From: Comamonas sp. NLF-1-9
GTDB lineage: Bacteria > Pseudomonadota > Gammaproteobacteria > Burkholderiales > Burkholderiaceae_C
Direction: 5' to 3'
Assembly: GCF_019195435.1 (NCBI RefSeq)
Contig: NZ_CP078069.1
Location: forward strand, 372,001-436,000
DNA: 64,000 bases
The translations under genes were made by a program, and so were the position numbers. The notes beneath the pieces were generated by a model that saw only the letters and a program-made list of their open reading frames with translations, ran no database searches and was not told the DNA's origin. Of the stretch, positions 1 to 64,000 are shown one piece after another. The stretch's first letter is position 1. Each line of letters begins with the position of its first letter.

Positions 1-35
1 GCGCGCGCGGCTACGCCAGCGGCCTGGCCAGCGCC

Positions 36-971
36 TCAGGCGTACTGCACCAAGGCCTTCTTCATCTTCTTCATCGCTGCCACCTCGATCTGGCGGATGC
101 GCTCGGCGCTCACGCCGTACTCGGCCGCCAGGTCGTGCAGCGTCATGCCGCCAGAGCCGTCGTCGTTGACGTTGAGCCAGCGCTCTTCGACGATGCGCCG
201 GCTGCGCTCGTCGAGCTCCTGCAGCGCGGTGGCGATGCCTTGCGTGGCCAGGGTGTCGCGCTGGCGCGATTCGATCACCCGCGTCGGCTCGTAAGCGGCG
301 TCGCTGAGGTAGGAGATCGGGCCGAAGCTCTGCTCGCCGTCGTCGCTCGGGGCCGGGTCGAGCAGCACGTCGCCGCCCGACATGCGCGTTTCCATCTCCA
401 TGACTTCTTCGCGCTTGACCTTGAGCTGCTCGGCCATGGCGTCGATCTCGTGCTCGGAGAGGGTTTCGCGGTAGGTTTCGGCGTTCTCGGCCTCGGCCTT
501 GAATTCCTGCTTCATCGAGCGCAGATTGAAGAACAGCTTGCGCTGCGCCTTGGTGGTTGCCACCTTGACCATGCGCCAGTTCTTCAGGATGTATTCGTGA
601 ATCTCGGCCTTGATCCAGTGCATGGCGTAGCTGACCAGGCGCACGCCCTGGTCGGGGTCGAAGCGGCGCACGGCCTTCATCAGGCCGATATTGCCTTCCT
701 GGATCAGGTCGCCATGGGGCAGGCCATAGCCCAGATATTGCCGCGAGATGGAAACCACCAGCCGCAGGTGCGACAGCACCAGCCGGCCCGCAGCCTCCAG
801 GTTGTTGTCTTCGCGCAGTTGGCGTGCAAAACGCTGCTCTTCGTCGAGCGTGAGCATGGGCAAACGATTGACCGCGGTGATGTATGCGTCCAGGTTGCCC
901 AGCGGTGGCACCATGGCCCAGGGGTTGGCAGGCGTCAGGGCGGTGCTGGTACGGGCTTCGGACAGTGTCAT
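36..971 (-). CDS. rpoH: RNA polymerase heat-shock sigma factor RpoH (sigma-32)
   Basis: This is a 311-residue alternative sigma factor that directs RNA polymerase to heat-shock promoters. Region 2 is recognisable from the stretches QYLGYGLPHGDLIQEGNIGL and SYAMHWIKAEIHEYILKNW. The segment AQRKLFFNLRSMK is the RpoH box that distinguishes sigma-32 from sigma-70. Region 4 ends with a helix-turn-helix around LAAEYGVSAERIRQIEVAAM. The length is normal for betaproteobacterial RpoH. A CIRCE-like operator overlaps the likely promoter just upstream, which suggests HrcA control (listed separately). The gene runs toward the window edge, so its downstream neighbour is not seen. Confidence 0.97.
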   Translation of the reverse strand: MTLSEARTSTALTPANPWAMVPPLGNLDAYITAVNRLPMLTLDEEQRFARQLREDNNLEAAGRLVLSHLRLVVSISRQYLGYGLPHGDLIQEGNIGLMKAVRRFDPDQGVRLVSYAMHWIKAEIHEYILKNWRMVKVATTKAQRKLFFNLRSMKQEFKAEAENAETYRETLSEHEIDAMAEQLKVKREEVMEMETRMSGGDVLLDPAPSDDGEQSFGPISYLSDAAYEPTRVIESRQRDTLATQGIATALQELDERSRRIVEERWLNVNDDGSGGMTLHDLAAEYGVSAERIRQIEVAAMKKMKKALVQYA

Positions 972-1005
972 GGGGGGCGGTCCTTTCTGTGTCTTGGTCT
1001 AAATG

Positions 1006-1032
1006 TTAGCACTCGCTTAGGTAGAGTGCCAA
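1006..1032 (-). promoter_or_regulatory. CIRCE-like HrcA operator overlapping the rpoH promoter
   Basis: The inverted repeat TTAGCACTC-N9-GAGTGCCAA matches the CIRCE consensus TTAGCACTC-N9-GAGTGCTAA at 17 of 18 arm positions with the exact 9-nt spacer. It lies 35 to 61 bp upstream of the rpoH ATG. A possible sigma-70 promoter on the minus strand (TTGGCA at 1032-1027, 18-bp spacer, TAACAT at 1008-1003) overlaps it, so bound HrcA would block RNA polymerase. The operator is read directly from sequence; control of rpoH by HrcA is inferred. Confidence 0.85.
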
Positions 1033-1270
1033 AACCGAAGTTCCCCCGAATGTCAGGTTCCGAAGGGTGCCTAGTGCGGGCAAATGGCGTGCGCGCCCGG
1101 TGGTGCGCCGGGCGTCGCGTGCCTTTCAAGCGGCGGGTTGGCCTGCGTCGGGCGCGGCTGGCGGTCAGCGCGGCGCTGGGGTAGTCTGGCAGCGGCCACA
1201 CGCTGGCCAAACCATGAACGAAACCAAGCCTGCTGCGCGGCAGTGGGCCGTGAATGAGGAGCCAGGAGCG

Positions 1271-1612
1271 ATGCTGGGACTTGAGACTATCGCGATCGTG
1301 AGCACCACGGTCGCACAGGCGCACGATGCCGAGCGGCTTGCGGCCCTGGCGCTGCAGCAGCGCCTGGCGGCCTGCGTGCAGGTGGCGCAGGTGCAATCGC
1401 ATTACCGCTGGAAGGGCGCGCTGCAGCGCGAAGCCGAGTGGCGGCTCGACGGCAAGACGACGCAGGCGCAGGCGCCGGCGCTGCTGGCCTTGCTGCGCGC
1501 CCACCATCCCTACGAACTGCCCGAGCTGGCGGTGCACACCTGCGAGGTAAGCAACGCCTACGCCGACTGGGTGCGCGCCGAAACCGGCCAAGCCCTGCCC
1601 GGTGCCGGCTAG
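1271..1612 (+). CDS. cutA: CutA family divalent-ion tolerance protein
   Basis: The 113-residue product has the CutA/PII-like fold signature: an N-terminal strand (ETIAIVSTTV), the conserved LAACVQV segment, HYRWKG, and the C-terminal YELPELAVHTCEVSNAYADWV. CutA proteins are trimeric and are linked to copper and other divalent-metal tolerance. The ATG at 1271 is chosen because AGGAG lies 3-7 nt upstream and because it gives the usual CutA length. An in-frame ATG at 1214 would add 19 residues unlike the family. It converges with the PAS-GGDEF-EAL gene, whose stop is about 50 bp away. Confidence 0.93.
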   Translation: MLGLETIAIVSTTVAQAHDAERLAALALQQRLAACVQVAQVQSHYRWKGALQREAEWRLDGKTTQAQAPALLALLRAHHPYELPELAVHTCEVSNAYADWVRAETGQALPGAG

Positions 1613-1660
1613 GCTTGAGCAGCGCGCGGCCGCGGCCCCGAAGGCAATGCCGGCGCCGCT

Positions 1661-4309
1661 TCAGAGCTGGGCGCGCACGGCCACCTCGAAATCGGCCAGC
1701 GGCACCGGGCGGCCGAACAGATAGCCCTGAAACTTGCGGCAACCCTGGTCGAGCAGCAGCGCGTGGTGCGCCTGGGTTTCCACGCCTTCGGCCACGACGG
1801 TGAGTTGCAGCGAGTCGGCCAGCGTGATGATGCTGCGCGCAATCGCCGCATCGGTGGGGTTGTCCAGCATGCCGCGCACGAAGCCCTGGTCGATCTTCAG
1901 TTCGGACAGCGGCAGGCGTTTGAGGTAGCCCAGGCTGGAGTAGCCGGTGCCGAAGTCGTCGAGCGAGAGCCACAGCCCCAGCGTGCGCAGCTGCTGCATG
2001 ATCTCGATCACGCCCTGCACGTTGCTCAGCAGCACGCTTTCGGTCAGCTCCAGCCGCAGCCGCTCGGGGTTGGCGCCGCTGCGCGCAAGCAGACTGGCGA
2101 GCTCGCCGGCAAAACCCTCCTGCAGGAATTGGCGTGCGCTGATGTTGAGCGACAGGCTCAGGGGGCGCAGCTCTGCCTGGGCCTGCCAGCGCGCCTGCTG
2201 CTGCATGCCGGCCTGCAACACCCATTGGCCGATTTCCATGATCTGCCCGGTCTCTTCGGCGAGCTGGATGAACTGCGCCGGCCCCACCAGGCCGTGCACC
2301 GGGTCGTTCCAGCGCAGCAGCGCCTCGGCGCCGACGATGCGCCCGATCTCGTCCACCTGGGGTTGGTAGTAAAGCTCGAACTGGGCGTGCTTGAGCGCCT
2401 GATGCAGCCGGCTTTGCAGGCCGGCGCGCGCATTGGCCGCGGCCTGCATGTGCGGGTCGAAAAAGCGCAGCGTGTTGCGCCCTTCGTCCTTGGCGCGGTA
2501 CATCGCCAGGTCGGCGTGCTTGAGCAGTTCGTCCGCGCTGGCGGTGTGCTCGTCGATCAGCGCGATGCCCAGGCTCGCCGTCAGCTGCTGCTCCTGCCCC
2601 TGCAGCTCGTAGGGGCGGCGCAGTTGCGCAAGCAGTTTTTCGGCCAGCGGCCGCAGCACCGCGGGCGCAGGTATGCCCGAGCTGCCCAGGTGCGGCAGCA
2701 ACACCACGAATTCGTCGCCCCCCAGACGCGCCACGGTGTCCTGTTCGCGCACGCTGGACTGCAGGCGCCGCGCGGTCTGCATCAGCACCTGGTCGCCGGC
2801 TTCGTGGCCGTGGCTGTCGTTCAGCGTCTTGAAGTGGTCCAGGTCGAGAAAGAAGAGGGCGGCAAACGAGCCGTTGCGCCGGCACTCGAGCAGCACCTGC
2901 TGGACGCGATCGACCAGCAGCCGCCGGTTGGGCAGGCCGGTCAGGGCGTCGAAGTAGGCGAGGTAGCGCGCCCGCTCCTCGGCCGCCTTGCGCACCGAAA
3001 TGTCGATGTCTATGGAAAAGGCTTCGGGCGGTTGCCCCTGCACCTGGATCAGCGCGTGGCTTGCATACACGTCGACTTCGCTGCCGTCCTTGCGGCGCAC
3101 CCGCGCCTCGCCCGGCGGGATGGGGCTGCCGGTGCTGAACATGCGCGCCGACGCCGCGCGCGCCCGCACCACGGTGTCGGGGCGCACCACCAGGCTGACG
3201 ATGTCCTTGCCCAGCACCTCTGCCGCGGTGTAGCCGTAGAGCTGCTCGGACGCGCCGTTCCAGAAAGTGATGCTGCCATCGGCCAGATAGCCCTTGACCG
3301 AGACCATGGGCAGGTTGCTGAGCACGCTGCGAAAGCGTTCTTCGGACTCGCGCAGCAGCACTTCGGAGCGCACCTGGTCGGTGCGGTCGCGTGCGATGAA
3401 CACCACCGCATCGCGCCCGCGCACCGGCACGCCCACGGGCTGGCAGCGGCCTTCGAAGTGGCGCGGGCCCGCCGGCGTGGTCAGGGTGTATTGCAGCGTC
3501 TGGGCCTGCCCGCTGTGCACGGCGCGGGTGATGGTCTCGTGTGCGCGCCGCGCCACTTCGGGCGGCAGCTGGTCGTCGATGTTCTGGCCCGGCAATTGCG
3601 ACAGCGGCGCGGTGGCCAGCGAGGCGTCGGAGGACATGACCTCCAGATAATTGCCATCGACATCGATCAGCATCAGCAGGTCGGGGGCCGAGCGGGTGAC
3701 GGCTTGCAGGCGCGCGGCAGTCTCGGCCAGCGAGGCTTCGGTACGCAGGTGGCGCTCGATGTCGCCCAGCATCCAGCCCAGCAGCGCCGTCGCGGGCGCC
3801 AGCACGGTGAGAAAGGGCAGGGCGAGCCTGCTGTTGACGTGCGCGACGGTTGCAGGATCGAGCGCCTGAAACAGTGCGAGCGCGAGCAGGTGCAGCAGTA
3901 CGCCAAAGCCCAGATAGTGCAGTACGCCGCGCCCGACGTAGCCCCGCTGGCTGGCCCAGCGGTAGAGCAAGCCGAGTGCGCTCGACGCCACGATGACCAG
4001 GCTGCCCACTACCAGGCCGCTGCCGCCCAGGGCAATGCGGGCGGCGGCGGCCATCACGGTGGCGATCAGCGCCGGCAGCCAGCCGCCAAACAGCGCGGCC
4101 ATGGCCAGCACCACGGAGCGCGCGTCAAAAAAGACGCCGGGCGCAAGCTGCAGCGGCGTATACATGCCGACGATGCAGATGCCGCCGAACAGCAGGCCAG
4201 ACAGCACGCGCCCGGGCAAGGGCTCACGTATCGTCAGGCGCGCCAGCACGCTCTGCAGGAAACACAGAGCCAGCAGGAGGGCCGCGCCTTGGATCAGTGC
4301 CAGTGTCAT
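1661..4309 (-). CDS. Membrane-bound PAS-GGDEF-EAL cyclic-di-GMP enzyme
   Basis: The product has 882 residues. Residues 1-185 hold several hydrophobic helices resembling the 5TM 5TMR-LYT sensory domain. Two PAS-like domains follow (about 195-310 and 320-440). The diguanylate cyclase domain is about 445-615, with an intact GGDEF at 530-534 and an RxxD inhibitory site at 521-524. The phosphodiesterase domain is about 635-875, with EALLRW from 662, LNISARQ, LELTES, DDFGTGYSSL, AEGVET and QGYLFGRP all present. Both enzymatic domains therefore look competent to make and degrade cyclic-di-GMP. The net activity and the sensed signal cannot be told from sequence. The tRNA-Arg/hicAB unit lies just upstream. 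Confidence 0.93.
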   Translation of the reverse strand: MTLALIQGAALLLALCFLQSVLARLTIREPLPGRVLSGLLFGGICIVGMYTPLQLAPGVFFDARSVVLAMAALFGGWLPALIATVMAAAARIALGGSGLVVGSLVIVASSALGLLYRWASQRGYVGRGVLHYLGFGVLLHLLALALFQALDPATVAHVNSRLALPFLTVLAPATALLGWMLGDIERHLRTEASLAETAARLQAVTRSAPDLLMLIDVDGNYLEVMSSDASLATAPLSQLPGQNIDDQLPPEVARRAHETITRAVHSGQAQTLQYTLTTPAGPRHFEGRCQPVGVPVRGRDAVVFIARDRTDQVRSEVLLRESEERFRSVLSNLPMVSVKGYLADGSITFWNGASEQLYGYTAAEVLGKDIVSLVVRPDTVVRARAASARMFSTGSPIPPGEARVRRKDGSEVDVYASHALIQVQGQPPEAFSIDIDISVRKAAEERARYLAYFDALTGLPNRRLLVDRVQQVLLECRRNGSFAALFFLDLDHFKTLNDSHGHEAGDQVLMQTARRLQSSVREQDTVARLGGDEFVVLLPHLGSSGIPAPAVLRPLAEKLLAQLRRPYELQGQEQQLTASLGIALIDEHTASADELLKHADLAMYRAKDEGRNTLRFFDPHMQAAANARAGLQSRLHQALKHAQFELYYQPQVDEIGRIVGAEALLRWNDPVHGLVGPAQFIQLAEETGQIMEIGQWVLQAGMQQQARWQAQAELRPLSLSLNISARQFLQEGFAGELASLLARSGANPERLRLELTESVLLSNVQGVIEIMQQLRTLGLWLSLDDFGTGYSSLGYLKRLPLSELKIDQGFVRGMLDNPTDAAIARSIITLADSLQLTVVAEGVETQAHHALLLDQGCRKFQGYLFGRPVPLADFEVAVRAQL

Positions 4310-4482
4310 CGTCGCCGCGTGTCAAACCGGGGCTGGTGGTGCATGCATCATCGGCGAAATCCCCGGCCGGGTAAATTGCAGCCGAACTGGCGGCGGCTGG
4401 CCATGGCATGCCGCATGCAGCGCCCGCCGGGCGGCTCCCCAGCCAGCCATGGATGCGGGCAGCGGCGTGCAGAAAAGGAAAA

Positions 4483-4510
4483 GGGGTTTCAGTCTGCGGA
4501 CTGAAACCCC
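4483..4510 (-). terminator. Duplicated tRNA-Arg terminator (left copy)
   Basis: A 12-bp-stem hairpin (GGGGTTTCAGTC paired with GACTGAAACCCC, loop TGCG) is followed on the minus strand by TTTTCCTTTT. It is the diverged duplicate of the hairpin at 5475-5502, and it now lies upstream of the GGDEF-EAL gene. Confidence 0.75.
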
Positions 4511-4520
4511 TCGTCTTTTT

Positions 4521-4565
4521 TGGTGCGGCTGGCAGGAATCGAACCCACGGCCTCTTGGTTCGTAG
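4521..4565 (-). pseudogene. 3' fragment of tRNA-Arg (anticodon loop to CCA)
   Basis: The fragment holds the 3' anticodon stem, T arm, acceptor 3' strand and CCA of tRNA-Arg. It lacks the 5' half, so it cannot fold into a tRNA. Two substitutions against the intact gene (4550 and 4553) fall in the variable region and the edge of the T stem, consistent with loss of selection after duplication. Confidence 0.85.
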
Positions 4566-4694
4566 TTTTGCAGTCGCTCGCAAGTAGTTGATTTTTATGG
4601 TTCTGACGCCATCCGTTCCCATGGATTGCGCGCCGTCGTATGCAGGGTTTGTCGTGCATGTCCCCTCGGATTTCCCATCAATCCAGCATCAACA

Positions 4695-5027
4695 TCAGGC
4701 CAGCGTTGCATTGCGAAACACTTCAGCAGCCCACTGGTTGAGGCTTTGCCCGCGTGCCTGCGCGGCGATTTGCGCCTGCAGGTGAACCTCAGGCGGCACG
4801 CGCAGCATCATGTTGCCGCTGGCGGGCTTGAGCGGCTGCTTGCCGCTCTTGGCGCAGGTGGCCAGGTAGTCATCGACGGCTTCCTCAAACGCCGCGCGCA
4901 GTTCGGCCACGGTTTCGCCATGAAAGCCAATCACGTCGGCAATGCCGAGGATGCGGCCAGCGAAGATGGCGTCGCGCTCATCGAACCCGACACGGGCGGT
5001 ATAGCCTTTGTGGGTCATGGTGTTCAT
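4695..5027 (-). CDS. hicB: HicB family antitoxin
   Basis: This 110-residue antitoxin starts at MNTMTHKGYTARVGFDERD. Its N-terminal part has the HicB partial RNase H-like fold (GYTARVGFDERDAIFAGRI, GFHGETVAELRAAFEEAVDDYL). Its C-terminal part is a ribbon-helix-helix DNA-binding segment (GNMMLRVPPEVHLQAQIAAQ). HicB proteins bind and neutralise HicA and repress their own operon. The start overlaps the hicA stop in an ATGA arrangement, so the two are translationally coupled with the toxin first. The pair is the only cargo between the tRNA-Arg repeats. Confidence 0.92.
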   Translation of the reverse strand: MNTMTHKGYTARVGFDERDAIFAGRILGIADVIGFHGETVAELRAAFEEAVDDYLATCAKSGKQPLKPASGNMMLRVPPEVHLQAQIAAQARGQSLNQWAAEVFRNATLA

Positions 5028-5278
5028 GGTTTCACTCCGATCAAGGTCAGAAAATCGCGGGCCTGCTCCACTTGGTACGCCTTGGCCTCCTTTGCCGGGT
5101 GGGGGCGATGGAAGGCGGCGACGTGGCCGTCCTTCACGAATCGCACGCGGTTGCCATTGCCCTCTACCAACGCACACCCCGTGGCCATGAGCAGGGATTC
5201 GATGGCTGCCCATTCCAGCGTCTTGCCGGTGGGTTTGGCAAACACGGCTTCAAGAGTCTTGCGCTGCCTGCCGTTCAT
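5024..5278 (-). CDS. hicA: HicA family mRNA interferase toxin
   Basis: The 84-residue product resembles the HicA/YcfA double-stranded-RNA-binding-like toxins. It has WAAIESLLMATGCALVEGNG, a basic strand RVRFVKDG, and the conserved histidine-containing segment AAFHRPHP followed by ARDFLTLIGVKP. HicA toxins cleave mRNA and stop translation until neutralised by HicB. The ATG at 5278 is preferred over an in-frame upstream start at 5314 because it starts downstream of the promoter -10 at 5291-5286. The stop overlaps the hicB start. It is longer than the shortest HicA proteins but typical of the FHRPHP subgroup. Confidence 0.9.
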   Translation of the reverse strand: MNGRQRKTLEAVFAKPTGKTLEWAAIESLLMATGCALVEGNGNRVRFVKDGHVAAFHRPHPAKEAKAYQVEQARDFLTLIGVKP

Positions 5279-5285
5279 GCGCCGG

Positions 5286-5330
5286 ATGATAGCAAGTAGT
5301 GCAATCTGTTGCAATCACTTTTTGCAATCA
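5286..5330 (-). promoter_or_regulatory. hicAB promoter with iterated candidate HicB operator
   Basis: On the minus strand a sigma-70-like promoter reads TTGCAA (5314-5309), 17-bp spacer, TATCAT (5291-5286), ending 8 bp before the hicA start. The octamer GATTGCAA occurs twice (5329-5322 and 5316-5309), with a third partial copy GATTGCAC at about 5305-5298. The repeats overlap the -35 box, as expected for autorepression by the ribbon-helix-helix domain of HicB. Confidence 0.65.
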
Positions 5331-5463
5331 TCTGTGCTGTCGTTCGCCACGGCGGAAATGGCTGTGCGAGGCATACAGAGGAAATCAGGTCAATGGGAAT
5401 CGCCGTAGCAGTTCATCAGGGGCGACGACTTGCCCAAAGCTCCCCAAGCAGTTTTCCGATCAG

Positions 5464-5557
5464 GAAAAGGAAAAGGGGTTTCAGTCTGCAGACTGAAACC
5501 CCTCGTCTTTTTTGGTGCGGCTGGCAGGAATCGAACCCACGACCCCTTGGTTCGTAG
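5464..5557. repeat. Right attachment-site repeat (attR-like), within intact tRNA-Arg and terminator
   Basis: This is the partner of 4472-4565 (91 of 94 identical). It is contiguous with the 5' half of tRNA-Arg, so the functional tRNA is preserved on this side. Confidence 0.85.
5475..5502 (-). terminator. tRNA-Arg intrinsic terminator
   Basis: A perfect 28-bp palindrome (arms GGGGTTTCAGTCTG and CAGACTGAAACCCC) is followed on the minus strand by TTTTCCTTTT. It begins about 10 nt after the encoded CCA. Confidence 0.85.
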
Positions 5558-5589
5558 CCAAGTACTCTATCCAGCTGAGCTACAGCCGC
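5513..5589 (-). tRNA. tRNA-Arg (anticodon ACG)
   Basis: This is a 77-nt gene with CCA encoded. The acceptor starts GCGGCTG, the D arm is GCTCAGCTGGATAGAG, the anticodon stem is CTTGG/CCAAG with loop CTACGAA, and the T loop contains TTCGATT. Anticodon ACG (inosine-modified in bacteria) reads CGU, CGC and CGA. Its 3' half is duplicated about 1 kb away as part of the hicAB element. Confidence 0.97.
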
Positions 5590-5656
5590 GAAGCGCGCAA
5601 CTATAGCACAGCATTTTGGCCTTCGCAGGCAAACCGGGCGGGGTTTTTTGCAGGTT

Positions 5657-5959
5657 TCAGCGTTTGGCGTAGCCCAGGCAGGCGCCGGCGTTGGGCATGC
5701 CCTGGCATTCGCGGTACAGGCGTTTTTCGCGCTCGGCGGTGCTCTCGCCCGAATGGTTTTGCGAAGGCTTGACCCGGGTGCTGCGCTTCTTGGCCGGTGC
5801 ATGCGTCGCGGACGCTGCCTTCTTGTTCTTGCTGGCGCCCTGGGCGCCGGGCGCAAGCGCGAGCAAGCTGGTGGCGGCAATGGCCAGCGTGAGCCCGCGC
5901 AGCGCTGCACGCAGCGCAGGGGCGGGCAAACGGGGGCGTGCAGGGGCGGGACGCGGCAT
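5657..5959 (-). CDS. Small secreted basic protein of unknown function
   Basis: The 100-residue product has a probable Sec signal (basic start, hydrophobic LTLAIAATSLLALAP, likely cleavage near AQGA at about 42). A Lys/Ala-rich linker follows, then a C-terminal module (EREKRLYRECQGMPNAGACL) with two cysteines at 85 and 94 that could form a disulfide. I do not recognise the family. The start is uncertain because in-frame upstream ATG codons exist; the one chosen gives the cleanest signal peptide. It is divergent from rpsO. Confidence 0.6.
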   Translation of the reverse strand: MPRPAPARPRLPAPALRAALRGLTLAIAATSLLALAPGAQGASKNKKAASATHAPAKKRSTRVKPSQNHSGESTAEREKRLYRECQGMPNAGACLGYAKR

Positions 5960-6056
5960 GGTTTTGCCCAGGGTTTGAAGGGAGCGCAGATGGTGGCACG
6001 GGTGCGCGCCGGCAGGCACGGGGTTTGCAAGCATGGCCGCAAAGGGGCCGGCGCCG

Positions 6057-6062
6057 TATAAT
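6057..6062 (+). promoter_or_regulatory. Probable rpsO-pnp promoter -10 element
   Basis: There is a perfect TATAAT 125 bp upstream of rpsO, with a GC-rich region after it (TATAATCTGCGGGTTTT). The -35 is poor. The same arrangement, TATAATC followed by CGGGTTTT, precedes rpsB at 63566, which supports it as a ribosomal-protein promoter. Confidence 0.5.
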
Positions 6063-6187
6063 CTGCGGGTTTTGCATGGTGCAGAACGCACGCCAGAGGC
6101 CCTTCCAGCTGCTGGCGCAAGTCACACCGGAGCCTGCGCGGCGCGCCCATGCGCGCTGCAGCCAGCGCCCAATTTTCAGGAAACATC

Positions 6188-6454
6188 ATGATCTCTTCCA
6201 CAGCCAAGGCCGAGGTAGTCAAGGCCAATGCCCGTTCCGCCACGGACACGGGCAGCCCCGAAGTGCAAGTGGCGCTGCTCACCGCGCGCATCAACGAACT
6301 GACCCCGCACTTCAAGCAGCACGTGAAGGACCACCATGGCCGCCGCGGTCTGCTGCGCATGGTGAGCCGTCGGCGCAAGCTGCTCGACTACCTCAAGGCC
6401 AAGGACGCCGAGCGCTATACCGCGCTGATCGCCAAGCTCGGCCTGCGCAAGTAA
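6188..6454 (+). CDS. rpsO: 30S ribosomal protein S15
   Basis: S15 is a primary 16S rRNA-binding protein of the 30S platform. The 88-residue product has the conserved [43 protein letters not shown] and a C terminus ending LGLRK. The ATG at 6188 follows AGGA and gives the family length; upstream in-frame ATG codons do not match S15. It precedes pnp in the common rpsO-pnp order. The intergenic region between them carries repeat-derived inverted sequences. Confidence 0.98.
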
Positions 6455-6559
6455 GCGCCGGGCCACGGGACGACGCCTGTGCTGGTGAACCTGGCCCAGG
6501 CGTTTTCTTCTTTTCGCAAGGACCTCAGGCAGAGCGAAGCTGTGTCATTCCAAATGGGT

Positions 6560-6662
6560 ATTGGCTCTTTTTTGAGAGCTGCCAGCGCCCGTCTGGAATG
6601 GCATCGCGATCTGTTTGACCTTGAAACCAAGGCTGCACAAGCGCCAGCAGCTACCTTTTCAG
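6560..6662. repeat. Two facing partial copies of the dispersed GATAGCTG repeat, rpsO-pnp spacer
   Basis: A plus-orientation partial copy (GAGAGCTGCCAGCGCCCGTC, near 6568) and a minus-orientation copy (AAGCGCCAGCAGCTACC, near 6640) face each other. They could form an imperfect hairpin in the mRNA between rpsO and the pnp ribosome-binding site. Confidence 0.6.
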
Positions 6663-6671
6663 GAGTTAACG

Positions 6672-8909
6672 ATGACCATCTTCAACAAGATCACCAAGAC
6701 CTTCCAATGGGGCCAGCACAGCGTGACGCTGGAAACCGGCGAAGTCGCGCGCCAGGCGGGCGGCGCCGTGCTGGTGCGCATGGACGACACCGTGGTGCTG
6801 GCCACGGTGGTCGGCTCCAGGAACCCCAAGCCGGGCCAGGACTTCTTCCCGCTGACGGTGGACTACATCGAGAAGACCTATGCCGCCGGCAAGATTCCCG
6901 GCAACTTCTTCAAGCGCGAGGCCAAGCCCAGCGAGCATGAAACCCTCACCAGCCGCCTGATCGACCGCCCGATCCGCCCGCTGTTTCCCGAAGGTTTCTA
7001 CAACGAGGTGCACGTCGTCATTCACACCGTCTCGCTCAACCCCGAGGTGGACGCCGACATCGCCGCGCTGATCGGCACCAGCGCGGCGCTGGCGATTTCG
7101 GGCATTCCGTTCAACGGCCCGATCGGCGCGGCGCGCGTGGGCTACATCAACGGCGAATACGTGCTCAACCCCGGCCAGACCGAGCGCAAGAACAGCCAGC
7201 TCGATCTGGTCGTCGCCGGTACCGAATCGGCCGTGCTGATGGTTGAATCCGAAGCCCAGCAACTGCCCGAAGACGTGATGCTGGGCGCTGTGGTCTATGG
7301 CCACGAGCAGGGCAAGATCGCGATCAACGCCATCCATGAGCTGGTGCGCGAAGCCGGCAAGCCGGTCTGGGACTGGCAGGCGCCGGCCAAGGACGAAGCC
7401 TTGATCGCCAAGGTCAACGAACTGGGCGAAGGCCTGCTGCGCGCGGCCTACCACAACCGCAACAAGCAGCTGCGCACCCAAGCCTGCCGCGAGGCCTATG
7501 CCGCAGTCAAGGCGGGCCTTGCCGAGCAGGGCGTGGAGTTCGACGCGGTGAACGTGGACAACCTGCTGTTTGAACTGGAAGCGCGCATCGTGCGCAGCCA
7601 GATCCTCGCGGGCGAGCCGCGCATCGACGGGCGCGACACGCGCACCGTGCGCCCCATCGAAATCCGCACCGGCGTGCTGCCGCGCACCCACGGCTCGGCC
7701 CTGTTCACGCGCGGCGAGACGCAGGCGCTGGTACTGACCACACTGGGCACCGAGCGCGACGCGCAGCGCATCGACGCGCTGGCCGGCGAATACGAAGACC
7801 GCTTCCTGTTTCACTACAACATGCCGCCCTTTGCCACTGGCGAGGTCGGGCGCATGGGTTCGACCAAGCGCCGCGAGATCGGCCACGGGCGCCTGGCCAA
7901 GCGCGCGCTGATTGCCTGCCTGCCGAGCAAGGACGAGTTTCCCTACACCCTGCGCGTGGTCTCCGAGATCACCGAATCCAATGGCTCGTCGTCGATGGCT
8001 TCGGTCTGCGGCGGCTGCCTGTCGCTGATGGATGCGGGCGTTCCGATGAAGGCGCACGTCGCGGGCATCGCCATGGGCCTGATCAAGGAAGACAACAAGT
8101 TCGCGGTGCTCACCGACATCCTGGGCGACGAGGACCACCTGGGCGACATGGACTTCAAGGTCGCCGGCACCACGGCCGGCATTACCGCGCTGCAGATGGA
8201 CATCAAGATCCAGGGCATCACCAAGGAAATCATGGAGGTCGCGCTGGCCCAGGCCAAGGAAGCGCGCATGCACATCCTCGGCAAGATGCAGGAAGCGCTG
8301 GGCGGCGCCAAGGAAGAGATTTCCAGCTTCGCGCCCAAGCTCTACACCATGAAGATCAACCCCGAGAAGATCCGCGACGTGATCGGCAAGGGCGGCGCCA
8401 CCATCCGCCAGTTGACCGAGGAAACCGGCACGCAGATCAACATCGAGGAAGACGGCACCATCACCATCGCCAGCAACGACGCCGCCAAGGCCGACGAGGC
8501 CAAGCGCCGCATCGAACTCTTGACGGTCGAGGCCGAAGTCGGTCAGGTCTATGAAGGCCCGGTCACCAAGATCCTGGACTTTGGCGCGCTGGTGAACATC
8601 CTGCCCGGCAAGGACGGGCTGCTGCACATCAGCCAGATCGCGCACGAGCGCGTCGAGCAGGTCAGCGACTACCTGAAGGAAGGCCAGATCGTCAGGGTCA
8701 AGGTGCTGGAAACCGACGACAAGGGCCGCGTCAAGCTGTCCATGAAGGCGCTGCTGGAGCGCCCCGCGCGCGAAGACCGCGCCGAGGGCGACAACGGCGG
8801 GCGCGGCAGCTACGGCGAGCGCGGCCATCGCCGCAACGGGCGCGAACATGAGCGCGCCCCGCGCGACGAAGCGCCGCGTGACGAGTCCGGCGCTCAGGGC
8901 GAGGCCTGA
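6672..8909 (+). CDS. pnp: Polyribonucleotide nucleotidyltransferase (PNPase)
   Basis: PNPase is a trimeric 3'-5' phosphorolytic exoribonuclease of mRNA decay. The 745-residue product has two RNase PH domains (the second with [23 protein letters not shown] and a catalytic-site [19 protein letters not shown]), a KH domain ([15 protein letters not shown]) and an S1 domain ([20 protein letters not shown]). A charged Arg/Glu/Gly tail of about 45 residues ends the protein. The ATG at 6672 has AGGAG 6 nt upstream. It is likely cotranscribed with rpsO. The facing repeats before it may play the part of the RNase III-cleaved leader hairpin known for E. coli pnp. Confidence 0.98.
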
Positions 8910-8917
8910 ATATATTT

Positions 8918-8970
8918 AAAATGATAGCTGCAAGCGCTTGTCCAGCAAGCGTTTGCGCCTGATTTGGTTT
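8918..8970 (+). repeat. Dispersed GATAGCTG repeat copy, pnp-qor spacer
   Basis: The copy reads GATAGCTGCAAGCGCTTGTC, then CAGCAAGCGTTTGCGCC and an AT-rich end. It fills nearly all the space between pnp and the next gene. It matches copies at 45447, 59427 and elsewhere in the window. Confidence 0.8.
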
Positions 8971-8978
8971 AAATTTTC

Positions 8979-9977
8979 ATGAAGGACGTGATGCGCGCCG
9001 TGGAGATCGCCGGCTTTGGCCCGGCGCAGAACCTGCGCCTGGTCGAGCGGCCGCTGCCGCAGCCCGGCGCGGGGGAGCTCCTGATCCGCGTGAGCGCCAG
9101 CGGCATCAACCGGCCCGACGTGTTGCAGCGCCAGGGCCGCTATCCGCCGCCGCCAGGCGCTTGCGACCTGCCGGGGCTGGAAGTGGCCGGCGTCATCGTG
9201 CGCGGTGACGAAGCGGCGATGGCGCACGCCGGCCTCAAGATAGGCGAGCGCGTCTGCGCGCTGCTGACCGGCGGCGGTTATGCCGACCACTGCGTCGCGC
9301 CCGTGGCGCAGTGCCTGCCGGTGCCGGATGGCCTGAGCGACGTGCAGGCGGCATCGCTGCCGGAAAACTATTTCACCGTCTGGAGCAACGTGTTCGACCG
9401 CGGCCGGCTGCAGGCCGGCGAGACCCTGCTGGTGCAAGGCGGCTCAAGCGGCATAGGCGTGGCTGCCATCCAGCTGGGCAAGGCCTTTGGCGCCACGGTG
9501 CTGGCCACGGCCGGCAGCGACGAAAAATGCGCCGCCTGCCTGCGCCTGGGGGCCGACGCCGCGATCAACTACCGCACGCAGGACTTCGTGGCCGAGGCGC
9601 AGCGCCTCAGCGCAGGGCGCGGCGTGGACGTGGTGCTGGACATGGTCGCGGGCGACTACATCGCGCGTGAAGTGCAGTGCATGGCCGAAGACGGGCGCAT
9701 CGTCATCATTGCGGTGCAGGGCGGCACGCGCGCCGAGTTCAACGCCGCCCTGGTGCTGCGCAAACGCCTGGTGATTACCGGCTCGACGCTGCGCGTGCGC
9801 CCCGTCGCCTTCAAGGCAGCCATCGCCCAGGCGCTGCGCGAGCGGGTCTGGCCGCTGCTGGCCAGCGGCGCGGTGCAGCCCGTCATCCACGCCAGCTTTG
9901 CGGCGGCGCAAGCCGCCGACGCCCACCTGCTGATGGAATCCAACCAGCACATCGGCAAGATCGTCCTGACCTGGTAA
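8979..9977 (+). CDS. NAD(P)H-quinone oxidoreductase (zinc-free MDR family, PIG3-like)
   Basis: The 332-residue medium-chain dehydrogenase/reductase lacks the zinc-ligand pattern of alcohol dehydrogenases. The N-terminal GroES-like part has [22 protein letters not shown] and the Rossmann part has [22 protein letters not shown]. This matches TP53I3/PIG3-type quinone oxidoreductases, which reduce quinones with NAD(P)H. The start may be the ATG at 8979 or the one at 8991 ([10 protein letters not shown]), which has GAAGGA just upstream and better fits the family. The stop is 4 nt before tpiA, suggesting coexpression. Confidence 0.9.
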
Positions 9978-9981
9978 ACGC

Positions 9982-10755
9982 ATGAGCACACGTCCCAAAT
10001 TCATTGCCGGCAACTGGAAGATGAACGCCAGTCTGCAGGCCAACGCCGCGCTGCTGCAGGCGCTGCGCCAGGGTCTGCAGGGGCAGGAGCCGAACTGCCG
10101 GATTGCCGTGGCCGTGCCCGCGCCTTATCTGGCGCAGGTTGGCCGGCTGCTGCAGGGCAGCGCAGTGGCGCTCGGCGCGCAGGATGTCTCGCGCCACGAC
10201 AAGGGCGCCTATACCGGCGAGGTCTCGGCGGCGATGCTGGCCGACTTTGGCGTGCGCTACTGCCTGGTCGGGCATTCCGAGCGGCGCCAATACCACGGCG
10301 AGAGCGATGCCGACGTTGCCGCCAAGGCCGCCCGGCTGTTGGCACACGGCATCACGCCCGTGGTGTGCGTGGGTGAGACGCTGGCCGAGCGCGAAGCGGG
10401 CCAGACGCTGGCCGTGGTGCAGCGCCAGCTGGACGCGGTGCTCAGCGAGCTGGGCAGCGCCGCCGAGGGCATCGTCGCGGCCTACGAGCCGGTCTGGGCC
10501 ATAGGCACGGGCCGCACCGCCACGCCCGAGCAGGCCCAGCAGGTGCATGCGGCGCTGCGCGGCCAGCTCGTCGCGGCGCTGGCGGCGGCGGCCGAGCCGA
10601 TCCCCGTGCTCTATGGCGGCAGCATGAACCCGGGCAACGCGCCAGAGCTGCTGGCCCAGGGCGACATCGATGGCGGCCTGATCGGGGGCGCGGCCCTGAA
10701 GGCCGAAGACTTCCTGAAAATCATCAGCGCAGCGCAAGCTGCACAAGCGCAATAA
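9982..10755 (+). CDS. tpiA: Triosephosphate isomerase
   Basis: It interconverts dihydroxyacetone phosphate and glyceraldehyde 3-phosphate in glycolysis and gluconeogenesis. The 257-residue product has the catalytic Lys13 (GNWKMN), His98 (VGHSERR), Glu169 ([11 protein letters not shown]) and the phosphate-binding YGGSMNPGN and GLIGGAAL segments. It starts 4 nt after the quinone oxidoreductase stop and is followed at once by secG, an order I recognise from related betaproteobacteria. Confidence 0.98.
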
Positions 10756-10780
10756 GCTACAAGTTCCGGAGCAAACTCCC

Positions 10781-11158
10781 ATGCATCTTCTGCTCAACAT
10801 CGTTTTCGCCGTGCAAATGCTCGCGGCCATCGCCATGGTGGCGCTGATCCTGGTGCAGCACGGCAAGGGCGCCGACATGGGCGCGGCCTTTGGCAGCGGC
10901 AGTGCCGGCAGCCTGTTCGGCTCCAGCGGCAGCGCCAACTTCCTCTCGCACACCACGGCGGTGCTGGCCACCGTTTTTCTGGTGGCCACGCTCACGCTCG
11001 CCTACTTCGGCAACCAGCGCCCGACGGACAACAGCGTGGGCAGCGTGCTGGAAACGCCGGCGGCGGTGGTGCCAGCCACGCCTGCCGCGAGCGCGCCAGC
11101 GAGCGAAGTGCCGGCCGACAAGCCGGGCAGCGACAGCAGCCAGATCCCGACCAAATGA
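10781..11158 (+). CDS. secG: Protein-export membrane protein SecG
   Basis: SecG is a small subunit of the SecYEG translocon. The 125-residue product has two membrane helices (about 3-23 and 54-74) joined by the conserved LVQHGKGADMGAAFG and GSANFL segments. An Ala/Pro/Ser-rich tail follows, longer than in E. coli but common in this group. GGAG lies 9 nt before the ATG. It sits between tpiA and tRNA-Leu. Confidence 0.96.
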   Translation: MHLLLNIVFAVQMLAAIAMVALILVQHGKGADMGAAFGSGSAGSLFGSSGSANFLSHTTAVLATVFLVATLTLAYFGNQRPTDNSVGSVLETPAAVVPATPAASAPASEVPADKPGSDSSQIPTK

Positions 11159-11217
11159 GCGCCCGGCGCTCGCATGAAAAAGCCTGCAGGCACGCCAGTG
11201 TGAGGGTTTTTACCGGG

Positions 11218-11223
11218 TAGAAT
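11218..11223 (+). promoter_or_regulatory. Probable promoter -10 for tRNA-Leu and perhaps the nuo operon
   Basis: TAGAAT followed by CGTCCG lies about 70 bp upstream of tRNA-Leu. It resembles other TA(T/G)AATC-plus-GC boxes in this window (rpsO, rpsB, ppa). The -35 is not clear. Confidence 0.4.
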
Positions 11224-11293
11224 CGTCCGTTGTCCGGGGCTTTGAACATCGAACAGCAGTTCGACCCTCTTGCAGTCCCGGCAGCTACAGCAT

Positions 11294-11378
11294 GCCGTCG
11301 TGGTGGAATTGGTAGACACGCTATCTTGAGGGGGTAGTGGCGAAAGCTGTGCGAGTTCGAGTCTCGCCGACGGCACCA
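11294..11378 (+). tRNA. tRNA-Leu (anticodon GAG)
   Basis: This is an 85-nt class II tRNA with encoded CCA. The acceptor is GCCGTCG/CGACGGC, the anticodon stem CTATC/GGTAG has loop TTGAGGG, and a long variable arm and TTCGAGT T loop follow. GAG reads CUC and CUU. The gene lies between secG and nuoA. Confidence 0.97.
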
Positions 11379-11447
11379 CCTTCAAGGTCGGATGGTTTCC
11401 TTTGCAGGGCGTGACCATGCGGCCTTTGTGAAAAGCAGATCGACCCG

Positions 11448-11807
11448 ATGAACCTTGACGCCTACCTCCCCGTACTCTTGTTCATTCTAGTCGGCCTGGC
11501 GATCGGGGTCGTGCCGCTCGTGCTGGGCTGGATCCTCGGCCCCAACCGGCCCGACCCGGCCAAGAACTCCCCCTACGAATGCGGTTTCGAGGCCTTCGAC
11601 GACGCGCGCATGAAGTTCGACGTGCGCTACTACCTCGTCGCCATTTTGTTCATCCTCTTTGACCTCGAAATCGCCTTTCTCTTCCCCTGGGCCGTGGCGC
11701 TGCGCGAAGTGGGCATGGCGGGTCTGATTGCCGTGTTCGTTTTCCTCGGCATCCTGGTCGTGGGGTTCATCTACGAATGGAAAAAGGGCGCGCTCGAGTG
11801 GGAATGA
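11448..11807 (+). CDS. nuoA: NADH-quinone oxidoreductase subunit A
   Basis: NuoA is a three-helix membrane subunit at the junction of the peripheral and membrane arms of complex I. The 119-residue product has the conserved [33 protein letters not shown], given here as PYECGFEAF and [13 protein letters not shown], and ends [10 protein letters not shown]. It opens a 14-gene operon in standard nuoA-N order that runs to 25875 with short gaps or overlaps. Confidence 0.98.
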
Positions 11808-11831
11808 GGGTTCGTCTGAAGGGTATTTGTC

Positions 11832-12311
11832 ATGATTGAAGGCGCGATGAAGGAAGGCTTCGTCACCATGAGCTACGACGCCGTGGTGAACTGGGCCAAA
11901 ACCGGCTCGCTGTGGCCCATGACTTTCGGTCTGGCCTGCTGCGCGGTCGAGATGATGCACGCCGCCGCCGCGCGCTACGACCTGGCGCGCTTTGGCGCCG
12001 AGGTGTTTCGCGCGAGTCCCCGCCAGTCGGACCTGATGATCGTCGCCGGCACGCTGTGCAACAAGATGGCGCCGGCGCTGCGCAAGGTCTACGACCAGAT
12101 GGCCGAGCCGCGCTGGGTGATCTCCATGGGCTCGTGCGCCAACGGCGGCGGCTACTACCACTACAGCTATTCTGTGGTGCGCGGGTGCGATCGCATTGTG
12201 CCCGTGGACGTCTACGTGCCGGGCTGCCCGCCCACGGCAGAGGCCTTGATCTACGGCATCATCCAGCTGCAGCAGAAGATCCGCCGCACGCAAACCATCG
12301 CGCGCGCTTGA
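11832..12311 (+). CDS. nuoB: NADH-quinone oxidoreductase subunit B
   Basis: NuoB carries iron-sulfur cluster N2, the last electron carrier before quinone. In the 159-residue product the ligands are visible in [12 protein letters not shown] (adjacent cysteines), [16 protein letters not shown] and [11 protein letters not shown]. Length and motifs are typical of the betaproteobacterial protein. Confidence 0.98.
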
Positions 12312-12325
12312 GAAGGGGCATCGAC

Positions 12326-12966
12326 ATGACGGATGTGGCAATACGCCCCGAAGAACTGCGCGATACCGTGGCCCGGGTGCTCGGTGCCAAGGCGCGCGAG
12401 GTGACGCTGGTGCTCGGCGAGGTCACGGCCGTCGTGCCCGCGGCCGACTACCTGGCGGCGATGCAGCTGCTGCGCGATGCGCCCGAGTGCAAGTTCGACC
12501 AGCTCATCGACCTGTGCGCGCTCGACTATTCCACGTGGCGCGACCTCGGTGCCGAGGGCCCGCGCTTTGCCGTGGTCGTGCACCTGCTGTCCGTGGCGCT
12601 GAACCAGCGCCTGCGCGTGCGCGTCTTCTGCCCCGACGACGACTTTCCCGTGCTGCCCTCGCTGTGCCCGATCTGGAGCAGCGCCAACTGGTTCGAGCGC
12701 GAAGCCTTCGACCTGTACGGCGTGGTCTTCGACGGCCACGAGGACTTGCGCCGCATCCTCACCGACTACGGCTTCATCGGCCACCCCTTCCGCAAGGACT
12801 TTCCGCTGTCGGGCGAAGTGGAGATGCGCTACGACGAGACCCAGCGGCGCGTGCTCTACGAGCCCGTGAGCATAGAGCCGCGCGAGGTGACGCCGCGCGT
12901 CATCCGGGAAGAACACTACGCGGGCCTGGACCGCGGCGACCAGTGGCTGGGCGGAGTCAATCGCTA

Positions 12967-12967
<1 letters not shown>
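12326..12967 (+). CDS. nuoC: NADH-quinone oxidoreductase subunit C
   Basis: NuoC (30-kDa subunit) is a peripheral-arm protein that contacts NuoD. The 213-residue product has the family signature ERE(A/S)[16 protein letters not shown], seen as [12 protein letters not shown], then LTDYGF and [12 protein letters not shown]. The ATG at 12326 follows AAGGGG. NuoC is separate from NuoD here, not fused as in E. coli; the genes overlap by one base (TAATG). Confidence 0.97.
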
Positions 12968-14216
<1,249 letters not shown>

Positions 14217-14220
<4 letters not shown>

Positions 14221-14708
14221 TCAGCGAAGCAACCCGCGCGCGCTTTGCCCGCGAAGTGGCCAAGTACCCGGCCGAGCAAAAGCGCTCGGCCGTGATGGCC
14301 TGTCTTGCCATCATCCAGCAGGAGCAGGGCTGGATCAGCCAGGAGAGCGAAGTCGCGGTGGCCGCCTATCTCGACCTGCCGCCGATCGCGGTGCATGAGA
14401 TCACCACCTTCTACAACATGTACAACCAGAAGCCCGTCGGACGCTACAAGCTGGCGGTCTGCACCAACCTGCCCTGCCAGCTGCGCGGCAGCCAGCAGGC
14501 GATGGAGCACCTGGAGGCCAAGCTGGGCGTGAAGATGGGTGACACCAGCGCCGACGGCATGTTCACGCTGCAGGAGTGCGAATGCCTTGGCGCGTGCGGC
14601 GATGCGCCCGTGATGCTGGTCAACGACCGCAGCATGTGCAGCTTCATGGACAACGGCAAGCTCGACACGCTGGTCGACGGGCTGCGCAGCGCGGAGGGCA
14701 AGGCATGA
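14217..14708 (+). CDS. nuoE: NADH-quinone oxidoreductase subunit E
   Basis: NuoE (24-kDa subunit) holds the [2Fe-2S] cluster N1a near the NADH site. The 163-residue product has [11 protein letters not shown] and [16 protein letters not shown], giving the four cysteine ligands in the thioredoxin-like fold. The start overlaps the nuoD stop (ATGA) and the stop overlaps the nuoF ATG. Confidence 0.97.
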
Positions 14709-16051
14709 GCACGGTGGAACAGCTCTTGTCGTCCTTTCAGGCGCACGGCCAGGAGTCGTGCTTCCACGGACGCCATATCCAGCCGCAAATCTACGCGGGG
14801 CTCGACGGCAGCAACTGGCGCCTGAAAGACTACGAGGCGCGCGACGGCTACAAGGCGCTGCGCAAGATCCTTGGCGCCGATGGCGGCGCGAAGATGACGC
14901 AGGACGAGGTCATCGCCACGGTCAAGGCCTCGGGCCTGCGCGGGCGCGGCGGCGCGGGCTTTCCCACGGGCCTGAAATGGAGCTTCATGCCGCGTCAGTT
15001 CCCCGGAGCCAAGCACATCTGCTGCAATTCCGACGAGGGCGAGCCCGGCACCTTCAAGGACCGCGACATCCTCATGTACAACCCGCACATCGTCATCGAA
15101 GGCATGGCGATCGCGGCCTACGCCATGGGCGTGAACCTGGCCTACAACTACATCCACGGCGAGATCTTCATTGCCTACGAGCGCTTCGAAGAGGCGCTCG
15201 AAGAAGCGCGCGCCGCCGGCTACCTGGGCGAGAACATCCTGGGCAGCGGCTTCAATTTCGAGCTGCATGCGCACCATGGCTTTGGCGCCTACATCTGCGG
15301 CGAGGAAACCGCGCTGCTCGAGTCGCTCGAAGGCAAGAAGGGCCAGCCGCGCTTCAAGCCGCCGTTTCCCGCGAGCTACGGCCTGTACGGCAAGCCGACC
15401 ACGGTGAACAACACCGAAACCTTTGCCGCGGTGCCCTGGATCTTTCGCCACAGCGCGCAGGAGTACCTGGAGTGCGGCAAGCCCAACAACGGCGGCACCA
15501 AGATCTTCTCGGTCTCCGGTGACGTCGAAAAACCGGGCAACTACGAAATCCCGCTGGGCACGCCGTTTCCGGTGCTGCTCGAGCTCGCCGGCGGCGTGCG
15601 CGGCGGGCGCCAGCTCAAGGCGGTGATTCCCGGCGGCTCGTCCTCGCCCGTGCTGCCGGCCGCGCTGATGAACGAATGCACGATGGACTACGACAGCATA
15701 GCCAAGGCTGGCTCCATGCTGGGTTCGGGCGCGGTCATCGTGATGGACGAGACGCGCGACATGGTCGAATGCCTGGTGCGCCTGTCCTACTTCTACATGC
15801 ACGAGTCCTGCGGCCAGTGCACGCCCTGCCGCGAAGGCACGGGCTGGCTCTGGCGCATGGTGCACCGCATCCAGAACGGCCAGGGGCGCCCCGAGGACAT
15901 CGAAAAGCTCGATGAGGTGGCGTTCAACATCATGGGCCGAACCATCTGCGCCCTGGGGGACGCCGCGGCCATGCCGGTGCGTGCCATGATCAAACACTAC
16001 CGTCACGAGTTCGTGGCCAAGATCGAAGCAGCCCAGGCTGCGGCGGCCTGA
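14705..16051 (+). CDS. nuoF: NADH-quinone oxidoreductase subunit F
   Basis: NuoF (51-kDa subunit) oxidises NADH and passes electrons through FMN to cluster N3. The 448-residue product has the glycine-rich nucleotide region [29 protein letters not shown] for FMN and the cluster motif [15 protein letters not shown]. The ATG at 14705 overlaps the nuoE stop. Confidence 0.98.
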
Positions 16052-16065
16052 TCGCGGGAAGAGTT

Positions 16066-18204
16066 ATGGTTGAAATCGAACTGAACGGCAAGAAGGTCGA
16101 GGTGCCCGAGGGCAGCATGGTCATGCATGCGGCCGAGATCTCTGGCACCTACATCCCGCACTTTTGCTGGCACAAGAAGCTCTCCATCGCAGCCAATTGC
16201 CGCATGTGCCTGGTCGACGTCGAGAAGGCGCCCAAGCCGGTTCCCGCCTGCGCCACGCCGGTGACCAACGGCATGGTGGTGCGCACCCGCACGGACAAGG
16301 CGGTGAATGCGCAGAAGTCGGTGATGGAGTTCCTGCTCATCAACCACCCGCTCGATTGCCCGGTATGCGACCAGGGCGGCGAATGCCAGTTGCAGGACCT
16401 GGCTCTTGGCTATGGCATGTCGGCCTCGCGCTTCACCGAGGAAAAGCGCGTCGTCCTGCCCAAGGAGGTCGGTCCGCTGCTGTCGCTGCAGGAGATGACG
16501 CGCTGCATCCACTGCACGCGCTGCATTCGCTTTGGCGAAGAGATCGGCGGCATCATGGAGCTCGGGATGGTCAATCGCGGCGAGTTCGCCGAGATCACCA
16601 CGATCAAGGGCGATACCGTCGACTCCGAGCTCTCGGGCAACATGATCGACATCTGCCCCGTGGGTGCGATCACCAGCAAGCCGTTTCGCTTCAGCGCGCG
16701 CACCTGGGAGCTCTCGCGCCGCCGCTCGGTCTCGCCGCACGACTCGACCGGCGCCAACCTCAACGTGCAGGTCAAGAACCACAAGGTGTTGCGCGTCGTT
16801 CCCTACGAGAACGAAGACGTCAACGAGTGCTGGCTCGCCGACCGCGACCGCTTTTCCTACGAGGCGCTCAATTGCGACGAGCGCCTGACCAAGCCCATGA
16901 TCAAGCAGGGCGGGCAGTGGCAGGAGGTGGACTGGCAGACCGCGCTGGAATACGTCGGCAACGGCCTGCGCGACATCATCGCCGAGCATGGCGCGAACAG
17001 CGTGGGCGCGCTCGTCAGTCCGCACAGCACGCTCGAAGAGCTGTACCTGGTCAAGCAGCTGCTCAACGGCCTGGGCAGCCAGAACATCGACCACCGCCTG
17101 CGCGCGGCCGAGTTCCCGACCAGGCACGGCGTGCGCTGGCTGGGCACTTCCATCGCTTCGCTCAGCACGCTGCAGTCGGCTCTGGTGCTGGGCTCCAACC
17201 TGCGCAAGGACCATCCGCTGTTTGCCCAGCGCATACGCCAGGCGGTGCGCAAGGGTGGTTGCAGCGTCAACGCGATCAATGCGGTGGATTACGACTGGGC
17301 CATGGCCATGGGTCAGGTGCTGCTGGCTCCGGCTTCGGGCTGGGTGGCGGCGCTGGCCCAGGTGGCTGCGGCCATCGCAACGCAAAAAGGCGTGGCCGCA
17401 CCGGCTGCCACAGGCGAGCCCGGTGCCGAGGCCAAGGCGATTGCCGCAGCGCTGCTGAGCGGCGAGCGCAAAGCCATCTTGCTGGGCAATGCCGCAGCGC
17501 ACCACGCCAAGGCATCGAGCCTGCTGGCGCTGGCGCAGTGGATAGGCAGCCAAACCGGCGCGAGTGTCGGCTACCTGTGCGAAGCGGCCAACACCGTGGG
17601 CGCGCAATGGGTCAAGGCCGAGCCGGGCGAGGGCGGGTTGAACGCCGGTCAGATGCTCGCGGGCGCGCTCAAGGCGGCTGTGCTGTTCAACACCGAGCCC
17701 GAATTCGACTCGGCTGCCGGCCCCGCCGCCGCCCAGGCGCTGAGCCAGGCCGGCATGGTCGTGACCCTGAGCCCGTTCAAGGCCAACATGGCCTTCAGCG
17801 ACGTGCTGCTGCCGATCGCGCCGTTCACTGAAACCTCGGGCACTTTCGTCAATGCCGAAGGCCGCATCCAGAGCTTTCACGCCGCAGCCAAGGCGCTGGG
17901 CGATACCCGCCCCGGCTGGAAGGTGCTGCGCGTGCTGGGTACGCTGCTGGAGATCGAGGGCATGCAGTGGGAAGCCTCGCAGGACGTGCTCGCAGCGATC
18001 ACCGGAGCCGCCGCCGGCGAGCTGCGCTTCGTGCCCGCCGAGGTGCTGGACAACACGACCGATGCGGCGCTGGTGGCCGACAGCGGCCCGGTCCCCGAGC
18101 CGGTGTCTGCAAGCATCTACCAGCTTGACGGACTGGTGCGGCGATCGCGCCCGCTGCAGATGACGGCCGATGCCCACGCTGCGCGTGAAGGGGGTGCTTC
18201 GTGA
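16066..18204 (+). CDS. nuoG: NADH-quinone oxidoreductase subunit G
   Basis: NuoG (75-kDa subunit) carries several iron-sulfur clusters. The 712-residue product has the [2Fe-2S] ligands in the N-terminal region ([14 protein letters not shown]), [15 protein letters not shown], the [10 protein letters not shown] segment, and a molybdopterin-oxidoreductase-like region. It is shorter than E. coli NuoG (about 900) but normal for betaproteobacteria. The stop overlaps the nuoH GTG start. Confidence 0.97.
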
Positions 18205-19277
18205 TCGACAGCATCTACAACTCCGGCCTGCAGTTGAGCAGCGCGCCCTGGTGGACGGGCGCGGGCTGGCCCGTGGTCTGGGCGCTGGTGAAGATCGTCT
18301 GCGTCGTCGTGCCGCTGCTCGTCGCAGTGGCCTACATGACGCTGTGGGAGCGCAAGCTGCTGGGCTACATGCAGGTGCGCCAGGGCCCCAACCGCGTCGG
18401 TCCCTGGGGCTTGCTGCAGCCGTTTGCCGACGGCATCAAGCTGCTCACCAAGGAGCTGATCCAGCCCACGGCTTCCAGCAAACGGCTGTTCTGGCTGGGC
18501 CCAGTGCTGGCCATCATGCCGGCGCTGGCCGCCTGGGTGGCGATACCGTTTGCGCCCCACATGGCGGTGGCCAACATCGATGCGGGCCTGCTGCTGATCC
18601 TGGCGATCACCTCGATCGAGGTCTACGGCGTCATCGTCGCCGGCTGGGCGTCGAACTCCAAGTACGCGATGCTCGGCGCGCTGCGTGCCTCGGCGCAGAT
18701 GGTGAGCTACGAGATCGCCATGGGCTTTTGTTTCCTGGTGGTCATCATGGTTACGGGCAGCCTGAACCTGACCGAGATCGTGCTGATGCAGGGCCGCGGC
18801 CACATGACCGAAGTGGGGCTGGGCTTTCTGTCCTGGAACTGGCTGCCGCTGCTGCCCATATTCCTGGTCTATCTCGTCTCCTGCGTCGCCGAAGTCAACC
18901 GCCATCCCTTCGATATGACCGAAGGCGAGTCCGAGATCGTCGCCGGCCACATGGTGGAATATTCCGGCATGGGCTTTGCCATCTTCTTCCTGGCCGAATA
19001 CGCGGCCATGTGGCTGGTGTCCACGCTGGCCGTGATCATGTTCCTGGGCGGCTGGCTTTCGCCCATCGGCGCGCTGGACTTCATTCCCGGCTGGATCTGG
19101 CTGGCGCTCAAGACCGGCTTCGTCGTTTCATGTTTCATCTGGATCCGCGCCACGTTCCCGCGCTACCGCTACGACCAGATCATGCGTCTGGGCTGGAAGG
19201 TCTTCATTCCGGTCACGCTGTTCTGGCTGGTCGTGGTGGGCGCCTGGCTGATGTCGCCGCTGAACATCTGGAAATAA
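18201..19277 (+). CDS. nuoH: NADH-quinone oxidoreductase subunit H (GTG start)
   Basis: NuoH is the membrane subunit at the base of the quinone channel. The 358-residue, eight-helix product has [39 protein letters not shown] and [19 protein letters not shown] in the form [15 protein letters not shown]. It starts at GTG overlapping the nuoG stop (GTGA), indicating translational coupling. Confidence 0.97.
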
Positions 19278-19291
19278 CCGGAGGACCGTTC

Positions 19292-19807
19292 ATGGCTGCC
19301 GTTGCTGAAGAAAGCTCGACCTTCGTGCTCAAGGACTTTCTCAAGAGCTTCATGCTCTGGGAAATCGCCAAGGGCATGATCCTGACCGGGCGCTATGCCT
19401 TTCGCCGCAAGGTCACGCTCGAATACCCCGAAGAGCACACGCCGCTGTCGCCGCGTTTTCGCGGCCTGCACGCGCTGCGCCGCTACGACAACGGTGAAGA
19501 GCGCTGCATCGCCTGCAAGCTCTGCGAAGCGATCTGCCCGGCGCTGGCGATCACCATCGAGTCCATCCAGCGCGAGGACGGCACGCGCCGCACCACGCGC
19601 TACGACATCGATCTGACCAAGTGCATCTTCTGCGGCTTCTGCGAAGAAAGCTGCCCGACCGACTCCATCGTCGAGACGCACATCCTGGAATACCACGGCG
19701 AAAAACGCGGCGATCTCTACTTCACCAAGGAGATGCTGCTGGCCGTGGGCGATCGCTACGAGCCCGAGATTGCCGCCGCCAGGGCGGCCGATGCGAAGTA
19801 CCGCTGA
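19292..19807 (+). CDS. nuoI: NADH-quinone oxidoreductase subunit I
   Basis: NuoI (23-kDa subunit) holds two [4Fe-4S] clusters N6a and N6b. The 171-residue product has the two ferredoxin motifs [12 protein letters not shown] and [12 protein letters not shown]. The ATG at 19292 follows GGAGG closely and gives the family length. Confidence 0.98.
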
Positions 19808-19845
19808 ACGCTGTCATCGCGTGAACCACTGAAAAGAACCGATTC

Positions 19846-20520
19846 ATGGACGCTCAAGCCGGCTTCTTCTATCTGTTTTCCGCCGTGCTGCTGTACGCCG
19901 CGCTGCGCGTCGTGACCGCGCGCAACCCGGTGCATGCGGTGCTGCACCTGATCCTGGCCTTTTCCCAGGCTTCGGGCATCTGGCTGCTGCTCAAGGCAGA
20001 GTTCCTGGCCATCGTGCTGGTGCTGGTCTACGTCGGCGCGGTCATGGTGTTGTTCGTCTTCATCGTGATGATGCTGGACATTCGCATCGATACGCTGCGC
20101 AGCAGCCTCTGGAGCCATCTGCCGCTGGCGGCCTTTGTCGGCGGCCTCATCGCCTTCGAGATGGCGGCCGTGCTGATGACCGGCTTTCGCGGCGTGGATG
20201 AGCCCAAGGCCTTGGCGGCGGCGGTCGATGCGGCCGGGCGGCTGGTGCCCTACTCGAACACCCGCGAACTGGGCAAGCTGCTCTACAGCGAATACCTCTA
20301 TCCCATCGAGGTCGCGGCCATGATCCTGCTGGTGGCGATGATCGCCGCCATTGCGTTGACCCTGCGCCATCGCAAGGACACCAAGGCGATCGACGCTTCG
20401 CTCGCGGTGCGCGTGCGCCCGCAGGACCGCCTGGTCGTGGTCAAGCTGCCGGTGACCCAGCCTGCGGCGCCGCTGCCCGAAGTCCCCGCGCCGGCCGCTG
20501 CCGAGGAGAACAAAGCATGA
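19846..20520 (+). CDS. nuoJ: NADH-quinone oxidoreductase subunit J
   Basis: NuoJ is a membrane subunit of the proton-pumping arm. The 224-residue product has five hydrophobic helices, with the conserved [20 protein letters not shown] Pro/Ala-rich tail ends it. The stop overlaps the nuoK start (ATGA). Confidence 0.97.
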
Positions 20521-20825
20521 GCCTGACACTGGGCCATTACCTGACGCTGGCGGCCTTGCTGTTCGCCATTTCCGTGGTCGGCATCTTCCTCAACCGCAAG
20601 AACCTGATCGTCTTGCTGATGGCCATCGAAATGATGCTGCTGTCGGTGAACATCAACTTCGTCGCGTTTTCCCACTATCTGGGCGACCTGGCGGGGCAGG
20701 TTTTCGTGTTCTTCATCCTGACCGTGGCCGCATCCGAGGCGGCCATCGGGCTGGCGATTCTGGTCTTGCTGTTCCGCAACAAGTCCAGCATCGATGCCGA
20801 GGACATCAACACGCTCAAGGGCTGA
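20517..20825 (+). CDS. nuoK: NADH-quinone oxidoreductase subunit K
   Basis: NuoK is a three-helix membrane subunit with conserved membrane glutamates used in proton transfer, seen here in [19 protein letters not shown] and [17 protein letters not shown]. The product is 102 residues, the normal length. Confidence 0.97.
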
Positions 20826-20858
20826 GTTCGCGCCCCAACGCACAGCAAGGTTTTGTTC

Positions 20859-22871
20859 ATGAGTTCAACCCTAACCGCTTCAACGCTGCTGGCCGTGCCG
20901 CTGGCACCGCTGGCCGGCGCGCTCCTGGCGGGCGTCTTCGGCACGGCGCTCGGTGGCAACCGTTTTGGCCGTGGCGTCTCGCATTCGGTCACCATTCTGG
21001 GCGTGTTCATCGCCTTCGTGCTGTCGGTGATGACGCTGTCGGCGGTGGTCAACGACGGCGCGCGCTTCGATCAGACCATCTACACCTGGATGAGCGTGGG
21101 CTCGTTCAAGATGGAGGTGGGTTTTCTCATCGACCCGCTGACCGCGCTGATGATGTCGGTGGTTACCTTCGTGTCGCTGATGGTGCACATCTACACCATA
21201 GGCTACATGGCGGACGACGAAGGGTACAACCGCTTTTTTGCCTACATCTCGCTGTTCACTTTCTCCATGCTCATGCTGGTCATGAGCAACAACTTCCTGC
21301 AGCTGTTCTTCGGCTGGGAGGCGGTGGGCCTGGTGTCCTACCTGTTGATCGGTTTCTGGTTCAAGCGGCCCACGGCGATCTTCGCCAACCTCAAGGCCTT
21401 CATGGTCAACCGCGTAGGCGATTTCGGCTTCATCCTCGGCATTGCGCTGGTCTGGTCCTACACCGGCACCGTGCACTACAAGGAGGTGTTCGCACAGGCG
21501 CCGCAACTGGCGACGATGCTGTTCCCCGGCACGCAGTGGATGCTGCTCACCGTCACCTGCATCTGCCTGTTCATCGGTGCCATGGGCAAGTCGGCGCAGT
21601 TCCCGCTGCACATCTGGCTGCCCGACTCGATGGAAGGGCCGACGCCGATCTCCGCACTGATCCACGCCGCGACCATGGTCACGGCCGGCATCTTCATGGT
21701 CGCGCGCATGTCGCCGCTCTTCGAGCTGTCGGAGGCGGCGCTGAGTTTCGTGCTGGTCATCGGCTCGATCACAGCGCTGTTCATGGGCCTCGTGGGCATC
21801 GTGCAAAACGACATCAAGCGCGTGGTGGCTTATTCGACGCTCTCGCAGCTGGGCTACATGACGGTGGCGCTTGGCGTGTCGGCCTATTCCGCGGGCATCT
21901 TTCACCTGATGACGCACGCCTTCTTCAAGGCCTTGCTGTTCCTCGGATCGGGCTCGGTCATCATCGCGATGCACCACAACCAGGACATGCGCTGGATGGG
22001 CGGCCTGCGCAAGTACATGCCGATCACCTGGATCACTTTCCTGCTCGGCACCCTGGCGCTGGTAGCCACGCCTTTCTTCTCTGGCTTCTACTCCAAGGAC
22101 ACGATCATCGAAGCCACGGCAGAGAGCCTGCTGCCGGGCGCGGGTTTCGCCCACTTTGCGGTGGTTGCCGGCGTGTTCGTGACCGCGCTGTATTCCTTTC
22201 GCGCCTATTTCATGGTCTTTCACGGCCCCGAGCGCTACGACCAGAATCCCGAGCCGCACCACGACCACGACGCCCACGGGCACGGCAGCGACAAGCCGCA
22301 TGAGACGCCCTGGGTGATCACCGTGCCGCTGATCCTGCTGGCCATCCCTTCGGTGGTCATTGGCTACCCCTACATCGAGCCCATGCTCTACGGCAACTTC
22401 TTTGGCGAGTCCATCCAGGTGCTGGCCGCCCATCCGACGATGGAGCTGCTCAAGCAGGGCTTTCACGGGCCGATGGCGATGGCGCTGCACGCGGTGCAGA
22501 CCTTGCCCTTCTGGCTGGCGCTGGCGGGCTTTGCCGTCGCCTACTACTGCTACATGGTCAACACCGCCTTGCCGGCCAAGGCGGCAAACGCGCTCAAGCC
22601 CGTCTATACGCTTCTGGTCAACAAGTTCTACATCGACTGGATCAACGAGAACATCATCATGCGCGGCGCGCGCATGCTCGGCACCGGCCTGTGGAAGGGG
22701 GCAGACCAGGCGGTGATCGACGGCGCGGTGGTCAATGGCTCGTGGCGCGGCATCGGCTGGTTTGCCGGCGTCGCACGCTGGGTGCAGTCGGGCTACCTGT
22801 TTCACTACGCCCTGGTCATGATCCTCGGGGTGCTCGCGCTCATGACGTATTTCGTCTGGCTCAACAAGTAG
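20859..22871 (+). CDS. nuoL: NADH-quinone oxidoreductase subunit L
   Basis: NuoL is the distal antiporter-like proton-pumping subunit. The 670-residue product has the proton-antiporter signatures FFGWEAVGLVSYLLIGFW, MGKSAQFPLHIWLPDSMEGP, HAATMVTAGIFM and AYSTLSQLGYM, and a long C-terminal part that supplies the lateral helix. A His/Asp-rich loop (about 465-480) is a lineage-specific insertion. The ATG at 20859 is preferred over a TTG two codons upstream. Confidence 0.97.
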   Translation: MSSTLTASTLLAVPLAPLAGALLAGVFGTALGGNRFGRGVSHSVTILGVFIAFVLSVMTLSAVVNDGARFDQTIYTWMSVGSFKMEVGFLIDPLTALMMSVVTFVSLMVHIYTIGYMADDEGYNRFFAYISLFTFSMLMLVMSNNFLQLFFGWEAVGLVSYLLIGFWFKRPTAIFANLKAFMVNRVGDFGFILGIALVWSYTGTVHYKEVFAQAPQLATMLFPGTQWMLLTVTCICLFIGAMGKSAQFPLHIWLPDSMEGPTPISALIHAATMVTAGIFMVARMSPLFELSEAALSFVLVIGSITALFMGLVGIVQNDIKRVVAYSTLSQLGYMTVALGVSAYSAGIFHLMTHAFFKALLFLGSGSVIIAMHHNQDMRWMGGLRKYMPITWITFLLGTLALVATPFFSGFYSKDTIIEATAESLLPGAGFAHFAVVAGVFVTALYSFRAYFMVFHGPERYDQNPEPHHDHDAHGHGSDKPHETPWVITVPLILLAIPSVVIGYPYIEPMLYGNFFGESIQVLAAHPTMELLKQGFHGPMAMALHAVQTLPFWLALAGFAVAYYCYMVNTALPAKAANALKPVYTLLVNKFYIDWINENIIMRGARMLGTGLWKGADQAVIDGAVVNGSWRGIGWFAGVARWVQSGYLFHYALVMILGVLALMTYFVWLNK

Positions 22872-22884
22872 GAGAAGAAGAAAA

Positions 22885-24357
22885 ATGGCTTGGTTGAGTC
22901 TCGCCATCTGGGTGCCGATCGCATTCGGGTGTTTCCTGCTCTTTTTCTCGCGCGAGGAGCACGCCGGCTTCGTGCGCTGGGTGGCGCTGCTCGGCGCGCT
23001 GCTCGGCCTGCTGGTCACGGTGCCGCTGTACACCGGCTTTCAGCTGGGAACGGCCGAAATGCAGTTCGTCGAGAAGCTGCCCTGGATCGGCCACTTTCAC
23101 CTGAACTACCACCTGGGGCTGGATGGCCTGTCGTTCTGGTTCGTGCCGCTGTCGGCCTTCATCACGCTGATCGTGGTGATCGCCGGCTGGGAGTCGATCA
23201 AGGAGCGCGTGAACCAGTACAACGCCGCCTTTCTGATCCTTTCGGGGCTGATGATCGGCGTGTTCAGCGCGCTCGATGGCATGCTGTTCTACGTGTTCTT
23301 TGAGGCCACGCTGATCCCGATGTATCTGATCATCGGCGTCTGGGGCGGGCCGCGCAAGATCTACGCCGCGTTCAAGTTCTTTCTCTACACCCTGCTTGGC
23401 TCGCTCTTGATGCTGATCACGGTGATCTATCTGTACAGCCGCTCGGGCGGAAGCTTCGACATCCTCACCTGGCAGCAGATGAAGATAGGCGCGACCGCGC
23501 AGACCCTGCTGTTCTTCGGCTTCTTCGCGGCCTTTGCGGTGAAGGTGCCGATGTGGCCGATCCACACCTGGCTGCCCGACGTGCACGTCGAGGCGCCCAC
23601 GGGCGGCTCGGTGATCCTGGCGGCCATCATGCTCAAGCTCGGTGCCTACGGCTTCCTGCGCTTTCTGTTGCCCATCGTGCCCGATGCGGCGCACCAGTGG
23701 GCACCGCTGATGATCACGCTGTCGCTGGTCGCGGTGATCTATATCGGCTTTGTCGCCATCGTGCAGAAGGACATGAAGAAGCTTGTGGCCTATTCGTCGG
23801 TTGCGCACATGGGCTTCGTGACGCTGGGTTTCTTCATCTTCAACGATCTGGGCATTTCCGGCGGCATCGTGCAGATGATTGCGCACGGCTTTGTGTCGGG
23901 CGCGATGTTCCTGTGCATAGGCGTGCTCTACGACCGCGTGCATTCGCGCGAAATCGCGGCCTATGGCGGGGTGATCAACTCCATGCCCCGTTTCGGCGCC
24001 TTCGCGATGCTGTTTTTCATGGCCAATTGCGGGCTGCCGGGCACGGCCGGATTCGTCGGCGAATGGATGGTGATCCTGGCCTCGGTCAAGTTCAATTTCT
24101 GGGTGGGTTTCTGCGCCGCATGGGCAGTGATCCTTGGGGCGGCCTATTCGCTGTGGATGTTCAAGCGCGTGTATTTCGGTGACATCGCCAACCAGCAGGT
24201 GCGCGAGATGCCCGACATCAGCGCGCGCGAATACCTGATCCTCGGCATTCTCGCGATCGCGGTGCTGTTCATGGGCGTTTATCCCCGGCCCTTCACCGAC
24301 GTGATGGATGCCTCGGTCGCGCATCTGCTGCAGCAGATCGCCACGAGCAAACTCTGA
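22885..24357 (+). CDS. nuoM: NADH-quinone oxidoreductase subunit M
   Basis: NuoM is an antiporter-like proton-pumping subunit. The 490-residue product has FFEATLIPMYLIIGVWGG, KVPMWPIHTWLPDVHVEAPT and AYSSVAHMGFVTLG. It begins 13 bp after nuoL, behind a purine-rich stretch. Confidence 0.98.
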   Translation: MAWLSLAIWVPIAFGCFLLFFSREEHAGFVRWVALLGALLGLLVTVPLYTGFQLGTAEMQFVEKLPWIGHFHLNYHLGLDGLSFWFVPLSAFITLIVVIAGWESIKERVNQYNAAFLILSGLMIGVFSALDGMLFYVFFEATLIPMYLIIGVWGGPRKIYAAFKFFLYTLLGSLLMLITVIYLYSRSGGSFDILTWQQMKIGATAQTLLFFGFFAAFAVKVPMWPIHTWLPDVHVEAPTGGSVILAAIMLKLGAYGFLRFLLPIVPDAAHQWAPLMITLSLVAVIYIGFVAIVQKDMKKLVAYSSVAHMGFVTLGFFIFNDLGISGGIVQMIAHGFVSGAMFLCIGVLYDRVHSREIAAYGGVINSMPRFGAFAMLFFMANCGLPGTAGFVGEWMVILASVKFNFWVGFCAAWAVILGAAYSLWMFKRVYFGDIANQQVREMPDISAREYLILGILAIAVLFMGVYPRPFTDVMDASVAHLLQQIATSKL

Positions 24358-24381
24358 TCAAGACCAGCGGAAAGATACGAG

Positions 24382-25875
24382 ATGATTGACAACATGAGCT
24401 GGCTGGCGGTGTATTCGGAGATCGTGCTCCTGGTGATGGGCTGCGCGATCGTGCTGGTGGACCTCGGCGTTACGAGCCGCAAGCGCAACGTGACCCATTT
24501 CCTGACGCTGCTCACCATGGGCGTGGTCGCGGGTCTGGAGGCGATGTACGCCTCCAGCGGCAACACCTTTTATGGCTGGGGCAACATGGTGGTCTCGGAC
24601 AGCATGGGCAGCTGGCTCAAATGCTTTGCCGCCGTGACCATGATGGCCTGCCTGGTTTATGGCCGCCCCTACGCGAGCGACCGCGACATGCTGCGCGGCG
24701 GCGAGCTGTTCACGCTCTCGCTGTTCATGCTGCTGGGCATCTTCGTGATGATCTCGGCCAACAACTTCCTGGTGATCTACCTCGGGCTGGAGCTGCTGAC
24801 CCTGTCCAGCTACGCGCTGGTCGCGCTGCGCCGCGACCACGCCACGGCGACCGAAGCGGCGATGAAGTACTTCGTGCTCGGCGCCATGGCCAGCGGCTTC
24901 CTGCTCTATGGCTTGTCCATGATTTATGGCGCTACCGGCACGCTCGATATCGGCGAGGTCTTCAAGGTCATCAACGCCGGCCAGGTGCGCCACCAGGTGC
25001 TGGTGTTTGGCGTGGTGTTCATCGTCTCGGGCCTGGCGTTCAAGCTGGTGGCGGTGCCCTTTCACATGTGGACGCCCGACGTCTATCAGGGCGCGCCTAC
25101 CGTGATTGCGCTGATCATCAGCAGTGCACCCAAGCTTGCGGGCTTCGGCATTGCGATGCGCCTGCTGGTCGATGCGCTGCTGCCGCTGGCCATAGATTGG
25201 CAGCAGATGCTGGCGGTGCTGGCGATTGCCTCGCTGTTCGTGGGCAACATCATCGGCACCATGCAGTCCAACATCAAGCGCATGTTGGCGTATTCCGCCA
25301 TCGCCCACATGGGCTTCATGTTCCTTGGGCTGATGTCGGGTGTGGCCAATGGCGCGGTGGACGCGGTGCTGGCCGAGCGTGCCTACAGCTCGGCGATGTT
25401 CTATGTGGTCACCTACGTTCTCACCGTGGTGCCGGCCTTCGGCGTGATACTGCTGCTTGCGCGCGAAGGCTTCGAGAGCGAGGAGATTGCCGACTTTGCC
25501 GGCCTGAACCAGCGCAGCCCCTTGTACGCCGGCATCATGTGTGTGTGCATGTTTTCGCTGGCGGGCATTCCGCCGCTGGTGGGCTTTTATGCCAAGCTGG
25601 CGGTGCTCGAGGCGCTGGTCTCCAGCGGAGGCGCGCTGCATGTTGCGCTGGCGGTGTATGCGGTGCTGATGTCGGTGATCGGCGCGTTCTACTACCTGCG
25701 CGTCGTCAAGGTCATGTACTTCGACCAGCCGCTGACCGCGACCACGGTGTCCGCGCCGGCGGACGTACGCCTCGTGCTGACGGTCAATGGCGCACTCGTG
25801 TTCATTGTCGGCATCCTGCCCGGTGGGCTGATGGCACTGTGCGCCGAGGCGATCACGCGCGCGCTCGCGTCGTGA
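24382..25875 (+). CDS. nuoN: NADH-quinone oxidoreductase subunit N
   Basis: NuoN is the third antiporter-like subunit of complex I. The 497-residue product has YLGLELLTLSSYALVALRR, VPFHMWTPDVYQGAPT and AYSAIAHMGFMFLG. It closes the nuo operon; the DUF1178 gene follows within about 30 bp and may be cotranscribed. Confidence 0.98.
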   Translation: MIDNMSWLAVYSEIVLLVMGCAIVLVDLGVTSRKRNVTHFLTLLTMGVVAGLEAMYASSGNTFYGWGNMVVSDSMGSWLKCFAAVTMMACLVYGRPYASDRDMLRGGELFTLSLFMLLGIFVMISANNFLVIYLGLELLTLSSYALVALRRDHATATEAAMKYFVLGAMASGFLLYGLSMIYGATGTLDIGEVFKVINAGQVRHQVLVFGVVFIVSGLAFKLVAVPFHMWTPDVYQGAPTVIALIISSAPKLAGFGIAMRLLVDALLPLAIDWQQMLAVLAIASLFVGNIIGTMQSNIKRMLAYSAIAHMGFMFLGLMSGVANGAVDAVLAERAYSSAMFYVVTYVLTVVPAFGVILLLAREGFESEEIADFAGLNQRSPLYAGIMCVCMFSLAGIPPLVGFYAKLAVLEALVSSGGALHVALAVYAVLMSVIGAFYYLRVVKVMYFDQPLTATTVSAPADVRLVLTVNGALVFIVGILPGGLMALCAEAITRALAS

Positions 25876-25902
25876 GCCGCACCCTGGGGCATGGGTAGCG
25901 CC

Positions 25903-26370
25903 GTGAAGGTGCTCGATCTGCGCTGCGCCATGGACCACGCCTTCGAGGGCTGGTTCGCCTCGGAGCAGGACTTTCTCTCCCAGCAGGAGCGCCAGCTGGT
26001 GCAGTGTCCGCTGTGCGGCAGCACCGGCGTGCACAAGGCGCTGAGCGCGCCGCGGCTCAATCTCAAGTCCGGACGGCGCAAGGGCTCGCCGAATGCGCAA
26101 GAGGCGGGCACAGGCACAGCAGTGCAGCCGGCGCCCGCGGCTGCGGCGCTGCAGGCCGCCTGGCTGCGCCTGGCGCGCGAGCTGGTGGCGCAGACCGAGG
26201 ACGTGGGCGAGCGCTTTGCTGCGGAAGCCCGTCGCATGCACGAAAAAGAGATTCCCGAACGCCCGATTCGCGGCCAGGCCAGCGCGCAGGAGGCCGAGGA
26301 GCTGCTGCAGGACGGCATTCCCGTTCTCATGCTGCCGCTGCCTGAATCGGCCAAGACCACGCTGCAGTAG
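25903..26370 (+). CDS. DUF1178 family protein
   Basis: The 155-residue product opens with the DUF1178 signature KVLDLRC and GWFASE and has a CPLCGS zinc-ribbon-like pair with C10 upstream. The middle is variable and the C terminus is acidic. Function is unknown. The GTG at 25903 is chosen because the family begins at MKVLDL; an in-frame ATG at 25891 would add four residues. It follows nuoN closely. Confidence 0.88.
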   Translation: MKVLDLRCAMDHAFEGWFASEQDFLSQQERQLVQCPLCGSTGVHKALSAPRLNLKSGRRKGSPNAQEAGTGTAVQPAPAAAALQAAWLRLARELVAQTEDVGERFAAEARRMHEKEIPERPIRGQASAQEAEELLQDGIPVLMLPLPESAKTTLQ

Positions 26371-26505
26371 CCCGGTTGGCCGGCGCCCATCGATGCCGGG
26401 CTCGGGCTTTATTACTTCAGCCCATTAGCAGCCAAGAAACGATTCGTTTGAGTTTGACGTACCTGTTCCGACAATCCCTGCATCGGATTTTGCAGGAGGT
26501 GTGTG

Positions 26506-27492
26506 ATGCGGGGACGTGCATGGCTCAAGGGCGTGATGGCTGCGGCCATCGTCTCGGCTGGCGCTCTGGCGAGCGCGCAGGTGGTAGGCAGCGTCAATGG
26601 CTCGGCCTTGGGGGCTATGGCCTTCCACGAGGACAGCCGCTCCGCGTTCTTGCAGCATCAGGCCGGGCAAGGTGATGCGGATCTGGCGCTTGCATCGCGC
26701 GCGCTGGCCTTCAGCACCACGACGAACGTGCAGCGCCTGGCCGAGCTTGGCGTGGTCGCGGCCGATTGGGCGCAGCAACTGCCGCACCATGCAGCGCCGA
26801 CGATCTCGCCCGTGGTCTTCATCGTGCGCGCAGGCAATCCGCGCGGCGTGCACGACTGGGCCGACCTCGTGCGCCGTGATGTCGCGCTGGTGCTGAGCAA
26901 CCCCAAGCACTGCAACACCGGCCGCTACGCCTACTTCGGCGCATGGGGCAGTGTGCTCGACGCCGGCGGCAGCGCGGCGCAGGCCGAGGACTTCGTCGCC
27001 GCCTTGTTCGGCCAGGCGCAGCTCGTGGCGCGGTCCGAGCGCGAGGCGGTCAGCGCCTTTGCCGCCGGCGGCGCGGGCGACGTGCTGGTGGCGTTTGAGT
27101 CGGAGATTCCCGCAATTCGCGCGCGCTCCGGTGCCCAGGCGCTGCAGGTGGTCTATCCCCCGGTGAGCGTGGCTGCGGAGAACGCGGTCGCGCTGAGCTC
27201 AAACGACGCCGGAGCCAGCCGGCTCGCCAAGGCCTATCTCGACTATCTGTACTCCGATGAGGCCCAGGAGATCGCGGCCAGGCACTACCTGCGGCCGCGC
27301 TCGGCTGCCGTCCTGGCGCGCCACGCCGACCGCTACCAGGCGCTCAAGCTCTTCAGTGTGCAGCAGCACTTCGGCAGCCTGGAGCGTGCCTCGCGGGAGC
27401 ACTTTGCCGATGGCGGGCGCTTCGACCAGTTGTACGCGCCCAGGTCCGAACAATGGGCAGCCCGCGCGAAGGAGCGCGCCGCCGCCCTCTGA
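26506..27492 (+). CDS. Sulfate-binding-protein-like periplasmic protein with altered ligand loop
   Basis: The 328-residue product has a Sec signal (about 1-25) and the Sbp/CysP fold: NPRGVHDWADL, AYLDYLYSDEAQEIAARHYLRPR and HFADGGRFDQLY. The loop that grips sulfate in classical Sbp (NPKSSGGARW) reads NPKHCNTGRYAY at 133-143, and the tryptophan region is AFESE. The ligand is therefore probably not sulfate, or binding is lost. No permease or ATPase gene is nearby, so it is an orphan. The ATG at 26506 has AGGAGGT 5-6 nt upstream. Confidence 0.8.
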   Translation: MRGRAWLKGVMAAAIVSAGALASAQVVGSVNGSALGAMAFHEDSRSAFLQHQAGQGDADLALASRALAFSTTTNVQRLAELGVVAADWAQQLPHHAAPTISPVVFIVRAGNPRGVHDWADLVRRDVALVLSNPKHCNTGRYAYFGAWGSVLDAGGSAAQAEDFVAALFGQAQLVARSEREAVSAFAAGGAGDVLVAFESEIPAIRARSGAQALQVVYPPVSVAAENAVALSSNDAGASRLAKAYLDYLYSDEAQEIAARHYLRPRSAAVLARHADRYQALKLFSVQQHFGSLERASREHFADGGRFDQLYAPRSEQWAARAKERAAAL

Positions 27493-27520
27493 GCAGCGGC
27501 CGCGCGCGCAGCGCTGCGCT

Positions 27521-28402
27521 TCAGGCCAGCGTGTGCAAGGGGATGTCGTGCGCGCGCGCCAGCGCGTCGAGCTCGGCGCGGCTGCGCACCGACAGCCATT
27601 GCGCCGTGGCTTCATGCAACTGCGGCGAGCTCGGATCGGTGCCGGGCGCAAGCCCCAGCTGCGCGAGCATGCGCGCAGCGAAGTGGGGCTCGAGCGCTGC
27701 CAGCGCCACGCGCCCGTCGGCGCAGGGGTAGATGCGGTAGAAGGCATGCGCACCGCCGACCGCACCGTGCGGCCCGGTGAGTTGCCACTGGCGCGGCAAG
27801 GCCAGCCAGTCGGCGGCGTCCGAGAGCGCCACTTCGATGCACACGCCGTGCTGCGTCTGCGCGCGCGCGAGCTGCGCCTGCAGCACGGCTTCGCTCGCCA
27901 TCAGGGCGCCGCCCATGTCGGCAAACAGGGTAGGCGGCAAGTCGGTGCCTGCGATCAGGCCCGCTTGCGCCAGATAGGTCAGGTCGTGGCCGGGTTCTTC
28001 CGCGGCCTCGCCGGGGGAGCCGACGATGCGCACCAGCGACAGCCGCGGATGGCTCGCCTGCAAGGCCTGCCAGGAAAGCCCGAGCTTGGCCAGCGCCGAG
28101 GGGCGAAACGAGGTCAGCAGCACGTCGCTCTGTGCGAGTTCTCCCGCCAACTGCGTACGGCCCGGCGCGCTCTTGAGATCGAGCTGCAACACGCGGATGT
28201 CGGCATGCATCTCGCGATAAGCCGGCGGGCAATAAACGCCCATCGGGTCGCCGCTCGTCTGCGTGGGGGCGGGCAGCGGCTCTACCTTGGTACAGGTGGC
28301 GCCCATGCTCTGGCAGCGCATCAGCGCGGCGGGGCCCGGAAGGTTGAGCGCGAGGCTCAGTATGCGTGTGCCCTGGAGCGCTTGGACAGCGAATGGCTGC
28401 AT
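27521..28402 (-). CDS. CaiB/BaiF (family III) CoA transferase, short form
   Basis: The 293-residue product resembles family III CoA transferases and alpha-methylacyl-CoA racemases. It has LQGTRILSLALNLPGPAALM, a KVEPL segment, and the conserved aspartate in GHDLTYLAQAGL. It is shorter than the usual 360-400 residues. The substrate is unknown. The ATG at 28402 has AAGGAA upstream. It converges with the Sbp-like gene and diverges from the dioxygenase gene. Confidence 0.82.
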   Translation of the reverse strand: MQPFAVQALQGTRILSLALNLPGPAALMRCQSMGATCTKVEPLPAPTQTSGDPMGVYCPPAYREMHADIRVLQLDLKSAPGRTQLAGELAQSDVLLTSFRPSALAKLGLSWQALQASHPRLSLVRIVGSPGEAAEEPGHDLTYLAQAGLIAGTDLPPTLFADMGGALMASEAVLQAQLARAQTQHGVCIEVALSDAADWLALPRQWQLTGPHGAVGGAHAFYRIYPCADGRVALAALEPHFAARMLAQLGLAPGTDPSSPQLHEATAQWLSVRSRAELDALARAHDIPLHTLA

Positions 28403-28582
28403 GGCGTGTTCCTTGCTTGAAATGCTGCGGTGCAAGCCGAATTCCCGCCAAGATGCTAGCCTGCGGGCTTGGTTTGAACCGACCCGAAGCCGCCTGTCGG
28501 CCTGCGTTCCGTGGCCGGACGTCTTGCAGCCCATGCCTGGAGCAGCAGGCGGCTTCGGGTCTCACTGGATGGAGAAGCTTAC

Positions 28583-29449
28583 ATGAGTGCCAGGGAGCAT
28601 CCCTTGCCCGACACTGCCGTGCTGACACCCGTGTTACAGCACAGCGCACGCATGCCCGTGGCCTTCGTCGGTCACGGCAGTCCACTGAACGCCATCGAGC
28701 GCAACGCCTGGCATTTGACCTGGGAGGAGATGGGGCAGCAGTTGCTGGCGCGCTGCGGGCGGCCGCAACTGGTGTTGTGCATCTCCGCGCACTGGCTCAC
28801 CGGGGCTTCGTGGTGGCTCACCGGCATGGCGCAGCCGCGCACCATCCACGACTTCGGCGGATTTCCGCGCGAGCTGTTCGAGCAGCAATACCCCGCGCCC
28901 GGCGCGCCCGACGCGGTGCAGGCGCTTGCCCGGTTCCTGCACGACCCGGGCTCGGGCGCGCCGCTGGGCGTGGACGCCGGGCAATGGGGCCTGGACCACG
29001 GCGCCTGGGGTGTGCTCAAGCCCATGTTCCCCAAGGCGGACCTGCCGGTGGTGCAGCTGAGCATCGCCTACGAGCGCGCGCCCGCGCAGCATTTCGCGCT
29101 GGGCCGCCAGCTCGCGGCGCTGCGCGAGCGTGGCGTGCTGATCGTCGCCAGCGGCAACATCGTGCACAACCTGCGCGCGTTGCGGCCGCAGGCGGGCATC
29201 AACGCCACTTACACCTGGGCGCAGGAGTTCGACACGCGCGTCACCCAGGCGCTGCAGGCGCAGGACTGGCAGAGCCTGGTCGATTTCCAGAGCTGGGGCG
29301 AAATCGCCGAACTCGCCCACCCCAGCTACGACCACTACCTGCCGCTGCTCTACGCCATCGGCGCGGTGGGGCCGGACGAGGCGCCGCAGTTCTTCAACAC
29401 CGGCTTTCAGCGCGGTGCGATTTCCATGCGTTCGGTGCTCTGGGGGTGA
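28583..29449 (+). CDS. YgiD/LigB-type extradiol aromatic-ring dioxygenase
   Basis: The 288-residue product belongs to the class III extradiol dioxygenase family that includes 4,5-DOPA dioxygenase YgiD. Metal-site regions are visible: FVGHGSPLNAIE, ISAHWLTGASWW and SGNIVHNLRAL. HPSYDHYLPLLYAIGAVG is the conserved C-terminal segment. The real substrate is uncertain. The ATG at 28583 has GGAGAAG upstream. Confidence 0.9.
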   Translation: MSAREHPLPDTAVLTPVLQHSARMPVAFVGHGSPLNAIERNAWHLTWEEMGQQLLARCGRPQLVLCISAHWLTGASWWLTGMAQPRTIHDFGGFPRELFEQQYPAPGAPDAVQALARFLHDPGSGAPLGVDAGQWGLDHGAWGVLKPMFPKADLPVVQLSIAYERAPAQHFALGRQLAALRERGVLIVASGNIVHNLRALRPQAGINATYTWAQEFDTRVTQALQAQDWQSLVDFQSWGEIAELAHPSYDHYLPLLYAIGAVGPDEAPQFFNTGFQRGAISMRSVLWG

Positions 29450-29631
29450 GCGGGCGCGCCTGCAAGGTTATGCGCATTGTGCATTGAGCGATAATCAAGG
29501 GTTTGGCGTGCGCGGCGGTTTTGCCTGCGCGCGCTTCAGCCCTTGTACGCCTTGCCACCCCGGTCTGCGCTGCGCCCCTTGGCGCCTAGACCTCGTGTCA
29601 GGGCGGTTTCGACGAAGAAAGCCCCTGAGCC

Positions 29632-31032
<1,401 letters not shown>

Positions 31033-31176
31033 AGCTGCGCGGCACGGGCAGCAAGAGCGCCCGGCCGCGTCCTGCGCCAGCGGCGGCGGTCTGGATGGGC
31101 AGTGCCCCGCCTGGCATTGCGTGCTTGGCCCCTGTGCTAGGGTGCGCGCTGGTTTGGAATGGACAAGGGAAGGCAG

Positions 31177-31626
31177 ATGGCAACACCGGGCGCGAGCGCG
31201 CCGCTGCAGCAGCAGCACCAGGACATAGATTTCGGCGTGCAGGGCGCGATGGACGGCAGCAGCGACCAGGTGGAGCTGGCGCGCTCGCTTGAGCTGCTGC
31301 GCACGCACTTGTATCTGGAGGAGGCGGTGCTCTTTCCGGCGCTCGAGGGCTCGGTCGGTTTGTCCATCATGGTGATGGAGCGTGAACACGGGCTGATGTG
31401 GCCCTTGATGGAGTCGCTGGCGCAGGCCTGCCGCGACGGCGCAAGCCTGGAGAGCATGCAGGACGAGCTCGACGAGCTGTTCCAGCTGCTGCAAGTGCAC
31501 AACCCCAAGGAGGAGCAGATCCTCTACAGCGTGGCCGACGAGCACGCCGGTCTGGCCGAGGCGCTGGCGGCGGCGCAGGTACCCGAGGGCTGGGCATGCA
31601 AGGCCGTGGCTCGTGCCCGGGGCTGA
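31177..31626 (+). CDS. Hemerythrin-domain (HHE) protein
   Basis: The 149-residue product has the di-iron hemerythrin pattern: QQHQDIDFGV, LRTHLYLEEAVLFPAL, MEREHGLM and VHNPKEEQILY. Such proteins bind oxygen or nitric oxide, or act in iron and redox sensing. The ATG at 31177 has AAGGGA upstream; an in-frame ATG at 31159 lacks one. It is next to, and convergent with, the membrane pyrophosphatase gene. Confidence 0.87.
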   Translation: MATPGASAPLQQQHQDIDFGVQGAMDGSSDQVELARSLELLRTHLYLEEAVLFPALEGSVGLSIMVMEREHGLMWPLMESLAQACRDGASLESMQDELDELFQLLQVHNPKEEQILYSVADEHAGLAEALAAAQVPEGWACKAVARARG

Positions 31627-31640
31627 TCGCGGATTGTGAA

Positions 31641-31681
31641 CAAAAAAGCGGCTGGCGCACGTCCTGTGTGCGCCAGCCGCT
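31641..31681 (-). terminator. Intrinsic terminator of hppA (likely bidirectional)
   Basis: A 14-bp perfect stem (AGCGGCTGGCGCAC with GTGCGCCAGCCGCT, 7-nt loop) is followed on the minus strand by TTTTTTG. It starts about 19 bp after the hppA stop. The plus side has CTCATTTT and may also end the hemerythrin transcript. Confidence 0.9.
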
Positions 31682-31699
31682 CTCATTTTGATTGCAGTA

Positions 31700-33766
31700 T
31701 CAGCCGCCCGTGTGGAATTTCACCACCAGCGGCACGATGAGCAGCGCCACGATGTTGATGATCTTGATGAGCGGGTTCACGGCCGGGCCGGCGGTGTCCT
31801 TGTAGGGGTCGCCCACGGTGTCGCCGGTGACCGCGGCCTTGTGCGCTTCCGAGCCCTTGCCGCCGTGGTGGCCGTCTTCGATGTACTTCTTGGCATTGTC
31901 CCAGGCGCCGCCGCCGGTGCACATGGAGATTGCCACGAACAGACCGGTGACGATGGTGCCCATGAGCAGGCCGCCGAGCGCCCTGGGGCCGAGCGCCAGG
32001 CCGATGACGATGGGCACGGCCACGGGCAGCAGCGAGGGGATCATCATCTCCTTGATCGCGGCGCCGGTGAGCATGCCGACGGCGCGCCCGTACTCGGGCT
32101 TGGCCGTGCCCTGCATGATGCCGGGGATCTCGCGAAACTGGCGGCGCACTTCCTCGACCACGCTGCCCGCCGCGCGACCCACGGCCTCCATCGCCATGGC
32201 GCCGAACAGGTAGGGAATCAGCCCGCCGATGAACAGGCCGACGATCACCATCGGGTCGGACAGGTCAAAGCTCACCGCCTGGCCGAAGGTCTCAAGCTTG
32301 TGCGTGTAGTCGGCAAACAGCACCAGCGCCGCGAGACCCGCCGAACCGATGGCGTAGCCCTTGGTCACCGCTTTGGTAGTGTTGCCCACGGCGTCCAGCG
32401 GGTCGGTGATGTCGCGCACGCTGGGGGGCAGTTCCGCCATCTCGGCGATGCCGCCGGCGTTGTCGGTGATCGGGCCGTAGGCGTCCAGGGCGACGATGAT
32501 GCCCGCCATGGAGAGCATGGACATCGCCGCGATCGCCACGCCGTACAGGCCGGCGAGCATGTAGGAGACGATGATCGCCACGCACACGAAGATCACCGGC
32601 CAGGCGGTGGACTTCATGCTGATGCCTATGCCCGCGATGATGTTGGTCGCGTGGCCGGTGGTGCTGGCCTGCGCCACGTGCTGCACCGGCTTGTATTGCG
32701 TGCCGGTGTAGTACTCGGTGATCCAGACCAGCAACCCGGTGAGCACCAGGCCGACGACGCAGGCGCCGAAGAGCTTGCCTACCGCGCCGGTGCCGCCCAG
32801 GGCGTTGTCCGGAATGATCCAGGCGGTGACGAAGTAGAAGGCAATCAGCGACAGGATGCCGGCCACGCCCAGGCCCTTGTAGAGCGCGGGCATCACGTTG
32901 GTCATGCCGGGGCGCGCCTTTACGAAGAAGGTGCCGATGATGGACGCGATGATGGACACCGCGCCCAACGCCAGCGGATAGACCACGGCGTGCGCACCCG
33001 CGCCCTTGATCAGCAGGCCGCCCAGCACCATGGTGGCGATCAAGGTCACCGCGTAGGTCTCGAACAGGTCGGCCGCCATGCCGGCGCAGTCGCCCACGTT
33101 GTCGCCCACGTTGTCGGCGATCACCGCGGGGTTGCGCGGATCGTCCTCGGGGATGCCCGCTTCCACCTTGCCGACCAGGTCGGCGCCCACGTCCGCACCC
33201 TTGGTGAAGATGCCGCCGCCCAGGCGCGCGAAGATGGAAATCAGCGAGGAGCCAAACGCCAGGCCGATCAAGGGATTGAGCGCATGGCTGTCGGCCGCGG
33301 GGCCGCCGAGGAACCAGTAAAAGCCGGTGACGCCCAGCAGGCCCAGCCCCACTACCAGCATGCCGGTGATTGCGCCGCCGCGAAACGCCACGTCGAGCGC
33401 CGGGCCTATGCCGTGCGTGGCGGCCTGCGCGGTGCGCACGTTGGCACGCACCGAGACGTTCATGCCGATGAAGCCGCAGGCGCCCGAGAGCACCGCGCCG
33501 ACGATGAAGCCCACGGCCGTGGTCACGTCGAGGAACAGCGCGATCAGCACCGCCAGCACGATGCCGACGACGGCAATGGCCTTGTACTGCTTGGCCAGGT
33601 AGGCGGCGGCTCCCTGCTGGATGGCGCCGGCGATCTCCTGCATGCGCACATTGCCCGCGTCCTTGGCCAGGATCCAGCCGCGGGCCCACAGGCCGTAGAC
33701 TACCGCGATGACCCCGCATGCCAGGGCCACGATGAGTGGCGTTGTCAGCTCTGCCGATTGAGGCAT
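31700..33766 (-). CDS. hppA: Membrane-bound proton-translocating pyrophosphatase (K+-independent type)
   Basis: It couples pyrophosphate hydrolysis to proton pumping. The 688-residue product has about 15 membrane helices and the catalytic loops [40 protein letters not shown] and DNAGGIAEM. The segment [10 protein letters not shown] has Lys and Thr where potassium-dependent enzymes have Ala and Gly/Ala, so it is predicted K+-independent. The ATG is preceded by AAAGGAG. It is divergent from the soluble pyrophosphatase gene. Confidence 0.96.
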
Positions 33767-33929
33767 TGTCGAATCTCCTTTGTGTTTGTCAGAGACGGAA
33801 GCGCAACGCTAGTGAGAAGTGCTTCCACCGCGTTGCTTCCTCGCTCTCCGAGCCCATCGGAGTCGATTGGCCAACCCCGCTAATCTACTGCGCAAAGCAC
33901 GGTGCAAGCAAGCGGCAAGCTCGGCTTCG

Positions 33930-33980
33930 TAGAATCCGTGGCTGTTTTGCCCGAGGGAAAACCCTTGGGTTCTCTTTTTT
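33930..33980 (+). promoter_or_regulatory. ppa promoter -10 and terminator-like leader hairpin
   Basis: TAGAAT at 33930-33935 is a likely -10. Downstream, CCGAGGG-AAAA-CCCTTGG (33951-33968) can form a 7-bp stem with one G-T pair. A T-rich run ending in six T residues (33969-33980) follows, 21 bp before the ATG. It has the shape of an intrinsic terminator in the mRNA leader. No clear Shine-Dalgarno precedes the gene. Confidence 0.45.
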
Positions 33981-34001
33981 CAACTGCCGCAATCTGCAAA
34001 C

Positions 34002-34538
34002 ATGGCTCTGAACCACGTCAGCCCCGGGGACCAGCTTCCCGATCTCTTCAACGTCATCATCGAGATTCCCGCCGAGTCCGACCCGGTCAAGTACGAGGTG
34101 GACAAGGACACCAACACCGTCTTCGTCGACCGCTTTCTCACGGTGGCGATGTACTACCCCTGCAACTATGGCTACGTGCCGCAAACCCTCTCGGGCGACG
34201 GCGACCCGGTGGACGTGCTGGTGATCACGCCTTATCCGCTGCTGCCGGGCGTGGGCGTGAGCTGCCGCCCGTTGGGCATTCTGAAGATGGAGGATGAGGC
34301 GGGCATAGACGGCAAGATCCTGGCCGTGCCGTCCTCCAAGGTGCTCAAGATGTACGACGGCTGGAAGACGGTGGACGACGTCAACCCCATGCGCCTGAAG
34401 GCGATCAGCCACTTCTTCGAACACTACAAGGACCTGGAAGACGGCAAGTGGGTCAAGGTGCTGGGCTGGGACGGCATTGACGCCGCGCACAAGGAGCTGA
34501 TGGACGGCGTGGCCAATTACGTGCGCGCCCATCCCTGA
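34002..34538 (+). CDS. ppa: Soluble inorganic pyrophosphatase
   Basis: This family I cytosolic enzyme hydrolyses pyrophosphate to phosphate. The 178-residue product has the metal-binding signature [10 protein letters not shown] and the segments [21 protein letters not shown] and [11 protein letters not shown]. It lies next to hppA in divergent orientation, so soluble and energy-conserving pyrophosphatases share an intergenic region. Confidence 0.98.
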
Positions 34539-34590
34539 TCGGGGTGCGGGACAGCGGCGCCATGGTGCGCCGGCCGCGCTGCCTGCAGCG

Positions 34591-35808
34591 TCAGGGCGAG
34601 TGCCGAAACGGGCTGTGCGCGCGCAGCTCGTCCTGGTAGCCGGCCACGGCGGTGCCTTCGCGCGCCGCGAAGTCGTCGATTGCGCGGGCGAAGGCCGGGT
34701 GGGCAATCCAGTGCGCGCTGCTCGCGCGGCTGGGCAGCAGCGCGCGCGCCAGCTTGTGCTCGCCCTGGGCGCCGCCCTCGAAGCGGCGCACGCCGTGGGC
34801 AATGCACCAGGCGATGGGCTGGTAGTAGCAGGCCTCGAAATGCAGGCAATCGACGCGCTCGAGCGCGCCCCAATAGCGGCCGTAGGCGACTGTATTGTTT
34901 GAGCGTTTTTCGCCGCTTTCGCTTGCCCCATCTGCGCTGACAGCTATCAAACTGCAAGCAATCGGCAGACCTGCGCGCTCGGCCACGAAGAGCAGCCAGT
35001 TGCCGGCCATGGTGTCCGCCATGCGCTCGAAGAAGTTGCGCCTGAGGTAGGGCGGGTTGCCATGCTCGGCGTAGGTGCGCTGGTAGCAGGCGTAAAAGAA
35101 GTCCCAGTGTGCGCGCGTGATCTGCGCGCCCTGCAGCGCGCGAAACTGCACGCCAGCCTGCGCCACGCGCCGGCGTTCCTGGCGGATCTTCTTGCGCTTG
35201 TCCTGCGACAGCGCGGCCAGGAAGTCCTCGAAGTCGCGAAACGGGCGGCCGTCCTGCGGATGGCGGTTGTGCCAGTGAAACTGCACCGTGTCGCGCTGCG
35301 CCATGCCGAGCGTGCGCGCGGCCTGCAGGTCTTCGTCCGCGGCGAACAGCAGGTGCAGCGAGGACAGATCGCGCTTGCCGCACCAGTGCAGCAGGCCGGC
35401 CAGCAGCGCGGCGCGCGTGCGCTCGTCGCGCGCCAGCAGGCGGCTGCCCGGCACCGGCGTGAAAGGTACGGCCAGCACCGCCTTGGGGTAGTAGGCCAGG
35501 CCGTGGCGCGCGTAGGCGTCGGCCCAGGCCCAGTCGAACACGTATTCGCCGCGCGAATGGCTCTTGAGGTAGAGCATGCAGGCGCCTGCCAGCGCGCCTT
35601 GGGCGTCGCGCAGCGTGAAGCCGTGCGGCGCCCAGCCGGTGCGCGCGCAGGCGCTGTCGCTGTCGTGCAGCGCGGCCAGGTAGGCATGGCGCATGAAGGG
35701 CGTAGGACAGGGCTGGGCGGCCAGCAGCGCGTCCCACTCGCGGGCGTCGATTGCAGCCAGGCCTGCATGCTCTTGCAGCGGGGCTTGGGGCGGGCAGGGA
35801 CGGCTCAT
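34591..35808 (-). CDS. FemAB-like/GNAT (DUF482, peptidogalycan family) protein with repeat-derived insertion
   Basis: The 405-residue product matches the DUF482 GNAT family: YVFDWAWADAYARHGLAYYPK, FEDFLAALSQDKRKKIRQER, GNPPYLRRNFFERM, and GRYWGALE followed by CLHFEACYYQPIAWCI. Its substrate is unknown. Between SLIAV and YGRYWG there are about 20 extra residues (about 285-306) encoded by a dispersed GATAGCTG repeat; from memory, relatives have only a short DGDTL-type turn there. The ATG at 35808 is chosen over an upstream ATG at 35856. It is divergent from nadE. Confidence 0.88.
   Translation of the reverse strand: MSRPCPPQAPLQEHAGLAAIDAREWDALLAAQPCPTPFMRHAYLAALHDSDSACARTGWAPHGFTLRDAQGALAGACMLYLKSHSRGEYVFDWAWADAYARHGLAYYPKAVLAVPFTPVPGSRLLARDERTRAALLAGLLHWCGKRDLSSLHLLFAADEDLQAARTLGMAQRDTVQFHWHNRHPQDGRPFRDFEDFLAALSQDKRKKIRQERRRVAQAGVQFRALQGAQITRAHWDFFYACYQRTYAEHGNPPYLRRNFFERMADTMAGNWLLFVAERAGLPIACSLIAVSADGASESGEKRSNNTVAYGRYWGALERVDCLHFEACYYQPIAWCIAHGVRRFEGGAQGEHKLARALLPSRASSAHWIAHPAFARAIDDFAAREGTAVAGYQDELRAHSPFRHSP
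34891..34952 (-). repeat. Dispersed GATAGCTG repeat inside the DUF482 gene (sense)
   Basis: On the minus strand the copy reads TTTGATAGCTGTCAGCGCAG and ends with an AT-rich stretch (ACGCTCAAACAATACAG). It lies in frame within the coding sequence. Confidence 0.8.
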
Positions 35809-35894
35809 GGACCGATCATCGCGCAATCGGCTGCGGCATCGGTTTCGGCGCGCCAAAGGCGTGGCGATAATGGCGCGTTACTTCGAGAGTCGCC

Positions 35895-37541
35895 ATGTTT
35901 TCTCTTCTTGGCATAGCCCAGATGCGCAGCACCGTGGGCGACATCGCCGCCAATGTGCGGCGCATCATCGCCGCCGCGCGCCAGGCGCATGCCGACGGCG
36001 TTGCCGTGCTGCTCACGCCCCAGCTTGCGCTCAGCGGCTACATGCCGGCCGACCTGCTGCTGCGCCCGGCCTTCATCGACGCCTGCGAGCGGGGCCTGGC
36101 CGAGATCGCCGCGGCCACGGCCGAGTTGCCCGGCCTGGCGCTGGTGGTAGGCCATCCCTGCCGGGCGCCGGGCGCCGAGCGCCTGCACGACGCGGCGAGC
36201 GTCTACGCAGGCGGGGCGCTGCTGTGCCGGCATGCGCGGCGCGTGCTGGTCGATGGCGGCACCTCGGACGATGCGCGCTACTTTGTCGCGGGCAGCGAGG
36301 ACAGCGTCTTCGAGCACGCCGGCCTGCGCCTGGGCTTGCTCATCGGCGCCGACGTCGACGCCGAGGGCGCGGCGCAGGCGCTCGTGCGCCGCGGTGCGCG
36401 CCTGCTGCTGGTGCTCGACGCCACGCCCTATGCGCTGGGCCAGTCGGCGCGGTGGGAGCAGCGCCTGCGCCAGTGCATGCGGCGCAGCCGCCTGCCGCTG
36501 CTGGCCGCGCGCGGCGTGGGCGGGCAAGACGAATGGCTGTTCGCCGGCCAGTCGCTGGCGCTGCAGGCCGACGGCAGCGCCGCCATGCGCTTGTCCTTGT
36601 TTGAAGAAGAAACGGCTGTAGCCCGCATCAGACAAGCGCAAGGCGCTATCACGATAGAAGCGCGTGTGGAACACCTCGCCGACTGGCAGGAGGAGTTGTG
36701 GCGCGCGCTGGTGTGCGCGCTGCGCGACTACGTCACGCTCAACCGCTTTCCGGGCGTGGTGCTGGGGCTGTCCGGTGGCCTGGATTCGGCGCTGGTGCTG
36801 GCGCTGGCGGTCGATGCGCTCGGGCCGGAGCGGGTGCGCACGCTGTTCATGCCCTCGCCCTACAGCGCCGAGATCAGCCGCATCGACGCACACGAAATGG
36901 CGCGCCGCGTGGGTGTGCGCATAGACGACATCGCCATTGGCCCCTTGTTTGCGGACTTTCGCGCGGCGCTCGCGCCCTTGTTTGCCGGCTTGCCCGAGGA
37001 CACTACCGAAGAAAACCTGCAGGCGCGCGTGCGCGGCAGCCTGCTCATGGCCTTGTCCAACAAGAGCGGGGCGGTGGTGCTCGTGACCGGCAACAAGAGC
37101 GAGCTGGCCACGGGCTATTGCACGCTCTACGGCGACATGGCCGGCGGCTTTGCGCCTATCCGCGACGTGCTCAAGACCCAGGTGTTTGCGCTGGCGCGCT
37201 GGCGCAATGCGCACGACCCTTTCGGCACCGGCAGCGAGCCGATACCCGAGCGCATCATCACGCGCCCGCCCAGCGCCGAACTGCGAGCCGACCAGACCGA
37301 CCAGGACAGCCTGCCGCCCTACGAGCTGCTCGACGCCATCATCAGCGCCCATCTGGAAGGCGGGCAAGACCTGCCTGCGCTGCTGGCTTCGGGCCTGCCG
37401 CGCGCCGAGTGCGAGCGCGTGCTGGGCCTGATACGCCGATCGGAATTCAAGCGCCATCAGGCGGCCACCGGGCCGCGGGTGTCGCAGCTGGGCTTTGGCA
37501 GCGAATGGCGCCACAGCGCCAGCCAGCGCTTTGCCGGATGA
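35895..37541 (+). CDS. nadE: NAD+ synthase with degenerate glutaminase domain
   Basis: The 548-residue product has an N-terminal nitrilase-like domain (about 1-260) and a C-terminal NAD synthetase domain (about 265-548). The synthetase part is intact: LGLSGGLDSAL (P-loop 293-299), EDTTEENLQAR, LVTGNKSELATGYCTLYGDMAGGFAPI. The glutaminase triad is lost: the Glu of PELA is Gln43, the Lys before LP is Arg115, and the Cys of ICED is Gly151. It should use free ammonia rather than glutamine. Residues about 239-254 are encoded by a dispersed repeat copy. The gene is followed 45 bp later by PII. Confidence 0.93.
   Translation: MFSLLGIAQMRSTVGDIAANVRRIIAAARQAHADGVAVLLTPQLALSGYMPADLLLRPAFIDACERGLAEIAAATAELPGLALVVGHPCRAPGAERLHDAASVYAGGALLCRHARRVLVDGGTSDDARYFVAGSEDSVFEHAGLRLGLLIGADVDAEGAAQALVRRGARLLLVLDATPYALGQSARWEQRLRQCMRRSRLPLLAARGVGGQDEWLFAGQSLALQADGSAAMRLSLFEEETAVARIRQAQGAITIEARVEHLADWQEELWRALVCALRDYVTLNRFPGVVLGLSGGLDSALVLALAVDALGPERVRTLFMPSPYSAEISRIDAHEMARRVGVRIDDIAIGPLFADFRAALAPLFAGLPEDTTEENLQARVRGSLLMALSNKSGAVVLVTGNKSELATGYCTLYGDMAGGFAPIRDVLKTQVFALARWRNAHDPFGTGSEPIPERIITRPPSAELRADQTDQDSLPPYELLDAIISAHLEGGQDLPALLASGLPRAECERVLGLIRRSEFKRHQAATGPRVSQLGFGSEWRHSASQRFAG
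36611..36655 (-). repeat. Dispersed GATAGCTG repeat inside nadE (antisense)
   Basis: The minus strand reads GATAGCGCCTTGCGCTTGTC, then TGATGCGGGCTACAGCCGTTT, aligning without gaps to the copy at 59427. It lies in the linker between the two NadE domains. Confidence 0.65.
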
Positions 37542-37925
<384 letters not shown>

Positions 37926-37963
37926 AGCCGCGCCCCAGGCAATGCGGGCGGCAACAGCGCCGC

Positions 37964-38557
37964 TCAGATCACGCTGCGCAGCTGGCCGCTCGGGCCGGGC
38001 AGGCCGGCTTCCTGCACCAGCTCCTGCAGCAGTCTTGCCGGGTCGCTGCCGGTGCGCACCAGCCGCATCTGCCAGTCGCTCATCAGGCCGTCGTCCACCG
38101 CCTGCTGCAGGAAGGCGAGCATCTTCGCGTAATAGCCGCCGGCGTCGAGCACGCCCACCGGCTTGTCGTGGTAGCCCAGCTGGCGCCAGGTCCAGATCTC
38201 GAACAGCTCTTCCAGCGTGCCTATGCCGCCGGGCAAGGCCAGGAAGGCGTCGCTGCGCTCGGCCATCATGGCCTTGCGCTCGTGCATGGTCGCGACGATG
38301 TGCAGCTCGTCGCAGGCGTGGTTGGCCAGCTCCTTGTTGACCAGCGCCTGCGGGATGACGCCCACTACTCGCCCGCCCGCCGCGCGCGTGGCCTGCGCCA
38401 GCACGCCCATGAGGCCGCTGTTGCCGCCGCCGTAGACGAGCTGGCCCTGGTGCTCGCCTATCCAGCGGCCCACCTGCTGCGCCGCTTCGGCAAACAGCGG
38501 CCTGTTGCCCGGGCGCGAACCCAGGTAGACGCAAAGGGAAAACGCCACTTCAGCCAT
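37964..38557 (-). CDS. LOG family protein (TIGR00730)
   Basis: The 197-residue Rossmann-like product has the LOG signature LPGGIGTLEELFEIWTW and VYGGGNSGLMG. LOG proteins are nucleoside-monophosphate phosphoribohydrolases that can release cytokinin bases. Their role in non-plant bacteria is unclear. It is the last gene of the sigma-factor operon and its start overlaps the dgkA end by 8 bp. It converges with glnB. Confidence 0.9.
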   Translation of the reverse strand: MAEVAFSLCVYLGSRPGNRPLFAEAAQQVGRWIGEHQGQLVYGGGNSGLMGVLAQATRAAGGRVVGVIPQALVNKELANHACDELHIVATMHERKAMMAERSDAFLALPGGIGTLEELFEIWTWRQLGYHDKPVGVLDAGGYYAKMLAFLQQAVDDGLMSDWQMRLVRTGSDPARLLQELVQEAGLPGPSGQLRSVI

Positions 38558-38939
38558 GGGAGAAAAACCGGTGGTACAGCGCCAGCGCCCAGACGGCGCC
38601 GGCCAGCAGCAGCGACAGCAGCACCGCAGCGCTGCCCAGATCCTTGGCGCGCGCGGACAGCGGGTGCAGCTCGGGCCCGATGCGATCGATCGCCGTCTCT
38701 ATGCCCGAATTGAGCAGCTCCACGATCAGCACCAGCACGACGCTGGCCCAGAGCAGCGCAAGCTGCAGCCAGTCGCTGGCCAGCCAGCAGGCTGCGGGCA
38801 GCATCAGCAAGGCAAGAACGGCTTCCTGGCGAAAGGCCTTTTCCGCCCAGGCTGCGCGCAGGCCCGCGAGCGAATAGCCGGTGGCGTGCCAGAGCCGGAC
38901 CAGGCCGCTGCGGCGCTTGTGCGGGTGGACGTCGCTCAT
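38550..38939 (-). CDS. dgkA: Diacylglycerol kinase
   Basis: DgkA is a small integral-membrane kinase that phosphorylates diacylglycerol, recycling lipid from membrane-derived oligosaccharide or LPS modification. The 129-residue product has AWAEKAFRQE, the signature VELLNSGIETAIDRIGPE and three hydrophobic helices. Its start overlaps the RDD stop (ATGA). Its place in the operon links phospholipid turnover to the upstream sigma factor. Confidence 0.95.
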   Translation of the reverse strand: MSDVHPHKRRSGLVRLWHATGYSLAGLRAAWAEKAFRQEAVLALLMLPAACWLASDWLQLALLWASVVLVLIVELLNSGIETAIDRIGPELHPLSARAKDLGSAAVLLSLLLAGAVWALALYHRFFSHG

Positions 38940-39487
38940 GGCTTGCGGCGCGCCGGCGCGGGGCGCGTGTCGTGGATCAGGCGCGTGCCGGCAAGCTGGT
39001 CGTGCCAGAACTGCTGCTGCGGATGCAGGCGGCTTGCCAGCGCCCAGAGCACGATCCACAGCAGCAGCAGGGCCAGCGTGCTGAACAGCGGCAGACCGAG
39101 CTGGTGCGCGGCCAGCGGCGGCAGGAACCACAGCCAGGCCAGCAGATAGCGCAGCAGCGCGCGCGGCTGGCTGAGCGCGCGCCCCCGGGCATCGACCACG
39201 CGAATGTGCCAGGTCTTTTGCGCCAGGGTCTGGCCGCGCGACCAGAACCAGCCGAAATAGATGCCGAAGACGACGAACAGATAGCCCATGCGCAGCGCGC
39301 GGTTGGCCAGGCCGTGGCGCGATTGGCTCAGGGTGTCAAACAGATAGTCGGCAATGAATACCAGGCCGAAGAGCAAGATGGCTTCGTACAGCCAGCAAGC
39401 CATGCGCCGCCACAGCGCGGGGGCTTGCAGGCTCGCCTCGGCCAGCGGTGCGGCGACGGGGGAGGAGGGCGGCGTCGCGGCGCTCAT
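38936..39487 (-). CDS. RDD family membrane protein
   Basis: The 183-residue product has four or so hydrophobic helices and RDD-like segments: PALWRRMACWLYEAILLFG, GQTLAQKTWHIRVVD and FWHDQLAGTRLI. The first signature Arg-Asp-Asp motif is weak (RRMACWLYEA). RDD proteins are proposed transporters or membrane chaperones. It overlaps DUF3106 upstream and dgkA downstream by ATGA. Confidence 0.87.
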   Translation of the reverse strand: MSAATPPSSPVAAPLAEASLQAPALWRRMACWLYEAILLFGLVFIADYLFDTLSQSRHGLANRALRMGYLFVVFGIYFGWFWSRGQTLAQKTWHIRVVDARGRALSQPRALLRYLLAWLWFLPPLAAHQLGLPLFSTLALLLLWIVLWALASRLHPQQQFWHDQLAGTRLIHDTRPAPARRKP

Positions 39488-40476
39488 GGCTCGGTGCGGC
39501 GCGGGCTGAGGTTGCCCGCGTCCGGCGTCGGCGCGGGGCTTGGCGCCGGCGCGGAGCTTGGCACCGGTTCTGGCGTCGGCGCCGGCTCCACCGGCATGGG
39601 CGAGGCTTCACCGGCCGCCGGGCTCAAGCTGGGCGCGGGCAGATCGCCCGTCAGCGGACTGAGCGGTTTGTCCGGCATTGGCGGCGCGGCGGGCGGCGCG
39701 GCTGCAGGCGTGCTGCCCAGTGGCGGCAGATCGGTGCCGGTGGCCGAGGGGATGCTTACCGGCGCGGTCTCCACCGGCGCCGCTTCAGGCGGGCGCACTA
39801 CTGGTACCGGCACCATGTCCACCACCGGCGGCAGGATCTTGGGCGGATTGGCGCTTGCGGGCGTCTTGCTCTCTGCCGCGGGTACGCGCACGAACTTGTT
39901 TGCCGGCGCGGGGCGCACCGCGATCGCCGCCCCCTGCGGCGCGGGCGCCGCCCGCTCGATCAAGGCCTGGCGCGCTTCAGGTGCCAGGGCCTGGTAGGCG
40001 TCCCATTGCTCCTGGCGCGCCGGCGGCGCGAGCTTGCGCGTGGCCGCAAAGTTCAGCCGGGCGCGGTTGCGCTCCTGCGGGGTCAGCGCGGCCCAGGCGG
40101 TCATGCGCGCCTGCAGCCGCTTCTGGCTGGACGGCGTCAGCGTGGCAAAACCGTCGGCGATCGACAGCCATTTGCGCTTTTGCGCTTCGGTCAGCGTGCT
40201 CCAGTGCGGCTGCAGCGGCTCCAGCGCCTGCTGCTGCGCCCTGCCCAGGCTGAGCCAGGGCGGGCCGGATTCTTCGACGACCGGGGCGGGCCGGCGCGCG
40301 GGGAGCATGGCCGCGGGCGCCGGTTTGCTCACCGGCATGACCACGCCCGGCAACGCCCTGACCTGGCGCGCCGCCAGCCAGCCGGCCCACGCGAGCGCGA
40401 CGCACAACGCCAGAGTCAGAACGAGGGCGATGAGCGATAGCGGGCGGGAAGGCTGGCTGGCGGGCGGTGCTGGCAT
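39484..40476 (-). CDS. DUF3106 protein: membrane-anchored, LTxxQ-like periplasmic repeats
   Basis: The 330-residue product has an N-terminal membrane anchor (about 13-33). From 74 to 172 it has six imperfect repeats about 18 residues apart: LSLGRAQQQAL, STLTEAQKRKWL, ATLTPSSQKRLQ, AALTPQERNRARL, RKLAPPARQEQW and QALAPEARQAL. These look like the LTxxQ motifs of CpxP and Spy. The rest is a long Pro/Ala-rich tail, probably periplasmic. Function is not known. It lies 30 bp after DUF3619 and overlaps RDD by ATGA, so a sensory or chaperone role in the sigma circuit is inferred. Confidence 0.83.
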   Translation of the reverse strand: MPAPPASQPSRPLSLIALVLTLALCVALAWAGWLAARQVRALPGVVMPVSKPAPAAMLPARRPAPVVEESGPPWLSLGRAQQQALEPLQPHWSTLTEAQKRKWLSIADGFATLTPSSQKRLQARMTAWAALTPQERNRARLNFAATRKLAPPARQEQWDAYQALAPEARQALIERAAPAPQGAAIAVRPAPANKFVRVPAAESKTPASANPPKILPPVVDMVPVPVVRPPEAAPVETAPVSIPSATGTDLPPLGSTPAAAPPAAPPMPDKPLSPLTGDLPAPSLSPAAGEASPMPVEPAPTPEPVPSSAPAPSPAPTPDAGNLSPRRTEP

Positions 40477-40506
40477 TGCGTCAGCGCCGGGCAGAACGTC
40501 TGGGCA

Positions 40507-40953
40507 TCAGGGTTTGCTGCGGCTGGATTTGAGGAATTGTGCAAAGCCCGGATCCGCATAGGCGGAGGGCGGGAGCTCGTCTGTGAGCAGGGCGGTGTCG
40601 ATCTCGGTGAGCTCGCTCGTGGTGTTTTCCACCTGCGTATGGTGCACCAGCACCAGGCCGATCAGCAGCGCGACGATCCAGACCACGGACAGCGCCGGCT
40701 GCCACCAGTGCGAAGGCGCGCCGCCGCCGAGCGTGGCCGCCGGCCCTTGGGCGAGCACGGCGGGCGCGCTGCGCCAGTGCAGCGCCGGCTGCGTCGCCGG
40801 GCGCTTGCGCTCGGCCAGCGCCTGCAGGCGCGCCACGCGCAGGCGTTCGCTGATGTCGTGGTGCAGCTCGTCGCTGGCCTGCGTCAGGCGCAGGGCAACG
40901 CGGCGCGCGAAGGCGTCCGCTTCGGGGCTGAGCGTGGCAGTGGTCTGGTTCAT
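40507..40953 (-). CDS. DUF3619 protein, candidate anti-sigma factor
   Basis: The 148-residue product has a charged N-terminal cytoplasmic region (about 1-60), one membrane helix (about 86-104) and a short C-terminal periplasmic tail. That topology, and the 4-bp overlap with the sigma-factor gene (ATGA), are typical of anti-sigma factors such as RseA. No zinc anti-sigma motif is present. The anti-sigma role is inferred from context only. Confidence 0.82.
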   Translation of the reverse strand: MNQTTATLSPEADAFARRVALRLTQASDELHHDISERLRVARLQALAERKRPATQPALHWRSAPAVLAQGPAATLGGGAPSHWWQPALSVVWIVALLIGLVLVHHTQVENTTSELTEIDTALLTDELPPSAYADPGFAQFLKSSRSKP

Positions 40954-41525
40954 GGCGTGATTCCTTGGGCCTTGAGCATCTTGCCCAGGGCCTGAACGGC
41001 ACGAAAACAGTGCGTTTTTACACTGCCTTCAGAGCATCCCATGGCGGCTGCGGTTTCTGCAACATCCATTTCTTCCCAGTAACGCATCAGAAAAGCCTCG
41101 CGTTGACGGGTCGGAAGCTGCTCGATCGCCGCTTCGATGGCTTGCACCGTCTGGCTTCGCCGCAGCGAATCTTCCGCGCTCTGGGCGCCGGCGCCGGCGC
41201 CGTCCTGGGGCGCCAGCCAGGTCTCGAGCAGGTCGAAATCCTGCCCATCGTCGGACGGGCCTTCAAAGTCGCTGAGGTTGGTGAACAGCGCCTTGCGCGT
41301 CTTTTGCCGGCGAAACCAGTCCAGCATGCAGTTGGAGAGGATGCGCTGAAACAGCATGGGCAGCTCGGCCGGCGGCTTGTCGCCGTAGTGCACCGACAGC
41401 TTGAGCATGCTGTCTTGCACGATGTCCAGCGCCGCCTCCTCGTCACGCACGTGGTAGAGCGCACGCTTGAAGGCGCGCCTTTCCGTGTTCTTGAGGAAAT
41501 CGGAGAGCTCTTGTTCTGTGGCCAA
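40950..41525 (-). CDS. ECF-type RNA polymerase sigma factor (probable TTG start)
   Basis: The 191-residue product has sigma region 2 (FKRALYHVRDEEAALDIVQDSM, seen in part as HVRDEEAALDIVQDSM, then LFQRILSNCMLDWFRRQK) and region 4 (LPTRQREAFLMRYWEEMDVA, then MGCSEGSVKTHCFRAVQAL). It lacks regions 1 and 3. From memory, relatives begin MATEQELSDFL. Here that position is a TTG at 41525; the only upstream ATG (41627) adds 34 residues unlike the family. It heads the DUF3619/DUF3106/RDD/dgkA/LOG operon. Confidence 0.9.
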   Translation of the reverse strand: MATEQELSDFLKNTERRAFKRALYHVRDEEAALDIVQDSMLKLSVHYGDKPPAELPMLFQRILSNCMLDWFRRQKTRKALFTNLSDFEGPSDDGQDFDLLETWLAPQDGAGAGAQSAEDSLRRSQTVQAIEAAIEQLPTRQREAFLMRYWEEMDVAETAAAMGCSEGSVKTHCFRAVQALGKMLKAQGITP

Positions 41526-41620
41526 GGAAGGGGGTTCCCGCGGGCGCCAGGGGCACGGCGGCGGCGCATGCTGCACCGCGACAGCGGCGATTATCCCATC
41601 GTGTTGTCTTTTGGCTCCAT

Positions 41621-41776
41621 TTGCCACAAGCCGATGTTGCGGTGCAATAATGCGAGCCTACTTGTTACGAAGCAAACGGGTCCCGGTCGGGCGCGAACCT
41701 GTCGACGCCCATGGCCGAGGCCTCAAGTCCCAACGCAGCCTCACGAGGGCTCGTCCGAGGGGCACCCTAGGTTTTT
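41621..41776 (+). promoter_or_regulatory. ilvB promoter and possible leader attenuator
   Basis: A likely -10 AATAAT (41646-41651) has TTGCCA 19 bp upstream. In the leader, CCTCACGA/TCGT..GAGG (41739-41760) can form one stem. CC-AGGG/CCCT-GG (41755-41771) followed by TTTTT can form a terminator-like hairpin. The two share bases 41755-41760, so they are mutually exclusive. No leader peptide rich in Ile, Leu or Val codons is apparent. Confidence 0.4.
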
Positions 41777-41803
41777 CGTCAGAGAAATTCGCAAAGGTTG
41801 AAC

Positions 41804-43597
41804 ATGGAAATCTCCAAGGCCGAAATGGCAAAGGCGGCTGCGGCCGTCCAGGGCAGTGCGGGTGCGTCCGGCGCGCCGCAGGAGTTGATGGGCGCCGAGA
41901 TCCTCATTCGCGCGCTGCAGGCCGAGGGCGTGCGCCACCTCTGGGGCTACCCCGGCGGCGCGGTGCTCTACATCTACGACGAGCTGTACAAGCAGGACGT
42001 GATCGAACACGTGCTGGTGCGCCACGAACAGGCGGCGGTGCATGCGGCCGACGGCTATGCGCGCGCCACCGGCGACGTCGGCGTGGCCCTGGTCACCTCC
42101 GGCCCGGGCCTGACCAATGCGGTCACCGGCATCGCCACGGCCTACATGGACTCCATCCCCATGGTGGTGCTGGCCGGGCAGGTGCCGACGGCCGCGATCG
42201 GGCTGGACGCCTTCCAGGAGTGCGACACCGTGGGCATCACGCGCCCGGTGGTCAAGCACAACTTCCTGGTCAAGGACGTGCGCGACCTGGCGCTGACCAT
42301 CAAGAAGGCATTTCACATCGCGCGCACCGGCCGGCCCGGCCCGGTGGTGGTCGACATCCCCAAGGACGTCTCGCTGAACAAGACGCTGTACTCCGGCTAC
42401 CCCGAGACGGTGGAGATGCGCTCCTACAACCCGGTCAAGAAGGGGCACCCGGGGCAGATCCGCAAGGCGCTGCAACTGCTGCTGTCGGCCAAGCGCCCCT
42501 ACATCTATACCGGCGGCGGGGTGTTGCTGGGCAATGCCTGCCAGGAGCTGCGCACGCTGGTCGATCTGCTGGGCTACCCGGTCACGCACACGCTGATGGG
42601 TCTCGGGGCCTATCCGGCGAGCGACCGCAAGTTCGTCGGCATGCTGGGCATGCACGGCACCTACGAGGCCAACAACGCGATGCAGAACTGCGACGTGCTC
42701 TTGGCCGTGGGCGCGCGCTTTGACGACCGCGTGATCGGCAACACCAAGCACTTTGCCCAGCGCGACCGCAAGATCATTCACATCGACATCGACCCGTCGA
42801 GCATCTCCAAGCGCGTGCGCGTGGACGTGCCCATCGTGGGCGACGTCAAGGAAGTGCTGGGCGAGCTCATCAGCCAGGTGCGCGAAGCGAGCACCAAGCC
42901 CGACGCCCAGGCGCTGGCCGCATGGTGGAAGCAGATCGAGGAGTGGCGCGGGCGCGACTGCCTGGCCTACGACCGCGGCAACACCGAGGTCATCAAGCCG
43001 CAGTTCGTGGTCGAGACGCTGTGGAACATGACCCGCGGCGCCGATGCCTACATCACCTCCGACGTCGGCCAGCACCAGATGTGGGCCGCGCAGTACTACC
43101 ACTTCGACGAGCCGCGCCGCTGGATCAACTCGGGCGGCCTTGGCACCATGGGCGTGGGCATTCCCTACGCCATGGGCATCAAGCTGGCCAAGCCCGACTC
43201 CGAAGTGTTCTGCATTACCGGCGAGGGCTCGGTGCAGATGAACATCCAGGAGCTCTCCACCTGCCTGCAGTACGACACGCCGATCAAGATCGTCGCGCTG
43301 AACAACCGCTACCTGGGCATGGTGCGCCAATGGCAGGAGATCCAGTACGCCGGGCGCTACAGCCAGACCTACATGGATGCGCTGCCCAACTTCGTCAAGC
43401 TCGCCGAGGCCTATGGCCACGTCGGTTTGCTGGTGGAGCGCCCGCAGGACGTGGAAGGCGCGCTGCGCGAAGCGCGCCGGCTCAAGGACCGCACGGTGTT
43501 TCTGGACATCCGCACCGACCCTACGGAAAACGTCTTTCCCATGGTGCAGCCGGGCAAGGGCATCACGGAAATGCTGCTGGGTTCCGAAGACCTTTGA
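41804..43597 (+). CDS. ilvB: Acetolactate synthase large (catalytic) subunit
   Basis: This thiamine-diphosphate and FAD enzyme makes acetolactate, the first common step of Val, Leu and Ile synthesis. The 597-residue product has GYPGGAVLYIYDEL, the TPP-activating Glu in VRHEQAAVHAADGYAR, SGPGLTNAVTGIATAYMDS and the TPP motif ITGEGSVQMNIQELST. The ATG at 41804 has AAAGG 6 nt upstream. It leads an ilvB-ilvH-ilvC order. Confidence 0.97.
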   Translation: MEISKAEMAKAAAAVQGSAGASGAPQELMGAEILIRALQAEGVRHLWGYPGGAVLYIYDELYKQDVIEHVLVRHEQAAVHAADGYARATGDVGVALVTSGPGLTNAVTGIATAYMDSIPMVVLAGQVPTAAIGLDAFQECDTVGITRPVVKHNFLVKDVRDLALTIKKAFHIARTGRPGPVVVDIPKDVSLNKTLYSGYPETVEMRSYNPVKKGHPGQIRKALQLLLSAKRPYIYTGGGVLLGNACQELRTLVDLLGYPVTHTLMGLGAYPASDRKFVGMLGMHGTYEANNAMQNCDVLLAVGARFDDRVIGNTKHFAQRDRKIIHIDIDPSSISKRVRVDVPIVGDVKEVLGELISQVREASTKPDAQALAAWWKQIEEWRGRDCLAYDRGNTEVIKPQFVVETLWNMTRGADAYITSDVGQHQMWAAQYYHFDEPRRWINSGGLGTMGVGIPYAMGIKLAKPDSEVFCITGEGSVQMNIQELSTCLQYDTPIKIVALNNRYLGMVRQWQEIQYAGRYSQTYMDALPNFVKLAEAYGHVGLLVERPQDVEGALREARRLKDRTVFLDIRTDPTENVFPMVQPGKGITEMLLGSEDL

Positions 43598-43599
43598 GC

Positions 43600-43652
43600 A
43601 AAATCAGCCCTTAGCCCTTTGTGGACGGGCGCAAGCAGCTATTTTTACAATA
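43600..43652 (-). repeat. Dispersed GATAGCTG repeat copy, ilvB-ilvH spacer
   Basis: The minus strand reads AAATAGCTGCTTGCGCCCGT, then CCACAAAGGGCTAAGGGCTGATTTT. It starts 3 bp after the ilvB stop. Confidence 0.8.
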
Positions 43653-43781
43653 GCAATTTTTGACGAATCTATTGCCCGCCAAGCCTGGCCCTTACCGGGG
43701 CCGGGGGAGGGCGGCAAAAAACGGCAGTTTTGCGCGATCACTGCTTGATCGTGCTGCCGTCGCAAAAAGAGGAATCTCACC

Positions 43782-44273
43782 ATGAAACACATCATTGCCG
43801 TGCTGCTCGAGAACGAGCCCGGAGCCCTGTCGCGCGTGGTTGCCCTGTTTTCGGCGCGCGGCTACAACATCGAGTCGCTCACCGTGGCGCCCACGGAAGA
43901 CGCGTCGCTGTCGCGCATGACGATACAGACGCACGGCTCGGAAGAGGTGATAGAGCAGATCACCAAGCACCTGAACCGCCTGATCGAAGTGGTCAAGGTC
44001 GTGGACCTGACCGAAGGCGCCTATGCCGAGCGCGAACTGATGATGGTCAAGGTGCGCGCCGTGGGCAAGGAGCGCGAGGAGCTCAAGCGCATGGCCGACA
44101 TCTTCCGCGGACGCATCATCGACGTCACGGAAAAGAGCTACACCATAGAGATCACCGGCGACCAGCAGAAGACCGAGGCCTTTTTGCAGGCGATAGACCG
44201 CTCGGCCATACTCGAAACCGTGCGCACCGGCCTGAGCGGCATAGGCCGCGGCGAGCGCGTGTTGCGCGTCTGA
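43782..44273 (+). CDS. ilvH: Acetolactate synthase small (regulatory) subunit
   Basis: It binds valine and activates the catalytic subunit. The 163-residue product has an N-terminal ACT domain (VLLENEPGALSRVVALFSARGYNIESLTV) seen as ENEPGALSRVVALFSARGYN, and the C-terminal IlvH domain (FRGRIIDVTEKSYTIEITG). AGGAATCTCACC precedes the ATG. Confidence 0.97.
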   Translation: MKHIIAVLLENEPGALSRVVALFSARGYNIESLTVAPTEDASLSRMTIQTHGSEEVIEQITKHLNRLIEVVKVVDLTEGAYAERELMMVKVRAVGKEREELKRMADIFRGRIIDVTEKSYTIEITGDQQKTEAFLQAIDRSAILETVRTGLSGIGRGERVLRV

Positions 44274-45338
<1,065 letters not shown>

Positions 45339-45365
45339 GCGCGGCCGGCACCGCTTTTGCCCCAC

Positions 45366-45391
45366 AAGGCCACCACCGCGGTGGCCTTTTT
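45366..45391 (+). terminator. Intrinsic terminator of the ilvBHC operon
   Basis: The stem AAGGCCACC/GGTGGCCTT (9 bp, loop ACCGC) is followed by TTT. It lies 27 bp after the ilvC stop. Confidence 0.88.
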
Positions 45392-45446
45392 GCGTGTGCG
45401 CCCGCTGGCTACACTGTGGCGCGGACATTCACCGCCCGGAAATCAT

Positions 45447-45486
45447 AAAAACAATAGCTGCAAGCGCTTGCAGTGCAAGGGATAAA
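45447..45486 (+). repeat. Dispersed GATAGCTG repeat copy (truncated), upstream of pssA
   Basis: The copy reads AATAGCTGCAAGCGCTTGCA and ends soon after. Its tail AAGGGA lies 8-13 nt before the pssA ATG and may serve as the ribosome-binding site. Confidence 0.7.
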
Positions 45487-45493
45487 CACGAAT

Positions 45494-46327
45494 ATGCCTT
45501 CAAACTACGAGAACGGTCAGGACGGCGATGCGCTGGCGCGCAAGCGCCGCAAAGGCATCTACATCCTGCCCAATCTGTTCACGCTGGCGGCCTTGTTCAG
45601 CGGCTTCTACGCCATCGTCATGGCGATCAACGGGCGCTTCGACCAGTCGGCCCTGGGCGTGTTCTCGGCAATGATTTTCGACAGCCTGGACGGGCGCGTG
45701 GCGCGCATGACCAACACCCAGAGCGCGTTTGGCGAGCAGATGGATTCGCTTGCCGACATGGTCTCGTTCGGCGCGGCGCCGGCGCTCATCGTCTACGTCT
45801 GGGCGCTCAAGGGCTTGGGGCGTTGGGGCTGGATTGCGGCCTTCGTCTACTGCGCCTGCGCGGCGCTGCGCCTGGCGCGCTTCAACGTCAACACCGCGGT
45901 GGTGGACAAGCGCTACTTCCAGGGCCTGCCCTCACCGGCGGCAGCGGCGCTGGTGATGGGTTTCATCTGGCTGATGACCGACAACGGCGTGCAGCGCGGC
46001 ATAGGCGGGCACCTCAATTGGCCGCAGGCGACCTGGATCGCGTTTGCCATCACGCTGTATGCGGGCCTGACCATGGTGACCAACGTGCCCTTCTACAGCT
46101 TCAAGGATGTGCAGGCGCGCCAGAGCGTGCCCTTCGTGGTGCTGGTGCTGATTGCGCTGGGCATTGCCATCATCAACATCGATCCGCCCAGCGTGCTGTT
46201 TCTGGCCTTTGCCTGCTACAGCCTGTCGGGCTATGCCATCTATGCCTGGCGCAAGTCCAAGGGGCAGCCGGTGAGCGTGATCAGCATCTCTACCGACGAG
46301 CCTGACGAGCGCGGGCTTCACGACTGA
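45494..46327 (+). CDS. pssA: CDP-diacylglycerol-serine O-phosphatidyltransferase
   Basis: It makes phosphatidylserine, the precursor of phosphatidylethanolamine. The 277-residue product has the CDP-alcohol phosphatidyltransferase motif D63xxDG(67)xxAR(71)x8G80x3D84x3D88, complete, and about seven membrane helices. The ATG at 45494 (MPSNYENG) is preferred. Its 3' end overlaps the convergent P1 peptidase gene by 10 bp. Confidence 0.95.
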   Translation: MPSNYENGQDGDALARKRRKGIYILPNLFTLAALFSGFYAIVMAINGRFDQSALGVFSAMIFDSLDGRVARMTNTQSAFGEQMDSLADMVSFGAAPALIVYVWALKGLGRWGWIAAFVYCACAALRLARFNVNTAVVDKRYFQGLPSPAAAALVMGFIWLMTDNGVQRGIGGHLNWPQATWIAFAITLYAGLTMVTNVPFYSFKDVQARQSVPFVVLVLIALGIAIINIDPPSVLFLAFACYSLSGYAIYAWRKSKGQPVSVISISTDEPDERGLHD

Positions 46328-47307
46328 GCAAGGTCGGCGCAGGCGGGCAGGATCAGTCCGTTGCCGGTGGTGATGCCGCGCGCCATGCGCGCGGCGCGCA
46401 GCGTGGCCCGGGCCACGGCCTCGGCGGCCATCACGGCCAGCACCATCATGCCCGGTGAACGCGCCGCCTTGCCGGTGGACAGGGCAAAAAGCGTGTCGCC
46501 ATCCATCATGGTGTGCACCGGGTTGATGGTGCGCGCCAGGCCGTCGTGCGCGGTCGTGGCCAGGCGCTTGGCCTCGGCCTTGGTGAGCGGTGCGTCGGTG
46601 GCGACCACGCCGATGGTGGTGTGGGTGCCGGCCAGCAGCGGGTGCAGGGCCTCGCCGCGCAGCAGGGCGGCGCTGCAGTGGCGCAGCGCGCGGCCGTCGG
46701 CGGTGCGCGCGCCGGCCACGGTCTGGCCGCTGGCGGGGTCGACCACGTCGCCCACCGCGTTGCAGGCGACGAGCGCGCCCACGGTCACCTCGCCCAGGCG
46801 CACCGAGGCCGTGCCTATGCCGCTCTTCATCGCCAGTTCGGGGCCGAAGAGCTTGCCCACGGTGGCGCCACTGCCCGCGCCCACATTTCCTTCGTCCGGG
46901 TGCTGGCGCGAAGCGGCGGCGCAGGCGGCGTAGCCAGCCTGGGCGTCGGGGCGGATGCGCGGGTCGCCCACATGCAAATCGAACAGCACCGCGGCCGGCA
47001 CCAGGGGCACCAGGCCTGCGCCCACGTCCATGCCTATGCCGTGCTCTTCCAGCCAGCGCATCACGCCGCTGGCGGCGTCCAGCCCCCAGGCGCTGCCGCC
47101 GGCCAGCAGGACGGCGTGCACGTGGGGCACCAGATGGGTCGGGTCGAGCAGATCGGTTTCGCGCGTGCCCGGCGCCGCGCCGCGCACGTCCACGCCGGCG
47201 ACCGCGCCGTCGCGCGCGATGACCACGCTGCAGCCCGTGGGGCGGCGCGGGTCGCTGAAATGGCCGACCTCAAGGCCGGCGACGTCGGTGATGGCTCCTG
47301 CATCCAT
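46318..47307 (-). CDS. P1 family (S58, DmpA-like) peptidase
   Basis: The 329-residue product resembles self-processing N-terminal-nucleophile aminopeptidases of family S58: GSAWGLDAASGVMRWLEEHG, GNVGAGSGATVGK and NPVHTMMDGDTLFALSTG, the last probably including the nucleophile threonine. Such enzymes cleave N-terminal or D-amino acid and beta-peptide substrates. It converges on pssA and lies upstream of the acs terminator. Confidence 0.88.
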   Translation of the reverse strand: MDAGAITDVAGLEVGHFSDPRRPTGCSVVIARDGAVAGVDVRGAAPGTRETDLLDPTHLVPHVHAVLLAGGSAWGLDAASGVMRWLEEHGIGMDVGAGLVPLVPAAVLFDLHVGDPRIRPDAQAGYAACAAASRQHPDEGNVGAGSGATVGKLFGPELAMKSGIGTASVRLGEVTVGALVACNAVGDVVDPASGQTVAGARTADGRALRHCSAALLRGEALHPLLAGTHTTIGVVATDAPLTKAEAKRLATTAHDGLARTINPVHTMMDGDTLFALSTGKAARSPGMMVLAVMAAEAVARATLRAARMARGITTGNGLILPACADLAQS

Positions 47308-47322
47308 GCTGTGTGCTCCCGG

Positions 47323-47364
47323 AAAAAACCGGGGCCTGCCGACCCCGTGGAATCGGCAGGCCCC
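47323..47364 (-). terminator. Intrinsic terminator of acs
   Basis: A 12-bp perfect stem (GGGGCCTGCCGA with TCGGCAGGCCCC, 10-nt loop) is followed on the minus strand by GGTTTTTTCC. It begins about 25 bp after the acs stop. Confidence 0.9.
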
Positions 47365-47388
47365 TGGGCCCGGAGTATCGCAGCGCGC

Positions 47389-49383
47389 TCAGTTGTTGTG
47401 CGCGAGCTGCTCCAGGATGTGCGGGTTCTCCAGCGTGCTGGTGTCCTGCGTGATCGCCTCGCCCTTGGCCAGCGAGCGCAGAAGGCGGCGCATGATCTTG
47501 CCCGAGCGGGTCTTGGGCAGGTTCTCGCCGAAACGGATGTCCTTGGGTTTGGCGATGGGGCCGATTTCCTTGGCTACCCAGTCGCGCAGCTCTTTGGCGA
47601 TGGCCTTGGCTTCATCGTCGTTGGGCAGCGGGCGCTTCAAGACCACGAAGGCGCAGATGGCCTCGCCCGTGAGGTCATCGGGACGCGCGACCACGGCGGC
47701 CTCGGCCACCAGGTCGGTCTTGGCCACCAGGGCCGATTCGACTTCCATGGTGCCCAGGCGGTGGCCCGAGACGTTGAGCACGTCGTCGATGCGGCCGGTC
47801 ACGCGAAAGTAGCCGCGGTCTTCGGAGCGCACCGCGCCGTCGCCGGCGAAGTAAAAGCCCTTCATCTCCGGCGGGAAGTAGGTCTTCTTGAAGCGCTCGG
47901 GGTCGCCCCAGATGGTGCGGATCATGCTGGGCCAAGGCTTCTTGTAGGCCAGCATGCCGCCCTTGCCGTTGGGCATTTCCTCGCCGGTTTCATCGACGAT
48001 CGCCGGGTAGATGCCGGGCAACGGCAGCGTGCACGAGCCCGGCACCAGCGGCGTGGCGCCCGGCAGCGGGTTGATCATGTGCGTGCCGGTTTCGGTCTGC
48101 CAGTAGGTGTCGACGATGGGGCAGCGCCCGCCGCCCACGTGGTTGTAATACCAGACCCAGGCTTCTGGGTTGATCGGCTCGCCCACGCTGCCGATGATGC
48201 GCAGGCTCGACAGGTCGTAGGACTTGGGATGCACCTTGTCGTCGGCTTCCGAGGCCTTGATGAGCGAGCGGATCGCCGTCGGCGCGGTATAGAAGATGCT
48301 GCACTTGTGGCGCTGCACCATGTCCCAGAAGCGCCCGGCGTTGGGGTAGGTGGGAATGCCTTCGAAGACGATTTCGGTCGCGCCCGCGGCCAGCGGCCCG
48401 TAGACCACGTAGGAGTGGCCCGTGACCCAGCCGATGTCGGCGGTGCACCAGAAGACGTCTTCGGGCTTGAGGTCGAAGGTCCAGTCCATGGTCAGCTTGG
48501 CCTGCAGCAGGTAGCCGCCGCTGGAATGCTGCACGCCCTTGGGCTTGCCGGTGGAGCCCGAGGTGTAGAGGATGTAGAGCGGGTGCTCGGCATTCACCGG
48601 CACCGGCGCGCATTCGCTGCTCTGGCCCTCGAGCACCTCGCTGAAGGTGTGGTCGCGCCCGGCGGTCATCGCGCAGGCGGTCTTGGTGCGCTCGTAGACG
48701 AAGACGTTCTTGACCGATTCGCAGCCGCCCAGGGCAATGGCGTCGTCGACGATGGCTTTGAGCGGCATCTCCTTGCCGCCGCGCATCTGGTAGTTGGCGG
48801 TGATCACGGCGACGGCGCCGACGTCCACGATGCGGTCTTGCAGCGCCTTGGCCGAGAAGCCGCCGAAGACCACGCTGTGGATGACACCGAGGCGCGCGCA
48901 GGCCTGCATCGCTACCACGCCCTCGATGGTCATCGGCATGTAGAGGATGACGCGGTCGCCCTTTTGAATGCCGCGGCTCTTGAGCGCGTTGGCAAACTTG
49001 CCCACGCGCGCGAGCAGTTCCTTGTAGGTGACCTTGGTGACGGCGCCGTCGTCGGCCTCGAAGATGATCGCGGTCTTGTTCTCGACCGGCGTGCCCATGT
49101 GCTTGTCCAGGCAGTTGGCGCTGACGTTGAGCTCGCCGTCGTCAAACCACTTGTAAAACGGAGCATTGCTCTGGTCGAGCACGCGGGTGAAGGGCTTGGT
49201 CCAGACCACGTGCTTGCGCGCCAGATTGCCCCAGAAGCCTTCGAAGTCCTTGTCGGCCTCGGCGCACATGGCCTTGTAGGCATCCATGCCGGAGATGTTG
49301 GCGTTTTTCACCATCTCTTCGGACGGCGGAAATACCCGGTTTTCGACCAGTATCGAATCGATTGCAGAAGAAGAGGTGGCCAT
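47389..49383 (-). CDS. acs: Acetyl-CoA synthetase (AMP-forming)
   Basis: It activates acetate to acetyl-CoA with ATP. The 664-residue product has the adenylate-forming motifs [35 protein letters not shown] and [20 protein letters not shown]. The C-terminal [11 protein letters not shown] includes Lys629, the catalytic lysine that Pat-type acetyltransferases acetylate to switch the enzyme off. A Pat homologue lies about 3.5 kb away. GGAGA precedes the ATG. Confidence 0.97.
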
Positions 49384-49538
49384 GGGAATTTGTCTCCTAT
49401 CAAGAAGTTATTGCCAAACCGGATCACTGTTGCAGTTCGCACTTACAGGGTTCTGACGAATCAGGGCGCGGTCTACCGGCGCATTTTGCTACGCCCGCGC
49501 CGGCCCTGGCGCCGACCGCGCTTTCTACAATGCGGGCG

Positions 49539-50951
49539 ATGACAACGCACATGCAAACCGGCGTGCAGCCTGCGCCCTCTCTGTTCAAGGCTTACGACAT
49601 ACGCGGCGTGGTGCCGACGACGCTCGACGAAGGCGTGGCGCGCGCCGTGGGCCTGGCCTTCGCCAGCGCGGCCCTGGCACAGGGCCAGCGGACGGTGGCC
49701 GTGGGGCGCGACGGGCGTTTGAGCAGCCCCGCGCTGGCCGCGGCGCTGATAGAGGGCTTGCGCCAGGCGGGCGTGGACGTGATCGACATCGGCCTGAGCA
49801 CCACGCCCATGCTCTACTTTGCCGCTAGTACGCTGTGCGAGAGCGGCATTCAGGTCACCGGCAGCCACAACCCCTCGGACCACAACGGCTTCAAGATGGT
49901 GCTGGCCGGGCGCGCGATCTACGGCGAGGAAATCCAGGCGCTGCGCCGCGCCATCGAAGCCGGCCGCTGGCCCGAGGCGGCGCGCGGCGCGCTGCGCAGC
50001 GCCGACGTGCTGCCCGCCTACCGCCAGCGCATCGTGCAGGACGTGCGCCTGGCGCGGCCGATGAAGATCGTGGTGGACTGCGGCAATGGCGTGGCGGGCG
50101 CGTCGGCGCCGGACATCTTTCGCGCGCTGGGCTGCGAGGTGATCGCGCTTTTTGCCGAGGTGGACGGGCGCTTTCCCAACCATCACCCCGACCCGAGCAA
50201 ACCCGAGAACCTGCGCGATCTGGTGCAGGCGCTCAAGGACAGCGACGCCGAGCTGGGTCTTGCCTTCGACGGCGACGGCGACCGCCTGGGCATCGTCACG
50301 CGCAGCGGCGAGACCATCTTCCCCGACCGCCAGCTCATGCTGCTGGCGCGCGACGTGCTCGCGCGCGTGCCCGGCGCGACCATCGTCTACGACGTGAAAT
50401 GCTCGCAGCGCCTGGCGCCGGCGATTCGCGCGGCCGGCGGCGTGCCGCTGATGTACAAGACCGGCCATTCGCTGATCAAGGCGCGCATGCGCGAGGTCGA
50501 TGCGCCCCTGGGCGGCGAGATGAGCGGCCATCTGTTCTTCAAGGAGCGCTGGTACGGTTTTGACGATGGCACCTACGCGGGCTGCCGGCTGCTGGAGATC
50601 CTGAGCCGCGAGCGCGACCCCAGCGCTGCGCTGCAAGCCCTGCCCAGCAGCTACAGCACGCCCGAGCTGAACGTGGCCTGCAGCGAAGGCGAGCCGCACC
50701 AGCTTGCAGAGCAGCTGCAGGCGCTCGCGCCCGAGCTGTTCGCGGCGCCGGCCGAGATCAGCACCATGGACGGCCTGCGCGTGGACTGGCCCGACGGCTT
50801 CGGCCTGATCCGTGCAAGCAACACCACGCCGGTGCTGGTGCTGCGCTTCGAGGGCCATAGCGAAGCGGCGCTCGCGCGCATCCGCGCCGACATGCTCGCG
50901 CTGCTGCGCCGCGTCAAGCCGGGCGCAGAGCTGGGCAGCGCGGTGCACTGA
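49539..50951 (+). CDS. Phosphomannomutase/phosphoglucomutase
   Basis: This alpha-D-phosphohexomutase interconverts hexose 1- and 6-phosphates for LPS, exopolysaccharide and glycogen precursors. The 470-residue product has FKAYDIRGVVP, the phosphoserine loop VTGSHNPSDHNGFKM, the metal loop AFDGDGDRLGIV, GGEMSGHLFF and the C-terminal RASNTTPVLVLRFE. The start is uncertain: ATG codons at 49530, 49539 and 49551 are in frame. A TACAAT box ends only 7 bp before 49539, so the mRNA may be leaderless or nearly so. Confidence 0.94.
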   Translation: MTTHMQTGVQPAPSLFKAYDIRGVVPTTLDEGVARAVGLAFASAALAQGQRTVAVGRDGRLSSPALAAALIEGLRQAGVDVIDIGLSTTPMLYFAASTLCESGIQVTGSHNPSDHNGFKMVLAGRAIYGEEIQALRRAIEAGRWPEAARGALRSADVLPAYRQRIVQDVRLARPMKIVVDCGNGVAGASAPDIFRALGCEVIALFAEVDGRFPNHHPDPSKPENLRDLVQALKDSDAELGLAFDGDGDRLGIVTRSGETIFPDRQLMLLARDVLARVPGATIVYDVKCSQRLAPAIRAAGGVPLMYKTGHSLIKARMREVDAPLGGEMSGHLFFKERWYGFDDGTYAGCRLLEILSRERDPSAALQALPSSYSTPELNVACSEGEPHQLAEQLQALAPELFAAPAEISTMDGLRVDWPDGFGLIRASNTTPVLVLRFEGHSEAALARIRADMLALLRRVKPGAELGSAVH

Positions 50952-50965
50952 AGCGCGCCTTTTGC

Positions 50966-52297
50966 ATGCAGCGTATCGCGCTGGCGCTCTACAGCCTGCT
51001 CGCGTGGCTGGCGCAGCCGTTGCTTACACGCAAGCTCTTGCGCCGGGCCCGCGCCGAACCCGGCTATGCGCTGGCGCTGCAAGAGCGCTTTGGCCGCTAC
51101 CCCGATGCACCGCCGGCGCGCGCCAGCGGTCCGCGCGTGTGGCTGCATGCGGTGTCGCTGGGCGAAACGCGGGCAGCGGCCATCCTGCTCGGGCCGCTGC
51201 GCCAGGCGTTGCCCGGCATGCAGCTGCTGCTGACCCACGGCACTGCCACAGGTCGCGCCGAAGGCGTGCGCCTGCTGGGCGCGGGCGACCTGCAGGCCTG
51301 GCTGCCCTGGGACACGCCGGGCGCGGTGCAAGGCTTTTTGCGCCACTTTCGCCCGGACGTGGGCGTGCTCATGGAAACCGAGGTCTGGCCCAACCTGGTG
51401 GCCGGCTGCCGCCGCCAGGGCGTGCCGCTGGCGCTGGCCAATGCACGGCTGAATGAAAAATCCCTGCGCGGCGCCCGGCGCCTGGCCTGGCTGGCGCGCC
51501 CCGCCTATGCGAGCCTGGCCGCCGTCTGGGCCCAGGAGCAGCGGGACGCGCGCGGGCTTGCGTCGCTGGGCGCGCCGGTGGACGGCGTGTTCGGCAACCT
51601 CAAGTTCGACGCCGAACCAGACGCCCCGCTGCTCGCGCGCGGGCGCGCCTGGCGCGCCGGCAGCGCGCGCCCGGTGGTCTTGCTTGCGAGCACGCGCGAG
51701 GGGGAAGAGGCACTCTGGCTGGAAAACATCAAGCCAAATCGGCCTCTGGCCCTTGATGGGAAAGCGCCTACAGCTATCAATTCAGTAGACGTGCAATGGC
51801 TGCTGGTGCCGCGCCATCCGCAGCGCTTTGACGCGGTGGCGGCGCTGTGCGCGGGCGCGGGTCTGAGCGTGTCGCGGCGCAGCACCTGGGACGCAGAACC
51901 TGAGCCGGCCGACGTCTGGATCGGTGACTCCATGGGCGAGATGGCGCTGTACTACGGCCTGGCCGACGTGGCGCTGCTCGGTGGCAGCTTTGCGCCGCTG
52001 GGCGGGCAGAACCTGATCGAGGCGATCGCCTGCGGCTGCCCGCTGCTGCTCGGCCCCCATACCTTCAACTTCGCCGAGGCCGCCGAAGGGGCGGTGCAGG
52101 CGGGCGCGGCGCTGCGCGCGGCGGATATGGGGGACGCGCTGGCCCAGGCGCACGCCCTGCTGCGCGAGAGTGCTGCGCGTGAGCGCCTGCTCGCGCAGGG
52201 CAGCGCCTTCATCGCCCGGCACCGCGGCGCCGCACGCCGCACCGCGCAGGCGCTGGCGCGGCTGTCCGACGGCGGCTCCGGGGGGAATGCCCGGTAA
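50966..52297 (+). CDS. waaA: Kdo transferase (3-deoxy-D-manno-octulosonic acid transferase)
   Basis: WaaA/KdtA adds Kdo to lipid A precursor at the inner membrane. The 443-residue product has an N-terminal anchor, WLHAVSLGETRAAAIL, METEVWPNLV, LVPRHPQRF, DSMGEMALYYGLADVALLGGSF (in part DSMGEMALYYGLADVA) and GGQNLIEAIACGCPLLLGP. Residues about 253-273 are extra relative to the family as I know it and are encoded by a dispersed GATAGCTG repeat. It follows the hexomutase by 14 bp. Confidence 0.95.
   Translation: MQRIALALYSLLAWLAQPLLTRKLLRRARAEPGYALALQERFGRYPDAPPARASGPRVWLHAVSLGETRAAAILLGPLRQALPGMQLLLTHGTATGRAEGVRLLGAGDLQAWLPWDTPGAVQGFLRHFRPDVGVLMETEVWPNLVAGCRRQGVPLALANARLNEKSLRGARRLAWLARPAYASLAAVWAQEQRDARGLASLGAPVDGVFGNLKFDAEPDAPLLARGRAWRAGSARPVVLLASTREGEEALWLENIKPNRPLALDGKAPTAINSVDVQWLLVPRHPQRFDAVAALCAGAGLSVSRRSTWDAEPEPADVWIGDSMGEMALYYGLADVALLGGSFAPLGGQNLIEAIACGCPLLLGPHTFNFAEAAEGAVQAGAALRAADMGDALAQAHALLRESAARERLLAQGSAFIARHRGAARRTAQALARLSDGGSGGNAR
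51725..51786 (-). repeat. Dispersed GATAGCTG repeat inside waaA (antisense)
   Basis: The minus strand reads AATTGATAGCTGTAGGCGCT, then TTCCCATCAAGGGCCAGAGGCCGATTTGG split by the same inner palindrome as other copies. It is in frame between STREGEEALWL and VQWLLVPRHP. Confidence 0.85.
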
Positions 52298-52552
52298 TGG
52301 ACGCCATATCCGATTACGCCGCGGAATTGACTGGGATAATCGGTTTTCGGATATTGGGGTTCGATTAACTCGTGCGCGCGCATTTGCGTGAACGGGATAA
52401 TCGAATTGCAATCCGCCGGCATTTTCCCGTTTGCCGCGCCCGGGGCGCCGCCCGAATGGCAGAGGCGGCGCGGCGCGCTTGCGCACCCCGTCCTGCGGAC
52501 CGGCCGCCGCCTGCGGTATCATTGCCGCGATTTTCTTTATCCAGGAGCATGA
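52298..52552. other. Intergenic region with AT-rich island and GGGATAATCG direct repeats
   Basis: This 255-bp gap is the largest without a gene on this side. Its first half (52310-52415) is less GC-rich than the flanks. The 10-mer GGGATAATCG occurs at 52333 and 52394, 61 bp apart. I see no open frame with a credible start. It may hold regulatory sites for the small downstream gene. Confidence 0.5.
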
Positions 52553-52732
52553 GTGGCGAAGCCCAATTATTCATTCGAAAAACGTCAACGCGAACGTGAA
52601 AAAAAGCGGAAAAAAGAAGAAAAAATGAAGCGCAAGCTCTCCAAGGGATCGTCGCCCGAGACGCCCGATCCGGCGCAGCCCGGCGACGAGTCGGGTGCAG
52701 CGCCGGCCGGGCAGCCGGCGGACGGCAGTTGA
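52553..52732 (+). CDS. Small basic conserved protein (GTG start)
   Basis: The 59-residue product starts at GTG with AGGAG 5-6 nt upstream. Its N-terminal half (MAKPNYSFEKRQREREKKRK...) is a highly charged Lys/Arg/Glu helix and the rest is a Pro/Gly/Ala-rich tail. I recall MAKPNY-FEKRQR proteins as small conserved hypotheticals in betaproteobacteria. The composition suggests binding to RNA, DNA or the ribosome, but no function is known. Confidence 0.75.
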   Translation: MAKPNYSFEKRQREREKKRKKEEKMKRKLSKGSSPETPDPAQPGDESGAAPAGQPADGS

Positions 52733-52883
52733 GCGCGAGCGCCCGAGCCGCTGCAGGCCGCCGGCGCCTGCCCGACAATCGGCTTCCCGCCCGGCCCGGG
52801 CTGTCTTGACCGCCGGCCGCCGCGCCGCCCACGCGCTGGCGCGGCCCCTTTTCGGATGCGGCCACACCCAGCCCCAAGTCGCC

Positions 52884-55586
52884 ATGAAAGAAGCGCACTA
52901 CCTCACTCCTTTGTTTGCCCCCGCCTCGCTGGTGGTCTTCGCCGGCGAGCGCGATGCGCCCGAGCAGCTCACGCCCCAGGCGCGCGCCCTGCACGAGGCG
53001 CTGCGGGCGCAGCGCTACACCGGCACGCTGCAGTACCTGGACGTGCGCACCAGTGGCACGCTGGCGGAGCTGGCGCAGACGCGCGCCGACCTTGCGGTCA
53101 TTGCGCTGCCGCCCGCGGACGTGCCGGCGGCGCTCGCCGTCGTGGGGCGCATCCGCTGCCGCAGCGCGCTGGTGCTCTCGGGCGGCGTGGACGAGGCGCT
53201 GGCGCAGCAGTGGCGCAAGGTGGCGCGGCGCGAAGGCATCTATCTGCTCGGCCCCAACTCCCTGGGTCTGCAGCGGCCTTCGCTCAGGCTGAACGCGAGC
53301 GCCGTCGGGCCGTTGGCGCGCGAAGGCTCGCTCGGGCTGATCTGCCAGTCGGGGGCGCTGGCGACCGGCATGCTCGACTGGGCCGTGACCAATGGTGTGG
53401 GCTTTTCCAGCGTGATCTCGGTCGGGCCGCACACCGACTTCGGGCTCAACGAGGCGCTCGATTTTCTCTCGCACGACCCGCACACGCACAGCATCGCGGT
53501 CTACATGGAGGGCATACAGAACGCGCGCGGCTTCATGAGCGCGCTGCGTTCGGCCGCGTTTGCCAAGCCGGTGGTGGTGCTCAAGGCCGGGCGCAAGCCC
53601 GCGGGCAATGCGGCGGCGCAGACGCACAGCGGCGCCATCGTCGGCAGCGACGAGGTTTTTGACGCGGTGCTGCGGCGCGCCGGTGCGGTGCGGGTGCGCT
53701 CCTTCGTGGCGCTGTTTTCCGCCGTGAAGTGCCTCGCCTCGCGCTACCGGCCGGTGGGCCGGCGCCTGTGCGTCGTGACCAACGGCGGCGGGCCCGGCGT
53801 GCTGGCGGCCGACTGGGCCAACGAGATCGGCCTGGAGCTGGCCCATCTCTCGCCCGAGACGGTGGCTGCGCTCACGCCCGAGCTGCCGCCGCTGGCCACG
53901 CTCAGCGAGCTCGTCGACCTGTCGGAAGAAGCCACGCCCGAGCACTACGCCCGGGCGCTGGGCGCGGCCTTCGCCGACCGGCAGGTGGACGGTGTGCTGG
54001 CGGTCTTCTCGCCCAAGTTCGGCATCGACGCGACGGCTGTGGCCGAGGCCACGGCGCAGGCGCGCAAGAAGGCGAACAAGCCGCTGCTCACGAGCTGGAT
54101 AGGCGACGCATCGGTGCTGCCGGCGCGCGAGGTGCTGCGCGCGGCGCAGATCCCGACCTTTCGCACGCCCGAGGCGGCCGTCGGGGCGTTTGGCAACATC
54201 GCCTCCTTCCATCAGAACCAGCAGCTCTTGCAGCAGACGCCGCCGCCGCTGAGCAACATGCTCAAGCCCGACATCGACAGCGCCCGGCTGTTGATCGAGA
54301 GCGTGCTGGCCGAGCGGCGCCAGACGCTCACCGAGATGGAGTCCAAGACGCTGCTGGCGGCCTTCCAGATTCCGGTGACCAACACGCTGCTGGCGCGCAG
54401 CGGCCGCGAGGCCATGATGATCGCCACGCAGATCGGCTTTCCGGTGGCGCTGAAGATCGATTCGCCCGACATCACGCACAAGTCCGACGTCGGCGGCGTG
54501 ATGCTCAACGTACACAGCGGCGCGGCGGTGCGCGACGCCTACGAGGAGATGGTGCGCCGCGTGGCCAGCCTGCAGCCGCAGGCGCGCATCAACGGCGTGA
54601 CGGTGCAGAAGATGGCCAGGCTGCGCCGCGGGCGCGAGGTCTGCATCGGCCTGGTGACCGACGACCCTTTCGGCCCGGTGATCACCTTCGGCGCGGGCGG
54701 CACCATGATCGAGCTGATCCGCGACGGCGCGATGGAGTTGCCGCCACTTAACCAGTTCCTCGCGCGCCGGCTGATCCAGCGCTCGCGCGTGGCCGAAACC
54801 CTGGGCGAATGGCATGGCGCAGCGGCGGTGCACGTCGAGGCGCTGGAGCACCTGCTGCTGCGCGTCTCCGAGATGGTCTGCGCGCTGCCGCAGCTGCGCG
54901 AGATGGACATCAACCCCATCATCACCGACGAGACGGGCGCGATCGCGGTCGATGCGCGCATCGTGGTGCACGAGGTGGCGGCCGCCGGCGGGCACGACGC
55001 GCGCGCCGGCAACTACTACGGCCATCTGGCCATCCTGCCCTATCCCGAGCGCTACGAGCAGCTGTGGCCGCTGCAGGGCGGCGGCGAATACCTGGTGCGC
55101 CCGATCCGCCCCGACGACGCGCAGATGATCCAGCGCCTGGTGCGCGAGCTCTCGCCCGAAAGCCGCTACTTTCGCTTTGTCTCGCCGATGTCGGAGCTGC
55201 CCAATTCGCTGCTGGCGCGCTTCACGCTCATCGACTACGACCGCGAGATGGCGCTGGTGGCGGTGCACCAGGAGCGCGAGACCGGCGAGGACGGCGAGTC
55301 CAGGCTGAGCCAGCGCATCGTCGGCGTCTCGCGCTACGTGGCCAACCCCGACCACACGAGCTGCGAGTTCGCGCTGGTGGTGGCCGACGATTTCGCCAAC
55401 CGAGGCGTGGGCGCGCGGCTGATGCTCTCCATCATGGACGTGGCGCGCGAGCGGGGCCTCACCGAGATGCAAGGCCTGGTGCTGGCGAGCAACGTGAAGA
55501 TGCTCAAGCTCATGCGCCGCATCGGCTTTGACGTGCGCGCGGTGGACGACGACGTGGAATTCAAGCTCGTCGTGCACCCGCTCTGA
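52884..55586 (+). CDS. Pat-type protein acetyltransferase (ADP-forming acyl-CoA synthetase-like plus GNAT)
   Basis: The 900-residue product has an NDP-forming acyl-CoA ligase-like part (CoA-binding GLICQSGALATGMLDWA, AQTHSGAIVGSDEVFDAVL, an ATP-grasp region with FPVALKIDSPDITHKSDVGG and FGAGGTMIELIRDGAMELPP in part). A C-terminal GNAT domain (about 720-900) has SRYFRFVSPM and ALVVADDFANRGVGARLM. This architecture is that of Pat/PatZ enzymes that acetylate metabolic enzymes, notably Acs. The ATG at 52884 (MKEAHYLTPLF) is the family-like start. Confidence 0.9.
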   Translation: MKEAHYLTPLFAPASLVVFAGERDAPEQLTPQARALHEALRAQRYTGTLQYLDVRTSGTLAELAQTRADLAVIALPPADVPAALAVVGRIRCRSALVLSGGVDEALAQQWRKVARREGIYLLGPNSLGLQRPSLRLNASAVGPLAREGSLGLICQSGALATGMLDWAVTNGVGFSSVISVGPHTDFGLNEALDFLSHDPHTHSIAVYMEGIQNARGFMSALRSAAFAKPVVVLKAGRKPAGNAAAQTHSGAIVGSDEVFDAVLRRAGAVRVRSFVALFSAVKCLASRYRPVGRRLCVVTNGGGPGVLAADWANEIGLELAHLSPETVAALTPELPPLATLSELVDLSEEATPEHYARALGAAFADRQVDGVLAVFSPKFGIDATAVAEATAQARKKANKPLLTSWIGDASVLPAREVLRAAQIPTFRTPEAAVGAFGNIASFHQNQQLLQQTPPPLSNMLKPDIDSARLLIESVLAERRQTLTEMESKTLLAAFQIPVTNTLLARSGREAMMIATQIGFPVALKIDSPDITHKSDVGGVMLNVHSGAAVRDAYEEMVRRVASLQPQARINGVTVQKMARLRRGREVCIGLVTDDPFGPVITFGAGGTMIELIRDGAMELPPLNQFLARRLIQRSRVAETLGEWHGAAAVHVEALEHLLLRVSEMVCALPQLREMDINPIITDETGAIAVDARIVVHEVAAAGGHDARAGNYYGHLAILPYPERYEQLWPLQGGGEYLVRPIRPDDAQMIQRLVRELSPESRYFRFVSPMSELPNSLLARFTLIDYDREMALVAVHQERETGEDGESRLSQRIVGVSRYVANPDHTSCEFALVVADDFANRGVGARLMLSIMDVARERGLTEMQGLVLASNVKMLKLMRRIGFDVRAVDDDVEFKLVVHPL

Positions 55587-55616
55587 GCCCCGCGGCCCGG
55601 ACGGGCGCCGCTCGCC

Positions 55617-56108
55617 TCAGCTGTAGCGCGCGTACACCTCGGTGCGCACGTCCTCGGCCTTGGCGCCGCGCTTGACCAGCAGCACCTCGTAGGCGTCCTT
55701 GCGCCCGCCATAGACCGGGCCATCCATGCCGGGGCTGCCTACCGGCATGCCTGGCACCGCCAGACCCAGTGCCTTGGGGCGTTGCTTGAGCAGGCGCTGC
55801 ACGTCCTGGGCGGGCACATGGCCTTCGAGTACGTAGCCATCGACCAGCGCGGTATGGCAGGAGCCGAGCTCGCGCGGCAGACCCAGGCGGGCGCGCGCGC
55901 CGGCGTTGCCGATTTCATGCACCGTGGTGGCAAAACCATTGGCCTGCATGTGCGCGATCCAGTCCTTGCAGCAGCCGCAGCTCGGGTCTTTCCAGACCTG
56001 CACCATGGGCTGGGCGGCGGGCGCGGCGCCGGCCGGCAGCGCGGCCAGGCTTGCGAGGCCCGCGGCACAGGCGAGCATCTGGCGGCGGGTGGGTTGGTGC
56101 GTGGACAT
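55617..56108 (-). CDS. DUF411 metal-binding protein, probably exported
   Basis: The 163-residue product has a twin-arginine-like export signal (RRQMLACAAGLASLAALP) and a thioredoxin-like CGCCKDW motif in KDPSCGCCKDW. DUF411 proteins often accompany copper or heavy-metal resistance genes. It converges with the Pat gene and lies on the same strand as YitT and the P-type ATPase, with gaps of about 100 and 40 bp. Confidence 0.88.
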   Translation of the reverse strand: MSTHQPTRRQMLACAAGLASLAALPAGAAPAAQPMVQVWKDPSCGCCKDWIAHMQANGFATTVHEIGNAGARARLGLPRELGSCHTALVDGYVLEGHVPAQDVQRLLKQRPKALGLAVPGMPVGSPGMDGPVYGGRKDAYEVLLVKRGAKAEDVRTEVYARYS

Positions 56109-56211
56109 CGAGGTCTCTCCTGCGGTGGTTGCGATAGGGGCGGAGCTCAGGCGACTGGCACAAGCGCGCTCCTGTGACCGACGGCGCAGTGCGGAGTTCC
56201 GCATGCGCGCC

Positions 56212-56805
56212 TCAGGTGGCCACGTAGCGCCCCGGCTTGTGGTTCATCGCCAGCACCAGGTTGAGCACCACGGCGCAGACCACCGACCAGAGCACCCGAT
56301 CCAGCGCCAGCGTCACCAGCGCGGTGGCCACGATGGCGCTGTCCACCGCCATCTGCACCTTGCCCGCGCGCCAGCCGCGGTGCTCCTGCAGGTACAGCGC
56401 CAGGATGCCTACGCCGCCCAGGCTGCTCTGGTGGCGAAACAGCACCAGAAAGCCCATGGCCATGATCAGCCCGCCGACCAGCGCGGCGTAAGGCATGGCC
56501 ATGTCCGACAGGTGCAGCCAGCGCAGCTGCGCCTCGGTCATCAGCGACAGCAGCGCCACTGCGGCAAAAGTCTTGAGCGTGAAACGCCAGCCCATGCGGC
56601 GCAGGCCCAGCCAGTAAAAGGGCAGGTTCAGCACGAAGAACAGCAGGCCGAAACTCCAGCCCGTGGTGTAGTGCAGCACGAAGCTCAGGCCAGCGATGCC
56701 GCCGGTCAAAAGCCCGGCCTTGGCCAGGAAGGCGATGCCGGTGGACACCAGCGTCACGCCGGTGACGATGGCCAGCGCGTCTTCGGTGCGGGTGTGCTGG
56801 GTCAT
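56212..56805 (-). CDS. YitT family membrane protein
   Basis: The 197-residue product has five or six hydrophobic helices and YitT features: LAKAGLLTGGIAGLSFVLHY, PFYWLGLRRMGWRF and a FRHQSSLGGVGILALYLQ segment. YitT proteins are membrane proteins of unknown transport function. It lies 41 bp after the metal ATPase gene and is probably cotranscribed with it. Confidence 0.87.
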   Translation of the reverse strand: MTQHTRTEDALAIVTGVTLVSTGIAFLAKAGLLTGGIAGLSFVLHYTTGWSFGLLFFVLNLPFYWLGLRRMGWRFTLKTFAAVALLSLMTEAQLRWLHLSDMAMPYAALVGGLIMAMGFLVLFRHQSSLGGVGILALYLQEHRGWRAGKVQMAVDSAIVATALVTLALDRVLWSVVCAVVLNLVLAMNHKPGRYVAT

Positions 56806-56846
56806 GGAGCAGGTCGGTTCGGGCGCGCGGGCAGGGCGCCCGCAGC

Positions 56847-58925
56847 TCAGGGATTTTGCACGGCTGCGCCAAGGGCCGGAGCAGGCGCGAGCGGCTCGCC
56901 TTCACCCGCGGGCGCGCGGCGCAGACGCAGGCCGTTGGCGATGACCAGCAGGCTCACGCCCATGTCGGCGGCCACGGCCATCCACATGGTGGCAAGGCCG
57001 AGCACCGCCAGCAGACAGAACGCGGCCTTGACGGCGAGCGCGGCGCCAATGTTCTGCCAGAGCACGCGGTGCGCGCGCCGCGACAGCTGCACCGTGTCGG
57101 CCAGGCGCCGCAGGTCGTCGCTCATCAGCACCACGTCGGCCGTTTCCATGGCCATGTCGCTGGCGTGTCTGCCGCCCATGGCAAAGCCCAGGTCGGCAGC
57201 GGCCAGCGCCGGTGCGTCGTTGATGCCGTCGCCGGTCATTGCAGTAGGCCCGTGCGCGCTTTGCAGGGCGGCGAGCGCGCCGAGCTTGTCTTCGGGCAGC
57301 AGGCTGCCGCGAGCGTCTTCAATACCGGCCTGCGCGGCGATCGCACGCACCGTGGCGTCGTTGTCGCCGCTGAGCACTGCGGTGTGTATGCCCAGCGTCT
57401 GCAGCCGCGCCACTGCCTCGGCCGCGTGCGGGCGCAGCGGGTCGGCCACGGCAAACAGCGCCTGCACCCCGGTGGCGTTCATCAGCAGGGTGAGCGTGCG
57501 CCCGCGCGCTTCGTGCTCGGCCAGCAGCAGCTTCAGGTCTTGACTGAGCAGGCCGCGCTCTGCGGCCAGCCGGGCGTTGCCCAGCGCCCAGGGCGCGCCC
57601 GCGACCTCGGCCTGCACGCCGCGCCCGGGCAGGGCGGTGAAGGCGGACACTTCATCGGCCGCCTGGGTCACGCTGGCCTGCAGGCCGGCCGCGATCGCGC
57701 GCGAGACCGGATGGTCAGAGCGCGCGGCCAGCTGCAGCGCGCGCTGCGCGCTGCGCTCGGGCGCGGCGCTGCCTTCGCCCAGCGCCTGCCAGTGCGCGAG
57801 CGTGGGCTGGCCGGTGGTCAGCGTGCCGGTCTTGTCCAGCGCGATGGCGCGCAGATTGCGCGCGCTCTCGAGCGCGCTGCCGCCCTTGATCAACATGCCG
57901 CGGCGCGCGGCGGCGGTGAGTGCGCTGACCACGGTCACCGGCGTGGAGATCACCAGCGCGCAAGGGCAGGCGATGACCAGCAGCGCCAGCGCCTGGTAGA
58001 CGCCCTGGTGCCAGCTCCAGCCCATGAACAGGGGCGCGAGCACGGCCAGCAGCAGCGCCAGCGCGAAGACGATGGGGGTGTAGACCGCGGCAAAGCGGTC
58101 GACGAAGCGCTGCGTCGGCGCCCGGCTGGCCTGGGCCTGCTCGACCGCGTGCACGATGCGCGCCAGCAGCGTGCCGCCGGCCGCGGCGGTCACGCGCATC
58201 TGCAGCTCGGCCTGCTGGTTGATGCTGCCGGCATACAAGGCGTCGCCCACGGCCTTGTCCGCCGGCTGGCTCTCGCCCGTGATCGGCGCCTGGTTCACGC
58301 TGCTGGCGCCCTGGGTGACCACGCCGTCGAGCGGCACGCGCGCGCCCGGTGCGATGCGCAGCACGCTGCCTGGCTGCACCTGGGCCGCGGGCAGGCGCTG
58401 CACGCTGGCGTCGGGCTGCACTACCTCGGCCATTTCGGGCGCGAGCGCGAGCAGCCCGCGTATCGCATGGCGCGCCTTGTCCATGGCGCCGTGCTCCAGC
58501 CGTTCGGCCGCCACATACAACGCCATCACCATCGCCGCTTCGGGCCACTGGCCTATCAGCACCGCGCCGGTGACCGCGACGGTCATCAGCGCGTTGATGC
58601 CCAGGCGCAGCGCCCGCAAGTCCTGCAGCCCCGCGCGGTACACGCCCAGACCGGCGAGAGTGATGGCGGCCACGGCCAGCAGCATGCCGGGCCAGCCCAG
58701 CGCCAGCGCATGGGCGGCCTCGGCGCCGGCAGCAAGCACCAGCGCCAGCGCGATGCGCGGCCAGCCGGGCAGGGCGGAGTGGTCGTGTTCATGGCCGTGT
58801 TCGTGGCCGTGTTCATGATCGTGCTCGTGCCCGTCGTCGGCGTGGGCGGGCGCCGCGCAAGGGGCGCAGGCGGCGGCCGGCGCGGCGCGAGAAGGGTGCG
58901 GGTGGGCGCTGCTGGTGTGCTTCAT
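56847..58925 (-). CDS. Zn/Cd/Pb-translocating P-type ATPase
   Basis: The 692-residue P1B ATPase has a His-rich cytoplasmic N terminus (residues 33-49, HEHDHEHGHEH-type) instead of a full heavy-metal-associated domain. It has the TGESQP actuator motif, the membrane CPC (VIACPCALVIS), DKTGTLTTGQP, the SDHPVSRAI nucleotide motif and GDGINDAPALA. The features fit the ZntA/CadA subgroup. A MerR regulator diverges 39 bp away with a 21-bp dyad between them. The likely promoter leaves almost no untranslated leader. Confidence 0.94.
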   Translation of the reverse strand: MKHTSSAHPHPSRAAPAAACAPCAAPAHADDGHEHDHEHGHEHGHEHDHSALPGWPRIALALVLAAGAEAAHALALGWPGMLLAVAAITLAGLGVYRAGLQDLRALRLGINALMTVAVTGAVLIGQWPEAAMVMALYVAAERLEHGAMDKARHAIRGLLALAPEMAEVVQPDASVQRLPAAQVQPGSVLRIAPGARVPLDGVVTQGASSVNQAPITGESQPADKAVGDALYAGSINQQAELQMRVTAAAGGTLLARIVHAVEQAQASRAPTQRFVDRFAAVYTPIVFALALLLAVLAPLFMGWSWHQGVYQALALLVIACPCALVISTPVTVVSALTAAARRGMLIKGGSALESARNLRAIALDKTGTLTTGQPTLAHWQALGEGSAAPERSAQRALQLAARSDHPVSRAIAAGLQASVTQAADEVSAFTALPGRGVQAEVAGAPWALGNARLAAERGLLSQDLKLLLAEHEARGRTLTLLMNATGVQALFAVADPLRPHAAEAVARLQTLGIHTAVLSGDNDATVRAIAAQAGIEDARGSLLPEDKLGALAALQSAHGPTAMTGDGINDAPALAAADLGFAMGGRHASDMAMETADVVLMSDDLRRLADTVQLSRRAHRVLWQNIGAALAVKAAFCLLAVLGLATMWMAVAADMGVSLLVIANGLRLRRAPAGEGEPLAPAPALGAAVQNP

Positions 58926-58931
58926 GCCATC

Positions 58932-58962
58932 ATTGGAAACCGTGAAGTCACTTGAAGGTCAA
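58932..58962 (-). promoter_or_regulatory. MerR-type promoter/operator of the metal ATPase gene
   Basis: On the minus strand TTGACC (58962-58957), a 19-bp spacer and TCCAAT (58937-58932) form a MerR-type over-spaced promoter. The dyad ACCGTGAAG-TCA-CTTGAAGGT (58939-58959) fills the spacer. The predicted start of transcription is within about 1 nt of the ATPase ATG. Confidence 0.7.
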
Positions 58963-58964
58963 GC

Positions 58965-59423
58965 ATGTCCGCCGAATACCCGCGCCATCGCATAGGGCAA
59001 GCCGCCCGCCTGTCCGGCGTGTCGCCGGCCAACATCCGCTACTACGAGCGCGAAGGTCTGCTGCCCGAAGGTGCGCGCGCGGACAACCGCTACCGCCTCT
59101 ATACCGACGCCGAGGTGCACCGCCTGCGCTTCGTGCGGCTGTGTCGCGCCATGGACATGTCGCTGCCCGAGGTGCGCGCGCTGCTGGCGCTCGATGCCCA
59201 TGGCGCGCCCGCGCCGCACGCCGCCTGCGCGACGCTGGACGAGCACCTGGAGCATGTGCGCACGCGACTGCAGGAGTTGCGCACGCTGGAGCGCGCGCTC
59301 AAGGACTTGCGCGGCCGCTGCGACGGCACCGGCGCCCAGTGTCAGGTGATAGAGGCGCTGCACCAGCGCGCCGACGCCGAACCCGTGCCCGAGCCCCTGG
59401 CCACGGCGCGCCGCCATGTCTGA
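58965..59423 (+). CDS. MerR family heavy-metal regulator (CadR/PbrR/ZntR-like)
   Basis: The 152-residue product has the MerR helix-turn-helix (RIGQAARLSGVSPANIRYYE, REGLLPEG, NRYRLYTDAEVHRLRFV) and a dimerisation helix. Cysteines at 88, 119 and 126 match the pattern of Cd/Pb/Zn sensors. It should activate the divergent ATPase on metal binding. GAAGG lies 6 nt before the ATG and overlaps the ATPase -35, so regulator translation signals and target promoter share DNA. Confidence 0.92.
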   Translation: MSAEYPRHRIGQAARLSGVSPANIRYYEREGLLPEGARADNRYRLYTDAEVHRLRFVRLCRAMDMSLPEVRALLALDAHGAPAPHAACATLDEHLEHVRTRLQELRTLERALKDLRGRCDGTGAQCQVIEALHQRADAEPVPEPLATARRHV

Positions 59424-59426
59424 ATG

Positions 59427-59481
59427 TTATGTTTTTGATAGCTGCTGGCGCTTGTCGGACAAGCGTTACAGGCTGTTTTTG
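59427..59481 (+). repeat. Dispersed GATAGCTG repeat copy (canonical), after the MerR gene
   Basis: The copy reads TTTTTGATAGCTGCTGGCGC, then TTGTCGGACAAGCGTTACAGGC and TTTTTGC. It has a clear inner palindrome (CGCTTGTC with GACAAGCG), and it is the best reference copy in the window. Confidence 0.88.
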
Positions 59482-59515
59482 CATGAAAGCGCAGGCGTTT
59501 TCGTATGATGCGCGC

Positions 59516-60307
59516 ATGAACTCCCTGGTGGCGCGCGCACCCTGGCTGGAGCGCTTTTGGCGCGCCGCCCAGCGCTGGGCCATCGCCTGGTGGCGCATCA
59601 TGGACCTGGGCGCGGTGGTGCTGGTGCTGCTGGCTTCGCCCTCCAGTTGGGGGCGGCATGCGCGCGCGCGCATGGCGCTGCAGATCGTGCGCGACACCTT
59701 GCCCATCCTGCTGGGCTTCACGGTGCTGGCGGCGCTCATCAGCCTGGTGCTCACGCGCATCGTCGTGGTCACCGCCTTCAGCTACGGCTTGTCGCGCTAC
59801 GCGCTGGAGATGGTGGTGCGTGTGCTGGTGCTGGAGCTCATTCCGCTGACCGCGGCGCTGTTCGTGGCCATGCGCACCACGATACCGAGCGGCGCGCGGG
59901 TGGCAGAGCTGCGCCGGCTGCGGCGCATGCCCGGGACGCAGTTCGTGCGCACCGAGGTGCTGCCGCGCGCCGTCGCCGGCGTCTATGCCAGCGTCACGCT
60001 GGCGGCGCTGTCGTGCGTGGTGGGCCTGTTGATGGCCTACATCGGGGTGTATGGCGCCAACCTCGCGGGCTTTGCCGGCTATACGCGCATGTTCGGCCAG
60101 GTGTTCACGCCGCAGATCACGCTGGTGTTCTTTCTCAAGACGCTGTTCTTCAGCCTGGCGGTGGCGCTGATTCCGCTGGCCGGCGGCCTGCACGCGCACG
60201 AGCGCCACGGCAGCGCGCCGCCCTCTGCGGGCGGTGGCAGCCTGGCGCGCATGTTTGCCGTACTCTTGCTGATAGAGACGATTTCCCTCATGGGCAACTA
60301 TTACTGA
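59516..60307 (+). CDS. MlaE-like ABC transporter permease (divergent)
   Basis: The 263-residue product has about five membrane helices and a divergent MlaE/YrbE permease layout (LELIPLTAALFVAMRTTI, TEVLPRAVAGVYASVTLAAL, ITLVFFLKTLFFSLAVALIP). MlaE permeases move phospholipid with an MCE protein and an ATPase. The ATG at 59516 is chosen; an in-frame ATG at 59483 is possible. TATGAT at 59504-59509 lies 6 bp before 59516. No ATPase gene is adjacent; the MlaD-like gene starts 7 bp after the stop. Confidence 0.83.
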   Translation: MNSLVARAPWLERFWRAAQRWAIAWWRIMDLGAVVLVLLASPSSWGRHARARMALQIVRDTLPILLGFTVLAALISLVLTRIVVVTAFSYGLSRYALEMVVRVLVLELIPLTAALFVAMRTTIPSGARVAELRRLRRMPGTQFVRTEVLPRAVAGVYASVTLAALSCVVGLLMAYIGVYGANLAGFAGYTRMFGQVFTPQITLVFFLKTLFFSLAVALIPLAGGLHAHERHGSAPPSAGGGSLARMFAVLLLIETISLMGNYY

Positions 60308-60313
60308 GCGATC

Positions 60314-61324
60314 ATGGTCGACCCGCTGACCGAAGCAGCCCCCCACCCCGAAGAGCCCCTGCGCCCGATCGCGCATCTGCGCCTGAAGGCGCTGGGCCTG
60401 CTGTTTTTCACCGCGCTGCTGATCGCCGGCTCGGTGCTCTACCTGCTGTATGCGCGCGGCGCCTTCGAGGCGACGCAGCGCCTGGTGCTGGTCACCGACG
60501 ATTCCGAGGGCGTGAGCGTGGGCATGGACATGACGTTCTCCGGCTTTCCCATAGGCCGGGTGCGCACCATAGACCTGGCCAGCGACGGCAGCGTGCACAT
60601 CGCGGTCGACGTGGCGCGCAAGGAAGCGCACTGGCTGCGCGAGTCCAGCGTGTTTACGCTGGTGCGCGGCCTGGTGGGCGGCACGACCATCAAGGCCTAC
60701 AGCGGCGTGCTCAGCGACCCGCCGCTGGGCGACGGCGCCGAACGCCCGGTCATCCGCGGCGACGTGGGCGCGGAGGTGCCGCAAATCCTCAATAGCGCGC
60801 GCCAATTGCTGGACAACCTCAACCAGATGACCGGGCAGGGCTCGGAGCTGGCGACAACGCTGGCGCAGGTGCGCCTGCTGGTGCAAAAGCTCAACGGCCC
60901 GGGCGGCGCGCTGGCGGCGCTGCTGGGCGACGATGCGCGCAGCAGCCAGATCAACGCGCTGCTGCAGCAGGCAGGCGAGCTGCTGCGCCGCAGCAACGCG
61001 CTGATGGCGCGCCTGGACACCATGGGCGCCAAGGCCGACCGCCAGCTCTTCGGCGCCGGCCGCGACGCCGGCCTGATGAGCGAGGTGCGCGCCGGCGCGA
61101 CCGAGCTCGGCGCCCTGCTGCAGGACGCGCGCCAGAGCCTCAAGCGCGTGGACGCGGTGCTGGCCGACGCCCAGGCGGTGAGCCGCAACGCGCGCGAAGC
61201 CAGCACCGACTTGTCGGCCCTGCGCGCCGAGGTGGACGCGAGCCTGCGCAAGGTGCAAGACCTGATCGACGAGGTCAATCGCAAATGGCCGTTCGCGCGC
61301 GACACGGAGCTCAAGCTGCCATGA
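60314..61324 (+). CDS. MlaD family (MCE-domain) substrate-binding protein
   Basis: The 336-residue product has one N-terminal membrane helix (about 26-46), a single MCE domain (SEGVSVGMDMTFSGFPIGRV, FTLVRGLVGGTTIKAYSG) and a long helical region predicted to be coiled coil (about 155-325). Such proteins are membrane-anchored periplasmic hexamers that shuttle lipids. It sits between the permease and a lipoprotein gene, overlapping the latter by ATGA. Confidence 0.92.
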   Translation: MVDPLTEAAPHPEEPLRPIAHLRLKALGLLFFTALLIAGSVLYLLYARGAFEATQRLVLVTDDSEGVSVGMDMTFSGFPIGRVRTIDLASDGSVHIAVDVARKEAHWLRESSVFTLVRGLVGGTTIKAYSGVLSDPPLGDGAERPVIRGDVGAEVPQILNSARQLLDNLNQMTGQGSELATTLAQVRLLVQKLNGPGGALAALLGDDARSSQINALLQQAGELLRRSNALMARLDTMGAKADRQLFGAGRDAGLMSEVRAGATELGALLQDARQSLKRVDAVLADAQAVSRNAREASTDLSALRAEVDASLRKVQDLIDEVNRKWPFARDTELKLP

Positions 61325-61986
61325 CACTACGCCCCCTCCTGCGCACTGCGCTGGTGCTGCTGGCCGCGATGTGGCTTGCGGCCTGCGGCAACGCGCCGCG
61401 CACGCCCGACTGGCAGATGAACGCCCACGGCTCGCTCGAACGCGCCACGCGCGCCTATCTGTCGGGCGAGGACCGCGTGGCCGAGCTCGAATGGGAGCGT
61501 GCACGCGCCGAGGTGGCGCGCACCGGCGAGCCCGAATTGGCCGCGCGCCTGGCGCTGGCGCGCTGCGCCGCCGAGGCCGCGAGCCTGGCCTTTTCCGGCT
61601 GCCCGGACTTTGCTGCGCTGCGCGCCGACGCCAGCGCGGCCGACGCCGCCTATGCCGACTACCTGGCCGGACGGCTCGATCCGGCGCGCGCCGCGCTGCT
61701 GCCCGAGGCCCAGCGCGCGCCGGCGCGCGATGTCGGCGCGATTGCCGCGGTGGTCGATCCGCTCTCGCGCCTGGTGGCGGCGGCCGCGGCGCTGCAGGCC
61801 GGGCGCGCCACGCCCGAGACGCTGGTGGCGGCGGTCGATGCGGCCTCGTCCCAGGGCTGGCGCCGCCCGCTGCTGGCCTGGCTGCTGCTGCGCCAGCAGC
61901 GCGCCCACGCCATCGGCGATGCGGCATTGGAGCAGGCGCTGCAGCGGCGCATCGATCTGGTGCAGTCCAGCACGCCGCAGCGCTGA
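61321..61986 (+). CDS. Lipoprotein of the MlaE/MlaD locus
   Basis: The 221-residue product has a lipoprotein signal with lipobox LAACG (Cys21). The rest is Ala-rich and helical and does not look like PqiC or MlaC. The ATGA overlap with the MlaD gene implies they work together, perhaps as an outer- or inner-membrane partner of lipid transfer. I do not recognise a named family. Confidence 0.8.
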   Translation: MTLRPLLRTALVLLAAMWLAACGNAPRTPDWQMNAHGSLERATRAYLSGEDRVAELEWERARAEVARTGEPELAARLALARCAAEAASLAFSGCPDFAALRADASAADAAYADYLAGRLDPARAALLPEAQRAPARDVGAIAAVVDPLSRLVAAAAALQAGRATPETLVAAVDAASSQGWRRPLLAWLLLRQQRAHAIGDAALEQALQRRIDLVQSSTPQR

Positions 61987-61999
61987 GGCTGGCGCCGCC

Positions 62000-63526
62000 T
62001 CAAGCGGCGCAGGGCGTGAGCGCCTGCGCCAGCGCCGACGCCGTCAGAGCGCGCCCGGCCGGCCAGTGGTCGGCCAGCGCCCCGTGCTGCCAGCAGGCGT
62101 CGCAAACGGCTTGCTGAATGCTGGCACCATCGGGCGCCGCCAGGGCGGCCAGCCGCGCGCCGATCAGCCCGGCGAGCACGTCGCCGCTGCCGGCCGTGGC
62201 CAGCTTGGCATTGCCCGTGGGGTTGATGCCCGGCGTTTGCCCCGCAGTCGCGATGATGCTGCCCGAACCCTTGAGCACCACGGTGCAGCGGTGGCGCTCG
62301 GCCAGGGCGCTGGCGGCCCGCAGGCGGTCGGCCTGTACCTCGCCGGCGCTGCTGCCCAGCAGGCGCGCGGCTTCCAGCGGGTGGGGCGTGAGCACCGTGG
62401 CGTGCCCCGCCTGGCTGGCGCGCGCGGCCAGCGCCTGCTGCAGCGGCGCGCTCTGCGCCAGGGCGTTCAGCGCGTCGGCGTCGAGCACCAGGCGCGTGGC
62501 CTCGGCCAGCACGCGCGCGAGCAGCGGCGCTACCGCCTGGCCCCCGCCGCAGCCGCAAACCACGCTGCCTTGCTGCAGCACCAACGCATCGGGGCGGCGC
62601 AGCATCAGCTCGGGCCAGGCGGGCAAATCCTGGCTCGCGCCCCCGTCCAGCAAGGCCAGCAGCACCCGCCCCGCGCCCGCATGCAAGGCGGCGATGCCCG
62701 CGAGCACGGCGGCGCCCGTCATGCCCATGCCGCGCGCGCCCAGGCCTTCGCCGCCGAGGATGGCCACGTCGCCAAAACTGCCCTTGTGGCTGGCGTGCGC
62801 GCGCGCCGCCGGCTGCGGCCGGCCGCAAAGCAGGGCGGCCGCGGGCTCGGCGCTGGTGTCGGTTTGCAGATCGTCACACCAGAGCGTGCCGGCCGCGTCG
62901 CGCCCATGGGCGGTGAACAGCCCCGGGTGCAGCGTGAGCAGCGACAAGGTGTGCAGCGCGCCGGTGGCCGGCGGCAGGTCTTCAAAGCCCGGCGCCCAGC
63001 ATCCGGTGTCGCCCAGCAGGCCTGAAGGCAGGTCGGCGCAGAGCACGGTGGCGCCGCTTGCGCGCAGCTGGCGCAGCGCCTGCAGCAGGCGGGGCGCGGG
63101 GGGCTGGGCGCGCGCGGCTGCGCTCAGGCCCAGGCCGAGCAGCGCGTCCACGCACAGGTCTTGCGGGGCGAGCTCGGGCGCACCATCGACAAAGGCCACG
63201 CCGGCCGCACAGGCCTGGCGCCGAGCCCAGGCGGCGTCTTCGGGCAGGTGCTGCGGCTCGGCCAGCAGCGTCACCGATACCGCCAGGCCGCGGCGCTGCA
63301 GCAGCGCTGCGGCCAACAGCCCGTCGCCGCCGTTGTTGCCCGGGCCGCAGAGCACCCAGACGCGGCGCGCATGGGGCGCAAGCGCATGCCCCAGCGCGGC
63401 CAGCGCCTGGCCGGCGCGCTGCATCAGCGTGTGCGCCGGCAGGCGAGCGGCGGCGCTGGCCTCCAGCGCGCGCGTGGCGGCGCTGGCATGCAGCGGCAGG
63501 CGCTCAAGCGTACCGACGGCGCGCAT
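62000..63526 (-). CDS. nnrE: Bifunctional NAD(P)H-hydrate epimerase / ADP-dependent NAD(P)H-hydrate dehydratase
   Basis: It repairs damaged (hydrated) NAD(P)H. The 508-residue product has an N-terminal YjeF epimerase domain ([38 protein letters not shown]) and a C-terminal NnrD domain ([56 protein letters not shown]). The ATG at 63526 has GGAGG 6 nt upstream; a GTG at 63562 is in frame but weaker. It is divergent from rpsB. Confidence 0.95.
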
Positions 63527-63565
63527 GGCGGCCTCCAGGCTGCACGGCGAGGGCCTTGGCACGGC

Positions 63566-63571
63566 TATAAT
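63566..63571 (+). promoter_or_regulatory. Probable rpsB promoter -10 element
   Basis: There is a perfect TATAAT 156 bp before rpsB followed by CCACGGGTTTTT. It resembles the rpsO box at 6057. The -35 is weak. The long leader that follows (about 150 nt) could hold S2 autoregulation. Confidence 0.5.
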
Positions 63572-63727
63572 CCACGGGTTTTTCTGTCACAGGCGTTCTA
63601 CGGGTTTACCCTTGGGCGCGGCAGAAGAGCCAATAGCAAACCGGCCCATCCAGGTGTTGCCGCTGCCCCATGCGGGCGCAGCGCAATTTTCGGGCCGGAT
63701 TTAAGACCCAACCTTTGGAGTATCTTC

Positions 63728-64000
63728 ATGTCCGTCACCATGCGCGAAATGCTGGAAGCCGGTGTCCACTTCGGTCACCAGACGCGCTTCTGGAACCCCA
63801 AGATGGCCCCGTTCATTTTCGGCCATCGCAACAAGATCCACATCATCAACCTGGAGCAGACGCTGCCGATGTTCCAGGAAGCGCAGAAGTTTGCGCGCCA
63901 GCTCGCGGCCAACCGCGGCACCATCCTGATGGTGGGCACCAAGCGCCAGGCGCGCGAGATCATCGCCGAGCAGGCCCAGCGCGCCGGCATGCCCTACGTG
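63728..64000 (+). CDS. rpsB: 30S ribosomal protein S2 (partial, runs off the window)
   Basis: Only the first 91 codons are present. They match the S2 N terminus: [40 protein letters not shown] and [24 protein letters not shown] lies 7 nt before the ATG. S2 assembles late on the 30S subunit. In most bacteria tsf follows, outside this window. Confidence 0.96.

Follow-up and report, generated by a model that had tools for sequence, protein, structure and literature searches.

The closest described systems pair an ECF sigma factor with a membrane-bound anti-sigma factor. RpoE, whose partner is RseA, controls a regulon that includes envelope proteins. The CnrYXH system of Cupriavidus metallidurans consists of the sigma factor CnrH, the class II anti-sigma factor CnrY and CnrX, a periplasmic sensor. 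Two helices of CnrY are described as binding the sigma factor (PMC7406223), and CnrYX as a membrane-bound anti-sigma complex with the gene order cnrYXH (PMC9045368).

Here we analyze a row of six genes in a 64,000-nucleotide stretch of Comamonas sp. NLF-1-9 (NZ_CP078069.1, positions 372,001 to 436,000), referred to below as the window. Judged by gene order and predicted protein features, the first three genes probably form a conserved envelope-sensing ECF module with DUF3619 as the anti-sigma factor, while RDD, DgkA and LOG would be riders.

Organization of the gene row

The original prediction of six overlapping or nearly touching minus-strand genes was confirmed for all six at their coordinates, with family matches over the cut-offs. 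These are the ECF-type sigma factor gene (NF006550/PRK09047; 40950..41525; 191 aa), the DUF3619 gene (PF12279; 40507..40953; 148 aa) encoding a probable membrane anti-sigma factor, the DUF3106 gene (PF11304; 39484..40476) encoding a membrane-anchored periplasmic protein of 330 aa with a proline-rich tail, and the genes of an RDD family membrane protein (PF06271; 38936..39487), a diacylglycerol kinase family protein (DgkA, PF01219; 38550..38939) and a LOG/TIGR00730 family protein (37964..38557). By coordinates, the overlaps are 4 bp for sigma/DUF3619, DUF3106/RDD and RDD/DgkA and 8 bp for DgkA/LOG, and a 30-bp gap separates DUF3619 from DUF3106. No mention of DUF3619 or DUF3106 was found in the literature searched.

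The identification of the first gene as an ECF-like sigma factor is borne out by its score against NF006550/PRK09047 (263.7 bits, curated cut-off 173). In Pfam, it matches Sigma70_r4_2 with E 2e-19 and Sigma70_r2 with E 2e-4, the latter at 21.4 bits, slightly below the cut-off of 24. The gene starts with TTG at 41525. Starts were placed for 178 of 293 sigma genes, and TTG, used in 123 of them, is the most frequent start among the relatives. The mean identity of gamma sigma factors to that of the window is 78% in the recognition helix versus 38% overall; 13 repeat loci were kept in this calculation and left out of the overlap, RDD and promoter-motif counts. RpoR (Rmet_0910) of C. metallidurans is possibly an ortholog, a candidate by gene position, as we take Rmet_0910 to adjoin ilv genes like the sigma gene in the window. 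Two reports link an rpoQ rpoR double mutant to copper and thiol homeostasis (PMC13192273, PMC11022561).

Conservation of the first three genes

A sigma homolog over the cut-off was found in 72 of 100 Burkholderiales genomes. In all 69 of these 100 genomes that have DUF3619, it adjoins the sigma gene on the same strand, and it is also absent from all 28 genomes without an over-cut-off sigma factor. Of the 71 Burkholderiales genomes with a DUF3106 match, 70 have it no more than 2 kb downstream of the sigma gene. The 4-bp overlap of sigma and DUF3619 is kept in 76 of 80 near relatives, in 140 of 161 other Burkholderiales loci and in 21 of 34 gamma loci.

The gamma loci outside Burkholderiales, read from 52 of the 61 genomes of the class that pass the DUF3106 cut-off, were picked for DUF3106, and the presence of sigma there is therefore conditional on it. 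Among the first 40 loci, sigma was found in 39 and, by profile, a DUF3619-like gene in 34 of these 39. A later set of 20 DUF3106 loci outside Burkholderiales, seven of them from families already in the first set, yielded 17 sigma genes and 14 DUF3619-like genes. Two genomes retain the first pair of genes with no detected DUF3106: G063 has sigma and DUF3619, and in G004 a weak DUF3619 relative (E 1e-4) adjoins sigma.

Thus DUF3619 and DUF3106 stay with the sigma gene across Burkholderiales, and the possibility that the genes are not kept together fails for the first three of them. As far as gene neighborhoods tell, these three, ECF sigma, DUF3619 and DUF3106, are the conserved unit, and their row in many Proteobacteria looks like one undescribed envelope-sensing switch.

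Promoters and putative targets

Of 39 gamma loci, 37 have an ECF-type motif, GTCAACC-N15/16-CGTT, in the 1.3 kb upstream, versus 0.33 expected and 2 when the reverse strand was scanned; the choice of this range followed a scan of 400 bp, in which 24 or 25 of the 39 loci had shown the motif. In the later set, the motif was found in 15 of the 17 loci with sigma, and in nine of 11 among families absent from the first set. Upstream of sigma it is absent from the window and from all 80 near relatives, and it is present in just four of the 161 other Burkholderiales loci; for an ECF sigma factor, such a promoter before its own operon is common but no requirement. In the window, sigma is preceded by an extended -10 sigma70-like element, TGGGATAAT (41590..41598, minus strand). 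ATAAT is found upstream of sigma in 76 of 80 near relatives versus 9.3 in shuffled sequences; it was read by eye in the window and in 45 of these relatives.

The motif is not enriched in the genome of the window (16 sites versus 31 for reversed-pattern controls) or across 16 gamma genomes (69 sites versus 89 for controls), and the regulon is therefore small at best and unseen in the window's organism. Of the 69 gamma sites, the 30 with loci were read downstream. Among 46 sites in eight Burkholderiales genomes, the 30 read downstream revealed by eye no recurring target family except sigma genes, which follow the motif in G331, G421 and G519; a further such site is in G061. One site in the genome of the window is followed at 41 bp by a cytochrome c gene, for which we claim no role as a target.

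Outside Burkholderiales, eight members were seen of a DUF4382 lipoprotein subfamily, as defined by a profile built from one sequence, and the motif precedes every one of them. A search of 40 genomes found four of the eight independently of the motif; it left out G151, G174, G216 and G224, whose lipoprotein genes the motif had already revealed. At locus L358, the automatic upstream range did not capture the site, which was seen separately. Upstream of 14 other DUF4382 genes, the motif matched just once, loosely and at a distance of about 0.4 kb. A shared promoter motif, envisaged in the original prediction, was thus found only in part: it is conserved upstream of the operon outside Burkholderiales and also before DUF4382 genes, but it is absent from the window and unenriched in its genome. 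The motif before the own operon and before DUF4382 genes suggests an autoregulated envelope regulon outside Burkholderiales, where lipoproteins of the envelope and secreted repeat proteins are the likely output. Loci outside Burkholderiales also revealed a small secreted LEFLG protein that matches no Pfam family.

DUF3106, a periplasmic repeat protein

The DUF3106 protein of the window scores 102.2 bits against PF11304 (gathering cut-off 24.3), and the beta and gamma forms are related with 99.3% probability (hhalign). It includes a helical domain with W-xx-L-T/S-P repeats (39958..40257, minus strand). Six LTxxQ-like repeats had been proposed; six loose matches do occur in the window protein, but exact LTxxQ just once. 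In 289 homologs, the loose motif averages 3.2 per protein (1.1 in shuffled sequences), exact LTxxQ 0.81 (0.04) and [WYF]xx[LM][TSPAG][PE] 2.5 (0.05). PF07813, the LTXXQ family of CpxP and Spy, gave no hit to the window protein up to E 0.1, and was absent among the matches listed for 51 beta proteins (best 25 of 27 families) and for 31 gamma proteins (best 25 of 107 families). Fold comparison with Foldseek gave nothing at E <= 0.001, and a sequence search of solved structures with the DUF3619 and DUF3106 profiles gave nothing credible.

DUF3106 could be either a sensor or a regulated product. The latter is a serious alternative, to which we give somewhat less than an even chance: DUF3106 would be the output, a Spy/CpxP-like periplasmic chaperone or a hydrophilic filler expressed from the operon of the sigma factor, and DUF3619 alone would sense stress. 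However, in Burkholderiales DUF3106 hardly ever occurs apart from sigma. Moreover, the window protein is anchored in the membrane and its operon has no ECF-type promoter, as would be expected of a standing regulator rather than of an induced chaperone.

DUF3619, a candidate anti-sigma factor

The DUF3619 protein of the window passes the gathering cut-off of PF12279 (124.2 bits versus 22.2), and its beta and gamma forms are related (hhalign 96.9%, E 1.6e-10). The proposed single-pass membrane protein with anti-sigma topology was upheld by a hydropathy and charge test, which gave an N-in/C-out orientation in 287 of 288 homologs; the transmembrane segment covers about residues 84-106 (40636..40704, minus strand). 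Two cytoplasmic helices, the candidate sigma-binding part, are predicted at residues 10-49 (40807..40926, minus strand) by an AF2 model with pLDDT block means of 87-91 over residues 11-50 and a pTM of 0.27, based on an alignment of near relatives only. PF12279 matches outside Burkholderiales fall mostly on this N-terminal part of the protein. On the periplasmic side, residues 119-141 (40531..40599, minus strand) carry the tail motif DxxLLxDxLPxxAYxDxGFxxFL; the gamma form resembles DIELLxxxxxLELYEDLEFYEWL.

DUF3619 has the features of a membrane anti-sigma factor in being encoded with sigma, lost together with it and N-in single-pass. It does not show the class I anti-sigma domain (ASDI), a three-helix bundle plus a fourth helix, often with Hx3Cx2C; the window protein has no cysteine and therefore lacks this zinc motif. 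In the AF2 model, the helix count matches the CnrY type of class II, in which two helices wrap sigma4 and sigma2. No match above noise was found to known anti-sigma families, and solved anti-sigma structures gave neither a sequence match, the CnrY chain included, nor a confident fold match. Mean-field DCA on the 282 of 288 sigma-DUF3619 pairs left after a coverage filter (Meff 180) gave a top pair, sigma 45/DUF3619 48 (z 7.3), that by hand mapping sits near the position expected from known interfaces. The controls, sigma with DUF3106 and sigma with RDD, were equal or stronger: at z > 5, DUF3106 had as many pairs as DUF3619, and RDD more. The contact pattern was no better than in controls.

On these features, DUF3619 is probably a membrane anti-sigma factor, with sigma binding as a candidate function. 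It is unlikely that DUF3619 is instead a membrane anchor for DUF3106 with no anti-sigma role, sigma being controlled by transcription only. The coevolution signal at the level of controls, the lack of matches to known anti-sigma families and structures, and the sigma70-like element before sigma in the window agree with such an anchor, but it is with sigma itself that DUF3619 overlaps and is co-lost, and G063 and G004 keep the pair. Besides, a positively autoregulated sigma gene would be unstable without an inhibitor.

RDD, DgkA and LOG

The three last products match their families well: RDD with 57 bits in Pfam (cut-off 24), DgkA with 107 bits against DAGK_prokar (cut-off 22) and LOG with 192 bits against TIGR00730 (cut-off 96), LOG being below the cytokinin-phosphoribohydrolase equivalog cut-off (166 bits versus 300). 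RDD is found in 76 of 80 near relatives, in at least 138 of 161 other Burkholderiales loci, many with short downstream sequence, and in none of 39 gamma loci. DgkA occurs in 60 and LOG in 68 of the 80 nearest relatives, but neither was found in 20 other Burkholderiales loci of 5.9-7.5 kb or in 40 gamma loci.

As RDD was seen only in beta loci, and DgkA and LOG only in near relatives, the suggested output of lipid recycling is unsupported; nor do the LOG family models point to membranes or lipids, on which the last genes had been said to act. A single unit of six genes with lipid or membrane maintenance via RDD, DgkA and LOG as its output is very improbable given this distribution and the LOG models, despite the tight overlaps in the window and the fact that, in the 68 loci of near relatives extending 3.5 kb beyond sigma, DgkA follows in 54 and LOG in 63. 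The three genes seem to be later additions to the row.

Proposed mechanism

In the module reading preferred here, the two N-terminal cytoplasmic helices of DUF3619 would hold the sigma factor and its single transmembrane helix would span the membrane. The receiving end would be the conserved tail in the periplasm (DxxLLxxxLPxxAYxDxGFxxFL). DUF3106 may act on this tail, as a sensor causing release upon envelope damage or as a regulated chaperone feeding back. The freed sigma factor would recognize the observed GTCAACC-N15/16-CGTT promoters, its targets outside Burkholderiales presumably being its own operon and some genes of envelope lipoproteins and secreted proteins. In the lineage of the window, the self-promoter is absent, a sigma70-like element precedes sigma, and RDD, DgkA and LOG are appended, probably as riders rather than as the defining output. 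The circuit originally proposed, with DUF3106 as sensor, DUF3619 as anti-sigma factor and the sigma factor, thus keeps its layout, in line with synteny, co-loss, topology, the two-helix part and the promoter outside Burkholderiales, and loses its lipid output.

More tentatively, with a chance just short of even, the whole may be an envelope-stress pathway that is widespread in Proteobacteria and as yet unnamed. In it, DUF3619 would be a new anti-sigma family that holds the ECF factor, and one or two dedicated periplasmic proteins (DUF3106 and, outside Burkholderiales, the LEFLG protein) would read its periplasmic LxxY-DLDFY-WL tail. A tiny lipoprotein regulon would be expressed from GTCAACC-N15/16-CGTT, and in Burkholderiales the pathway would have been rewired, with autoregulation lost and the genes located next to ilvB. 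If true, this would assign a function to DUF3619 and DUF3106, both families of unknown function. It would also predict, for an ECF factor that occurs in many proteobacterial families, the inhibitor, the promoter and the first targets, and show one pathway kept while its wiring changed.

Comparison with known systems

Like CpxP and Spy, DUF3106 is a helical periplasmic protein with LTxxQ-like repeats; it differs from them in the lack of PF07813 and Foldseek matches described above. The predicted DUF3619 differs from class I anti-sigma factors in having two cytoplasmic helices in the model, not four, and no cysteine in the window protein. The locus resembles CnrYXH in that an ECF sigma factor, a short anti-sigma factor (putative for DUF3619) with a two-helix part and a periplasmic partner are encoded together, whereas in the window the sigma gene comes first, the gene row includes no metal gene, and DUF3619 and DUF3106 have no detected sequence relation to the solved chains. 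As in RpoE-RseA and other class I pairs, the gene of the putative membrane anti-sigma factor adjoins that of the ECF sigma factor; RpoE-RseA is also resembled in the ECF-type promoter before the operon, outside Burkholderiales only, and in the envelope proteins among the likely targets.

Conservation of the gene row in Burkholderiales

Coordinates and family models bore out the six overlapping minus-strand genes at 37964–41525 with the families originally proposed: an ECF sigma factor (NF006550/PRK09047), DUF3619 (PF12279), DUF3106 (PF11304), RDD, DgkA and LOG (TIGR00730). The sigma factor gene begins with TTG at 41525, the commonest start among its relatives (123 of 178 with a placed start), and low translation may be the consequence. 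Upstream of it lies the divergent gene of the acetolactate synthase 3 catalytic subunit (41798–43597, plus strand; NF005409, 1195 bits, cut-off 1035), a relative of which was present in 94 of 100 loci: 79 of the 80 closest (near relatives) and 15 of 20 others from Burkholderiales. In every case it and the sigma factor gene occupied opposite strands.

The expectation that sigma factor, DUF3619 and DUF3106 stay together was examined in 100 Burkholderiales genomes (51 families, 70 genera by handle), of which 72, 69 and 71, respectively, had the gene over the cut-off, and it held: DUF3619 adjoined the sigma factor gene on the same strand in 69/69 genomes, and DUF3106 lay at most 2 kb from it in 70/71; the sole exception, genome G043, lacks a sigma factor of this kind, and its DUF3106 match is weak. 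In this sample no match was found for DUF3106 in genomes G004 and G063 or for DUF3619 in G001, G096 and G004; reading of the loci revealed weak DUF3619-like genes adjoining the sigma factor gene in G001 (E 8e-8) and G004 (E 1e-4). The Fisher values for co-occurrence in these 100 genomes ignore phylogeny. By presence count, 285 of 399 genomes of a larger sample had DUF3619.

The three remaining genes appear to be riders on the row. RDD was found in 76/80 near relatives, in 138/161 other Burkholderiales loci, many of which end early downstream, and in none of 39 gamma loci (class loci outside Burkholderiales). DgkA and LOG occurred in 60 and 68 of the 80 near relatives (54 and 63, respectively, of the 68 reaching 3.5 kb past the sigma factor gene) and were absent from all 20 longer Burkholderiales loci and all 40 gamma loci.

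Distribution outside Burkholderiales

In the class sample of 229 genomes, among them that of the window plus one family member, DUF3106 exceeded the cut-off in 63 genomes and DUF3619 in 18, mostly via its N-terminal part; in the phylum sample, DUF3106 did so in 27 of 299. Among 40 gamma loci from 36 families, all chosen by DUF3106, the sigma factor gene lay upstream of DUF3106 on the same strand in 39, of which 34 had a DUF3619-like gene by profile; two further such genes (loci L117 and L123) were recognised by eye. Gamma and Burkholderiales DUF3619 are related over the full length (hhalign 96.9%, E 1.6e-10), as are the DUF3106 domains (99.3%). Locus L152, the one without the sigma factor gene, retains a DUF3619 tail fragment, a small secreted gene and DUF3106, and looks like a decaying copy. 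In a later set of 20 loci, 17 had the sigma factor gene and 14 a DUF3619-like gene; two of its three loci from f233, a family outside the class, carried sigma factor, DUF3619-like gene, DUF3106 and the promoter motif described below, and no sigma factor gene was detected in the third. A contig titled as a Desulfobulbaceae MAG (L031), with a sigma factor gene 78% identical to that of the window, is probably misbinned.

A small secreted protein with the motif LEFLGxFxxxDGxWxDP (65–122 aa as read) was encoded between DUF3619 and DUF3106 in 23/40 gamma loci by pattern search (for example, L130 2834–3103, minus strand; L119 2088–2360; also L120, L124 and others), and a scan of 17 such proteins yielded no credible Pfam family. 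In seven of the 40 loci (L112, L116, L119, L122, L123, L125 and L127) a secreted RLDRxGDR-repeat protein was encoded just upstream of the sigma factor gene, behind the motif; in L125 a single reading frame spans the repeats and the sigma factor's second half, either a fusion or an assembly fault.

Promoter motif and putative targets

A shared promoter motif upstream of the operon, a search for which was originally suggested, was present in most gamma loci but not in the near relatives. The upstream regions of the gamma loci have GTCAACC-N15/16-CGTT in common. The form GTCAAC-N15..18-CG[AT]T occurred within 400 bp of the sigma factor gene in 25/39 loci and within 1.3 kb, a distance picked after the 400-bp result was known, in 37/39 (0.33 expected under a Markov model; two on the reverse strand); at distal sites another gene can intervene. 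In the later set the motif was found in 15/17 sigma-bearing loci (9/11 loci in new families and 6/6 in families of the first set), with a reverse-strand site in one locus. It occurred in 4/161 other Burkholderiales loci and in 0/80 near relatives, which have an extended -10-like element in its place. Since ATAAT and ATTAT recur between the sigma factor gene and ilvB (41590–41800; 76/80 and 79/80 near relatives, respectively), their arrangement suggests back-to-back sigma70 promoters.

From the position of the motif and the conserved recognition helix we infer that it would be recognised by the module's sigma factor. A stricter motif was not enriched overall in 16 gamma genomes (69 sites vs 89 controls). 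Downstream of the 30 of these sites that were read, genes named by eye included a DUF4382-type lipoprotein in four genomes, two glycine-zipper-like lipoproteins and a further RLDRxGDR-repeat gene (L298). A DUF4382 search over 40 handles returned 18 genes in 11 genomes; the motif precedes all four genes of the same subfamily (three strict, one in the GTCAACGG form), three of them within the sigma factor locus. Of the other 14, the gene in L348 alone had a match, a loose one lying about 0.4 kb upstream; no motif stood before the rest.

In the window's genome, a motif-like site (L325; G000:C1:195395-195421) precedes by 41 bp the gene of a secreted c-type cytochrome, named by eye, and may be due to chance. 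Three identical copies of one motif-like 25-mer (L332, L337 and L339) presumably belong to ribosomal RNA operons.

Relation to known systems

A search of the available literature returned no mention of DUF3619, DUF3106, PRK09047, PF11304 or PF12279; DUF4382 turns up in a single paper, on archaea. A numbered ECF group may exist for this sigma factor. Related papers cover ECF factors in general (PMC8999054, PMC8103513) and the sigma factors of Cupriavidus metallidurans, including the candidate ortholog RpoR (PMC2864759, PMC9045368, PMC11647585, PMC11647595, PMC13192273, PMC11022561, PMC3384475).

DUF3619, the candidate anti-sigma factor, has an N-in/C-out topology by charge and hydropathy in 287/288 homologs, and the 4-bp overlap of its gene with that of the sigma factor is conserved across loci. 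An AlphaFold2 model from 63 near-relative sequences (mean pLDDT 73, pTM 0.27) features two well-predicted helices (residues 10–29 and 32–49); the linker that follows is poorly predicted and leads to a membrane helix and then a short helix at the C-terminus. The known anti-sigma factor CnrY is described as two helices lying on sigma4 and sigma2 (PMC7406223).
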